Shown: positions 1 through 64,000 of the stretch, one piece after another
Layout: every line of letters begins with the position of its first letter
Position numbering within the stretch: the first letter of the stretch is position 1
NCBI GenBank assembly: GCA_921293015.1
Contig: OV121086.1
Span: 40,069,402-40,133,401 of the forward strand
DNA: 64,000 nt
Origin: Phorcus lineatus
Lineage: Eukaryota > Mollusca > Gastropoda > Trochida > Trochidae
Direction of reading: 5' to 3'
Position numbers and translations under genes: made by a program
Notes under the pieces: generated by a model
The model's input: only the letters and a program-made list of their open reading frames with translations
Databases searched by the model: none
What the model was told of the DNA's origin: nothing

Positions 1-2624
1 CAAAAAAAACCAAAACTATCCTACAATCTTAGATGACTATAACATTGAAGGATTCCTGTTCCCAAATACTATACTGATTAGATTGATGGTCCAATTTAAA
101 TTGACCGTGATCCAAGGAAAAAAGTTTTAAAAGTGTTCTCTAGCAGGATTTGAACTCATTCTATCAGAGGCTTTCCTCTCCACAGTGGTCTTGAATCAAA
201 CTTCATTCATGGCACCACTGTGTAGGGGAGGCTCCTGTTAAAAAGAGTTTGAATCCCACAAAACTTATTTTAAAAAAACCTCTTATTCATCGGAACACAG
301 TCTGTTTTCAACTGACTAGAAGACAGAAAGTCAGTCTAGCATAAAAGCGTCAAAGCATCTGCAGTGTTAGTCATCTTCATCACAAGAAGAAGCTGTCAAG
401 ATAATACTGGACAAAAATGTTTTGTTCACTGGCGTCAATGCCAGCTAACCTTAGGCAGGATTTAATCTCAAGTGTATTCAAATTCAATTCTTAACATTCA
501 AGTTAAAAAAAATTACATGTTGACTAATGATTTATTTGTGATTTTCGGTTAATAAATGTGAACTTCTATTCATTGGATGTAATTTCCTGTAAATTCTGGT
601 TAATTTTTAAATTTGTATATATCCATTAGTTTTTACTTAAGCCTTATTAACAATCCTTTATGTGTTAAAGGTTAGAAAATAGGAACTTTATTTTCCCTAA
701 TGATTAATTATACCTACATTGAAATTCAGAATGTTTTAACCAGAATAAAAGAATTTGAAAGAATACATATTTGATTACTAAACAATCATTTGAATCTTAT
801 ATTCATTTACTGCCCCTTTATAAATTATGCTAAAACCTTGGTTTTCATCTTCAAAATGACACATTATATATAAATCTATTATATAATATATCAAATTTTC
901 AAATAACCCTAGATCTTATTCAGATATTCATATGATTTTTTTTCTGTAGATTTTCAGGAAATTTCTTTGACAAATTATCAATCTTTTTTTTAGAATTCAA
1001 TATTCAATAGCTAATAATTCAATGATTAATATGAAATATATAAATTTTCAAATTCTACATTGCCAAGCTGTTCAGAATTTCAGAAAAGCAATAACAATAT
1101 AGTGCATTAAAGGATTAGTGTAATCATATATTAAAATCTATGATTTACCCCCCACAGTGGCATTATGGGTAATGTCGATATCAAAGTGTCGACTACTAGG
1201 CAGTTTCTATGTGGGGGTCAAGGAAGTGAACTATTAAAATTTTTTTGTTCTGTATTCTTCTTTGAATCAAAGTTTGATTGCTATTTGATATCTGTTTGAT
1301 CCTTGATGAGGCTGAATTTTGAAAGCGAATTAGGAGATTTGTTTGTAGCAGCTTTTATTTTACATATTGATTTAAAGAGTCTGTCCTGTCACCAATCATC
1401 CACTATGTTGTTGACATGATGAAATACCCTGTACTTTTACTTATTTTTAAACATTTTATAACAATAAACAATATGACTTGATAGAATGTCCACACATTTA
1501 TAAATGATTGATGATGAAACTAATCTACAATGCTTTTTTTTACCGATTGTGTGCTCTTGATTTTCAAGTTGGTAAATCAAAATCAACTAAAATGTTACCC
1601 TCAGTAACATGTTTCAATTGTGTTGCGTTACAATCATGTACTAATAATATATATGAATAAACAGGAATGTCCCCTTGAATTAATTTCAACAAAAAATAAT
1701 CCGATAGGACTATCTTATAAGTTTGAATTATCATTTGTTAAATATGTTTAAATTAATATAGTCAAGTAATTTGCCATTAATTTATACAGTCATCAGTCTT
1801 GGTCACTTAAAATGGAAGACGAAGGATACATAAAGATAAAGTTTCAAGACCTATTTGAAAACTCTTACAAAAGCATCAATACAAATTCAATTTTGATTTT
1901 AAACTGTTTCTATGGCATAAAAAAGAAAACTACAGAAAATGAACCTAAATGAAATGTCCCCGTCACTCAATTTCCATGCTATCTATTTCAGTAACACAGA
2001 TGAAGACCTCTAACCAGGCACTAATTACTTCCATACTCAAGCTGCGATGGATAATCATCGATAATGAACATGATCTTTGAAATTGACAAGATGATTGGCA
2101 AGGACGGTAACGACTAGGAAAAATGTAATGAGATTTATTTTGTGAAACAAAACTGAATAACAGATAATTTGGATCAATTTAAGTAAATTATAATGGCAGA
2201 AAATTAGAATTTCCTGGATAAGATCTTCATTTTCGTAAAACGTAACTCTGAAGGAGTAAGCTTACGCTGTTCACAATAAATGAGTTGATATACAGAAAAT
2301 CTTGCTTTGGGTGTGTTTTCCACTTCAAAATTCTGCCAATTGAATGATGATCAAGTCAAAACTTACATTGATTTTCTCAATTCTATAAAATATTCAAGAG
2401 AGTCCCAAATATAGTGATGATAATAATAAAATTCACAGACTCAAATTCATGTCTTCTATGCAAAATAGCTGACAATATTCTTTTCATGTTTATTTTTGTT
2501 ATTGTTTGTTTGTAAGGGATAACATATTAGTAAGTAACTCTTGATATATTGCTTTACCTGAATTGGTGTCCGCCAAAGATTTGAAAAGTTTTTTCCCCTT
2601 ACCTTACATTAAAAAATAGAATAC
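1..2624. other. AT-rich non-coding DNA
   Basis: No open frame of note, no splice-bounded exon and no recognisable transposon. Around 1147-1218 a short segment has weak inverted ends (ACCCCCCACA against TGTGGGGGT), which may be a very small foldback. Confidence 0.6.
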
Positions 2625-3092
2625 AAAATATTTTACTTCGAGGTAATTTGCAACAGTTCTTTAAATTATATTTTTTTGGTCTTGCAATTATTCAAATTGA
2701 ACCATAAGCTTGTAAAATAAGACTAAAATAAAGTAAATGAAATATCTAGCTTCAAGATAATTTATAAACATTTCTCTTAATGATTTTATTTGTCTTGCAA
2801 TTATTTAACTTGAAACTATTATATAACTTCTATATAACTTGCTACATGAGATCTAGACTTTATCCAAGGTTCTTGTTGCATCCACAGTGTAAGAGCAGAA
2901 CCCTTGTAGCCTGTCAAATAAGATTAAAATAAAGAAAATGAAATATTAAGTTTCAAGATAATTTGAATCATTTCTCTTAATGATTTTATTAGTCTTGTAA
3001 ATATATAACTAAAAACTAGACTTGCTAAACAAGATCTAGATTTTATTCAAGGCTCATGATACATACACAGTGAAAGAGCAGAACCCTTGTAG
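2625..3092. repeat. Tandem duplication, about 201-bp unit, 2.4 copies
   Basis: A unit starting TGTAAAATAAGACTAAAATA at 2711 recurs as TGTCAAATAAGATTAAAATA at 2912. Both copies end with a shared AGAGCAGAACCCTTGTAG. A diverged partial third copy precedes them (2625-2710, sharing GGTCTTGCAATTATT). The end of each unit resembles the dispersed ACTTGCTGAAT repeat seen elsewhere in the window. Confidence 0.75.
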
Positions 3093-4168
3093 AGAGAAAG
3101 GATGACAGAACTGGCCTTCTTTGAAATTGACAATGCAATTGACGATGCAGCTGGCATGTTGATGTTGATGTAATACTTAATTATCAGGGTCCCAGCTGGA
3201 AGGCTTCTCTCATTATGAATTAATAATCTCACTTCCTCAAAGGCTGTCACAAAATCTTACATAAATACTTGACTAATAACTTTTGAAGCCCATTATCACT
3301 TAATTATCACAATTTACACATCTCTTGATGTTGTTTGGGTCACACCTGTTCAAACTCTTGATTTCTTTTCCAGGTATTCAATGGATAAAATACACAAAGA
3401 TATAAAATTGTAATTTGAAATAACAAAGTAAAACAAAATATATCAAATCCACAAAGTTTAGGAATGTAATTTGAATTGATTAAATATATCAAAATAATTT
3501 TCATCAAATATAATATGAATATATTGTATTAGTAGAAACAATAATCATAATTTTCAAAATAGTGATAAAGATGATGAAAACAAAATGAATAAATCAAGAC
3601 AACTTTCTATGCTAAAACCTTTTATTTTAATCATGATATACTATTACTTTGATAAAAAAATATCAAACACTCCTTTTTTGAAAGAAAATATATTCAAAAG
3701 ATTGATTTTAAAGATTCTTTGTTCTGAGATTTACTAATAGCTAAATAATGCGATATTTTGGAGCAATTCTGAACAATACTATAATTGAAAAGGCAGGGTG
3801 ATCAAATGAATACTTTATGGACCGTCATTTATTCAATTAGCCTGTTATATTTCACTTTGAAATAATGATGTGTAACAAATGTATATTACGCAGTTGTTAA
3901 AACTAATGTTCCCGAACAAAGATAAAACAATATTGTCATTAACCCACTTCTTAAACTTTTATGAAAACAAATCAATATTAATTGTTCAAGTTATCACATT
4001 TGATGAGAAATCGTCCAGACAAAATTATTTTTTCATGTAAAAACATTCATTGTTACACACTGGCGATGAACCTTAGAAAGAATCCTATGAAATATTGAAA
4101 CAGTTCTAAATAATTGCTCATACAAATCTAAACTGTCTGAACAATAAATTATTAATCAATTATTATCA
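3093..4168. other. AT-rich non-coding DNA
   Basis: I see no gene, repeat or element here. Short frames are at chance level for this base composition. Confidence 0.55.
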
Positions 4169-4640
4169 GTCACTCACATCTGTTCTTGTGGAAACATTCG
4201 GGAGGATCCTTTTCATTACTTCTTTAAATGCCCACTATATGATAGATACCGATCAAATCAATACTTTTTTAAAAACGATATAACATTAAAATCTATCTTG
4301 GGCGGCGACAAATCCTTGTCACAGAGTGCTAATGAATCCCTAATAATATCTGTATATCATTTCATAAATGATACCAACCAATTTTTATAACTCTTTTATC
4401 AAATCTGTACCAAATGCAAAGGTAGACAATGCTTAATATGAATTTTAGTTTTGTAAGAATAATTGCAAATATAAATTTCCACCAATGTATTTGATATCTT
4501 AATCGTTTCATGTCTGAATCAGAAGCATTTATATAGGCATTTGCTGCCTGTTTGTTAATCCTTTTTCCTTTTTGTATATATATATTCTGAATGTTGTGTA
4601 TTATATGTTTTATGGAAATAAAATACTGTTTAAATCAATG
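4169..4640 (+). mobile_element. Non-LTR retrotransposon (LINE) 3' end, 5'-truncated
   Basis: From 4169 a frame of 73 codons runs to TAA at 4388-4390. It starts VTHICSCGNIREDPFHYFFK and continues CPLYDRYRSNQYF. The CxCG...E..xHYFFxCPLY pattern is the cysteine/histidine motif found after the reverse transcriptase in LINEs of the I/Jockey/CR1-like groups. About 230 bp of AT-rich 3' UTR follows, ending with an AATAAA signal at about 4617. The rest of the element is absent, as usual for an incomplete reverse-transcription insertion. The frame is undamaged, suggesting a fairly young copy. The exact clade cannot be told from this piece. Confidence 0.8.
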
Positions 4641-5854
4641 ATTTTGAGGATTATGATTCAGATTTTTAATCAACACCATTTCTTATAAGTTGGTTGGATT
4701 TTTTTTTAACAAATGACTTTTCTTTCTACATCTTTATCCTAATATAAACTGTAGGTTATTCCACCTTATAATGGGTATCAATTGTCATGTGAGTTAATAA
4801 ATAGTGGCAAGATGTATCAAGCAAATTCTCTAGTTTGTTAGATAAGACATTGCAGTATAATTGCAAAAATAAAACTAGAAATAATTGTTCTATCTCAGTC
4901 CTTAAACTAATAATTCTGTATTAATAATTCAACCTTTATAGCTTGATTTTTCAACTTTCTATCTATGACCAGAAATACAGACTTCTTGGAATAAAAATTT
5001 TGTTTTGAACAAATTTAAATTTGATCTCTTTTGAATCTTTTTTAAAAGGAATACAAGTTTCTGTGTTTAGAAAATGGATCTGTATCCTATTATTATATTC
5101 TTCCTGAAATGTCCCGTCAGTTCTTTATCTTCATCTTCTTAAGAATCCCTTTTTTATTTAGAAGTTGCAGATTACATGTTTCTCTTGCATTAGAACAAAG
5201 TATGAAATGTTTTAATACCAACATGTCAAATTCTTCTCCAAATTCTGTCCAACAATGGTTCCAACCTCTGTTGTATAAAGGGATTAAGTATGATAGTAAT
5301 GTCAACATGTATTGTTTATCTCACAGAGACATCGCTAGTCAAAGCTGCAATATCTCAAATGACAATAGCGCTCCCACAAAGGACAATTACTCCAAACTCT
5401 TGGCTTAGCAGAAAAAGACATCTCACTAATTCTGACACGAAGAGCTTAAATTGCAGAATAAATTAGATTCAGCTTGTTGATTGGCTGGTGAAAAATCACA
5501 TTGAAGACTTTTTGCTGCCATTCTCACGTGAAAACAGAAATGAAAAAGAAAACGGAAAAATTGAAGAGTTAACATCAGATTGTTGAATAACTTGAGGCAC
5601 ATTGTATGTGACTTTCGTGAAATATAATGTGATCAGTTATGTTGTTAATCAAAATCTCACTCTTCTAATATGTTTTTTTTTTTAACGGCCTCCAAAGACA
5701 TTTGTTTACAGTACACTTGATGCTTATAATTTGACATTCTTATAATATTCACAGTTATTTAAAACTCAAAATACACACAGAGTATAAAGAGATTTATGCT
5801 TGGATCCTTAATTCAATGCTCTTTGACTAATCGTATATTTCATGGTGACACATG
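4641..5854. other. AT-rich non-coding DNA
   Basis: A 99-codon frame at 5109-5408 has no splice context and no recognisable domain. I see nothing else. Confidence 0.5.
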
Positions 5855-6129
5855 GTCCTGTGCATAACTAAGTTTAACCGATATCAGTGAAGTTCAGCAA
5901 CATTGGTTGTGGCTCGCCGATTGGGTTGGTTAATATGTCAAACCTGGATTAGCTTAGAGCTTGAAGGTTGATCCCTGCCCAACATGAGACATGAGTTGAG
6001 AGAGTTGAAGAGCCAACTTGGGCAAAAGACATTATGCAAAATGTACCTGGTCCATCCAGTAGGACATTAGTAGACCTGGTAAAGTGGTGTGTTGGTGGTA
6101 ACCTTCAATGACAAATCTCTCAACACCAG
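5855..6129 (+). mobile_element. tRNA-derived SINE, family B, copy 1 (old)
   Basis: Begins GTGCATAACTAAG (a decayed A box, compare TAGCTCAGT in copy 2), followed by ATCAGTGAAGTTCAGCAACA and GTGGCTCGCC. A B-box-like GGTTGATCCCTGCC follows. It is clearly the same family as 44716-44935. The 3' part (TGTACCTGGTCCATCCAG) is diverged. Confidence 0.65.
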
Positions 6130-6191
6130 GGTTATAATATTCCTGAAGCCTCTTTAGCAACCACTGAGTGGAGAGATATGCGCTGTATATG

Positions 6192-6506
6192 GAGGTGAGG
6201 TGAATTGGGGTTTAATGCCGCTTTCAAGAGCATTTCACTTATACTGCGGCTGCTAGTTTTCGAGTATTGGAGAAAGCCCGCAACACCATTGTAATTATGC
6301 ATTGCGGTGAAACTTGCAAGCTTCGGCTGGAAATAGCAAACCATGGGTGGTACTGCACTGAAATTTAGTGTAGCATTGCACCCAAACCTTACTGCATGTA
6401 GAACAGTTCTCTACTGCAGACAAAGTTGCCGAGTGCCTGGCAGGATTCCAACCACAGACCTCTAGATCTGAAGCCGAAAACACTAACCACTGGGCTATCC
6501 CGCCCC
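6192..6506 (-). mobile_element. tRNA-derived SINE, family A, copy 1 (diverged)
   Basis: On the minus strand it starts GGGCGGGATAGCCCAGTGGT (A box), has a B box near GGTTGGAATCC, a body containing CTGCAGTAGAGAACTGTTCT, and a tail ending in CTCACCTC. Imperfect 13-bp flanking repeats (6179-6191 and 6507-6519, three transition differences) look like the target-site duplication. This is the oldest-looking of the four copies. Confidence 0.85.
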
Positions 6507-6519
6507 TGTGCTGCATGTG

Positions 6520-9500
6520 GGCATACTATTATAAAATTTCTTACCATATAAACTCACAATTTGTCTCCAAGGTCAGCACATTAAATCTATGAAAACAAGC
6601 GACAACAATTGATCCAAAACAACACAAATGACCTCAACTCCTACACAAGTTAAGAAAAGCCTCTGGATTTCTTCACCAATATTCTCTGTTACCAGAGGCT
6701 GTTATTTCAGGCAGCAAAGCCATAATTAAACCCTCACTACTACATTTGTTCATTTCGAGTCCCCATTTACACAGATAAAGAGAAGGGAAGGAGAGGGATC
6801 TTGAGTAACACCTTCAAGTCAAAAACAGGAAAATACATCAATCAACACCCACTTTTCAACTTTGACATTTCCAGTCATGTCCTTAAGACTTTGTTCCTCC
6901 GTTCTGTTCCAAAAATAAGCCAATGACATCTATATAGAGAGTTTTCAAGCTAAAGAAAGATCCAGCTACATTTCTGGCAACATAGGAAATGTCTTAGTCG
7001 TCATGGTGATCACACTGTCACAGGTCTATTCTAAAACATCAACCATCCATTGTTTACAAGTATGTCATAGATAACAAACTTGTTGATATGGATTCTCATA
7101 TAAAACGATCATGCTTGATGAAAATACAAGAATCTTTCTCATGCTTGATAAAAAACGGCATGCTCTCATAACGATGAAGTTATCCATAATAATCTTGTCA
7201 TATGGACTCTGATTTCCAAATAGCCTCTTAGTGGCAGAAGCACGTTTATTTTAGATAAGTTAAGCAATCTCACGAAAGAAAAATTAAGTTTCTAATTGCA
7301 GGACAAATTCTTTTTAATCAAAAGAAGCAGTTTTAAACCAAACATACCAAGGTCGGTTAATCTATGCGAATCTATTTCCCTAACACAAATGAGTAAAAGG
7401 TGTTTTTTTTTAAAATGGCCGCCAGTGTTTTTTGCTTGATAACTGATCATTTCCTCTAAGACTAAAGTTGATTGGGTTGAGTAATGAAATATTTTGACCT
7501 TCTGAATATAAAACTTTGGCTTAAACTAATGTATTTATATAAATCTTTATTAAAAAAAACGTCACAAAAGGAGAGACAATTCCTGGGAATGCTGAGGGGC
7601 AGAGCCTGTGAGAGAGCCTAACAAAGGATTTCATCTTGTCTGAAGTTCATTCTCTTTGCCAAGGGTTACTCTGTAGAAGGGTTGCTGTCAACTTATCAAG
7701 TCATTGAAATTAAAACTAATTAATTACAATTTAGCAACAATCCAGGCACTCCTATATAGTTGCTAGTAGTAACTATTTGTTATGAATTCTTAAAAATTTA
7801 GGCGTTTTATTGTCGCTGGTAGTTTGACTAAGGACTTTATCAGCAGTCTTTCTCTATAGATATTTCTTTGTAATTGCATTGATTGCTTTCTTTTATGGTT
7901 GACACACTTATCAACAAAGAAATAGATTCATAAAAAAGTTAAAAGGTTATTTCAATACATGCTTTCTTTTATTAAGATGCAGTTAATATATCATTTCATT
8001 GCAGTTTAAGTTCAAAAGAAATTATTCTTTTTATATTTCGAATTATTATCACATACCTTGACAGCAAAATATTTGCAAGGCACTTAGCACTTTCAAATAA
8101 GCTATTATAGCTTGTTCGCCAATCTTTGTTTCATTTTTGGAAATAAAAATATGTTTAAACCACTTAGCACTCCTCAAAGGTAGACTGACCCTTTTCTGTT
8201 TATCAACACAATTTTCTATCTTACCTTTCAGCAAGAAACTATCATAAGTAGAGTAATGACCCTTTAAAGGTTCTTGTATTCTTTTAAAGGCACTGTCTGT
8301 GAAATTTTTCCCACAAAAATTAGTTATTGCAAAATATGTAATTGTCAGTGAGAAAACCCCTCACTCAACCAAAATATCCCTAGATAATCATCACAAATAA
8401 AATGAAAACATCATGCAGCCATTTAAGTGTGAACACCTTTTAATCATTTAATCAGAGAATTGGATTCACACAATTCATCTCAACTTGTTAATTTAAGGAC
8501 TGCTTTAATTTATTGATTATAAAAGATTGTTTTGCAATTGGTTGCTTTCCTTTTCATAAGATGATTATTTCACAGAGAGCCTTTAAGATTTAATCATTTC
8601 ATTTTTATATATCATTGAGGAGCAGGTTCTCATGAAGTAAACTGAACACAAGGAAGGTACTGGTTGACGCACAGTTCCCAGGCTATGTTCATCAGGACTA
8701 TCTATCTGGGCAGCTGTTCAAAGACCTTGCAGCTAAAAACGGATCCAAGTTAATTAAATCAAGGGCACTGTTTCAACCTTGAGTTGCCAACAGGAACAAA
8801 TCTACTTTGAAGATGCTTTGAGTCGATGGATAAAGATTTTTTAATGTCTACGATTATTTGTCTATCTTTATAATACTTCCAATGGGGTTGAGGTGGGGTC
8901 GATTATCTGATTGTCTAGTGCACTTAAGTAACGTTTTTTATATGTAAAGGTTTTAGTAGTGCTGCTTTGATGCAAAAGTTTATAATATATAGGAAGGGAC
9001 AACAGGATTTTTGGTTTGACATATTTTTTCAAACAACATGGTGATCACTACGATAAATTTATCACATAATAGATAAATACACTCTTGCTCTAGAAGGAAA
9101 TAAATGATGGAACCCTAGTCTAAGCATCGTGTACTTTACGTATCATGTCAAATATATTCAAATATATTTAAATATTACAAGAAGAAAATGTCCCAAAAAA
9201 CATTGACCATAAAAGCAACATTTCCAAATATCACTAAAATGACTTAGATACATAAGTAAGAAAAAAATATAAAAAGTTTGTTGTTCAGAAACACTGCGAA
9301 CATTCAATTATTGACTCAAAGGGTTTCTTTTATGGTGCAACAAGTTATCATTGTCTGTTCAGAAATGACTGACAGGATGTCAACATCACTATTGATCCAC
9401 ATCAATTTCACTAAAACCTCTTTGTTAAACTCCATCTTGTTTGAGACAAGATTCTGTATAGTCTATTTCAACTTTCCAACTTTGTGTGAATTATAAAACG

Positions 9501-11279
9501 ATGAATTTATTTTTTGAAATGTTGATACACTGTACATGAATATGAAATATAGAATTGGATAGTTTAAATGTGATAGGGAATCTAATATAGGAGTTTGAAC
9601 ATTATCAGGAATGTCATTTTAATAAATTGGAAAAAAATTTTCGAGTGGCAATTTACAGGATTTCCAACTAACTTAAAAAGGCATTTATTCATTATGTGTT
9701 GCTTTTCTGCAATATTGTTGGAAAATGTTGGTAACTAGCCACAAACATTATTTTCAGCCTAGTTTTGTTGTTAAGGTTAATGAAAATTTAAGTTGATTTC
9801 TTCTACTAAAAGCATTTCACCCTTCCGTGATTGAGTGTCCAATAGAAAACTTATAGAGCAATATGACTCATCGACTCAAGAGTTATCCAAGAAAAACAGA
9901 TTTATAATCATTGCATTAAAACGAGCACTGGCTGAGTCATTGTTCAATAAAATCCAGCCTTGGACTCGATAATCACGTGCAACAAGGAACGTGAATGGCA
10001 CAAATATAAAACAAGGGAGATTATCAATGTTCTTCCAAGGATGATTTTTTGTCCCTAATGAGCATGATATTAACAATATGCATGATGTCAAAATCGTGAT
10101 CATTTCCATTAGATAACCAATGCAAATTAATTCAATTCTTGTAACAGTTCTAGTAAATATGTAATTATCTTATAAACCTTGCTTAGTTATAACAGCACAT
10201 TGGGTAATGTAAAAGGTGATTTATTAAATGGATCAGATTGAAAATAGGTAGAATGTTGACATTTCATACAAGAGTCGCAATGAAGAATTTAAAAAATAAA
10301 GTGTATTATAAATTATTATCAAAGATAAAAGCGTAAGATAATCGATGTCACGAAAAATATGTAACACTCATGATGCGGAAAGCAAAAATAATTTTTAAAG
10401 ACTGAATATAAGAAAAGTCATAAAATGAAGTTTTTGGAGAGTATACTTCAGGCAGTTATTGGAAATATAAGCACAAAACAAAGGAGATAAGGAATAATGA
10501 TGATATCTTTATAGTATAACCCCAAAACTATTAACCTAGTTAAAATCCTCTTTGTTTTGATTCCTTTGTTTTAATCTACCAATCAAAAAATCATTCGCAA
10601 TGAATTTGGCCCTGAAACTGAAATCTAACTTGTTGTAGATTTCTTAAGAACAAGATTTTTCATTTTAAAAAAATCAATTTTTTAATTAGAGAGGCATCGA
10701 GCAGCACTGATTAAAAAAAAATGATTTTACAAAATAAAAACTTAAGAAACATTGGCTTTCATGTAAGGTTTAAGAATCATACCCCAAAAGCTACAAAAAC
10801 GATCATTTATTCCCCCCGTTTTGAATTAAATCAATTACACAGTTCTTGGCAGCAAATTTTAAGTGACTGAAATACTGAAATATCCTTTATTTCATATCAA
10901 CGAATATTCTGTGATTGGGCCAGGGACCAATACAGGGAGTTTTTATTCTTCCGGTCTTTGATATTTATTCCTGTAGATTAGCCAGCAAGAAAAGTTTGAA
11001 AAAGTTCCTGCAGCATCTGTCATGCAACTATGCACAAAACCCTGCAGGTACCTAATCATTACTTCTTTGTACTCAGCCATTCTTATTTCATCTTACCATC
11101 CCTTCCCTAATGTATACAATGCTCAAGTCTGATACTGACTCTATCCAGATAAGCTCCACATAACACAAGGTATGATTTACATTGAAGCCTCCTTTCAAGC
11201 AAGCCATCATTACCAGGTGAACATCTGTCGGCTTTGTATCGGCCTGTGTTCACCATTCACACCTGATATTTTCGCGTGT
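6520..11279. other. AT-rich non-coding DNA, 4.7 kb
   Basis: I see no splice-bounded exon, no complete element and no tandem array. One YY1-like AAAATGGCCGCC occurs at 7414. Short frames, for example at 8049-8234 and 9876-10109, are unsupported. Confidence 0.5.
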
Positions 11280-11800
11280 TATAACCATCCCCCCGCCCCC
11301 TTCCCCTACCCCCTCCTCTAATCTAAGTCATATTCTTACGTATTATCATTCCCACCCTATTTTCACCAGATTTCCTAACTCAGATAACATCAACATTAAC
11401 CCAAACTGCCAACTAACCTCCTGCTAAACCCCTTCTCATTAGAATTAATTCCTCAAATAATCTTTCTGCCATGCACTTCCCTGCTTAAATTCACCTTAAT
11501 TACCCAATTAGCACTTATTTTTACTTACTAAATCTATCTCATCAACACCAACATTACAAACAAACAACTCCCACGTACTCCACCACATCATGTTTCCAAT
11601 TCTTACTCAAATCTCTTCCTTTCCTCCCCCCTCCTGTGTTGCCTCCACCATAAATTCCTTGTAAGTCACACCTGGAAATACTAACATGTAAGCCTTCTGT
11701 TAAGCTTTAATAAGCCCATTCTCCATGTTTCCATCCATGCTCCAACACAAATTCTCAAAACTTACCTTCCCCTCTATATTCAATGGTCCATAATTAATGT
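11280..11800. other. C-over-G skewed island
   Basis: For about 500 bp the plus strand is rich in C and nearly devoid of G, starting with a run of C-rich words at 11289-11325. It is unlike the balanced AT-rich flanks. No coding frame is evident. It may be a very old degenerate minisatellite. Confidence 0.5.
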
Positions 11801-11989
11801 GTCTTCATTTTATTTTTCCTTAGCATGAAGCTTTTTGATTTGACATATTATCATTTTTTAATACATGAAAATTGAATCCCTGTTTCATCCACAAATTTAT
11901 AAAGACACATGACCAACTGCTAGTCATTGAAATCAATTCTTGGGGGGAAAAGGATGCTAAAAAAAAAACGAATACAAGAGAACTCAAGT

Positions 11990-12720
11990 CTCTGACAGAA
12001 CTTTGGTCTACAATAGAACCTCTGATATCATAGAACCTGGTATCATATAGAACCTTAGTCTAAGATAGAACTTGGTCCTCCACAGAAGTCTGTCTCAAAA
12101 AGAACCTGGGTCTTCAAAGAACCCAGTCTCAAATAGATCTTGGGTATCAACAGAACCTTTTCTCCATTTTATGAACACTGAACAGAATAGAACCTTGTCT
12201 TAAAAAGATCCTGGCTCCTGTAGCACAAGACACCAAGGTAGCAATGTTGAAGATTGGCACTAAGGTTAACCTTAGCGTTCAGTTTCATTGCTTTGTGCAA
12301 CGACTCCCTGGTCTCCAATAGAACCAAGATCTCCAGAAGAACCTTCCATCACATAGAACCAAAGTCAACATAGAACCAGGCCATAAGATCAAGGACTCCA
12401 AAATAACCAGACCTCAAATGAAAAACTGGGACTCAAAAATAACCAGATGTCAAGTGGAGGATATCCCATTTGAAAAACAGTATTCAAATGGAACAGTGGT
12501 TTTTCAAAGAAGCAGTCTTCAAATAGAATATCCTATAGAACCAACCCTCCAATATGATATTAAACCAAAAGCCTCTACATTGTAGGACCTTGGTCTATGA
12601 AAAAAGCTAAGCCTCATTATAAGTAAAAAACAGGCCTCAATAGAACCTTCATAGAACCAGACTACAGGCAGTACATCCCTGTGTTGAAGGAAATATGTAT
12701 AATGCCTCAGAGATAGAACC
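11990..12720. repeat. Degenerate AGAACC minisatellite, about 20-22-bp unit
   Basis: The core ATAGAACCTNGGTCT with variants (AGAACCTGG, AGAACCCAGTCTC, AGAACCTTCATAG) recurs some 20-25 times with irregular spacing near 20-22 bp. The array is interrupted at about 12215-12325 by a segment of the AAGGTTAACCTTAG MITE family. Confidence 0.7.
12215..12325. mobile_element. MITE relic with AAGGTTAACCTTAG palindrome
   Basis: Contains the 16-bp perfect palindrome CTAAGGTTAACCTTAG and ends GCTTTGTGCAACGACTCCCTG, resembling the GCTTTGTGAAAG end of the better-preserved element at 21308-21429. It splits the AGAACC minisatellite, so it inserted after the array formed. Confidence 0.5.
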
Positions 12721-12884
12721 CAGTCTACCTGCCAGGTACCATCTGTTCAATCATCCCACGCTCGGCTTTCTCACCTCTCCCTCCCACCATTTCTTGCTCC
12801 CCTGACTCAGGTGTGGTGACGTAGAACTTACAGATGTGCATAGATAAAGAGTTACACTTGGATTCTGCTGTTTACATGAGTTAC

Positions 12885-13053
12885 CTCCCCTTGATCTCTG
12901 ACAGACCCTGACAGGCTTGGCACCATGGGTTGTTTGAACGAAAGGTATCGATGGACCATGCATTAATGATTCACATGGGCTCTTGTTGTTGGTAGCAAGT
13001 TTAGCAGGCTTGAGGATTGGAAAGATTACTGACATACGAAACATTTGTTGGAC
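12885..13053 (-). CDS. Orphan exon candidate, unknown gene
   Basis: On the minus strand a good acceptor (TTGTTTTCCAG|GTC) and donor (GGGGAG|GTAACT) bound 169 nt with one open frame (phase 0 to 1) coding 56 residues. These begin VQQMFRMSVIFPILKPAKLA and include SIPFVQTTHGAKPVRVCQR. The other two frames are closed. I do not recognise the protein. Its phase would follow the candidate at 35258-35468, which ends in phase 0, so both could belong to one long minus-strand gene. That is only inference. Confidence 0.28.
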
Positions 13054-13902
13054 CTGGAAAACAACACATTTGTGATATCTTGGTTCTGCAGGGAAATGAA
13101 GATCTTCTTTTTTGAGTCTATAACATGGAGCAAGTAGAGTAACTGATTTGCATCAACCAGGACTCATATTAGTTCATAAATGTTGAAACATGCTGCTTTA
13201 AAAAGTCTAACATAAATTTAACAATAAAGAAACACCAATTTTGAGCAAAGACAAAAATTAGTTTTATGCTATTGAAGCCATCAGAATGATTCCCTGCATT
13301 TACCAAAAACGTCAGCCATGAAATTCTAAATCAACACTCATTTGTTATTTTGAATGGCAGTCAGACTAGAGATCAAACAACTTTTTTGCCAGAGGAATTA
13401 GACCCTTTTGCCCCTATGGTAATAAGGACACATTTGACTCACGACTGTGATCGGATATTTCTGAGAATGACGCAAAAATGTCCATCACAGACTCTCCACA
13501 CCAGCCTTCATCCTAAAAACAGACTAGAGAGTTCCCTTGAGGGCGAGACTTTCAGGCTATTCATCACACAGACTGGTTCAGTCCCCTAAAGCATTATCTG
13601 ACAATGTCTCAGAGAGTCCTTAGAATATTTAACAGCATCACAATTGACCTTAGAGCATATTTTGTCAGTCTTTGTTGTTGTATTTAAATCCTTTCAGACA
13701 CATTTGCAGTGAAATATGACAAGAGACTGGGAACAAGTCTAAAGAAAAATCTTAAGAAACTGAAGAAACTTAACCCTCGCAGTGGCCATCACTCTCAACA
13801 GTGGTCACTTTCGACTCAAATTTTAAAAACAGTAACTGTACCTTCATCCATGTTATGTCACTTCTTGAGGCTTAATAATTCAGTATGCAGTCAGTTCTAC
13901 AC

Positions 13903-13965
13903 TTGCTGAATGAAAACCTAGACTGTATGTAAGGCTCCTTTTTCATAATTAGTCATGTGGGTTCA
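13903..13965. repeat. Dispersed ACTTGCTGAAT repeat copy
   Basis: CACTTGCTGAATGAAAACCT, then AGACTGTATGTAAGGCTCCT and a TAGTCATG end. The same order of words recurs at 24998-25065 and 25172-25232 and, more diverged, in the units at 2711-3092. It looks like a small unclassified interspersed repeat. Confidence 0.5.
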
Positions 13966-16360
13966 AAACTGATTTTTCAAAGTTGCACTGAAACTCATCG
14001 GAGACAAACAAGTCTAGATGTAACTTCTAAATCTTTGCATCCACTGAAATCTTACTTGGGACCCTCTCAACTGACACCTTGTCTCTTAAAAATCATATTA
14101 TCTAATTTCAATTCATAATGAAAATTATGAGTTTCACCCAAAATTGGAGAAGAGCAAAAAGTGAGTAGTTTGAGAACAAGATGTATGCTTGCTTTTTGAG
14201 AGGTTATCATGTTTCGATCCAAGGCGAAGCTAAGGTGAAAATATTACTAACGACAGTCTCTGAGTCAGACAAGAAACTGTTGGAAATCAGATAAAATCCT
14301 ACATTAGCTGCTTGCAGGATTTACACAGAAATCTCTCGACACGATTGGCCCTTAAAGCTGAGCTAATGGGATTACTTTGAGAAATTGGGATCAAGTCAAA
14401 ACTCTCTTTAATTTGACACTCATTTTAGTATCCTCCTGACACTTATTTACATTCTCTGCATAATCATTAGGGAAAAAATGTTTGCAGATAATGCTCCACG
14501 GAAAAGTGTTTTTTAGGAAAATTATTTTTGAATTATAAAAAAAATATCAATCATTTGAGGCTACTGACATCTCTTCTGTTATTAATTTTTTTTGTCTGAT
14601 TTATGTCTTAGGAAAAGATGATAGATGCACCAAAATCTTTGAATAATGAAATTAATTACAGGAAATTCTTTGTAATGAATAAGAAGATCAATCTCATTTA
14701 TATTTATGTTCTTATCTAAACTCATTCTATCTGATGTGGCTGATAAAATCTGTATTTGGTAGTTTTGCTCCAATTTTTGTGTGTTATGACTGATAAAAAA
14801 CATATTTTTTGATATGCAAGTATAAAACTAAAATATCAAATCTAAGATAAAGTTATCAATAACAAAAATTTGCCTGTTTTTCTTAATATATTCTAATAAA
14901 ATCAATCTGACGATTTTAAGGTGTAAAATAGAAATCATCATTTAGTAAGAGATAGGAATGATTTTATCAGACAAGGCAAAAAAAAATCAATTTTCATTGC
15001 ATTTGTATTTATCATACATTTTGTAATTTCTTTCATTATTATTTATTCTAGATATCATATGTATGTTCAGTGATCAAATATCAAACAAAAGCTATTTCCC
15101 TTTTCCATCCTCTTCTGCAAATTGTTTACAGATTGTCAATGTCATTTGTGTAAACAATTTGTTTACATGAGTTTTTGAATTCTAATGACCTTAAACATCA
15201 GTCTTAAAATTTCATTTCAATATCACTTTCATCTCAAGAATTGATTTATAAAGCCATTACACAAAAGATAACTTCAAAACATCAAGCATTTTCTCGAACA
15301 AAGAACGTCTCATTATTATCACAGGGCTGGATTTATTGAAAAATTGACAATGTGCTCGTACAGTATTGATTCCTCAGTCAACGCTTCTATCTCAAAGGTT
15401 GGAGTCTTTTTTTCCAAACAAAGATGACAATAAAGTCTTGAGACATCATTATCGTCCCTCATTTGTCGAAACAGGACAATTATGGACAGACTGTTATAGT
15501 CGAGTCAGTTCCTGGCGCTCTGACAGAAGACAATGAGAATATTTTGAGAGAGACAGCTGGCTCTAAAGTCACCTTCAGTTGACCATGATACAGTAGCTGC
15601 GTCGTGGAGGTCTAAATGATACATGAAGGACACTGGGACCATGTTTCCCGTTATGCTTAGCCAATATAGAAAAAATATTTTAATTGATGTGCAATTTGCT
15701 ATAAAAGTCATTTCAATTTCTGACTAGAAATATTTGACCAATATTATATAGGATATGTGACAATAAGTAAAAAAAACAAGGGGGAAAAAAATATTTTGAT
15801 TTTCAACATGTAATGAAAATAATTTTCATAGAATTTGATCACGGTCAAATAGATTCATAAACAAAAAGGGTTTTAAGATAGCAAACTTATTCCCAGACTT
15901 AATAAGGAAATAAAGTTTGAATGAGGAAAAATAATATTGATATTTGTCCCCTTTTTGCACAACACAATAATACAGATTTTTTATCTTGATGGGAGATTGT
16001 TACCAATATCAAAGTATCTACCACCTTTAATTATGGATGAAAAGAGAAAACTAGAGGACAGCCAACATATTTATATTAACACTTGGCAAAAGTGCCAATT
16101 TTATCTCTTTTGTTAGTTCCTTTGTCATTTTCTCCTTTAGAAATATGTAAAAATAGTAACTTATTTCTGAAGCCTTGTTGGCTTAAGATTTTCGGCATGA
16201 AAGAATTCCGAATGTGTCGGTCAATAGTTTGAACATGCATCTGTTTCTGGACACACAAACACTGCAGACTGCCTGGCTACTGCTGGTAAATGTCAAATAA
16301 CTGACCAGTTCCAGACCGTCCTTGACCAGTGGCCAGTAAACAATAGGGCTTCCTTCAATT
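13966..16360. other. AT-rich non-coding DNA
   Basis: I see nothing convincing. AAATATTACTAAC with CAGTCT near 14240-14265 recurs near 42627-42645, hinting at an old dispersed repeat. The 68-codon minus frame at 15505-15711 has no clean splice borders. Confidence 0.45.
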
Positions 16361-16364
16361 CTGA

Positions 16365-16720
16365 AACAGCGTCCTTGAGATAAATAGCTTTGTAAGCATT
16401 AGTAAGGTTCACTTGTTTTATCTCACAAATTGTAGACTATAGCGCTTACTTATGTCACATTGGTAGTCCTTGAGATAAGAAAAAAAACGTTTTTCTGAAT
16501 TAATCAAGGTTCACTTGGTATAGCTCTCTTTTTGTAAAGAAATTCCTATTTACTGTTAAGGTAGTCCTTGAGAAAGAATAGCTTTGTTGAGTCATTGAGC
16601 TTACTTTTTAACATTGATAAAGTTTAATTTATATATCTTTCTATGTCAGCATTAAATTTACTATGTTGTAAAGTTTCTTGAGAAAGAATTGCTTTTGTTT
16701 AGTCACTGAATTTATTTTTA
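16365..16720. repeat. Degenerate tandem repeat, about 100-bp unit
   Basis: GTCCTTGAGATAAATAGCTT at 16370 recurs as GTCCTTGAGATAAG near 16467, GTCCTTGAGAAAGAATAGCT near 16563 and TTTCTTGAGAAAGAATTGCT near 16673. Each is followed by a GTTCACTTG or TTGAGTCA type segment. Units are strongly diverged. Confidence 0.5.
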
Positions 16721-17095
16721 AAGGGCCAGTAGCACGTTTTTAAAAAAAAATTATTTCTTCAAAATTTCCCCCCTTAAACATTGGTTAATGGCAAATGTTT
16801 TATCTAAAGAGGGTTAGAATAGTTTATCAAGAATCAAGCCAAAAACATTGGCAGCCATTTTTGAGTTGAGTTGAGTTTTAATTATCACAACAACTGTGCT
16901 ACTATACCTCTAACATTGCCTTAGATTTTTTGTACATTGCAGGTGGTGACTTTCTTATGTTGTATTCGTAGAATTTGTGAAAGACCTGCTTCGTTAAGTC
17001 ATTGAGCTTATAATCTTATATTTGATATTGACAAATGACTGGAAGGATGTAAATACAATATATATTTACAGCCGTTCAGGAATCTTCTGTTTGAG

Positions 17096-17413
17096 GTGAG
17101 GTGAGGTGATTTAGGGTGTAACGCCCCTTTCAAGAGTATTTCACTTATATCGCGGCTGCTAGTGTTATTGTAGGGAGAAAGCCCGCAGCACCATTGTGGC
17201 TATGCATTGCAGTGAAACCTGCAAGCATCAGCTTTAACTAGCGAACCATAGGTGGAGTAGTGCACTGAAATTCAGTGTTGCATTGCACCTAAACCTGACT
17301 GCGTGTAGGACAGTTCTCTACTGCAGACAAAGTTGCTGAGCTCCTGGCGGGATTCAAACCACGACCCTTTTGATCCGAAGCCAAACGTGCTAACCACTGC
17401 GCTATCCCTCCCC
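17096..17413 (-). mobile_element. tRNA-derived SINE, family A, copy 2
   Basis: Same minus-strand structure as the other family A copies: a tRNA-like head with GATAGCGCAGTGGTTAGC, a GCTGCTAG-type body, and a tail ending in CTCACCTCAC. It is flanked by 13-bp direct repeats (17083-17095 and 17414-17426, TCTTCTRTTTGAG, one mismatch), which fix its borders. Confidence 0.9.
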
Positions 17414-17426
17414 TCTTCTATTTGAG

Positions 17427-19454
17427 TATTTTTATGCAAAGGTAAAGCATCTGGTATTTCAATGGTATCAAACTTTCTGTGATTTCATTAAGGAATTAGA
17501 TTAAAGCATTCACAAGTATATAGAGGAATATATATATAAACAACAAACATTGAGGAAATGACAATGAGAAAATGTTGTTTTTGAGTTTTCCTAAACTGTC
17601 TGTAAACTAGGAGTTTTTTGTGGAAACAAAATTGAGATGTTTCTGTTTGTCATGTCATTCATACATTATCATTTCACATTACTATTAATACATGTTACTG
17701 AGTAATAATTTTGTTGCAAAGATTTCGTGATTTGACAAAGAAAAGATAGCATTCACTCCAAAGAAACACATCGTGAGTCAGATAACATAACATGGTATTG
17801 CTGAGAATTCTCCTTATTTTTAATTTGTTAGAAAGTGTATATTCAATTAATACATATATTTTATCTTCTCTGTTAAAAATTAGCAAAAGTATGTTAGTTT
17901 TTTGTTTAAAGGAAAGTAAACAAACAATGACAGTGGACCAAACGCTAATATAACATTCAAACAGAGAAATAAACTATAGCAGTGACTCATACACACTGAC
18001 AACTGCCGTTAGTAAAAGTTTGAAAGATTGAATTGAAAAAAAATATTTCCAAGGGGCATGAAGTTCGTTTCCAATTTCCATACTGATTCATCCTCTTGTC
18101 ATTTTTCTGGCAGAAAAGAAAAAAAAGAATTGATAAATCTAAAATTCAAGATCCAGGACTATTCCAAATGTCATTTTGGACCCAAAAAATTAGATTCAAG
18201 GAACAAATTAAATATTTCTAAAAATGTAAAAATAAACAAATAAAATAAAATAAATAAATATAAGTTAAATAGAATACTTTATGATTAATTTCCTTAAAGT
18301 CATTTTCAAATAATATCTATAAGCTTTAAAAAGTGTATGTAAAGAAAAAAACATCTCCTTCATAAGAAAAAAAAGGTGAAAATAGGTGTCTGTTGTAGCT
18401 CATCACAAATATCTTAATTTCTTAATCTTTGGGCACTTCTTTTGTCTCTTCAATCTTTGGGCAGAAGATTTTTTGATTTTTAGAATATAATCTTTATAAT
18501 AAAAAAGTCCAAAAACCTTGATCAAAATAAAAAACCTTGAAATAATAAGCACGAAAGAAAAGGTCAACAAAATGCTAGAAGCTTTTTAACTGCTATAGTC
18601 TGAAATGTCAAAGGTCTCCAACAATACATTCTAAGTCAAACTTCATTCTTATCTACTGACGAGTAAAATTGATAACCTTACACTGCTTACATCCATCGTG
18701 CTTATCGATGTGTACATTAATCATGCAGACCAATTCACATAATGGATGTCAAAAAATTCAAAACATGTTCAAACTAGAAATTATTCATGTCAAAATATCC
18801 GGTTATCATGTTACTCAAAAAAAGAATATGAAATATTCATACACATCATGGTTTTGCCATGATTTTATCTGTGATTTAGTTTAACAAGTATTTACACATC
18901 AAATTGAAAGTAAAAGTTATAATCAAACAGAATAATCAAAGTATACAAATTTTGAAACCACTTTCATTTTTATAGGATCAACCCTACATTTTTATTATGA
19001 ATCATATTTTTCCATTCATGGAAACAAATTTATTCAGTATGTTTAAGGCTCTGAAGAATTGCATATGAAATTTTTTTTTTATGTTAACATCTTTTAAGTC
19101 ATTGAAGGGCATTTAGAAGTGGCATCCACAAGAACAGCAAAAGTTTCTGGACAACATTGTCTTTTTTATGAAAAACACAATGTTTTGGAGTATACCCCAT
19201 CATAACATTCTTATTTTGAACATCTCTGATTTGGAGAATTGTTTATTCTATTATCACGCTGTTTTCTCATCAACGTGTTGTCTAGATACTATGCTTGGCC
19301 ACAGACACAATCAAAGACTATTTGTGTTGACACAAGAAATGAATATCATCACCATATTAGTATCAGTACCCTATGAGGGTAATACTTAGTTCCTTGTACC
19401 ATGAACTACCTGTATCCCCTCAACTTTCATTGATTGGTCAAGCCTCAAACAAAA
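17427..19454. other. AT-rich non-coding DNA
   Basis: I see no exon, array or transposon. The 61- to 73-codon frames here are unsupported. Confidence 0.5.
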
Positions 19455-20015
19455 CAGTGTTTTATCCAGGATTTACTGCAAGCGGGGGGAATATCCCCCC
19501 TACATTCATGAAAGTGGGGGAGTACCTACAACCTCTCAACTTAATCATAAACAAAAAGTCGGTTATTCATTTACATCTCGGCTTTGACATTATAGCCTTA
19601 TTGGCTTATCGCTAGCAGACGCTCGAATCAAGAAAAACACTTTGGGCGGAAATGTAAACTGCGCATGTCTGAACAATTGGAACTTAGTATGTGATCTATG
19701 ATCCTCGAACGTAACATTACAGCAATGTTGTTACGGGAAAAAACGATGTTTAGGGATTGATATTACGGAAACTTACGAAGAAGTGTTATCTAAACAGGAA
19801 GTTATTTCAGTTCGTTTGATAACTAGATTTTTCAATTGCGATGTTGGTAATCAATAGCTATAATAAAGTATATAGGTAAGTACCGCACAGGATTTGAAAA
19901 TTGCGTGAAATAATGTTTATTTGCGTGATTTCTCCCCCACTATGAATGTAAAAGTGCATGACTGATCAACTAATTAACGAGAATCCCGCAATCGCGCACT
20001 GTGGATGAAACACTG
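19455..20015. mobile_element. hAT-like MITE, 561 bp, 5-bp target duplication
   Basis: Ends CAGTGTTTTATCCAGG and, inverted, CAGTGTTTCATCCACAG. Further in, CATTCATGAAAGTGGGGGAG on the left matches CATTCATAGTGGGGGAG inverted from the right, so the imperfect inverted repeats run about 75-100 bp. CAAAA directly abuts both ends (5-bp duplication). There is no transposase frame, so it is non-autonomous. The interior is GC-richer than its surroundings. Assignment to hAT rests only on the CAGTGTTT-type end. Confidence 0.7.
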
Positions 20016-20029
20016 CAAAAGACCGGCAA

Positions 20030-21300
20030 ACTCTTTGAATGGAGACACAACAGTGTAGATGACCAGAGCAACTCACATCATCAGATTCATCACCAGCACC
20101 ATTCTTTCATCCTTGGTCAGCAAAGATAACAACCAAATAGTCCAATCACAAACCATCCAAACCAAGTTCCATTTGTTGGTCAATCAAGCACCACCAGAAC
20201 CCTCTCTCTGTTGAAAAGAGAACTAACTTTCTTTTTATTTGAGATTTTAACTGAAACTGATTTGAAACTGATTTTGCTCCTGGGCTTTCCAAAACTTCCA
20301 AAAAGAGCTTAAAAAAGGGAACAGAAGTTTAATGTGAAGTTAAATAGCGTCATAATCTGACAATTAATTAATTGACACAAGCTCCTGTCCTGTTCTTAAC
20401 CATCCCCTCAACTATCATTCATTGGACAATTCACCAATAGTAACTAACAGTAACCATATTGACAGCTTACATACTTAACATGGAATAACCTTAAATCTTC
20501 TGATCTTCTAAAAAAACAACCCAATCCTGCACATCCATTTCTCTGTACAGTTGAAAGTACAAATGCAAAAATTATCAGTCCTCTCTGAAAACTTGTTTCT
20601 TTATCTTCTTATCTCTATTTCCAAACATCTCTCCATCATGAACCAAGCCAGGTCCTGTTGATCCACCTCCCTCTTGGACATTCCAGATAAATCATAACAG
20701 TACTGCTGACACAAACCTTCACCGCCATGACCAACAGTCCTTTGATGCTAGAGAATCACAACAAGACGTCTTTTCCCTCCCACTAACTTCCCCATTTCTC
20801 CTTCAGAGTCCAGACAAATACAAGTCATCTGTTTACAGTAATCCCTTACATCATCAACAAGAGATTCAATTTCAACCACCAAACCTTTGAGAACCATGAC
20901 AAGCTTTATCAAGCTTCTCCTGTTCCAATTCTATCTGCCAATCTCCAAACAACCCAGTCCCTATCAAAGATATTCTTCCTTCATTTGTCAGATTAAGGAC
21001 CAGATAAGTATCTAGTGAAGGAAAGCATCACCTCAAATCCCATCCCCATCCTGAAACCTGTTCCTCTTCTCAACACCGACCCAAATTCAAAGCCTAACTG
21101 TACATTGCATTGACATTAATCTCAAACATTCCCCATCCCCATCCCCATCCCCATCAACAGATTCCCTCCCTCTTAAGACAAATCCTACCTTACATCATCT
21201 TTACAAAACATCATATGGACACAAATCTATAACAATCCTCTCTCCACCCTTATTAAAGCACCTTCCTGCCACCATGCTACACAACCCTGTTGCACATTCT
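20030..21300. other. C-over-G skewed island with CCCCAT microsatellite
   Basis: About 1.3 kb in which plus-strand C greatly exceeds G, rich in words such as CCAAAC, CATCCC and TTCCTCC. A (CCCCAT)n run of about four units sits at 21131-21155. No coding frame is supported. It resembles the island at 11280-11800. Confidence 0.5.
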
Positions 21301-21307
21301 ATTTCTA

Positions 21308-21429
21308 CAGGGCCTCCTTTCACAAAGCCCTAAGGGTATCGTAAGTCCTTGAGGTAACCTAAGTGCAATGTTAAAGTATGGGATTTAAGGTTAACCTTAG
21401 TTAAGGTAGCTTTGTGAAAGCAGGCCCTG
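21308..21429. mobile_element. MITE, 122 bp, 19-bp terminal inverted repeats
   Basis: GGGCCTCCTTTCACAAAGC at the left matches GGGCCTGCTTTCACAAAGC inverted from the right, with one mismatch. Both are bounded by an outer CA/TG. The interior holds AAGGTTAACCTTAG. It is the best copy of a family whose fragments occur at 12215, 25088, 37652 and 51005. I cannot see a clear target duplication. Confidence 0.75.
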
Positions 21430-21479
21430 GTCTGTTATACTCTCTATCTCTCCCAATCATCCCCTCCACTTCTCAACTC

Positions 21480-22735
21480 CTATCCACCTTCAGACAACTG
21501 GCACATTTTATTGACACAAACCCCCCTCCCCCCTCCCTCCTTCCTTCAAGGTCCAGTTAACCTGACACCACCACAGCTGACCAAGGTTTATATCCTGCTG
21601 CACATCAGGCTGTTGTTTCACAAGGCTATCTCTGACCACTGGTCAAGATAAACAAGATAGGGGGTAACCAACTGGTCAAGCTGTCGGGCATGTTTCTCAT
21701 CTAAGCAGTCCGCTCCATTTACTGTTATATCTGCCCATTCATCAAAGTGTCTGAAATAATATTTATGGACAAGATAGACTTGGAACAGGTCTTCAATCTA
21801 ATGTCCATCATTTATTCTTGTTTAGCAGATAGTATCTGTACCTCAAGGCATTGATGAAATGAAGTAGACCGCAGTAGTGAGCATATACTCTGAAACATAC
21901 TGATTGGTATTAAGGAACCTAGTATGTCATCTTCACATAGAAGAAGAAGTTGTTTTAAGTCAAGAAAATTTTGACAAATAGTGTTCCCTCAGCCAGAGGT
22001 TAAGTATTGTTCAGGACTCTTTTTCATATTATTTCACACCAAATATATAACAATGAAATTTACAGTCACAAATCTTTATTCCAGGGATTACATGTTAAGT
22101 AGACTAATGTATAGTCCCTGAAAAAAAGATTTCACTAAAAGTGTATTGTTCATTATTTGGTATGAAATAATTTATAAAAAAGGAGTCCTATGGCTGAGGC
22201 AACTAGACTTGCCATCATTTTCTAGACTTAGAAGTCCTTTAATATTTTGCAATAGGGTCTGCATGACAGACTATATGTTAAGCTACCAGAAACTTTGCTC
22301 TCCACAAGACTGTATGATCCAATTTTTGGTGGACAAACCAGATGTTCTGTATCAAACTCCGGACATATTTAATACATGCAGTAGTTAGAACCACAGGTCC
22401 ACCTTTGACTGCCCGGGTCAGTTATGGACTGCAGTAACACTGACCACGTGTCCTATAGCCTTGTGGTTCAATAACATAAAGATAAACTTTTTAAAGGGAC
22501 AAGTCTAGCATTACTGATAGAAAATGAATGGATAAGGGCCACTTTCTTAATTTTCAACAGGTGATGACTGCAGTGACTGTTTTCCTTGACGATTCTCTCA
22601 CTTACTATGACTAAATGTCTACAATGAATTGTTGTATCAATGGTTTTTATGAATAGATTTTTTAGTATCAGATTTTCTTACCTAAACTTTATTTCAATTC
22701 AACAAGGTACATCCTTAAATTCTAAGGAGATTTGT
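21480..22735. other. Non-coding DNA
   Basis: Starts with a C-rich stretch (21515-21545), then ordinary AT-rich sequence. The 80-codon plus frame at 22146-22388 is unsupported. TTTAAAGGGACAAG at 22492 may be a lone MITE end. Confidence 0.45.
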
Positions 22736-22737
22736 AT

Positions 22738-22794
22738 ACCTCATTCTAAACTTAATACCTCATTCTAAACTTAATACCTCATTCCAAACTTAAT
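22738..22794. repeat. 19-bp tandem repeat, 3 copies
   Basis: ACCTCATTCTAAACTTAAT repeated three times; the third copy has one change (TTCC for TTCT). Confidence 0.9.
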
Positions 22795-22956
22795 AGGAAA
22801 GGCTGAAGGGTAAACTAATTAGGTCTATCATCATTTGCTAACTTTTTAAAAGTCAGGATGGAAATCACCTTGAATCCTGAGCTCAATTACTTGTCTGTAA
22901 ATCTAAGCAAGTCTAAGAGAAGACTTCAGAGTTCGATTTTGAAAATGAAGAAACGT

Positions 22957-23590
22957 CATTTTCCTATTATTTTATCCTCCTTCTCATTTTCCTTATTATT
23001 TTATCCTCCTTCCGTTTTCCTTATTATTTTATCCTCCTCGTTTTACTTATTATTTTATCCTCCTTCCGTTTTACTTATTGTTTTATCCTCCTTCCGTTTT
23101 ACTTATTGTTTTATCCTCCTTCCGTTTTCCTTATTACTTTATCCTCCTTCCGTTTTACTTGTTTTATCCTCCTTCCGTTTTACTTATTACTTTATCCTCC
23201 TTCCGTTTTACTTATCATTTTATCCTCCTTCCGTTTTACTTATTGTTTTATCCTCCTTCCATTTTACTTATTTTATCCTCCTTCCGTTTTACTTATTTTT
23301 TTATCCTCCTTCCGTTTTACTTATTGTTTTATCCTCCTTCCATTTTACTTATTATTTTATCCTTCTTCCGTTTTACTTATTATTTTATCCTCCTTCTCAT
23401 TTTCCTTATTATTTTATCCTCCTTCCGTTTTCCTTATTACTTTATCCTCCTTCCGTTTTACTTGTTTTATCCTCCTTCCGTTTTACTTGTTTTATCCTCC
23501 TTCCGTTTTCCTTATTATTTTATCCTCCTTCTCATTTTCCTTATTATTTTATCCTCCTTCCGTTTTACTTATTGTTTTATCCTCCTTCTG
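22957..23590. repeat. Pyrimidine-rich 28-bp minisatellite, about 23 units
   Basis: The unit is close to TTTATCCTCCTTCCGTTTTA followed by CTTATTAT, with length variants and a minor CTCATTTTCC form. The plus strand is nearly all C and T apart from a few A and G. The unit length is not a multiple of three and it lacks stops in this direction, so three overlapping frames of 167-252 codons run through it. These are artefacts of the repeat. Confidence 0.95.
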
Positions 23591-23729
23591 TTTACGCTTC
23601 AGAGTCTAACTGCTAGGCTACTCCAGTACTTGAATGTCAAAGTGGAAATTTCAACATTATTCACTGGATCTGATCATGCTTGTCTAAACCAGTTTCATCC
23701 GTCTAAAGCACCTGCCAGTTGACACAGCA

Positions 23730-24330
23730 CTAGATTTTATCCTACATTTCATGTGAACAATATCTGAGAGATCAGTGTCTCTTTATCCCTCCATTTGTAC
23801 AGGTTAATTACAGGTGTCACTGCCTCAGGTTAGTTACAGGTGTCACTCTGAGTAATTACACTCCAGATACAATCAACCACAGACATATCCAACTGGTTTA
23901 CAGTTCTCCTACACAAGGTCTGTTACCAGGCTTACTGCATATGGTCTCCATGATTTCTACGTAAAATTATTCGGACAAATTGAACCTAACATCATCTCAC
24001 TTCCTTATATAGGATACAATACCTTTAAGGGCAAACAGAACAAGATTAATATTTTTCATATATACCCTAGGAAAATATTAATTTGTCATGGCGACTAGAC
24101 ATCATGAATAATTCTTTGACGCCATGTTTCGTCTATGTCATTGTGTTCTTAATATGTAAATTAGGGTTTAGTTACTCAATGTTAGAAACTAGACCATTCT
24201 CTAAATTGTACAACATCTGCCAAGCCAAAAACAAAATTTTGAAAGATAACCCAAAAATTTGTCCTAACGATCATAATGATTATCCAGATAAGAACAACAG
24301 GTTTTCCAGACTGTCTTGAATACCTAAATG
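23730..24330. other. Non-coding DNA
   Basis: I see nothing beyond two GGTTAGTTACAGGTGTCACT-like tandem words at 23803-23848 and an unsupported 78-codon frame. Confidence 0.45.
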
Positions 24331-24489
24331 TAATGAAAATGAATGATGAATGAATGAATGAAAAATATCAAGGATATGATAGTTGTCGCACTAATGGATT
24401 ATTTGTCATGTAGAATTTAACAAGGATTGAGAGTTCGGAAGTCACGTCCATGAAAAAAATTCCAAACTTTAAACATGGTTCAAAATGGA

Positions 24490-24536
24490 TGACGAATGAT
24501 GAATGAATGATGAATGAATGATGAATGAATGATGAG
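24490..24536. repeat. GAAT/GATGAAT microsatellite
   Basis: Alternating GATGAATGAAT units; a shorter run of the same motif lies at 24342-24362. Confidence 0.8.
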
Positions 24537-24997
24537 AAGGATGTTTGATGGCTGTGCTGCTGATGAATGAGTTTACAGGTTGCTGTGTCCGATTGATTGA
24601 GAGCTGAAAGGAAGGTGGCATGATGAAGTCCACATATACAGCATCCAATCCATAATGCACATCCATATTCTCTCCTCCAGTTACTTCAGTCCATGAAATT
24701 TTGTATAAATGACAGTCAAAGTCAAAGTCTTCATTTCAGTCTTGAAATACAATTTTGGCTATGCAGAATACAAGAATCAGATTTATGAAGAATATCTAAA
24801 TTTTACAAGCAAACACATAGATTATAACAAGACTCTTTTGTAAAATAGATTTCTTGGTATTGTAGTCATGTTTATCAGTAGTCAAGGGGGTTACTAGACC
24901 AAAATTTTGTCTATGTAAAATCTTAATAATTAAATGTTCCTTCATCCATAATATTTTTTTTTGGGCCTCCTTAATTCATAAATTGTGTATTCAGTCA

Positions 24998-25065
24998 ATC
25001 TAGACTTGCTGAATGTGGACCTAGACTATATTAAAGGCTCCTTTATATACACAGTCATGAAGCAG
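24998..25065. repeat. Dispersed ACTTGCTGAAT repeat copy
   Basis: GACTTGCTGAATGTGGACCT, then AGACTATATTAAAGGCTCCT and ACACAGTCATG. A further copy lies at 25172-25232 (GACCTGCTGAATAAGAACCT, AAAGGCTAC, ACACTGTCATGG), in the same orientation. Confidence 0.55.
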
Positions 25066-25087
25066 GACTAGAGGGTTACCAGATTAC

Positions 25088-25171
25088 AACTTAACACTGA
25101 GGTTAACCATATACTGCCTTCCTTTAACATGGCACTAAGGTTACCTTAGCGTTTTGTGCAAAGGGACCCTG
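25088..25171. mobile_element. MITE relic with AAGGTTAACC core
   Basis: Carries ACTGAGGTTAACC, GCACTAAGGTTACCTTAGCG and the end TTTTGTGCAAAGGGACCCTG. It belongs to the family of 21308-21429. It lies between two copies of the ACTTGCTGAAT repeat. Confidence 0.5.
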
Positions 25172-25669
25172 ACCTGCTGAATAAGAACCTAGAACGTATC
25201 AAAGGCTACTTTTTTTATACACTGTCATGGAGCCACCTGAATTTGCTCACTTCTCAATGTGCTTGTGAGGAAAAATGATTTTTTGATTGTGAAAGAAGCG
25301 AAGACTAATAATTGATGAGTTTACTCATGCTGTGGCTTGATGCAGAGAGAAAGTAGATATGGTGAAGCCATCAAACCCAGAAGCAGGTTTCATCTTCTTC
25401 AGTCTTCATACTTACTCTATACATGATGATTAATGCCTTTGAGATATTATAAGGTTGTGAACGGAACCAACTGACTAGTGATGGATGGTTTGCTGGTGCT
25501 GTGGACTGATGTATGAATGTACCGAGGAAACATATACATGTCATCATAACCCAGCCTCTCACTCCATCATCTACATGTGTTGGTATACGTTTACAGGTGC
25601 TGCTGAAGTCAGTATACCAGCATGTGTGAGTGTTTGTGAATGTCTTCATAGGTGTATGTAGGTTGATGA

Positions 25670-25986
25670 GGTGAGGTGAGGTGAGTTGGTGTTTAACGCC
25701 TCTTTCAAGGTTATTTCACTTATATTGCGGCTGCTAGTATTACTGCAGGGGGAAAGCCCGCAACACCATTGTGCTTATGCATTGCGGTGAAACCTGCGAG
25801 CATCGGCTGGAATTAGCGAACCATGGGTGGTATTGCGCTGAATTTCAGTGTAGCATTGCACCCTAACCTGACTGCGCGTAGAACAGTTCTCTACTGCAGA
25901 CAAAGTTGCCGAGCCCCCTGCGGGATTCGAACCACGGACATCCTGATCCGAAGCCGAACGCGCTAACCACTGTGCTATCCCGCCCC
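25670..25986 (-). mobile_element. tRNA-derived SINE, family A, copy 3 (young)
   Basis: A full-length 317-bp copy. On the minus strand the head is GGGGCGGGATAGCACAGTGG, with a near-canonical B box GGTTCGAATCC, and the tail ends CAACTCACCTCACCTCA. Perfect 11-bp target duplications TAGGTTGATGA lie at 25659-25669 and 25987-25997, so the insertion is recent compared with the others. Confidence 0.93.
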
Positions 25987-26274
25987 TAGGTTGATGAATA
26001 GCAGGATGTTTTGCTGTGTGCTTAGAGCATGCACTGAACTAGTGGAGTATTAGATGAAGTTATTATTAGTTTTAATATGAAATGAATTATTTTTTAATGA
26101 AGAAACAAATAAAATATTTTGAAGATGAGGGTGGGAGGATTGTGTGGTTCCATTGTAAAAAGTAATCATTCATGTACCATCTGCCTTTCAATGTTCATTG
26201 TTGCCACTGTTCAAATTTCAAAACAATTTTACCAGCTCTTGTTGTTTGAAGGGTGTTAGGGAGATTTCATAAAT

Positions 26275-26275
26275 G

Positions 26276-26326
<51 letters not shown>

Positions 26327-26441
26327 AATTATCATTATCATTATCATTATCATTATCATTATCATCATCATTATCATTATCATCATCATCATTATCATCA
26401 TCATCATCATCATTATCTTCATCATCATAATTATCATTATC

Positions 26442-26473
<32 letters not shown>

Positions 26474-26487
26474 TATCATCATCATCA
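26275..26487. repeat. ATC/ATT trinucleotide microsatellite, about 213 bp
   Basis: CAT(CAT)n with interspersed ATTATC units. All long poly-Ile, poly-His and poly-Met frames here are by-products. Confidence 0.97.
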
Positions 26488-26594
26488 ATGAGATATATGT
26501 ATTACAACAGGATCTGGTGCACCATTCAAAAGTGAAACAGTAACCATGCTAGTTACTAAGAAGATAATTCCTAAACCAATCTTCCTTTCAACAT

Positions 26595-26764
26595 TCACTG
26601 TCTTCTTTTATCATTTTCCTGTTCATCTTCTGAACTGATTAGTGAAAACATTTCATGAACTACAACAAGAAACAACTTGTCCCAAATGGAACCATCGAGC
26701 ATTGCCCATTGCCCTAGGCCATGAAGGTGCCCCAAAAACACTCCTTTGACAGGCAGCGAGAAAT
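26595..26764 (-). CDS. Orphan terminal-exon candidate, unknown gene
   Basis: On the minus strand a pyrimidine-rich acceptor (TTCGGTTCACAACAG|AT) opens a 170-nt frame ending in TGA at 26595-26597. It codes about 55 residues including LPVKGVFLGHLHGLGQWAML and a charged end SSEDEQENDKRRQ. I recognise no family, and no AATAAA follows closely. A GACA microsatellite (26795-26820) lies just upstream in the would-be intron. It may be chance. Confidence 0.2.
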
Positions 26765-26794
26765 CTGTTGTGAACCGAAGAAGGACAAGTATGT

Positions 26795-26820
26795 GACAGA
26801 CAGACAGACAGACAGACAGA
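26795..26820. repeat. GACA microsatellite
   Basis: Six and a half units of GACA. Confidence 0.95.
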
Positions 26821-26869
26821 TAATGTGTGACCCAGGTCTGTAATACTACAAGGCGAGTATACATGGCCC

Positions 26870-28200
26870 TTGTGTTACAGGTGACATACTTGGGTCAAGA
26901 TGACCTTGCAGATTGTATTGATACAATATAACTCTAACAGATTTCAGGACTTCATACATTCGCTCCATAGAGGAACATAGTCCTGGCTTTGTTCAAAGTG
27001 TGGGATACAAGTCACCATGATAAGTTACCGCAGGTCACTGATTGTGCTGCAACTCCAAGTACATACCCCATGGTAGCGGCCGGGGATGGCGATATTTAAT
27101 AAACCAAACTAAAATTTAAACATGTCCTGACAGCTACAGTATTAAACAATACTAACACCATTGATTTTGAATATTAAATTTAACACTAGATGGAATATAA
27201 AAAAAGAGCACATCAATCTTCTTCACCATAATGCAGCAGAATAAAGGTTAAACCTTGGCTACAAGATGTATGCTGATATTCAGCTGACAATGAGACCCAG
27301 GGGGCAATATCACGCTACCTACTCCCATAGAGTGAAATATACATGAATGGCGTCATTAGGATGTTAATTACACTTCACACCATTTGATATATACATTTTG
27401 TTGCATGAGAACTACCAGTCTATGTACTGGTTGCAGTGTTATCACTCAATCTACTTTCTGAACAATAACATGGCAAATAAGTCATGCAATAGTGGCTGAA
27501 AAGTATATGCACACAAATGCTATCTTACCGGAACTAATAACAAATTATTTTTTTTACCAAAGTAAATGACATTTTACATTTATCTCACTGCAGTAAATCT
27601 GCTGAATTGGCACGTCTGGACATTTTAACTTACATTGTTCAAATACCTTCGTTTCAAATTTATCAAATTCCTCTCTTCTTCAAACAGTGAATATTTTCAC
27701 AGAGATTTAAAAGTTAAATGAATTGTATTGTTGTATAGCACCAAAAATACAGATTTAAACTAAAAGGAAATATTTTGTTTGAATACATCATCCAAAGAAA
27801 TGGAAAATATGAAACACATAAACAAGGAAAAGATCTAATGGAACCATAAATGCATTATATGTTAACATTATCCTTTTAAATTGTCATCTTGTATTCACTC
27901 ATCCAGGCAAATCTGATATCTCAGATAAAAGCAGGACTCTCCATGGAACTGTAAACAAGATGAATCCCCCACTCAACCTCAATCCCAATGGCATCCAATT
28001 ATCCTAAGGGACCTGAGAAAGGATTAAACATGAATAATGCCCACTCTATCATTCAATACGGCCTCGTATCGACCACAGATGGAATAACAGCATCTGATCA
28101 TTGGTCATCTGGCAGTAAATCACTAGGCTTGACCACTTTGTCCAGGCGGGCAAGGAGAGTTCAGCCACAAAGAAGTTGAAACTACATCCTTCCTGTCAAC
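26870..28200. other. Non-coding DNA
   Basis: I see no element or array. A 63-codon plus frame at 27988-28179 has average base composition but no splice support or known domain. Confidence 0.45.
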
Positions 28201-28204
28201 AGAG

Positions 28205-28280
28205 GGGTCAGTCAGGGCCCCGGGGTCACATTTTGTATGGGTCAGGCCCTAGGGTCACATTTGTTTGGGTCATGTGACCT
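28205..28280. promoter_or_regulatory. Cluster of GGGTCA nuclear-receptor half-sites
   Basis: Five GGGTCA words in one direction start at 28205, 28223, 28239, 28252 and 28267. The last is followed after 2 bp by inverted TGACCT (28275-28280). Part of this is a 29-bp near-duplication (GGGTCACATTT twice), so it is either a short minisatellite or a receptor-binding cluster. Confidence 0.4.
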
Positions 28281-29298
28281 CTGTGTTTAGTTTTTTCATT
28301 ACGTGAGGTACTCCCATGTAGATCTGCAATCTTTAGGGATTAGTGGCGGTCAATTAAGTCCATCTGATAACTGGGTTCGTTGAGAGTTGTTTACATTTCC
28401 ATGGCTCCCTGACTTCTTTGTCATTCTCTGTTTGTAAAGTGTGTCTGTCACTGAGGTGCTGTTTCCATTTCGTAGAGTTGATTATTTTTAGTACCAGGCA
28501 GCCGAGAGGATGTAAATAGTCAATTAAACTCTCCAAATACACACCTCAAATTGAATTTGACAATACAGTTAAACCAAATTGGGACCAGAATTATATCTGG
28601 GACTGTCTGAAGTCCTCAAGCTCATCTTGCTGGACATAATCACAGAAACGTAGAATTTATACATAAAAGATATATTTTATAAATTTTAAAAATTAGTTAA
28701 TTAGTTAAATTAGTAAATTTAGTTAATAACTATTTAAATTCTTATGGTTAGCTTTGAACTTTGTGTCTAGAGGGCACTGATAAATTATCGATTAAACACA
28801 AATGTTGTTTTAGGATGGTAGGACTAAATTAGTAGTTAGTAGTTATATGTAGTTATATCATCTTTGAATAAAGATCAGAGAAACACAGGATGTAAACCAC
28901 AGAAGATATCATATAATCACTTTGCATGCGTGTAAAATTTCTCAATAACATTGTCCTAGATGATACCCTAACCAAAACTTGTACTCTTCATGATATTCAA
29001 GATTTAATTTATTGATGTACTTTGCTATATGTAGAGAGTGTATGTCTTAAGTGAGTTATTATTCAGTGGCAATTGAGCAATATTTCCTCCCTTAGTGGCA
29101 TTGTATTTCTAGAATATTCATCGCTATTGTGCAGCGGCATTTCATTTGCATAGAAATATATCCATCAATGACATTTCCAAATACTATCGTCCAGCAGATA
29201 AGAACTGTCATGTAATATACATTTTATTTGCCCGTGTAAGATACTGCAGTGTAATATTTATACGGCGATATTAAACTAGTGAAATACCGCTGCAAGTA

Positions 29299-29306
29299 TG
29301 ACGTCA
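29299..29306. promoter_or_regulatory. CRE palindrome TGACGTCA (one of six in window)
   Basis: Full TGACGTCA sites also occur at 43475, 47098, 47716, 58117 and 63168. A near-match, TGACGTCG, lies at 29323. No promoter can be assigned here. Confidence 0.4.
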
Positions 29307-29434
29307 CAATATTGTGTGGCCATGACGTCGCAATGTTGGCACCGCCGTCACAATGGCAGCCAAGTCGCGGAAATGTTTTATTCAGTACACTTTCGGCAAT
29401 CATGCTTGATTACTGGGGTCAAATACTAAACAGA

Positions 29435-29572
29435 ATACTAAACTTCCTTCAATTTCATACTATTTTTATTAAACTCACTAATGATTTGGTATCAAACTCG
29501 CTTTCGCTCGCCTTATACTGTATCATTAACTAGTTTAATAAATATAGTATTAAATGGAAGGTCGTTTAGTAT
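29435..29572 (+). mobile_element. MITE, ATACTAAAC family, copy 1
   Basis: Ends ATACTAAACTTCCTTCAATT and GGAAGGTCGTTTAGTAT, an imperfect terminal inverted repeat. The interior holds GGTATCAAACTCGCTTTCGC. The inverted second copy is at 30336-30443. Confidence 0.6.
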
Positions 29573-30335
29573 CTTCTATATATCTGACCAATACCAGATC
29601 AATACAGATTCATCAATATCATACCTGTATTATCACCTTGCTATGACCTTTACTTTTATTCATAATAGATGAAGTGTACCTAGAGGAGAACAATGGAACA
29701 CAAGGGCATTGTCTTTAATTGCTATCAGCGAGACATCTCCCAACATCTAAAATTTCACACAAGTCTTCCATTTGCTCAAGATCAGATTGATAAAGACCCT
29801 TTCCAGTCATTCATGCAAACCCTGATAAAATCTGTACTTGGAGGTTTTACTTGAAGACAATTCAGATCGTTAGCCACAATTTTATGATTGATCTCTTTGT
29901 TTTCGAAGTGATTCCGCAAACGAAAGGACGTCAGCCGTTGTCCGAGGCACGCATGCCACACGTCACTGACAATTGCAACTTGAGCCTATTGTTTTTATTG
30001 CCAAAAGGCTTGAAACAGGATAAAGGCCATGTGATGTTGACCAAAGGCCTTAATGGCACATGGACACTGCCTAGACATGCTTTGGTCACTCAGTGTCCAG
30101 TCTGACCAACATGAAAAGGTCTTTGTGTCCAAGATTAGGGTCTTTCAATCCAGGAGGATTTGGCATAGCTGCTGGATTTAGACAAGCTTGGTCGAAATGA
30201 GATGGGGAATGTAAATGGCTTAATCAATTTTCATTTCAGTATAACATTATAATGAACAATGAAATTGGACAATGGAACAATGGAATAGCTAATCTAATAG
30301 TTGTGTTATTCTTAGATTTTTATTATGTATAAAGG

Positions 30336-30443
30336 ATACTAAACCATCTTTAATTTAATATGATTATTAAAGGAGTTTGATACGGACTCATTCACATGTT
30401 GATTAAAATAGTATTAAGTCATAAATGGTAGAAAGTTTAGTAT
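30336..30443 (-). mobile_element. MITE, ATACTAAAC family, copy 2 (inverted)
   Basis: Ends ATACTAAACCATCTTTAATT and AATGGTAGAAAGTTTAGTAT. Read on the minus strand it aligns with copy 1, including CCGTATCAAACTC and TTTAATAATCATATTAAAT. It is shorter by an internal deletion. Confidence 0.6.
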
Positions 30444-30449
30444 ATTGTG

Positions 30450-31700
30450 TATCACTTACTCACATAAATCAAGTATAAATGCCAACAATGTGCAGAAACT
30501 TAACTTTTCCTCCAATCAGCTGCCATTGTACAGTTCCACCAATTTTGTGATGTCAAAACTACGCAATTTTGTGAAGTCATTCTTATCGAAGTATCACAAT
30601 TTTGATATTGTAAACATAACACTGCAGCATCTTACGAAAGTCTGTCGGCTAGGCCCTGAATGAACTTAGAAGCCCATAAAAAGCAAGTTTATAAAAAGAC
30701 TTGAGAGCTGATTTCTGAAAATGAAAAAAAATTCAGTATCCTTATCAATTCATTTAATACATTTTTAAAATTTTGACTAACTGAAGCATTTTTCATTTCA
30801 GTGTCTAATTGGTAGACTACATCTTACATGGAAAAGTTAAAAAATTATTTGAACATATTCATTTCCAAAGAATTGAACCAGATAGGCAAACAAGCCGAGG
30901 CTTATGCCAATACCACTCCAGGATACAACAGAATTGATAACATGCCATGATGAATGTACAGTTAGATTAATATTTCTGAAAGAAAAGAACACAAATCAAT
31001 ATTAAACATAATATTTCACTGTGAAATTATAAATCAAGTCTGGTTTCTAAATTTATAAATGAGTGAGTAATAAATGACATTGATTAGGGAGGTGGCCTTG
31101 AATAGGTGACCAAAGACTTATATGGTTATGATAATTATCTTTATTAATGATAATAATGAGTGTTCTTGATCGACTGATTTTCATCAAGAATTGGATCATC
31201 CTATTATCATTATCGTCAGTTGACAAGTTTGATGAATTCCTTCTAAACAAGAAGGAAGCTATTTAATGAAGTTAGTTTGAAGGTCAAAGGTCAAACTGAT
31301 TAGTCAAAGTCATATTAAGGATTTCAATGGTCAGTTGAATTATTACACTACTGTTGCTAGCTGGCTGATTCACAAGTAACCTGGATGGTCAACAAGACCT
31401 AAATCATGATGGTCAATGGTCAATTGGATTGGTCAGATTCTAACTGACAACTTGACTCAACAACTAAATTAAGTGCCTTGTGCATCAAATACTTTTAGTT
31501 GCAATATCGTTATCAGATCGTTATCGTTAATCGTTATCAGATGGAAGTTTAGGTCAAAATCTGACATAATATCAAAAATCCCTTGAAACAAAATGAAACC
31601 AGCTTGTAATAGGAAGATAACATCTTTGGTGAAAGTTTAACCCAAAACTAATTTCAACCTTGCAGATACAATTCTTGAGAAGTCGAAAATGTCAAAAGTG
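30450..31700. other. Non-coding DNA with GGTCAA-rich patch
   Basis: Between 31270 and 31440 words such as GGTCAAAGGTCAAACTGA and GGTCAATGGTCAATTGG recur irregularly. Otherwise I see nothing. Confidence 0.4.
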
Positions 31701-31705
31701 CCTTG

Positions 31706-31798
31706 GCAATGGATGGACCAATTATGGTCAGAAGATGAACAATGGATGGACAGAAGATAAACAATGGACAGCAAAAAGATTGACAATGGATGGATTAC
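31706..31798. repeat. Degenerate 22-bp minisatellite, about 4 units
   Basis: CAATGGATGGACAGAAGATAA and variants. It gives the 63-codon frame at 31660-31851. Confidence 0.7.
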
Positions 31799-31869
31799 CA
31801 TGTCCTAAGCCTTTGGCTTTTACTCTGATAAGCTACGTGAATACACACTAAAATGTGAATTTATTAACA

Positions 31870-33470
31870 AAGTATCAAATGATACTGAGTTGGTAAAGTC
31901 TTCAATGCCACATTGAAAGGAAGAGATATAGGGGTGAATAATCGATATGAGATTTCACAATGCTTAGATTTGAACAAAGACAATTATTCAGTTGAAAAAA
32001 TTCATGACAAATCATTATCATTCATTACATAAATAATGAACTCCGACGAAAAGATGTTTGTACAATTGAGCAGCTTGTTGGAAAATTATCCTGATTAATT
32101 ATTTAATGTTTAAAAGAAAACGTTGAAAGGTTACAGATCATCTCATCTAAATCTCCATGATTTGATGGATACTGTTTTCACCAATAAATGCAGTTCATTG
32201 AGACTTAAGGGTTGGAATTTCAAATTCCTTGTAAAGTATATAATCCATACAACAACAAAAAAGACAGCAAAGATCACAGGTGATTTGTTTCAAACACATT
32301 AGACCTACTTATCATTAATAATTCTAATTTCAAATTGTATCAATTTCTTTAAAAGAATTGTCTCCCCTTTCTACATTTGTAGGTGTATGCTCAGGTAGAA
32401 CAAAGAACATACAATTTCATAAAGCAAGGAACGCTAATGACTCTTAAAAGCCTCAATATCAATAATGATCGATAGGGCTAATGAGGATGATTATTTCATG
32501 GGACGGTATGAAGTTACATGGAAAAATATTTAAACAGCTTTTGTTTGAACTGCAAATGATCCAACATGTGTCTGAGGGTGAACAAATAGCCTGGACTGTT
32601 TACCCCGGTCAACTCCAATAAACACCAGTCTAAACGCCCCTAACAGTAAATCTCCTGCCCTGTGCTTAACCCCGTGAGTGCCAGATGGCGATGTTTAGGA
32701 GCTCTTAAAAAGACATTATCAAAAGCCTATTAAGGGTTGCACAACAGGGTGCAATGTTGATGTTGTGTCAGACAGGCAGATTATCTCGTATTAAGTGCGG
32801 TGACGTAACAAGGAAGTAATTGTTTTTCATGCTTCAATGATCAAGGGTTCCTTTGTGATACCTGCTGGGGATGTTTGGGTGGGGACAGGGGGTGGAGAAA
32901 TGACCTGAGGGTGTGTGATATATAGACAATGTCACAAATTGGGAGTGAGTTCCATGGTCAATGGAAGAAAGAAACTGAAGGTGTTGATTTGCTAAAACAT
33001 GTTGCACAAACAAATGGAGTTTTTTGCTTTGGATCTTTTGTTTGTAAACCCATAGCTATTGTAATGTTAATATGTTGTCCACAATTATGATGATGGAATT
33101 ACAGTTTACAGTTTACAAGAACCTTCATGTTCTTGCTAGGAGGGGAAGAGGGGGGATGGTGGAGGTCCATGAAACGCTAGTGTTTGAATCCCTCATTTTC
33201 AGCGGGGGTTAGTCTTAAGCCTTTGTCTTTACTTGTCTTGACTTATTGGCTTAGATATGTTACATCTGAACAGATATTGAAGGAAAACATCACATTTTTA
33301 ACATACCACTTGGTAAGATTGTTCTAAGAACTACCACTTTATAGTTATGTAGCCGAATGCAAATCATGCAGCAGATTGCATTGAAAGTCAAGTCTTCAGA
33401 ATCTAATGCTCTAGTGATGGAGCATGTGGGGGTCATGTCTGATCTTGACAAATTCTGACTGATCAATATT
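31870..33470. other. Non-coding DNA
   Basis: I see no exon or element. TGACGTAACAAGGAAGT at 32802 resembles the CRE-plus-GGAA motif at 47098 and 58117. Confidence 0.45.
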
Positions 33471-33479
33471 TTCCTCTTC

Positions 33480-34090
33480 CTGATGTGCAGAACCTGGCAT
33501 GTATAGACAGGTGGGTGAGGAATACCCTGAGGGTAAGATAAGATGGATGGGGAGGGGGTAGGACCAGGACAGTGAGATAACAGGGGGTAAAGGAGCGACC
33601 TATGGTATCCTGAAGGGCAAAGTCAAGACTATTCAGATATTTGGTTAAAAACCTTGGGATAATAAAAGAGGGAAGGTGAGGGGGTGAAACTTGGCAGCGT
33701 GATAAGGCAGGGTAGCCTGGAGGGTAATGAGGGCAAGAAGAGGGGCATGGACATTGAGATAAGAGGAGAGGTGTGGGGGATGGTATGAGATATCACCGGG
33801 CAAAGTCAAGCTGGTTGAGAAAGTGGGATGAAACCCAAGGGGATTGAGAGAGAAGTGGGCGGGGTAGGAATAGAACTCAGGGTAATGAGAAGTACACAGG
33901 GTGGGGTAGGGCCCCAGAGAACAAGGGGTAAGAAACCCTGGGGCATTTAAAAGAAGAAGCCCTTGAGTAATTGGATAGCTGGGTGAAATTCTGGATAAGG
34001 ATATAGAAGTTTTGAGGGGGTTTAGACATGGCACCTAAGATAAGAGGATGTCAGGTGGATCTCTGAGGGGTCAGGATGATCATTGACTGC
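33480..34090. repeat. G-skewed degenerate minisatellite
   Basis: G-rich words such as CCTGAGGGTAAGATAAG, GAGGGTAATGAGGGC and AGGGGTAAGAAACCCTGGGG recur irregularly on the plus strand. A minus-strand frame of 129 codons (33645-34034) is open because the repeat lacks stops. Its proline, leucine and serine bias is that of the array. Confidence 0.6.
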
Positions 34091-34399
34091 TTAGATATCG
34101 AGAGCCTGAGGGGCAGGGATGTCACACCATGATATGTGGCTCAATTATTCTCAACTATTTCAATTATTAGGCAACTTCAGGAGAAGATTAAAGACAAGGC
34201 TTCAGTTGAAGATTTTAAGATGTTTGGCTTCAGTCAGAGATTAAAGAGTAAAGCTGAATTAATGAACTCTTAACTGGGATCAGCATTATTGATAAAACTG
34301 AATTTGATCAAAATATTGAGTTCATAATGGTCCAAAAAATGCTTCTTTTAAATAAATATTGACTTACATATAAAATATAATCACATAATATCACAGTTC

Positions 34400-35095
34400 A
34401 CATCAAAAGTCAACATGCCAAATATGAGAACCATTCAAATTAAACACGTTATATATACATGTTTCTCATAGATATCAAAATCCATTATCAAACAAAATAT
34501 CAAACCAGTTGAGTCAAACCCATGTTCAAAATACAAAAACCATGGTACTTTTCCTTAGACGTTAAAGATACCAACGATAAAATTACTAAAAATACAAATA
34601 ATCCAACTGAACAAAACATTTCCAGTCAGAGCCAAGATTAGAATGTTCACGTTTCCAATATTTAGTCATATATAACAAAAACAACCACAAACAAAATACT
34701 ACACCATTCCCGTTAAAACAAACTACAATATGAGATATACGATATTCCCCATTCTTACAAGTGATGAATACAAATACCAATATCAAAGAAAATACACGAC
34801 AAAAGCAAACTTCAACATCAGAGACACAAGTTTGCATTGCTATATGTCACAGCTTTCAAAACCAATCATCAAACAAAACTATAGACCAAAAGCCAACTCA
34901 AACATCTCATTTTTGCCTTGTTTACATATCATTGATACCAAAACCAATCATCTAACAAGATACTAGACCAAAAGCCAACTTAAAATTCCATTTTGGCCTT
35001 GTTTATATGTCATAAATACCAAAACCGATAATCAAACAAATATCAAACAATACCCATCAAAGCCAAGTTCAACATAAAACCAAAGTCACAAACAC
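34400..35095. repeat. Degenerate tandem array, about 81-bp unit
   Basis: ACCAATCATCAAACAAAACT with AGACCAAAAGCCAACT starts near 34861, 34942 and (as ACCGATAATCAAACAAA) 35023. Older, more diverged units reach back to about 34470 (ATCCATTATCAAACAAAAT). A G-poor plus strand keeps several short frames open. Confidence 0.65.
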
Positions 35096-35257
35096 TTTAA
35101 AAAATGTCTGAATGTATCACTTCTAAAAGAGTTCCCCCTACCAGTGAGAGGAGATGTTGACAATGGCGCCATTGTCCAAACTAAGAGTTTTATCTTTATC
35201 CATCACTTCACAGAGACCCTTGAGGCTAGCAGCTGGCACATGGCACCGATAACTTAC

Positions 35258-35468
35258 ATATCTAGAGGCTGACCATACAGGATCATTGTTCCTACACCCA
35301 GGAAAACATGGCCTCTGTTTACACAAGGTTCGAGGAGTTAATTTGGACATGGCCATAGATGCAACTTCTTCTAAGTTTAACCTGGTATTTACAATAAAAT
35401 GCTCGTGCAATTTTGGAGATTCGAAAAATGAGCAAAGTGAACCTTGCCTAGTAGTTGAACTAGTTGAC
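35258..35468 (-). CDS. Orphan exon candidate, unknown gene
   Basis: On the minus strand acceptor CAGTTTTGCAG|G and a near-consensus donor TAT|GTAAGT bound 211 nt. It starts after two bases of a codon and ends in phase 0, with one open frame of 70 complete codons. The peptide runs STSSTTRQGSLCSFFESPKL, HEHFIVNTRLNLEEVASMAM, SKLTPRTLCKQRPCFPGC and RNNDPVWSASRY. It is not low-complexity. The frame also reads on to 35138 past the donor. I recognise no family, and it does not match IPPK. Of the orphan candidates this has the best splice sites. Confidence 0.4.
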
Positions 35469-35794
35469 CTGCAAAACTGACTTCACTAAAATGGGGTTTA
35501 AAAACTGTTGAACACTTTAAAAAGGAGTTCTTTGCAACTTAAAGGTTATTCTATTAAACTTTGCTCTTTATGCCTAAGACCTTGATGTAAAACATCACTT
35601 ACAAATTCAAAAGACATTTTGAACCAGGTTCAAGCCATATACCCTTCATACCAGTGACCATTAACTGTTTTAATCATGGCAAAGGTTTTTTAATTTGATA
35701 TTCATATTCATAAAATGATATAATCACTGTTATTGTTTCTATGATAAAAAAAAATAAATACTTATTATTATTATATCTTTTAAGCAGACAAGGA

Positions 35795-36107
35795 GGTGAG
35801 TTAGGTGAGGTGAGTTGGTGTTTAACGCTGCTTTCAAGGTTTTTTCACTTATATCGCGGCTGCTAGTGTTATTGCAGAAAGAAAGCCCGCAACACCATTT
35901 TGGCTATGCATTGCGGTGAAACCTGCGAGCATCGGCTGGAACTAGCAAACCATGGGTGGTACTGCGCTGAATTTCAGTGTAGTATTGCACCCAAACCTGA
36001 ACAGTTCTCTACTGCAGACAAAGTTGCCGAGCCCCTGGCGGGATTCGAACCACAGACCTCCTGATCCGAAGCTGAACGTGCTAACCACTGCGCTATCCCG
36101 CCCCCGC
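35795..36107 (-). mobile_element. tRNA-derived SINE, family A, copy 4
   Basis: Minus-strand head GGGCGGGATAGCGCAGTGGT, B box GGTTCGAATCC, tail ending in CAACTCACC. Direct repeats AAGCAGACAARGA (35782-35794 and 36108-36120) differ at one base. Compared with copy 3 it lacks about 16 bp in the body (near 36001). Confidence 0.92.
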
Positions 36108-36129
36108 AAGCAGACAAAGAGAAACAGGT

Positions 36130-37550
36130 AAAGACAAAGACATCAGAATGGTAAAGACAGCAGACTACAGACCACAGACAGACGGTTAAACAGCTAGGCA
36201 GACAGATTCTACAAAAAGCATCTTATATTTCTTTACATATAGAACAAAGCTGGCAGTTAATCTCTTAAACGACCTTTATAATGACTCTTAAAGAAATTAC
36301 TATTGATTCTTTGTGAATGTCTATCTCTTGTTTCAAGTAAAAGGGCAGTTTGATTCAGAGACTTAATAAAATTGATCAACACATTGAACTAGTTTCCTTG
36401 AAACTAATTGTTATTGTTACTATTTTTCCTAATTACCTCTTAAAACTCATTTAACTTTTATGTCAAGTTCAGTTTGATTGTTTTTTTCACTTGTTTCACC
36501 TTATCCACTTCACAGTATACTTATAATATACTGGTTTGAGAAATGAGTTTTTTAATTAGTGCTTTGGAAATATCTTCAAAACATGATAAGGCCACCTACT
36601 TAGACAAGCATTAGATCCAAAAAGAAATTGAATATCTCAAAGAAGAAAGTGTTTTAATTTATCTTAGACTACCTAAACCATTTCTCTTCACTGAAAGTAG
36701 CTTTGAAACTCATAAAACAAAATGGAAACACAGAATGAACATGTATGTGCTGTGGAACTTTGAAATTTGCACTAAACTCCTTGTGCTCACTGATATATGA
36801 AGGGGGGGAGCGGAGGGGGGGATGAGATCTTCAAAAGCAAAAGTCAATATTAACCCTTTTCCTACTGAAACAGAAATTTTTTTATATAACGATAATAATA
36901 TTCCTTTTTTAATCTATTATTATAGCCTTTGACCAAAGACATAAAATGCTGTCATAAAATAATTATTGTATATAATTTAACATATAAACATAATTTTTCT
37001 GTCAACAAATAAATTACATTTTCACAATGTGGAGCTATAGTCGAACTGCATATGTTCTAAAAATAAATATCATCATCATAATGATGAGATGCAAAATTTT
37101 ATCATGTGTCTTTTAAACATGTGACTCAAAATCAAATCATAATTACAAACATCAACAATGGCCTTTAAAATATCATCTTCGTGAAAGAGCCTGAAAATTC
37201 ATGTAAAACTAGTCTAGAATAGATCTAAAATGAATATCAATCAAGTTGTCATCAAACTTCAAGAAAGTGGGGGTGCATTATCTTACAAACTTGCAAAGAT
37301 CAGATATACAAGCTTATGAAGTCTTATCAACACCCATAAGATGTCTCGCCTAAAATCACTTGCATAATGTGAAATATCTCTCAAATATCTGGCAAATCTC
37401 TTCTTTCATCTCCACATGTCAGTCTCCCCTGGCATGTCTCCTCATTACCCCCATAAATAAGCACACCACCCCTCCAAATCGCTATTTCATGCTTTGATGT
37501 GGCCTGGAAATTAAACACACGTATGCCGGCTTGATAGGCACCCTTGGGAT
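36130..37550. other. AT-rich non-coding DNA
   Basis: I see no exon, array or transposon in this stretch. Confidence 0.45.
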
Positions 37551-37559
37551 TTTAACAGT

Positions 37560-38530
37560 AAATAGCAAGGGCTACAATGCAAGGGGGTCAGGGACACTAG
37601 GCAGGGGGGGGGGGGGGTTAAAAACTTGAGAGAGAGACAGAGATTAACTATAGGGCCTCCTTTCACAGGGATTTAGACTCTGTTGTCTGATAACATGCTT
37701 GGTTTATGATGAAAGCTAAAATTTGAAGTAATGTGCGTAATTGTTTTTTAGTATTTTAACTTTCTAGCTTTATTGAGTCTTGCAAAATCAACAAAGGTTG
37801 TGTTTTGAATATTCTGAGGAACAATTAAGTGGGATGGTTTGAATTAATATCACTATTCTTTATCATTAAACTAAGGTTACCTTCAAGACTTATGATCTCC
37901 TTTGTGCTTTGCGGAAGGGAGCAAACAGGGACAGTGATGAGGATTTAAGAAACCTATATTTGACAAAGGGTTTGGGGGGAGGGGGAGGGGAGGCAACAGT
38001 TAAATGCTTGAATATAATGGAGAAAGGGGTCAGGACAACCTAGATGGGGGGAGGGGACAATAACATTGCATGGAAAGGTGGAAAGAGAGGATGAAATTTC
38101 AGAGTGGGGAGGTAAAGTATGGGATAAAGGACTTAAATGTAACAGTAAAATGCTGAGATTAAATCAAGAAAATGTCAGACTTGGACATGAGGATTGGAGA
38201 TTAGGAAATAATACTACAAGACACAAGGGAGAGGAGTTGAGAAGGGGGGGAGCTTGCGGCAAAGACACCCTGATAAGACGTGAGAGGAGGCGATTCAACA
38301 CTGCTAGATAGGGGTTGATTTGAGTGGAGTATGTGGGTAGAGCATTGAGTGGGGGGACTGGGGTGGTTGGGATTAGCAACATAATAGTGTGGTTACGGTC
38401 TACCATTCATTTGAGAGAAGAGGAGGAAAAATTAGGCACATCAGACTGCGACATGAAGGGTGATCTAGAAACTGCAAAGAGGAAACAATAAAGAGGAGAA
38501 CATACGAAAGACCTGTGGGGCTATCATAAA
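37560..38530. other. G-skewed island with 14-base G run
   Basis: Rich in G on the plus strand, with G14 at 37604-37617 and runs such as GGGGGGAGGGGGAGGGGAGG at 37975-37994. These could form G-quadruplexes. GGGCCTCCTTTCACAGGG at 37653 is a MITE-type end of the 21308 family, and CTAAGGTTACC at 37870 may be its interior. Confidence 0.5.
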
Positions 38531-38539
38531 CTACCCTTC

Positions 38540-41500
38540 AGCATCTGGAAAAAAAACTTTGGTAGAAAATTCAGAATCTTAAAGATAGTAATGCTGATAT
38601 CTCACTATGTTATAACATAATCATGCTATAATATGCTTAATGTTTTAATAAGATTCAGGATGAGACACTAAGGGGATCTCAACAGGGAGCGCAGTTCACT
38701 GTAAGAGAAGAAGACCTGACAAAGCAGACTCTCACTGCAGACAAGAAGAAATCTTAGGGGCGCAAGAAAAGTACAATTTAATCTGTTAAAGATACAATGA
38801 CTCTCTATTTTCCTACTTCTATTTTCTGGGCTTGCAACTATATTCTTTATTCAGAAAACCAGACTTGCTAAATAAACTCTGGGTGCAAATTTGCATTAAT
38901 ATATTAATGATATTAATAATATACTTTATTCTTTATTCAGCAAACAAGACTTGCTACACCATGATAATAGTAATCATTGAGGAGGATAAGTGGAATGTAA
39001 ACAACATGAGGATAAAGTTTATGAAGGGGGGTTAAAGTAAGGAATTAATTTAGAAGAAATAGAGAATGCCTATGGTGTGGTAGGATAGGGGGGGACAGTC
39101 AGCAGGGGCTCAAGGGTCAGAAGACCCTTTGATGGGGTCAGTTTGGCTCGTGTTTACAAGCCTGCCCAAATTTGTGTATGCAAATGAGCTCGTCTGTTGC
39201 CACGCGGCCACTCGGCTTGCAGCCACTGACAGAACAAAGATGGGAAACGGGACAAAGTTGTTATCATATGTGTGACTGTTGTCTTCAGGTTGACAGGTGT
39301 GACGGTTGTCCGAACAGATACGTTTGTAAGCTTCAAGTCTGACATTGCTGGTTGTCATTCACAATAGGGCTTTGTGCTTCAGTGGAATTTCAGTTTTTTT
39401 CAGTTTAAAAATTTGACAAGTGCTTATTTTGAGATGCTTGTGATCTCAACCATAACAGTGAAATAGACATTTCTGTCAAGATAGTTTCTGCGAGTTCTTT
39501 GTCCTTGAATGCTATTTCAGGAGATTCTATTATTTGTTATTTTCCTTCAAAACAGGAAATGGCAAATTCTTTATAGCTTGAGTAATTTGCCAATCCACAA
39601 GGCAGGCCTGATATCAGCCTTATAAACGTATATGTTACTGGGAAAGCTATTGTAATGAGTACTGCAGATAATTATTTTACCTATTGGGTATTTATTCCCA
39701 AATTGGTTACCATGTAATATAGTTCTCCTCAGATCTGACAGTTGAGTATTTTAATTTTAAATTTTTTGGTCTTTTAGCTACCTGGCTGCATACACAATTA
39801 TAGTGCAACCAAAATTAACGAAGAAGCTTCGCTATACACAAACAAACATTGCTGTGCAATTCTTTGAGATCCTTACAAGTATAGATTCAAAACAACTTAA
39901 AACAACAGCAAGGGTTTACATGCCAAACACTGGTGTAGAACTTTGATATTTATGTGTCAAATTCGTTGTCAAACAGTAAACAAGATAGTTAAATTCTTTT
40001 GCCCTTTCCAGATAATGTCTGCAGAGCTATACTTTTATCTAATTACATTTCTAATGTTTTATTGGTAAAATATGCAGATTTGCAGTTTATCTGGAGCACT
40101 GTGTAAAAACACAAATCAAAGTAGCACATTAGAAAGACATAAAAAACATAGACAACCACCACTCCATTACACAAGATGGTTTATTATTTCATATTACGTT
40201 AACTGTTTTCTTATTCCTTACAAATTATTCATTTCCTCAATATACTCACTCACGATAACTCAGCATAACAACAACAAACAAATTTGCTACATTCCTGAAG
40301 TAAACTACGCCGCCAATATCACTGGCTCTATCATTCATAAACAATGCGACAGACATAGTTAAATGTTAATTGATTTCTTAATCGTTCTTTCGGTCATTAA
40401 AGAACAATGCAGAAAGATGTCAATTCTCATAGACGGCATCTTCCTTTGACAAGCTTCAGATAGGATCAAAATTGATCTGGAAGACTTTTGATTATTTTAA
40501 TAGGAGTTCCAGTGAAAGGAAGAAAGCAAAAACCAATAATGAAAAAAATGTTGATCTGGACATTTAATATGAAGTAATAATGCCATAGGAGATAAAGGAC
40601 TTTTCTTAAGAGAAGACACAATATTATAATCAATGATAATAATTTTTAGAAATAGGGCCATAACAACTTTAACAGCCAATAACTTGCTACAATATTAACA
40701 CAAACACGTACAATGTGATAATCTGGAGCAATATTAAAACAAACATTTACGATGTAATAATCTGTAGCAATATTAACACCTATAGGGGATTACAACACTT
40801 TAGATAATCAGTGTCACCTGTCACACTCAGATCTAAATCCCTCCTAATCAACACAAGCTTTCCTAAAAGAGGCTTAAGATTAAGAGATTATCCTCACAAA
40901 CTCTCCAAATCGGTTTTTGATTGAAAAATATTTCACATAAGTGTTGATCATAGAGGGAGTTTTTGGACATTTTGCACATGCTTTATGTTTAATGTTTTGT
41001 GCATATCTATCTTGTAAATACCTGACCAAAGATTGAAGTGGACCAGAATATCTAGACTAGGCTTAAGACTTACCTTAGCTTAAAATTTGTAGGGCTGGGT
41101 ATCTATGACCTAGAAGTCAGGGCAGACTTTCAAATATAAGAAAAGAGCATCAAGATTTGATAGAATATGGATGTGTAAGATTACCCCTTTTCCCACGATC
41201 CACAGAAATTCTAGAACAAGCTTCCCCAGCTACAAAGATGAGATTTAAGTATCTTTTACTCAAATTAATTTCATTCATAGATTTTTATAGATTTGAATTT
41301 TCTTTTAAGAGACTATCCGTCAAACCGGTGATCGTTTGACCTCTTTTATCAGTATTTCATACTATTTTGACCCAAAATTACCAACAAATCTAGATTTCAA
41401 GCCAAGTAAAGAGCCATTTCTGACGCTCCTTATGATATTTCATTAAATAATTGTTTCTAAGAGACTGAATATAAGTCCATCTGTGTGATCCTGCAGTCTG

Positions 41501-44500
41501 AACCAGCCCCAGTCAGATACCGCATAGTGAGTGGAGTGCAACTGCTGTGATGGGGCTGATTTCTTTGTTCTCCGTACTCATAGGCTAAATATTTCTTGAC
41601 ATAAGGTCCTGTTTACTTGAAGATTTAAGTACCATATGCAAAATTAAAACCATTTTGCACAATCACCTCTTGAGTAAATCTTAAGCCTTACAGAAATTTT
41701 GGCTTTGTCATTTGAAGAGTTATGCACTTAAAAACGAATGCACAATTCATTTCAATAGAAGTATATTATGCAGATTCACAGCTGTGCAACACAACAGTCA
41801 TTATCCATGACTGCAATGCACTATGCATGCAAAAGCAGGAAAGAATCATGTTGTGTTTGGAAAATTTTAGATGTCAACACAACTGAACATCCGGTTGAAA
41901 TCCTAGAAATAGACATGTTCATTTCCAGGGATAAGGGGGTGTGTCCATCAAAAACATGCATGAACACCAGGTAATTTCTCAAAGATATGTTAATTATGAT
42001 GTTACAATCCTATCCTTGAGAAGTTACCTGCTGTTGAGGCATGTGTTCCATCACAGCCTACGTGGGAATTTTGACGATCTAGAGGTGAATACTTCCAGCC
42101 TACCTCAGAGTCAACTAAACATACTCCCAATAACTTGAATGAAGAAATTTATAAGAAATCACTCTGAAATATTTCCTTGTCAATTCAAACAAAAAAGTTA
42201 AAAAAATTTTGGGGGGCTAAAACAAAAATTACTAGGAAAGGTCATCTTCATACTTTATTCAAATTCCTTCTATTTATTTATCTTTTTTACATCAGAAAGT
42301 GATATTGCTTTAAAATGATAATAAATATGCATGAGACAGAATGAAGTTACACATCATCAAATGTCAGACCATTTTATTGCATCACGTCCTAAAAGGTCAG
42401 CCAATGAAATTAAAATGACCTGTGTCTAAAAATAGAAACATTTATCAATTGTGAATAATGCTGATAAAACATTTGCTGGTTCCAGATATAATCCTAGACT
42501 TCTCTTCAGTCTCTGAAAAATAATTCTCAAAAACAATTATTCATTAAATATTAGAAAAGAGACCAAGAGAAAAGTTAATATAGATTCAAATCTAGACTTT
42601 CTTTTCAAGAGGTTACGTTGAGATCAAAATATTACTAACTGCAGTCTGAGTGTTTAACTAAATTTAAACTGTATAAAATGATGTGGAAGTTAAAATACCA
42701 TTATCACATGACAAACCTAGTGCCTGACCTACTTCCTACATCACATGAACTGAACGTGACAGTTAATCCCCTTTGTAAGTTTTTAAAATTATTTAGTCAT
42801 TTTTTATCCCTTATTCTTATTTTTTTTATACCATGTCACTTCATATCCTTAAGTTTTCTATAACTTCAATAATACTTTTAGAAGTATTAATGAGCTTCAC
42901 TTTAATGGATTAGAAGAGTTTATACAATATCTGAGCTAAAGCAGCAGTAACACATTTTTGATAAGATTTGTTTCTTTAAATTTTTCCCAACAGATATTAG
43001 TTTATGCCCACTTTATTATTTTCCAAGGCTTAAACATCATCTGTACTCATAGAGGATCTCAAATATCAAGCAAAAACTACTTGTGACCATTTCTGTGTGA
43101 ACACCTTTTAATTATTTGAGGTAAAGCATTCGATTTGCATAGCTTAACAATCATGGTACATTCGTTTTAAAACTGCTTCTTTTGATTAAAAACCATTGTC
43201 TTGCAATTGGAAACATCTATTTTTCGTTTTCGGGAGATGGCTTTATATATCTTAAGAACGTGCTAAATATTAAAAAGTTTCTTGAAGTAACATATTTGAC
43301 TGTTACTAGAATAACCTGTATGATTGTATATTTCAGAGAATATTTTCTTTGTTACTGCATCAAGTAACTTTTAGAAAAAACACAAATCTGTAAAAAACAA
43401 AAGTTATCTTATCAATCAAACTTCAAAGTTCATTTTTAAAACAATATTTAAGATGGTTTAACATTGACAATCGATGACGTCAGTAGAAGAATAAACAACA
43501 CATATTCTCAAAATATTACACACACTAAAAGAATATTCATAATTCTCTGAGTCTTGACACAGCTTTGTGAGGTATTTTCAACCGTTCATATAAATCCGGG
43601 CTCATAAACACAGCTGTCCTATATTTTCTTCAAGAAACTCAAAATATCATCACTTTTGATTCATGAGCTGTTGTAGAGATATTGAAAACATTTATTTAAA
43701 ATCAATTTCAAAATTGCTTTTGTAGAGATACTGAACATTATCAAAAATTGCTTTTTAAAATTTTGAATTTTTTTTTTATTAAACTCAAGTTTAAAGAAAA
43801 CTTTTTGATTAACAAAAACTTAATTTCATTTCTGAATTGTGCATGTGACTAGAAACAATTAACTATTCTTTAAACAAATCTCTTTTCAAAAGAAGATGAC
43901 ACAGGAAATAAATTCAAGCAATTAATGTCAAATTTATGATTGATAAAGTTTAATCCCACATCATGTTCCGAATATGAAACCCAATTTCACCAGCAACCAC
44001 TATGTCACAGTCATTGAACTAATCCATTTTGTCACTGATGTCAGAAAAACTTAATCTCTAACAATAAAAGCTAATTTAACACACAATAAAATCTTCCTTT
44101 ACTATTTTGGCAAAGGCACATTTAATCTAAACTAGAACATATAATCTCCACTCCATCAACCATGATAAAGGAATTAACACAATGTCCACCTCAAAATTAA
44201 TGATTTCTTTATTGAGATCAACAATTGTCATTCAAATAAATTCCTGCACCCTGAAATGTATCAGCTGTCGCCATAAGCACATGAGTTCAAAGAGATTAAT
44301 AAAGTTGAGGGCTCACACAGATCGTAACCACAGATTTAGGCACAGTCAATTGATCTATAAATATCTTGGAAATCCCACTAAGCTGTCTATTTTAAGCCAA
44401 CTATAAATAACTTTCAGCATGGCTGTAGCTGATAGGTAAAAAGACAATTTGTACTTTCCATATCACTGATAGTATATGGTCGAGGGTGCTAAAAGTTCAA

Positions 44501-44710
44501 ATAGCATCATTTTGATAAGAAGGTATACTAAATTAGTCTGTTTTTTAAAATGGGCGTCTTTGTGGTGGGTTCCCAAATGATTCGAGAAAGGCTGTGAGTC
44601 GAGTGTGAAGCTGTCTTTGAAATCTGTGTGATTTATGTCATACCTAACAATCTAGCACATGGGATCAGTATTAAAACAATTCCCTGAATTATTTCATATC
44701 AGAAAAGATA
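38540..44710. other. Non-coding DNA, about 6 kb
   Basis: I see no exon, array or clear element. CTTTATTCAGCAAACAAGAC (38930) and ACCAGACTTGCTAAATAAAC (38859) echo the ACTTGCTGAAT repeat. ATGCAAAT at 39179 is an octamer. A CRE palindrome lies at 43475. IPPK exons beyond exon 6 could hide here but none was recognised. Confidence 0.4.
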
Positions 44711-44715
44711 ATATC

Positions 44716-44935
44716 AAGATGGCCCGGTGCATAGCTCAGTCGAATGCTATCAGTGAAGTTCAGCAACAACGGGTGTGGCTCGCTGGATGGGTGGGTTGTT
44801 CCCTGCTCGACACTAAGACACAAGTTGAGAGACTTCTGGTGTCAGATTTTATTTAAATTGTACCTCTGTTCACCCAAAAGTTAAATTGGGTACCTGGTTT
44901 GAAAGTGATGGCAATGTGAGAGATAACAGAGAACA
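44716..44935 (+). mobile_element. tRNA-derived SINE, family B, copy 2
   Basis: CCCGGTGCATAGCTCAGTCG gives a recognisable A box. Then comes ATCAGTGAAGTTCAGCAACA, GTGTGGCTCGCTGG and GGGTTGTTCCCTGCTCGAC (B-box region). The 3' part has TGTACCTCTGTTCACCC and ATTGGGTACCTGG. It matches 5855-6129. A 65-codon frame inside it is not a gene. Confidence 0.75.
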
Positions 44936-45645
44936 GGCAGCAAGGTTGCATACTCTGATGGAGTTGAGAATGAAGAAGAACGAAACATGTTCCATACACC
45001 AGGGTAACAAGGTGTGAGGCAATCATAGCATGCCCTTTAGTGGCACAGAGTTCAGCGCATCATAAGTGATATAGCTTTTTATTCCTTACTAGAATACGGT
45101 TTGAAAAATTAACTAACTCTCCTAAATGTTTGAAAAGCCTTGCAATGAGTAAACACTTGGTATATCTCAAATCACATAGGTCATTTAGGCTTGCTGACCT
45201 CTTCTACAACACGTCCCATCTGAATCTAACCAGCTGGTAGGAAGACAGCTGTTTTGAACACTCGATAAGGGTTATGATATTCTTACAATGACATCTTAGT
45301 TATAACAGTTAACCCTTTCATATGTCATTGAGCAAAGAGATCAACTTCAACCAAGTACTTGGCAGAATCACTTAAAATTTCATCTTAGTTCTTTTGCCAG
45401 GTCAAACCTTTATGGTAACTATTTATTGTTAGCTTTTGACAATGATGAGTTCAAGATAAGAATCTCCTCCACATCCACCAGACAGAATCCAAATTTAATG
45501 CATACTACAAGGGGTTAATCTTCATCTCAAACTTCAATTGTCCAGACAAATTGATAGAACCCAAAATCTACATTCGACACTAGTGAAAGCTTAACTACAG
45601 TAGATGAAAATTATCCTAAATGCTCTTATAAACTTTGGCAGACAC

Positions 45646-46223
45646 TAAAAGGGACACCCTGAGAGTCGGATATGAAAAGCGATCTTAATAGTGTTTTTTA
45701 TTCCAGAAGTAACTTTGCTGGAAAGTATCAATGTAGTGACATTATAAAATTTGAATGTTGGAATTCTGATTCTTAACAAAGAAATGAACAGCTAATGGCA
45801 AGCCAGAATATAACTTAAGACAGACCTAAAGCAGACCTGGGTCTATAATTGCAAGCCAGCATATAACTTAAGATAAACCTAAAGCAGACCGGGGTCTACA
45901 ATGGCAAGCCAACATTTAACTTAAGACAGACCTAGAGCAGACCTGGGTCTATAATGGCAAGCCAACATATATCTTAAGACAGATCGACCTAGAGCAGACC
46001 GGGGTCTATAATGTTTAAAAGTTTAGAAATAAAAAAACTGTCATGCAAGTCATGGGACGTATGACTTTGGGCTCTTTACGTTGATAAGGCCGTGTTTGAT
46101 GTTCATTAAAATTAGCTTTTGGAAATGAGTTTGTGAGATATTTTGAATTCATATTAGCTAATAATGTGATATTGACGCTCAAAGCCAGATAAAATTTTAT
46201 TAAAAAAAGGAGTGTCCCTTTAA
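45646..46223. mobile_element. Candidate MITE with TTAAAGGGACAC ends and tandem core
   Basis: Left end CTAAAAGGGACACCC; the right end, inverted, is TTAAAGGGACACTCC. TTAA at the right edge suggests a TTAA-target element, but the left edge reads CTAA. Inside sits the 53-bp tandem array at 45798-46013. The ends are short (about 14 bp), so the assignment is tentative. Confidence 0.45.
45798..46013. repeat. 53-bp tandem repeat, 4 copies
   Basis: The unit begins GCAAGCCARMATATAACTTA and carries GACCTAAAGCAGACC and GGGTCTATAAT. Three copies are 53 bp; the fourth has a 4-bp insertion (ATCG). Confidence 0.95.
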
Positions 46224-46822
46224 TTCAAAACACTTGGGGATAGTTTTAACTTTTATTCAGTTATAACACCTTTCTAACTCCCCCAAGGTAATTCTGTTTA
46301 ATTCCGCAAGGGTCACTTAAACCCCTCATTTCCCTCTCCACTATTTGCAAACAGGTTTATCTCATTGTCAGGTAGACAGGTGTTAGCCTCGTTAGGGTGA
46401 TCAAACAGTTTTATCTACCTGGCACACACAGGTATCACGCACCCTCACGTACACCAAGGTCAGTTTAAACACTGCCAACCCAATCCCGTGTCTGAAAGTA
46501 CAAAACAGCATCTCCCTTCATGTAGACAAATATTACCTACCTTGCTGCGTAGGTAACTTTGGGATGTCTCATGTGAAGAATTTAAATTTTATTCAAGTGG
46601 AATTGAAAATAGATTCACCTGTAGTTTTCACCTGTAGACAAATATTACCCAGAGAGACTTGCAGTTAACTCTTGGATAACAAAAATTCATGGTTCATTAT
46701 GAATTCATGTATGTGGACTTGAATTTATTTGGAATACAAAATGAATGCTTTGTTTATAAGTACCTCATTCCACTAAGTAAGTACATAGGAATTTTAAGCA
46801 AGCATTTCTCTAAATAGAGGAT

Positions 46823-46960
46823 GTCATATTCATGTCCATGACATACTACCTTTACGACACAAGTGCCTACATATTAGTATTTCCCAAGCGAGAGCCAGGG
46901 ATATACTGATATTTAGGCACAAGTGTTGTGAACATAGTATGTCATGGGCACGAATATGAT
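46823..46960. repeat. Foldback hairpin, arms about 62 bp
   Basis: TCATATTCATGTCCATGACA at the left pairs with the inverse of the right arm (TCATATTCGTGCCCATGACA). The arms run on to ATTTCCC and GGGATAT, about 82 percent matched by eye, with a loop near 46886-46896. It is probably a small MITE. Confidence 0.65.
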
Positions 46961-47097
46961 ATTCTGTTCATTACTGAAGTTGCAAAATCAAAGGAAATTA
47001 CCAAAATCGACCTCCAAGCATAGGCGGTTTACCCACCGCCTCCACATAGAACGCAACGTCATAGGCGAACTGTGATGTCAAAGCATTGTATATGACG

Positions 47098-47112
47098 TGA
47101 CGTCACAAGGAA
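47098..47112 (+). promoter_or_regulatory. CRE plus GGAA motif
   Basis: TGACGTCACAAGGAA, nearly the same 15 bases as at 58117. A second CRE, TGACGTCA, lies at 47716. No transcription start can be assigned. Confidence 0.35.
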
Positions 47113-48535
47113 AAAGTGATATTTTGCCCTAGGGCATTGATGAAAAATATGAATGCATTATTCACAGGTTGTACTTTTCATTAACAGACCAACAGAACAA
47201 GACAACAAGCAAATACCCTGCCTTTTCTAAACGAAATGGTTTGGGTTTTTTTATCTTAAATAAAACAAAAGCTATTTCTTTTTGAGAGCCTTACCCTTGA
47301 CAGAATAGGATTTATTAAGGGAACCATGATCTTTCTTTCAAAAAATAATCTATCCATTGTCAGATCCAATCAGATTAATTGAAAATCTAGTAACAATACA
47401 TGGGGATACAAAAGCAATTTTGCATGTGTAGGTAAAGCAATTCTTTCTGATGTATTAAGGCAGTTTTAATGATAAAAATAATAATGTGGATATTAATATT
47501 GTGCCTTTTCAACATTCAAGGACATGCTCAAAGTGCTACCTTTACCCAGAGGGAAGTGTACTTTCAAAGCAGTTTAAACCTTATGGTACCTTTGCTCATG
47601 TTCAAATTTCACGTCAAATGATTTTTCGGAGGTACCAAGGAGGTGAGAATTAAACTATCTGCGTGTTATGTATATCTTGTTTGATTGACAAAGGTGTTTA
47701 TCGTGTGATCAAGATTGACGTCATGAATCAGCTGTGTAAATACTGTTATTTAACAGGGATAGGACAGGGCTGTGACCTCTCTCCTATCTTATTATTGATA
47801 AATGATCACAAATCTTGCTAGAACTGTCACATCATGAGAAACAATCCTGATCTTATATCAATTATAGAGAAAAATATCTCATTAGTGATAAATTATAAAA
47901 ATGTCAATAGATCGTGTCACATTATGATAAACATTACAATAATATCTTATCTCTTATCAATCAAAGAGGAAATAACAAATGATTATGTGTTCTATTTCTA
48001 AAAGATTTGCAGAAGGGGATTGAGATGAGGGGGTGGGCATAACAGTCTGATATACTCAGGTGGGTAAAAAAAAGTTTGGCGTTACCTCGTGTTTTTGGAA
48101 TAATGCTTGGTGCTTTGGGTAAAATTGTGTGCATTCTTTGTTATTCCTTTTCATGGCAACATCAGTATCTTGGGATTTATACAGATATTGTGTCTCTGGT
48201 CAATTCAGACATTCCATGATACAATAAAGTGTCACAAAACCCTAATTTAAATTGAGGTTTTTTTTAAATAAAAAACATATTATAGGGTTTTTTTTATAAT
48301 TCACTGAAACCTATCATGATATCTACATGGTAAGATTAAGTATAAGAATTCTCATTACTACTATATTGATATACGGTCATGATTCTACTTGTGTTCTTCT
48401 TGAAGCTGTATCGACTTCATCTAGAGGTAACTAGAGAAGCTGCCAGTCACAGAAGTAAAAGGTTGTGTCTTTGCAATTTCTAACCAATGGGGATTGATTT
48501 GAGAGCCATTACCTTATGAAGGTGTGAAGACTCAC

Positions 48536-48628
48536 CTTAAGTTTCTGGTGTAGACAGAACTTGCACACCTGGTGTTTGACAGAACTTGCGTCAGTGCTCA
48601 CTGGACTGGGGATGAAAGCTTTCTTGGG
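48536..48628 (-). CDS. IPPK: IPPK exon 6
   Basis: 93 nt, 31 codons, phase 0 to 0. Acceptor ATTTTAG|CCC, donor CTTAAG|GTGAGT. It encodes PKKAFIPSPVSTDASSVKHQ and then VCKFCLHQKLK. It supplies the PK of EIKPK and the conserved KHxVCxxCxHQxLK block (human KHKVCRYCMHQHLK). It is the last exon I can recognise. Confidence 0.92.
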
Positions 48629-51600
48629 CTAAAATGATAAATATCACTAATCAACTGAGAATCTAACATTTCACACAAGGCTTGATAAGCATTATATATG
48701 TGAGGGACATGGAAAGGCAGGGGCTATGGGCCATTTTGCACATTGGATGAAAAAATGGGCACTTAAAAATTCAGAAAATGACCTAAAACTCTAAAAATGG
48801 CCCATTGTCAAAGGTGTCCTTCCTTTAAATCCCTCTATACGGAAATTTATTCTGAGTTGACTTGACAGAGGTTAAAGAGGTTATTTGATTTCCAATCACA
48901 CAATTGGATCAAGGGACAAAGGGTTGCCACACAGGTCAATATACCACACTTTGGTGATGTACAATATATATAAGATGTCAGTTGTGCATTAACATCCCCT
49001 TCAAATTACAGACATCTGATAATAGAAAGGTCTTTAAATACATTATCTATTTACTTTGAATTTTTCTATTTATCATGAGGGTCAACTTACCCTGCAAGGA
49101 ATAACTTACTCTAGTCTCCATCACTGGCTAATTCAAGGCTTGCTGCTTAGTACATAATTCAAGCTTTAGGGCATTGATGAGTTGTAACCTCATAAAATTG
49201 AACAGCTAAGTTCAGCAACAGTAAGCTGAAGAGTGCCCATGCAGAAAGGCTTCAACTAGCCAAGATGGCAACTGTTGCAAGTATGCCTTGTGGAGAAAGT
49301 TGCTTGTCCAAGAGGCCGAAAGCTCACCTTGATTTCTATACTAATGGTTGGAAGAGTTTCGTCTGTGTTGGGTGTCACACCATTCTGCTCTGACATGAAG
49401 CAGAAGTCTGGAAGCACTAGCGCCGACCTTGACCTTCCATCTACAAGGTCAACTGCTTTCTTTAGTCGACTTGCTGAGAGAGGCAAATGAGATAGACATA
49501 TCATGAGGCCTTAGTATTCTTTGATTATTTATTTTCATAAAATTTCAAAATGAAAAACAAGAGAAACAACTACTTCATGGACTTGCATTTACAACTTCAG
49601 GTGTCAAAACTGCTGAAAATCCTTGACCTTCCTAAAAGTACTTGTAAACCGTTTTCCTCAAAAGGTAGGTATCCACTATGACTCATGGCCTATATCTTTA
49701 AGCATCGCTATTGCTAATGGGGGCAAAGGTACATGATAAAAGTACTAAAATTGTTTAGTAAATCTAGGCCACTGACAATAAAAGATAATAAGAAATCTGG
49801 CTTTCCAATAGGCTAAGATTATCTAGTTTTTAAATAATGCACTACGCTTTTCAACATTACTTCTTGGTCTTGCTGTTTTGCAAAGGTGTAGTCTTGATGA
49901 ATGTAGACATAAGTACAGGATTAGCTTTTAGTTTGTATTCCTCCTGCTTCCACCATGTCAACATTTTTTTAACATAAATAAATATCTGTCTTTTATTGTT
50001 GCAGAACATACCAGGCCTCAGCTCTTGGTCGTGTTTTTCAGCTTCCTCAGCAAATCCTTCAGGAATTTCAGCAACAACCTGAAATGACATTTGGTAAAGT
50101 TCTTGTATCAAATAGAGGTGAACTCATATGTGACTGATATACGACTGATAATGCACTGGTACTGACCTGATTATTTATTGGTACTACACTGACAATGCAT
50201 TGGTACTGGACTATGATGCATGTGTACTGACCTGATAATGTATTGGTACTGGACTGATAATGCACTATTACTGACCTGATAATGCATTGGTACTGGACTG
50301 ATAATGAACTATTACTGACCTGATAATGTATTGGTACTGGACTGATAATGCACTATTACTGACCTGATAATGTATTGGTACTGGACTGATAATGCACTAT
50401 TACTGAACTGATAATGCATTGGTACTGGACTGATAATGTATTGGTTCTACACTGATAAGGTATTGGTTCTACACTGATAATGTATTGGTACTGGACTGAT
50501 AATGCACTATTACTGAACTGATAATGCATTGGTACTGGACTGATAATGCACTATTACTGAACTGATAATGTATTGGTACTGGACTGATAATGCACTATTA
50601 CTGAACTGATAATGCATTGGTACTGGACTGATAATGTATTGGTTCTACACTGATAAGGTATTGGTTCTACACTGATAATGTATTGGTACTGGACTGATAA
50701 TGCACTATTACTGAACTGATAATGCATTGGTACTGGACTGATAATGCACTATTACTGAACTGATAATGCATTGGTACTGGACTGATAATGCACTATTACT
50801 GAACTGATAATGTATTGGTAATGGACTGATAATGAACTGGTACTGAACAGCTAATGTATTGGTACTGGACTGATAATGCATTGGTACTGGACTGATAATG
50901 GGCTGGTACTGAACTGATAATGCATTGGTACTGGACTGATAATGGGCTGGTACTGAACAGTTCATGTATTGGTACTCAACTAAAAGTGTATTGGTACTGA
51001 CAATGCACTAAGGGTCATTGGACAAAGCAATTTAACACTAAGGTTCAGCTTTGTACCATCCTTTAATAATGCACTAAAGATACCTTAGTGATTTATGGTT
51101 AACTTAGTGTTTTGTTACTCTGGTACTGGATGGATACTGGACAGATAAGGCACTGGTACTGAACTGATAATGCACTGGTACTGAACTGAAAATGCATTGA
51201 TACTGAACTGATAATGCATTGATACTGAACTGGTACTTCACAGATAATGGACTGATACTGAACAGATAATGCACTGGAACTGGACTGGTAATGGACTAAT
51301 ACTGGACAAACAATGGAAAGATACTAGATAGATGATACACTAAAACTCGACTTATATTTATACAAATATGAGACCGATATTAGACTGCTAATGGTCAGAT
51401 ACTGGACTGATTTTGGACTACTGGACACACAATGGATGGATACTTGAAATTTGATTGCTTGGAAGATGATAAACTAATATTGGACTGATATTGGATAGGT
51501 ACTTGACTGATAATAAATTAATATATGACTTAAACTGGACTTACACTAGTGCGACCAGTACTGGACTTAGATTGAACTGTTAATGGACTGATGCTGGACA

Positions 51601-54600
51601 TATATTGTGCTGTTATAGAACTGTTCATGGACTGATGCTGGACATATATTGTTCTGTTATAGAACTGTTCATGAATTGATGCTGGACATATATTGTGCTG
51701 TTATAGAACTGTTCATGAATTGATGCTGGACATATATTGTGCTGCTATAGAAATGTTCATGGACTGATGTTGGACATATATTGTGCTGTTATAGAACTGT
51801 TCATGGACTGATGCTGGACATATATTGTTCTGTTATAGAACTGTTCATGAATTGATGCTGGACATATATTGTGCTGTTATAGAACTGTTCATGAATTGAT
51901 GCTGGACATATATTGTGCTGCTATAGAAATGTTCATGGACTGATGTTGGACATATATTGTGCTGCTATAGAAATGTTCATGGACTTATGCTGGACATATA
52001 TTGTGCTGCTATAGAAATGTTCATGGACTTATGTTGGACATATATTGTGCTGCTATAGAAATGTTCATGGACTTATGCTGGACATATATTGTGCTGCTAT
52101 AGAACTTTTCATGGACTGATACTGGACATATATTGTGCTGCTATAGAACTTTTTATGGACTGATGTTGGACATATATTGTGCTTTTATTAAACTGTTACT
52201 GGACTGAAACTTGACTGAGTATGGACCGGTACTGGAGTGAAATTGAACCTTTACTTGAATGAGATTGAACTGTTCATGGACTGATGTTTGACAGATTAGT
52301 ACTGTTATTGGACTGCTGTTAGACAGACATTGAACTGTTCATGGACTGATGTTGGGAATATATTGTACTGTTACTAGACTGTTACTGGACTGAGTTTAGG
52401 ACCGGAACTGAACTTAAATTGAACTGATAATGGACTGATGTTGGACAGATATTGAACTGTTCCATGGACTGATGTTGGACAAATATTGGACTGTTACTGG
52501 ACAAATACTTGACAGATATTGGACTGATATGGGACTGTAAGGTTACAGTAAATAAATTCTCTAAAGATACTCACAGGAGGTGTCACAAACTTGCTTGAGA
52601 GGAGAGGCTGCATAACATTCGTCACATAGTCGACAATCTTTCGCATCTCTGTCTCAATGTGGTCAGAATGAGGCTGAAAAAAAATGAAATTTATAATTGT
52701 TGTTTTATTAGAAAATTAAACTTAATTATAATAATAATAACTCTCTAATGTCCAAAAGAGTTTTTAACATATTCATTTTGTGCATTTAGCTCATAACTAC
52801 AATCATGGTACCCGATTTTGAAAATTGATAGAGCCAATGAACTTACTTTTCATAAATTTACTCAAGAAATATCATTTTTCAACAGCACCATAGCAAATAT
52901 TTCCACGCTCAAATGAGCTATCCAAGGGCATATGAGGACATACAGTTATACTTTAGCTTTTTATTGGTGCAACAAAATACCCTTTTTAACATAAGATCTA
53001 AAAATAAAAATGAAAATGTTCAGACAACACTGTCACTATTGGGATATAAAAATTGTGAGATGAGTTGTGCACAAAATAGGAAATAATTATTATGGTAAAC
53101 TAAGAGAAAAATAGGAAAATGTACAACTTTTGAATATATCTTAAGCTTTAAACTGAGAACCAAGGATTAGATATTCCTCATTAGGTGTATCAGTAATTTC
53201 ACATATTTGTTTTACACAGTATGAGCATTAGTGTTGAATTAACCATAATGGCTGCCTATTGGGTCGCCTATAGTATGTAAATTTTGAATTACCGATATCA
53301 TAACTCATGCAGATTAAATGCATTGAACATAACTTCTACCAGTTTTTTTTAAATTCAACTTTATAACCTGAATGCATACTTTTTTTCCAAATTACTTGCA
53401 TGGTAGAATCCCCCAAGGCAGATAGTTTGTAATATAAGGAGATATGCACTACTTATGCATCATTTATATTATGACATGTTGGTGTAGGTTAGTGCCTTTA
53501 AAACTCTATCGAAGAGACACTTGCTATGATCTGCCTATTATTTTTTTTAACTATATCTTGAATAAGGTTTTTTTGTGGCAAATTTGCTGCCACCTACTAG
53601 AGATATTCATTTTATTTTAAAAAATCACTCAATAAAAATATCTTTCTTTTAGATACTTTGGGTCTTGATGCAGTATCTCCTAATTATAGTGGTGTAACGA
53701 TTCATCGATAGTATTGATGTTTGCATCGTCTACTACGCGATACGAGTGCATCGATACAAAACATGTGTAGACAATATATCAGGATATTTATATCGTGAGG
53801 TTCCACAATACATCAATGTATTGCCATAAGAGACAATATATCCCGATACTGTTAACATAATTTGTTTCAAACAAATAACTATAAAAGCTAAAAAGGTTTT
53901 TCTTCTATTTAAGAGATAACAGTGATTAGAACAGAAACAGAAAGAGAAATTATATGATATTTCTGATATTTTCACAGTCGCTCTAATTTTGTGGCTTACC
54001 TTCATGTAATATCTATGACAATTTGGTACTTAAGGATTAACATTAGTGTTCTATGTCCTATCTATAGTTCATAAACTGTAGAGAATCGGGATACGTATTG
54101 TATCGCAATCACTGTATCGTGGTGATAATCGTCTCGCAGGTTCCTTGGCAATAATTCCGTGATATATCGTCTCGCCTAATAACACAAGAATCGGGATATA
54201 TCGTCTCACCACTAAGGCCAGGATACACAGGTCTACCTAATTACCTTCACGCCATCTATTCTCCTCTTACCAAGTTAATCTAGTGCAGAGAATGACTCAA
54301 TAGGTGCAACATATTACTTCAAGTATGATTCACGAAGTAACATGACACACAGGGCTGGAGTATATTACAAGGCAGACATCAAGTAATCAATAATTATGCT
54401 GGATAAGCCTACCTCTGATGAATCCAGTGGAAAGAGGAACTCAAGTGCTTGGGTAAAATAAGTCTTCACCAGACGATACACCTGTCGAGTCTGCAATACA
54501 TCAGATTATACATGAGGATGCGTGTCTTGTGAAGTTTACCAAAAAAGTCTGATTTTTACTCAAGGGAAAATTCACTAAATGAATTGATGTAAGATTATTA

Positions 54601-56636
54601 AAATGTTGTTCAACGAGTGCAGAAAGAATGATTGCTAAGCAGTAGTGATATTGGCAGTTGTTTACTATTGTAAATATGATAACATTTATGTTATACTAAT
54701 ATACTTATGTTACTAATGCTGATAACCTGTAGAATATCATGATGAATAATTAGTGATTTAATAAACTTTATTATACATAGGCTCCAAAAGTAATACAAAG
54801 TTGTGATGTAACAAGGTGCAACAAAAGTAATTTGAGGTAGAAAATTTTGCTTTAAGTTAAAGTCATAAATCAATTTTGTAAGGCAACTAAACTAGGCTAA
54901 TTATTCTTCACGAGCAAAAATCTGATCAATTACAATAATTCGCGTTTGCAAAGATTTTTATTTTATGCTCGTTTTAAAGTTTAGGATGATGTTGCTTATT
55001 GGCGTATGCCGTTTCAAACCGTTTAGCTACCGAATCAAGTGCAATCCCATCGCGAGTACGAAATACCGTAAATCTAGTAATTGCAATGTCAATACTTTTG
55101 ACAGACACATTCTTCATTGAGTTTACCAGCTGTTTGTTATTTCTGTATTTGAAAAAAAGGTAAGCTATTGGCTATTTTCATTGGATATTCAGCTGGGAAA
55201 TTTCATGTCATGGCCTGAGCGAAATGACGTGATAAGGATTAGCGCTCGCCAAAGACATAGGGTAGATTTGCACGCAGATTTCTGAAAATTGTTGCAAACG
55301 TTAGGGGAAATGAACTCTTTGTCTGGCGTACATTTCAATTTGCCTTGCAAAAATGAGACTATGACTTTAAGTAAAAGGCAATTTGATATCATATGTCTTT
55401 ATAGTTAAAGGACTGTTTTATGACATTTCTCTTAAAAAGTGCACTTGACATCTGTGTTTCTTCAACCCTGTGATCATATCGTGCTGAGCATTTTTTGCTC
55501 ATATTTGTATGACAGTTATTCAAATGTTGTAGATGTTATATCCTATTAAAAACCATATGGAAAGTTGAATGACACCTAACAAATCAGAAAATCAAACGAA
55601 AGATTTAAGGGAGATTAATGATGGCTTTTCAGTCCACTAACTGTATTTCTATCAATTCAAGAACAAACTAATCATCAACTACATGTTTTGATAGATTATC
55701 TACCCAAATGTAAAATTAATTAATGAATATGACGAGATTAATCAGTAATACATTGACACAATCTAGCAAGGTTTTTATGGGTCCAGGGATTGGGAAAGAC
55801 ACCTTTGACAATGGGCCATTTCTAGTGCTTTAAGTCATGTTCTTAATTTCGAATGGGCCATTCCCCTTTGCAGCAATACTAAAATCTCAAATTTTAATAG
55901 GACATTTTTTCATCTGAAGTGTAAAATGGCCCATGGTCCCTACCTTTCCCAATCCCTGTGGGTCAATACTAAATACCTTGACTTTATTAGAGTATGAGTC
56001 TGTTGATTGGCATTTCTATTCAGTTTTATAGTGAGGACTCTTATAATTTGATATTTTACTGAGAAGAGTATGAGAAATTTGCCTTTGACACTTGAGACAT
56101 GTTTTATATAGCTGAACGTAGACATATTTCATTATTGGTCCTAAATTCAAGTGGATTGCCAATGAATATGCTACATTAAACTACCGCATGACAAATGAGG
56201 AATATGATGTTAATGGGACGTGATTTGAATCAGAACCAATGTGTTCTCTTCCTTTCAAACAGATGTAAAAATTTCTATGGTGACGAGAACCGTACCCATT
56301 CCTCGGGAACAATTAGAAGGAAATGAGGGTGATAAACATAACATCACAGTACCTAACTGCAGATACAAAGAGAAGCATCATATCATGTATCACACATGTT
56401 GCCATAGACACAGATTTCGTTTTTTTTTTCTAAATGCCTGTCAGATTCATTCAAACTGGAAGAATGAAGTGTTCATAGTAGACGAAACTAGTTGTATTAC
56501 GATTTGATCTCAGGTCATACGGATAGAACAGTTATTTTAACAATATTTGCGTTACCTTTGGGTCAGCAACCGCTAAACAGCAATTCCCTTCCCCTCTGTA
56601 TTTCCATTCGGCATTTTCATGCATGGAGCGCGCCAT
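48536..56636 (-). CDS. IPPK: IPPK, inositol-pentakisphosphate 2-kinase, exons 1-6 (3' part not found)
   Basis: Known of the family: Ipk1/IPPK adds the 2-phosphate to Ins(1,3,4,5,6)P5 using ATP, making phytate (InsP6), in nucleus and cytoplasm. Seen: six minus-strand exons with GT/AG borders and matching phases encode about 188 residues. They follow the known protein in order: ENAEWKYRGEGN near residues 6-17 (glycine loop), a KIVDYVTNVM segment, a VVAEIPEGF segment, LVLPDFCFM, then IEIK joined across intron 5 to PKKAFIP, giving the signature EIKPK. Last comes KHQVCKFCLHQKLK. These align by eye with human IPPK residues 1-168 without large gaps. Introns 1-5 are about 2065, 1739, 2496, 538 and 699 bp. 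The human protein is about 490 residues, so roughly 300 are missing; the later exons should lie below 48536 but were not recognised. No stop or frameshift is seen, so the gene looks functional. Confidence 0.9.
48711..48838 (-). mobile_element. MITE, ATGGGCCATT family, copy in IPPK flank/intron 5
   Basis: Contains CTATGGGCCATTTTGCACA and ATGGCCCATTGTCAAAGGTG. It is the reverse complement of the element at 55784-55958, with degenerate ends. It lies in IPPK intron 5. Confidence 0.65.
49328..49473 (-). CDS. IPPK: IPPK exon 5
   Basis: 146 nt. Its first two bases complete the codon left by exon 4, and it ends in phase 0. Acceptor GCCTCTCTCAG|CAA has a good pyrimidine tract; donor is ATCAAG|GTGAGC. 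It encodes ASRLKKAVDLVDGRSRS, then ALVLPDFCFM and finally PTISIEIK. LVLPDF matches human MCLPNL, and ISIEIK matches CVEIK of the family signature. Confidence 0.92.
50012..50078 (-). CDS. IPPK: IPPK exon 4
   Basis: 67 nt, starting in phase 0 and ending after the first base of a codon. Acceptor ATTTCAG|GTT, donor CCTG|GTATGT. It encodes VVAEIPEGFAEEAEKHDQEL plus RP, matching the human VVQLPLEFVKQL region. The intron before it is the minisatellite-filled intron 3. Confidence 0.85.
50136..52545. repeat. 22-bp minisatellite filling IPPK intron 3
   Basis: 50136-51000: regular ACTGATAATGCATTGGTACT plus GG units, arranged in a higher-order repeat of 198 bp (9 units; compare 50441 with 50639). 51120-51590: strongly diverged units. 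51590-52190: a 44-bp dimeric form (TTCATGGACTGATGCTGGAC then ATATATTGTGCTGTTATAGA). 52190-52545: diverged again. The array ends about 30 bp from the exon 3 donor and starts about 57 bp from the exon 4 acceptor. Confidence 0.93.
51005..51118. mobile_element. MITE relic inside the minisatellite
   Basis: GGTCATTGGACAAAGCAATT, ACACTAAGGTTCAGC, GCACTAAAGATACCTTAGTG and TTAGTGTTTTGTTACTCTGG place it in the AAGGTTAACCTTAG family. It separates the regular and diverged parts of the array. Confidence 0.5.
52575..52673 (-). CDS. IPPK: IPPK exon 3
   Basis: 99 nt, 33 codons, phase 0 to 0. Acceptor TTTTCAG|CCT, donor CCT|GTGAGT. It encodes PHSDHIETEMRKIVDYVTNV and then MQPLLSSKFVTPP. The KIVDYVTNVM part corresponds to human QNIVDFGKNVM, which lies in the N-lobe helix. 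Confidence 0.85.
53687..54235. mobile_element. hAT-type MITE in IPPK intron 2
   Basis: Left end TAGTGGTGTAACGATTCATC; inverted near the right end is TAGTGGTGAGACGATATATC. The interior has many ATCGATAC and TATCGTGAGGTTCC words typical of hAT-derived non-autonomous elements. An 8-bp direct repeat CCTAATTA lies at 53679-53686 and 54236-54243. The right copy sits 21 bp outside the obvious inverted repeat, so the right end carries an extra 21 bp. Confidence 0.7.
54413..54490 (-). CDS. IPPK: IPPK exon 2
   Basis: 78 nt, phase 0 to 0. Acceptor ATTGCAG|ACT, donor GAG|GTAGGC. It encodes 26 residues (TRQVYRLVKTYF, then an acidic DSSE end). It sits where human IPPK has the second beta strand (QRCVVLRFLKF). 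Of the six exons its protein match is the weakest; position, phase and length support it. Confidence 0.75.
54849..55382. mobile_element. Candidate MITE in IPPK intron 1, about 40-bp inverted ends
   Basis: TTGCTTTAAGTTAAAGTCAT ending TTTTGTAAGGCAA at the left matches, inverted, TTGCCTTTTACTTAAAGTCA ending TTTTTGCAAGGCAA at the right. The interior is GC-richer than its flanks (CGCGTTTGCAAAG, TAGCGCTCGCC). No target duplication is clear. Confidence 0.55.
55784..55958 (+). mobile_element. MITE, 175 bp, in IPPK intron 1
   Basis: Perfect 15-bp terminal inverted repeats CAGGGATTGGGAAAG, with ATGGGCCATT repeated inverted further in. It is flanked by a 6-bp direct repeat TGGGTC (55778-55783 and 55959-55964). 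A related inverted copy is at 48711-48838. Confidence 0.85.
56556..56636 (-). CDS. IPPK: IPPK exon 1 (coding part)
   Basis: Encodes 27 residues beginning MARSMHENAEWKY and ending AVADPK, then donor AAG|GTAACG, phase 0. The start chosen is the ATG at 56636-56634, inside CAAGATGGCGCGC, a strong Kozak-like and YY1-like start context. It puts the GEGN loop at about the same distance from the N terminus as in human IPPK. The same frame stays open to an ATG at 56774, and another ATG lies at 56624, so a longer or 4-residue-shorter N terminus cannot be excluded. A possible acceptor (CTTTCAG) just upstream near 56660 would allow a spliced 5' UTR. Confidence 0.85.
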
Positions 56637-56641
56637 CTTGG
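56628..56641 (-). promoter_or_regulatory. YY1-like motif over the IPPK start codon
   Basis: On the minus strand the start codon lies in CCAAGATGGCGCGC, close to the AANATGGCGGC form of YY1-type sites often found at animal start codons. A TATAAAAG string lies at 56647-56654, only 18 bp before the ATG. If it were a working TATA box, transcription would begin near the second in-frame ATG (56624). I think it more likely to be fortuitous. Confidence 0.4.
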
Positions 56642-56829
56642 ATGCGCTTTTATATCTCTGAAAGCTGAAGAGTTCCACTTTCAGAGCGCTGTCAAAAACT
56701 AGCATGTGGTCATTTTTTACGGGTTTTGTGCCAGACACGGTAGCAAATGTAATTATCTGAAGTGTACGTTTCATTACAACTGCATAGTTAACAACACAGA
56801 TGAGTGATAGAGCTTGGATTAGCTAGATT

Positions 56830-58110
56830 ATCTTCCTACAAAGAAAGAAATATAAAAAACATGGATTTGGGTTAATTACAAACTCTAATTGACTTCAAAC
56901 GGTTTCCCTGAAATATCTAAGCATATATGTATTCAGATTTATACTTACACGTGCTTATGAGGTGAAATATTTGTTACCCGGGCCTACTCAGGCCAGCAAT
57001 AGGACCTAAGTGTTAGTATTAATTAAGGCACATACTGCAGCATTTAATCATGTCTGTATATATTAACCTAGGTTTAGACCTATTCATTTAAAAATTGTGT
57101 CTATATAACTATTAAAGGAAATTAAATTTTGATTAAAAAAAAAGTTATTTTACTTTTCCTTTTGTAAAACTATATACTAATTATTATTCAGTTCGAAATC
57201 CAGAAATTAAAAGTCTGGGTTTTTTACTAGCATGGTTTACATTTCAATCATTCAAGTTAGTTACAGTTAGGCGTTTTTGTTTAATTGCGTCTTTTTATTA
57301 TGCCGATAATAAGATAAAACTCGAAATATATTCGAAAAATATGAGATATCATTTATCAGAATCTCCTAGGGCAGTTTAATCTGCTATCGGAGAGTTAATT
57401 AGCCATGAAAATATAGATATATATTATATAGGTATTTAATGTCTTATTATGGTTCACTTATGAATGTCACGTGTCATAGTTTAGTGAATCATTATCTCCC
57501 TCGATTACTTCTTCAAGCAAATGAAAACCAAATATGCAAATGAGATCCAAATATTTCCAAATTTCAAATACAATAGTTAACTCTGTGAATAGGGGGTCTA
57601 AAGGATGATAGATAGATGCAGTTTCTTTTGTCCAGATAATGGCAGATATCATTTCTTGCATGTAAGATTCCTAAAATCTAATGAAGCCATGAAAGTGGAA
57701 TTACTTAACTATGGTTTAATGAAAAGGTTAGACATTTTGTGAGTCAGTTAAAGAACATCCAGTATCCCCGAAATAAAACCAAAAATATGCTCCCCTCTTT
57801 TTACATATCTGAAATATTACTAGCCTATATTTCAGAATTATAGTTTTTAAGACCTTGATTTTAATCCTTCACATTTCATTTCAATAATCATCCACAATTT
57901 CCCATGTACGTTGAGCTATGACAGGAAGGTCGTGTTGTTTAGTGATAAATGAATGGAGATCGAGGTTTACTTTGACATTGTTTTTCCTTATTACTCAAAT
58001 AATTATATTTTCCAAATTACCTGGCGATCTTTTGATAATGTGGGCGTGTAATAGATATTTTTGTTTGAAATAATTTTATGGATTGAACGTGCAAGTAATT
58101 GTCTGTCGTC
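56830..58110. other. Upstream flank of IPPK, AT-rich
   Basis: I see no exon, array or transposon. ATGCAAAT at 57535 is an octamer-type word. Confidence 0.45.
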
Positions 58111-58116
58111 CGCTGA

Positions 58117-58134
58117 TGACGTCACAAGGAAGTG
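58117..58134 (+). promoter_or_regulatory. CRE plus ETS-like site
   Basis: TGACGTCACAAGGAAGTG joins a full CRE to GGAAGTG, an ETS-type core, about 1.5 kb upstream of the IPPK start. It might belong to a distal promoter for a spliced 5' UTR, but no transcript evidence is visible. Confidence 0.35.
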
Positions 58135-58455
58135 CCCTACGTAATGTGACAACTGTTGACATAAAGTATTCGAGCTGAGCAAGAATTTCCACGGTGTGTG
58201 AATGATATCTTTCCGAAACAAGCTCGATCATGTCTTTACCGGGACATCAAAGTCGTTCGAAGTTAAAGCTTCCTGATTTACCATTCTCTCACGAATAGGT
58301 GATAACGTAACGGTTATCAGTAGGAAAGGAAGAGTTACGGCGGTCAATAATGTAATGTGAAAAGTATGATGAATATTACATTCACGATGTACATAATATA
58401 TAATAATAACCTTCACTGAATAAATACCCTAATCTCCTCATATTAGGTGTCAGTG

Positions 58456-58643
58456 TTAGAAGTATAGGTTAAAAAACGTGCGAAGTTTCTCAACATTACA
58501 TAAGTTTACCCCTGCCAAATGCTTGTACATCACAATTATTGGTGCCCCATTAATTGTATTATTCGTGTTTGTGTGACTTGAAATATGGACCGGTGGCCTT
58601 ACTTTCTTCTGAATAAAACTTCATTAAATTAGAAGTATAGGTT
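58456..58643. other. 158-bp segment between 15-bp direct repeats
   Basis: TTAGAAGTATAGGTT occurs at 58456-58470 and exactly again at 58629-58643. The 158 bp between ends AATAAAACTTCATTAAA. This may be a retroposed insertion with its target duplication, or a simple duplication. Confidence 0.4.
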
Positions 58644-58856
58644 CACCAGTGTAATGGCAAAGGATTTTAAAAATCTTTCTGAAATATAAACGACTTTGAA
58701 AGTCAATGCATTAAAAATGGTAAAACCAAAAGTTACTTTGCTGTTCTTATCCCATTTTCAGCCTATTTTCAAATATGGTTCATTTAGATAGAATAGAGCG
58801 AATTTGGTTCATGTAAGGAGTGACAGAGTCGTTTATGGATTATGCATGATTGAAAT

Positions 58857-60360
58857 CAGGCCCCCCTGAGTAATTGAAGGAAATGCATCAAATTTGAAAG
58901 AAAACAGTGCATAGGGCCTAATAGAAGGGAAAGCTTCCCAAATGGTAGGAAACGCAGCTTAATCGCGAAACAAACACGTCAATATCGGTGAAACGCGGTA
59001 ATATCAGAGATTTTCCGTCCATATCGGAAGCAACCCGTCCCACTTTCGAAGGAACAACGGTAGACTTCGGAAGGAACACGGTAATTTCGGTGAATTCTCG
59101 GTCGACAGCGGAAGCAAACGCATCTCAAAATGGCTACGAATCTGCAGCCTCCAGTTTCGATTAGTGTTGTTTATATGTTTTACTGTGTGATTTTTAGATG
59201 TATTTTGTTCTACATGGTTGCATTGAAAGCGCAATTGAACAAGGAAACGATGGAGTTGTAGAGTTTTGCAATGAAATTGAGTAGTTACGGCGTTACTCGC
59301 ATAGAGTCCGGGTTTGTTTACATCAGTCAGATGAAGCCGTATCGCTAACGCTATCATTGATCAGCGTCTGTGATTGCGTTTACCTGAGGTTATATATTTT
59401 TTGAAATGTAAATATACAAGATACTCGCCAATAATTTTCTATTTTGTAGTAAAGTATTTATGAAACGCAGGTCTCAAGAATCTAAATTCCCGAAATCGAT
59501 CAATACGACAAAGGGAAGTAACTCTTTTTTAGTTGAATTAGGCGAACTGCCGCTAACTCGTGAAATACTCAACAAGTGGTTGCAAAGCGATTTCGAGATA
59601 ATTCCAAACACGGTCCCTAATATATGGGATATTTAAATGGTCAAACGAAACAAGGTCAAAGAAGTGCGGCATATGGAGCGACACGTTAACAAAACATGAA
59701 ATGTTACTTTTCGATAGGTATATAGCTTCATTGTACAAAAACGAAAGTTAGATTTACACGTGATACATATGTACTCACAAAATTCATATACATATTTCCA
59801 AAACTTATAAAAAATATAACACGGAAAGTCTGATGCAGGTACACGCAATCACAGACGCGGATCGATGATAGCGTTAGCGATACGGCTTCATCTGACTGAT
59901 GTAAACAAACCCGGACTCTATGCGAGTAACGCCGTAACTACTCAATTTCATTACAAAACTCTACAACTCCATCGTTTCCTTGTTCAATGTTGCGCTTTCA
60001 ATGCAACCATATAGAACAAAATACATCTAAAAATCACACAGTAAAACATATAAACAACACTAATCGAAACTGGAGGCTGCAGATTCGTAGCCATTTTGAG
60101 ATGCGTTTGCTTCCGCTGTCGACCGAGAATTCACCGAAATTACCGTGTTCCTTCCGAAGTCTACCATTGTTCCTTCGAAAGTGGGACGGGTTGCTTCCGA
60201 TATGGACGGAAAATCTCTGATATTACCGCGTTTCACCGATATTGACGTGTTTGTTTCGCGATTAAGCTGCGTTTCCTACCATTTGGGAAGCTTTCCCTTC
60301 TATTATGCACTGTTTTCCTTCAAATTTGATGCATTTCCTTCAATTACTCAGGGGGGCCTG
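58857..60360. mobile_element. 1.5-kb foldback DNA element, near-perfect inverted arms
   Basis: Left arm 58857-59386 and right arm 59836-60360 are inverse copies differing by roughly seven substitutions and two small indels (about 98 percent alike, by eye). They enclose a 449-bp unrelated centre. The ends are CAGGCCCCCCTGAGTAATTG inwards. GAAAT directly abuts both ends (58852-58856 and 60361-60365), a 5-bp target duplication. The arms hold subterminal repeats of a motif near TTCGGAAGGAACACGGTA. A mirrored frame (up to 117 codons) appears in both arms but is not a transposase. The element is non-autonomous and recent. Confidence 0.85.
58935..59125 (+). repeat. Degenerate GCGGAAG subterminal repeats in left arm
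   Basis: Spaced about 18-25 bp: ATCGGTGAAACGCGGTAATA, ATATCGGAAGCAACCCGTC, TTTCGAAGGAACAACGGTAG, TTCGGAAGGAACACGGTAAT, TTCGGTGAATTCTCGGTCG and AGCGGAAGCAAACGC. The mirror set lies in the right arm at about 60095-60280. Such repeats often bind transposase. Confidence 0.55.
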
Positions 60361-60365
60361 GAAAT

Positions 60366-62512
60366 TGCTTTCTGTGAAATACAGATACTGGACTAACAAA
60401 AATATCAATACCAATATACATGATATTTATCATACTAGTGTAATACATAATTTATACCATCACTTGATATGGAAAATAAATAAACTTAGTACTGAAAGGC
60501 ATGGAACGCTGTTTTAGTAACAAGTTCGTAAGAATTTATTAAAAATTTAAACAGATTTTGTTTTTAACTTCCAGGAAAAAAGTTAAACCTGCATCTCTAT
60601 AAAGGAGTCTTTTAAACAGTCTAGCATTCTCCTCAATCGGGACCATGTGTGTATTGGTACACCTTGATGAATTTGCCAATCAAAGATGATAAAGAGTTAC
60701 ATATTTTAACAAGGAATTATTTTATATAGACTAAATTAAGTCCTGTGAATAGTGAATACGTTAAGCTGGTCAAACTATACAGACTTCATCAAAATTACAA
60801 TTCATTAAAACTTTTGGAGAAACATGGTTAAAGGGTTAAATTTATGGTTTTAAAAAAGTGTATAAAAATACGATTTCATCAACATTTTGACCCAAAAAAA
60901 TGAATATCAAAGGATGACCAACCTTGAGCATAAACAAGATAATTTTTAAAGTGACTTTGGACTTTGTAAGACAAATTTTAACGTTAAAATGAACCACGTT
61001 TTTGTCGTCCATATAAGGACATCCTATAAAAATATTTCATACACCTGTACGTAATGTTTTCGATTTAGATATATATAGCGAATGGCTTGCAGCGGTGTCA
61101 ACTTTTTGATGTGAGTGCAATGTGAAATGGAGATAGCGATGTGACATGCCCCGGGGACTTTACCTCAAGCTTACATATATATATATCCTTTATGCTTCTA
61201 ATTCTAATGAAATACTGCGCACTATGAGCTATTTTAAATTTATATACTTACTGACCTTTACACATTAAGTATACACAATAATGAAATTTTTTAATTCAGA
61301 ACCAAGTATTTCTCTGACCGGAAAATGTAAACAAAATGTTTGCGTTTACTTTTATTTCATCCAAGAATCACCCCCCCTCCCCCCCCCCCCCCCCCCCCCA
61401 CCACACCTTTTACATCGTTGCAACAACTGTTTCAACGTTACACGTTTTGTATATCATATCGACTTGAAAGTTAATAAAGTTTTGACTTTTATAACCATTT
61501 CAAAGTCCTTGACGTTATGCTTGCCGACGTAAAACTTGTAAAAATTTCGAATTCTGACACTTATAGAGTGTAGTGATACTTTGAGGTTACACTAGTGTTA
61601 AAGTGACACAGAGAATGTTTCATGATTTTTTATTTGGCTGTAGTTATAGCTAAAATACCTTATGACCTCAGTTAAGTCAAAATCTCTTCTGTAAACTTTA
61701 TCTTTATCTCTAAAATGCCAAAAGCATGATATCTTCTTGTTTTCATTGATAATCGGAAAACGGTTCTATTAATGTTAAGAATTCGAAATTATGTGTCCAG
61801 TTAACGCGTATATTAATCAAATGCCCTAATTAACACTATCAACCAATGTTTGTCTTTGTGTCTACTGTAAATAAGTTTTCGAAATTACGTTTAACTTTTT
61901 GGGAACAGCCAGACAGACAAACGTTTATTTAAGTCTCACCCCAATATAATATATAATACAAAAAGTGTAAGAAATGTAGAATATAAAAAGGGCCATCCAC
62001 AAGTGGGATTATGAGAGACTATATTTAAAAAATATACACGGATGCCAAGTACATACACACCATTGATGTTTAAAAAGATAAAGGTAAAGTATATAAAATA
62101 AAAGGTTATGAGTATAATGCACTTTTCCTTTTATATAAAATATTTTGGCAGCAATGGCGTGTCATTGTCTGGTTTTCGATAACAGATTACGACAATGACT
62201 CGTTTATTGTCACTATACTGAAAAGGTAAGCATAAGGAATATGAGTTTATGAAACAACCATTACTTCTCAATAAAACAACAACATTTATAAAGTTTTACA
62301 TATTTGACTCCAACAACATACTCTGTGCCCATTTGGCAATATTTTCACGGCTTACCCTTGGCAAAAGACGAAATATGGACGATTCAAAGACGTATTAACG
62401 GATAAGAATAGTTCAAAGACTATACATGTATAAGTAACATTGAGTATTTTGTTGGAGTCACTATTTAAGTCCAACGTTATCAGTGCAGGCTTTTTAATCG
62501 AAAAGTACTTAC
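60366..62512. other. AT-rich non-coding DNA with C run
   Basis: 61371-61399 is C with a single T. A TATATATATAT run lies near 61174. No exon is supported; the 83-codon frame over the C run is an artefact. Confidence 0.5.
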
Positions 62513-62651
62513 TTTTCCTGAGGATAACAACTTTGATGGCTATCCGTGCAGTACAGTTACAACATGCGAGGAGGTGAATAGTGATCGAAAACCGGACAGT
62601 GTACCTCGGCTTGCCTGCGACAATTTCCCAAACCTGATCTGGCAAATTTAT
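62513..62651 (-). CDS. Orphan exon candidate, possibly a 5' UTR exon
   Basis: On the minus strand acceptor TTCTGCTATAG|AT and a strong donor GGAAAA|GTAAGT bound 139 nt with one open frame (phase 0 to 1). It reads INLPDQVWEIVAGKPRYTVR and later CCNCTARIAIKVVILRK. It is GC-richer than its flanks. I recognise no domain. Lying 6 kb upstream of IPPK on the same strand, it could be an exon of an upstream gene or a non-coding first exon of IPPK. Confidence 0.3.
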
Positions 62652-64000
62652 CTATAGCAGAATAAAAGACAAATATGTATTATATCCCTTTGAACGTTTT
62701 TAAAGTAAACATGTTCGTTAGGTAGGGAATTTCGACATCATTTCTAGATTTCAGAATAGAAAATCGTGATAAATTTCGCTTATTTGAATGAAAATGAAAG
62801 TCTAGTGAGATCATTTGAACTTAAATCAGCCTATATTGTAATTTGGTATGTATCATAGCAAGATATATTTGAGAATATAGAATTATTAAACTAAGTAAGA
62901 TTTAATGAAAATACAATATGTCTCTTAAATGAAGTAATCGCCAGATTGGCATTAGTGGACATAGAGATCAAGGCAACGTTATAAGTGCGATATTTGGTTT
63001 CCATTAACAATATATCACCACACTAACACATATTGTATAAATCTACATAACACACCTTCAAAGTTACATCACAACACCCAACACTCGTTATATCAGGAGT
63101 GTGGTATAGGTTTTATCTTCTAGTAAACACTTTATTTCATTGCCATGTTTACAAGCTCTTTGTAACATGACGTCATAAGCTGTAAGAGTTCGCAAACTAA
63201 AACTCAATGGGTTTAATTAGAAACTGGAGGAAATAATTGAATAACTTGTTGTGTAAATGAAAACAGGCATATCGTCATTAGTTAATTTGCCCTCAACATT
63301 TAATGATGTTGTGTATGCTTGTAATAGGAAAACAAGACGTTCTTGTAGTTTGGTTAACATTTCCAAGGACGGGGAAACAACAGACTGTTAAGCTCCAAGT
63401 TTTTCTTTCACTCTTGTGAAAACCGAATAAGTTTAATCGTATTTTCAGTTATGGAGAAAATTCTATATTCAGTTATGGTGAAAATCGTTTTTTTCAGTTA
63501 TGGAATAAAAAAAATTTAAAAAGAGGGATAATTTGCTTAGAAAAGACAAGCTAGATTGAATTAATTTTATTGGCTTTAGACCAGCCTTACCAAGGACCCC
63601 ACTCATCAGGCAGAATACACTATCAATGATTTTTGCTTACATTTATAAACAATCGTATTGTGTTATAATCTCACGACTGAAATAATGTAGGCCTAGTTTA
63701 AACATGCCCTTAACTACATCCCTGCCTCGTACGAACGAAACATCCAATAGTTTTATGATCCACATTGATTTTCTTCTAGAAATCCAGAATTGTCAAGCAG
63801 GTTAAATTCTATTTTGTCATTTCTGTTCTAATATACAAGAAAACTGTCACCCATGGTTATCCTGATATATCGATATCTCTATTTTCTGAATAATCTCTGT
63901 CTGTTATAATCTCGTGCTCAGAAGGGTAAAATATCATTGGTTACTTTTATTTGGTACTTGTATTGAAATAGGAAGGAATAAGTTCACAATAACGTCTACA
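62652..64000. other. AT-rich non-coding DNA
   Basis: I see no exon or element. A CRE palindrome TGACGTCA lies at 63168-63175. Around 63447-63500 CAGTTATGG recurs three times at about 25-bp spacing. Confidence 0.5.

Follow-up and report, generated by a model that had tools for sequence, protein, structure and literature searches.

The window analysed here, a 64-kb stretch of DNA (C11:40069402-40133401) from a genome of 957.8 Mb in 74 contigs, contains a near-palindromic element of 1504 bp at positions 58857-60360. The element begins with CAGGCCCCCC and ends with GGGGGGCCTG, and an exact GAAAT abuts both ends as a target-site duplication (TSD); exact 5-bp matches at the same spacing occur at 95 of 62,485 window positions (0.0015). 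The inverted arms, 530 and 525 bp long, differ by seven substitutions and two indels of 7 and 2 bp. This foldback-like shape and its flanking duplication had been described in an initial annotation, the coordinates of which proved exact for both the ends and the TSD. The features of the element, including its assignment to the terminal inverted repeats (TIRs) of a longer element described below, are listed in Table 1.

Table 1. Features of the near-palindromic element and its boundaries, in window coordinates
Feature	Position	Strand	Basis
Left TSD, GAAAT	58852..58856	+	Exact copy at 60361-60365
Left arm, truncated right TIR of the long element (nt 10536-11058)	58857..59386	-	Alignment to C5 element
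Right arm and 'middle', complete left TIR of the long element (nt 1-963)	59385..60360	-	
Deletion junction, 2-bp microhomology (CA)	59385..59386	.	Alignment to C5 element
Right arm as paired with the left arm	59836..60360	+	
Terminal 270 bp, degenerate 20-22-bp repeat array (core TTNCTTC), mirrored in the left arm	60091..60360	+	
Right TSD, GAAAT	60361..60365	+	Exact copy at 58852-58856

The element occurs once in the window and many times in the genome. Autocorrelation of its terminal 270 bp gives best lags of 41, 20, 21 and 22, and 4 of 500 Markov shuffles attained as high a maximum. The core TTNCTTC, a motif picked after viewing the sequence, is present there six times against 0.25 expected (0 of 2000 shuffles). 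These 20-22-bp repeats may represent putative binding sites for a transposase or a C2H2 protein, by analogy with Galileo of the P superfamily, where the TIR repeats hold sites bound by the THAP domain of the transposase (PMC3688188). Folding of the outer 89 bp as DNA yields only a weak hairpin (z -1.81; 10 of 200 shuffles equally good). Pfam scans of ten ORFs within the element returned one chance-level match (E 0.13), and Rfam shows no RNA gene at the insertion site. There were no matches of three exact TIR/arm patterns among viral contigs, nor of the whole element among phages and plasmids in distant mode.

The observed/expected CpG ratio of the element, 1.39, is higher than that of all 595 sampled stretches of equal size that do not overlap the element (maximum 1.01). 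As an age signal this is weak, because the 2-kb flanks are also CpG-high (0.83 and 0.79) relative to most of the window. Over the window as a whole, 2-kb bins have ratios of 0.08-0.65 up to 54 kb, 0.66-0.67 between 54 and 58 kb and 0.81 between 62 and 64 kb, and the rise over positions 54001-64000 perhaps marks a switch between methylated and unmethylated compartments. Elsewhere in the window, related short repeats are located at 6298-6525, 17275-17484, 25778-26038 and 35945-36222, with recurring translated strings (GGIAQWLARSASD or variant, GRDSAVVSTF); a borderline Rfam tRNA match lies at 17345-17411 (29.1 bits, cut-off 29). These four repeats are probably a SINE family.

A genome search with one arm produced at least 43 matches at 93-100% identity, 40 of 568 first-look candidates having been scored, so that the sequence is far from single-copy. 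Twenty-seven loci were fetched; together with the copy in the window, they yielded 23 complete short copies. These were drawn from the best arm matches and thus favour well-kept copies. Loci L002-L008 duplicate L009-L014 and were left out of the counts, and L035 is the right end of a long copy on contig C29. Four loci (L014, L023, L032 and L033) are single-armed, with no partner arm in the 20-30 kb further inward, and were excluded from the TSD counts.

Copies with CAGGCCCCCC ends are numerous, which the initial annotation had required of a family, and their TSDs are mostly 5 bp long: 18 of the 23 short copies have an exact 5-bp duplication, L026 has one of 6 bp and L019 one of 4 bp, and no exact TSD was found for L010, L017 and L018. 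Together with that of the C29 long copy, the 19 five-base TSDs consist of A or T at 69 of 95 bases, and no position is fixed. Comparison of 300 bp of flanking DNA on the 23 copies revealed no relationship except for two shared repeats (49 and 67 bp) and for L010's own inverted flank; therefore, the copies are separate insertions rather than segmental duplications. The L010 copy (C19:29769634-29771726, the same locus as L003) belongs to the class of the window element and is centred in a perfect 271-bp inverted flank, which reflects either a palindrome-seeded rearrangement or a fault in the assembly.

Two long copies carry the same ends as the window element and provide the longer, gene-bearing relative that the initial annotation had called for. 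The copy on contig C5 (59170185-59181242, minus strand) is 11,058 bp long with a 6-bp TSD, GGCATC, whereas the copy on C29 (38376608-38394873) extends over 18,266 bp and has a 5-bp TSD, ATCCA. The TIRs of the C5 element measure 943 and 949 bp and are about 98.8% alike. The C29 copy corresponds to the C5 element with about 8.1 kb inserted into it (L045:8275-10000 with L035:1-6429). This insert has inverted repeats of its own, some 390 bp long and 71% alike, and is possibly another large transposon.

Taken in reverse orientation, the window element consists of two stretches of the C5 element, nt 1-963 followed by nt 10536-11058, which overlap by CA; about 9.6 kb of interior is missing. It thus comprises the whole left TIR and about half of the right TIR of the long element. 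The TIR proper accounts for about 943 bp of the nt 1-963 segment, and the assignment of that segment to the left side rests on its last 20 bp, which match the left side past the TIR. Since the arms and nearly all of the 'middle' are TIR sequence of the 11-kb element, the palindrome is no independent foldback element. The palindromic arms of the earlier description stand, and the element itself is an internal-deletion derivative of a transposon with TIRs of about 0.95 kb, not a member of a stand-alone foldback family.

The same breakpoints, 963/10536, are common to 11 of the 23 short copies, and the exact junction string is present in ten. Three further copies have breakpoints at 979-980/10506 with 3-4 bp of overlap, and two at 946/10475 with 10 bp of filler. 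The remaining seven are each broken at points not shared with any other copy. Among them, one pair shows overlaps of 2 and 5 bp and another pair contains filler of 1 and 4 bp, while L019, L020 and L031 resist resolution into two simple parts. Altogether, the 23 copies display seven distinct simple junctions and three more complex ones. Copies of the window class are present at many unrelated sites and differ from one another by 0.4-3.8% (55 pairs, median 1.9%), demonstrating that the derivative has multiplied as a unit after the deletion; the window copy has six private substitutions over about 1.5 kb. A real DNA-transposon family with a recent spread, as proposed before, is supported. The near-identity of the arms gives no insertion date, because the TIRs of the C5 element are themselves about 98.8% alike and the arms within each of the 11 sister copies diverge by 0.2-1.9%.

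The shared junctions also bear on whether the palindrome could be an artefact of assembly or replication rather than a transposon. Such an artefact is conceivable at the L010 site, with its perfect inverted flank and missing exact TSD; for the family it can practically be dismissed, as eleven copies have both breakpoints in common and the flanks of the 23 copies are otherwise unrelated save for the two short repeats.

The large gene of the C5 copy contains one open frame of 1276 codons and was modelled as five exons with in-phase GT-AG introns, encoding 1468 aa from a likely ATG to one terminal stop; a short extra upstream exon is possible. Outside the TIRs, the only stop-to-stop ORFs above 100 aa in this copy are two pieces of this gene and one C2H2 ORF, located on the minus strand near the right end and encoding C2H2 fingers. 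The C29 gene has a broken frame and lacks exon 2, and no exact match to the last acceptor was found in it. Over the large exon, pN/pS between the C5 and C29 copies is 0.35 (20 synonymous and 26 non-synonymous differences; Fisher p 0.0007).

Among Pfam families, only YqaJ (PF09588, E 7e-11) matches the large gene above its cut-off. The NCBIfam lambda-exonuclease family TIGR03033 scores E 1.9e-9, which is below its own cut-off, and the RNase H domain of P-type transposases (PF21787) stays sub-threshold, with scores of 20.2 and 16.9 bits where 24.6 would be needed. No curated transposase model in Pfam reaches its cut-off in the encoded protein. Of two sequence searches against solved structures, one gave nothing at E up to 1 and the other only a chance-level Rab match. 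The protein had no match among viral contigs; in a collection of genome contigs there were three pattern matches, none of them confirmed.

Transposases of the DDE/DxxH class have D, D and E residues and a C/DxxH motif in an RNase H fold, to which correspond here the candidates D316, D859 and E1330 and a DPHH at 1165, all placed by eye. In the relevant stretch, [CD]xxH is observed once against 1.2 expected from composition, a chance level at which the motif alone proves nothing. The YqaJ nuclease motifs lie around residues 565-640, so that the nuclease would be inserted between the first and second D if the by-eye placement is right. The DDE transposase core of the 1468-aa protein is a putative one.

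Relatives of the protein are encoded elsewhere in the genome. For the exon with the proposed E, similarity amounts to 85% in four of them and to 75% and 66% in two more, whereas the 552-aa segment bearing YqaJ shows 49-50% identity in the four and 49% and 38% in the other two. Four YqaJ-protein relatives (C19:20497484, C7:26495867, C19:2291518 and C37:3539396) have near-equal scores at 49-50% identity and open frames of 979-1265 aa, which suggests a second recently active family; the relative on C37 has no match to the E exon. At L020:2890-3474 lies a sequence that resembles the TIR at about 69% and has, as seen by eye, a tandem array of about 50 bp near its end; this diverged relative is a possible sister family.

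We put at roughly three in four the probability of a scheme in which the window element, having lost the interior of an 11-kb cut-and-paste DNA transposon, is non-autonomous and is moved in trans by a DDE protein of the DxxH group. According to this scheme, the 1468-aa protein would be a DDE-type transposase of that group. It would recognise the array of 20-22-bp repeats at either end, cleave at CA..TG and insert the ends into the target with a 5-bp stagger, thereby also mobilising the derivative. The fused YqaJ/lambda-exonuclease-like domain would process the ends. The short derivatives may have arisen by aborted gap repair after excision, the ends often being rejoined at 2-5 bp of microhomology. 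Against a uniform deletion route, some breakpoint classes have 1-10 bp of filler and no microhomology, and gap repair is presumably one among several possible routes. The TSDs of the two long copies, 5 and 6 bp, and the three short copies without an exact TSD also count against the scheme.

Classification was approached with Pfam and with published descriptions. Long, internally repetitive TIRs resembling foldback arms link the family to Galileo and to the foldback-like Tetris, which is non-coding and has 8-10-bp TSDs (PMC4079207). The present family differs from both in its mostly 5-bp TSDs, its YqaJ domain and the lack of any P-type domain above cut-off; the same difference in TSD length, 8-10 bp against mostly 5 bp, separates it from Mutator-type foldback elements. 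The TSDs of the P superfamily are 7-8 bp long, as compared with 5 bp, rarely 4 or 6, in the family described here.

The strongest competing explanation, a serious possibility that we nevertheless regard as somewhat improbable, is a deviant member of the P, Kolobok/KolobokE or Dada groups, all of the DxxH type, with a changed TSD length and a gained nuclease. The sub-threshold PF21787 match points in this direction, but the 11 loci of the genome with PF21787 matches above cut-off include none of the loci of the YqaJ-protein relatives, and the DxxH match is no better than chance. KolobokE offers a precedent for the nuclease, as it combines a DDD/E transposase with a PD-(D/E)xK lambda-exonuclease-like domain (PMC9587614), the counterpart of the YqaJ domain in our protein. 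In KolobokE, however, the nuclease is downstream, and Kolobok elements have TTAA TSDs and RR..YY ends (PMC9587614), all of which are absent here: the TSDs are varied 5-bp sequences, the termini are CA..TG, and the nuclease precedes the proposed second D. Dada elements with a DnaQ exonuclease embedded in the DDE/DxxH transposase core are described from two host species and resemble the present family in combining an exonuclease, a long multi-exon gene and internally deleted derivatives (PMC3706591). They differ in the kind of nuclease and its insertion point; moreover, Dada generates 6-7-bp TSDs in small RNA genes, and Dada-U6 and Dada-U1 have no TIRs (PMC3706591), whereas TSDs of mostly 5 bp are found here and the window insertion site has no RNA gene.

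Less probable, and in our judgement unlikely, is that the YqaJ protein is an accessory gene only and that the family is moved by a separate transposase we have not read. The precedent is ISL2EU (PHIS), in most families of which the YqaJ exonuclease is a separate, second ORF beside the transposase (PMC4482050). Consistent with such an arrangement, no transposase domain in the YqaJ protein reaches its cut-off, and the C29 copy carries further ORFs in its insert. The C5 copy lacks that insert, however, and has outside its TIRs no stop-to-stop ORF above 100 aa other than the gene pieces and the C2H2 frame; the exon with the proposed E is also better kept among the relatives than the YqaJ segment. 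ISL2EU further differs in its AT dinucleotide TSDs (PMC4482050), as opposed to 5-bp TSDs and a YqaJ domain within a 1468-aa gene.

An origin within CMCT (CACTA/Mirage/Chapaev/Transib) is very unlikely, in spite of CA..TG ends and 5-bp TSDs that fall within the CMCT range of CA..TG ends and 2-5-bp TSDs. CMCT transposases have CxxC and H(3-4)H between the second D and E (PMC12730594). HxxxH-like strings do occur between the proposed second D and E of our protein, but CxxC is found only at residues 119 and 1360, outside this stretch as placed by eye, and there is no Pfam match of the CMCT kind. The hAT subgroup suggested as one possibility by the initial annotation is not supported and is likewise very unlikely. 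CAG-type ends are common in hAT elements. The 5-bp TSDs, which define hAT5 (PMC12730594), are a genuine likeness; however, when the large ORF of the long copies, fragments of it and the downstream exons after splicing were compared with Pfam, no hAT family was detected at E up to 1 or 5.

Returning to the DxxH-type cut-and-paste transposon preferred here, its TSD length, ends and protein together match no superfamily among those compared, and no family with this combination of features was found in the open-licence literature, as represented by the available portions of text. The element thus acts like a cut-and-paste transposon, perhaps of the DxxH kind, and is filed here in no named superfamily; the family may be an undescribed lineage. 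Only tentatively, and as a rather doubtful proposition, can it be raised to an undescribed DDE superfamily, which would be characterised by 5-bp TSDs, CA..TG ends, near-kilobase TIRs with helically phased arrays, an RNase H core split by YqaJ between the first and second catalytic aspartates, a C2H2 partner and several diverged sister families in the same genome.

The analysis traces an orphan near-palindrome to a large transposon that carries genes, and it illustrates one route to 'foldback' elements: once the interior of a long-TIR transposon is deleted, hardly anything apart from terminal repeat is left. With seven simple and three complex junctions, the 23 copies form a natural deletion series. 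If the core is truly split by an exonuclease, it can be asked whether an enzyme for end processing is encoded by some cut-and-paste transposons themselves, and whether this affects TSD length and the rate of deletion. A clam genome paper lists YqaJ-domain genes among the highly expanded domains, under the label 'viral recombinase', and YqaJ is reported as a large family that is contracted in one scallop. Some of these YqaJ genes may be transposon proteins of the kind encoded by the family described here.
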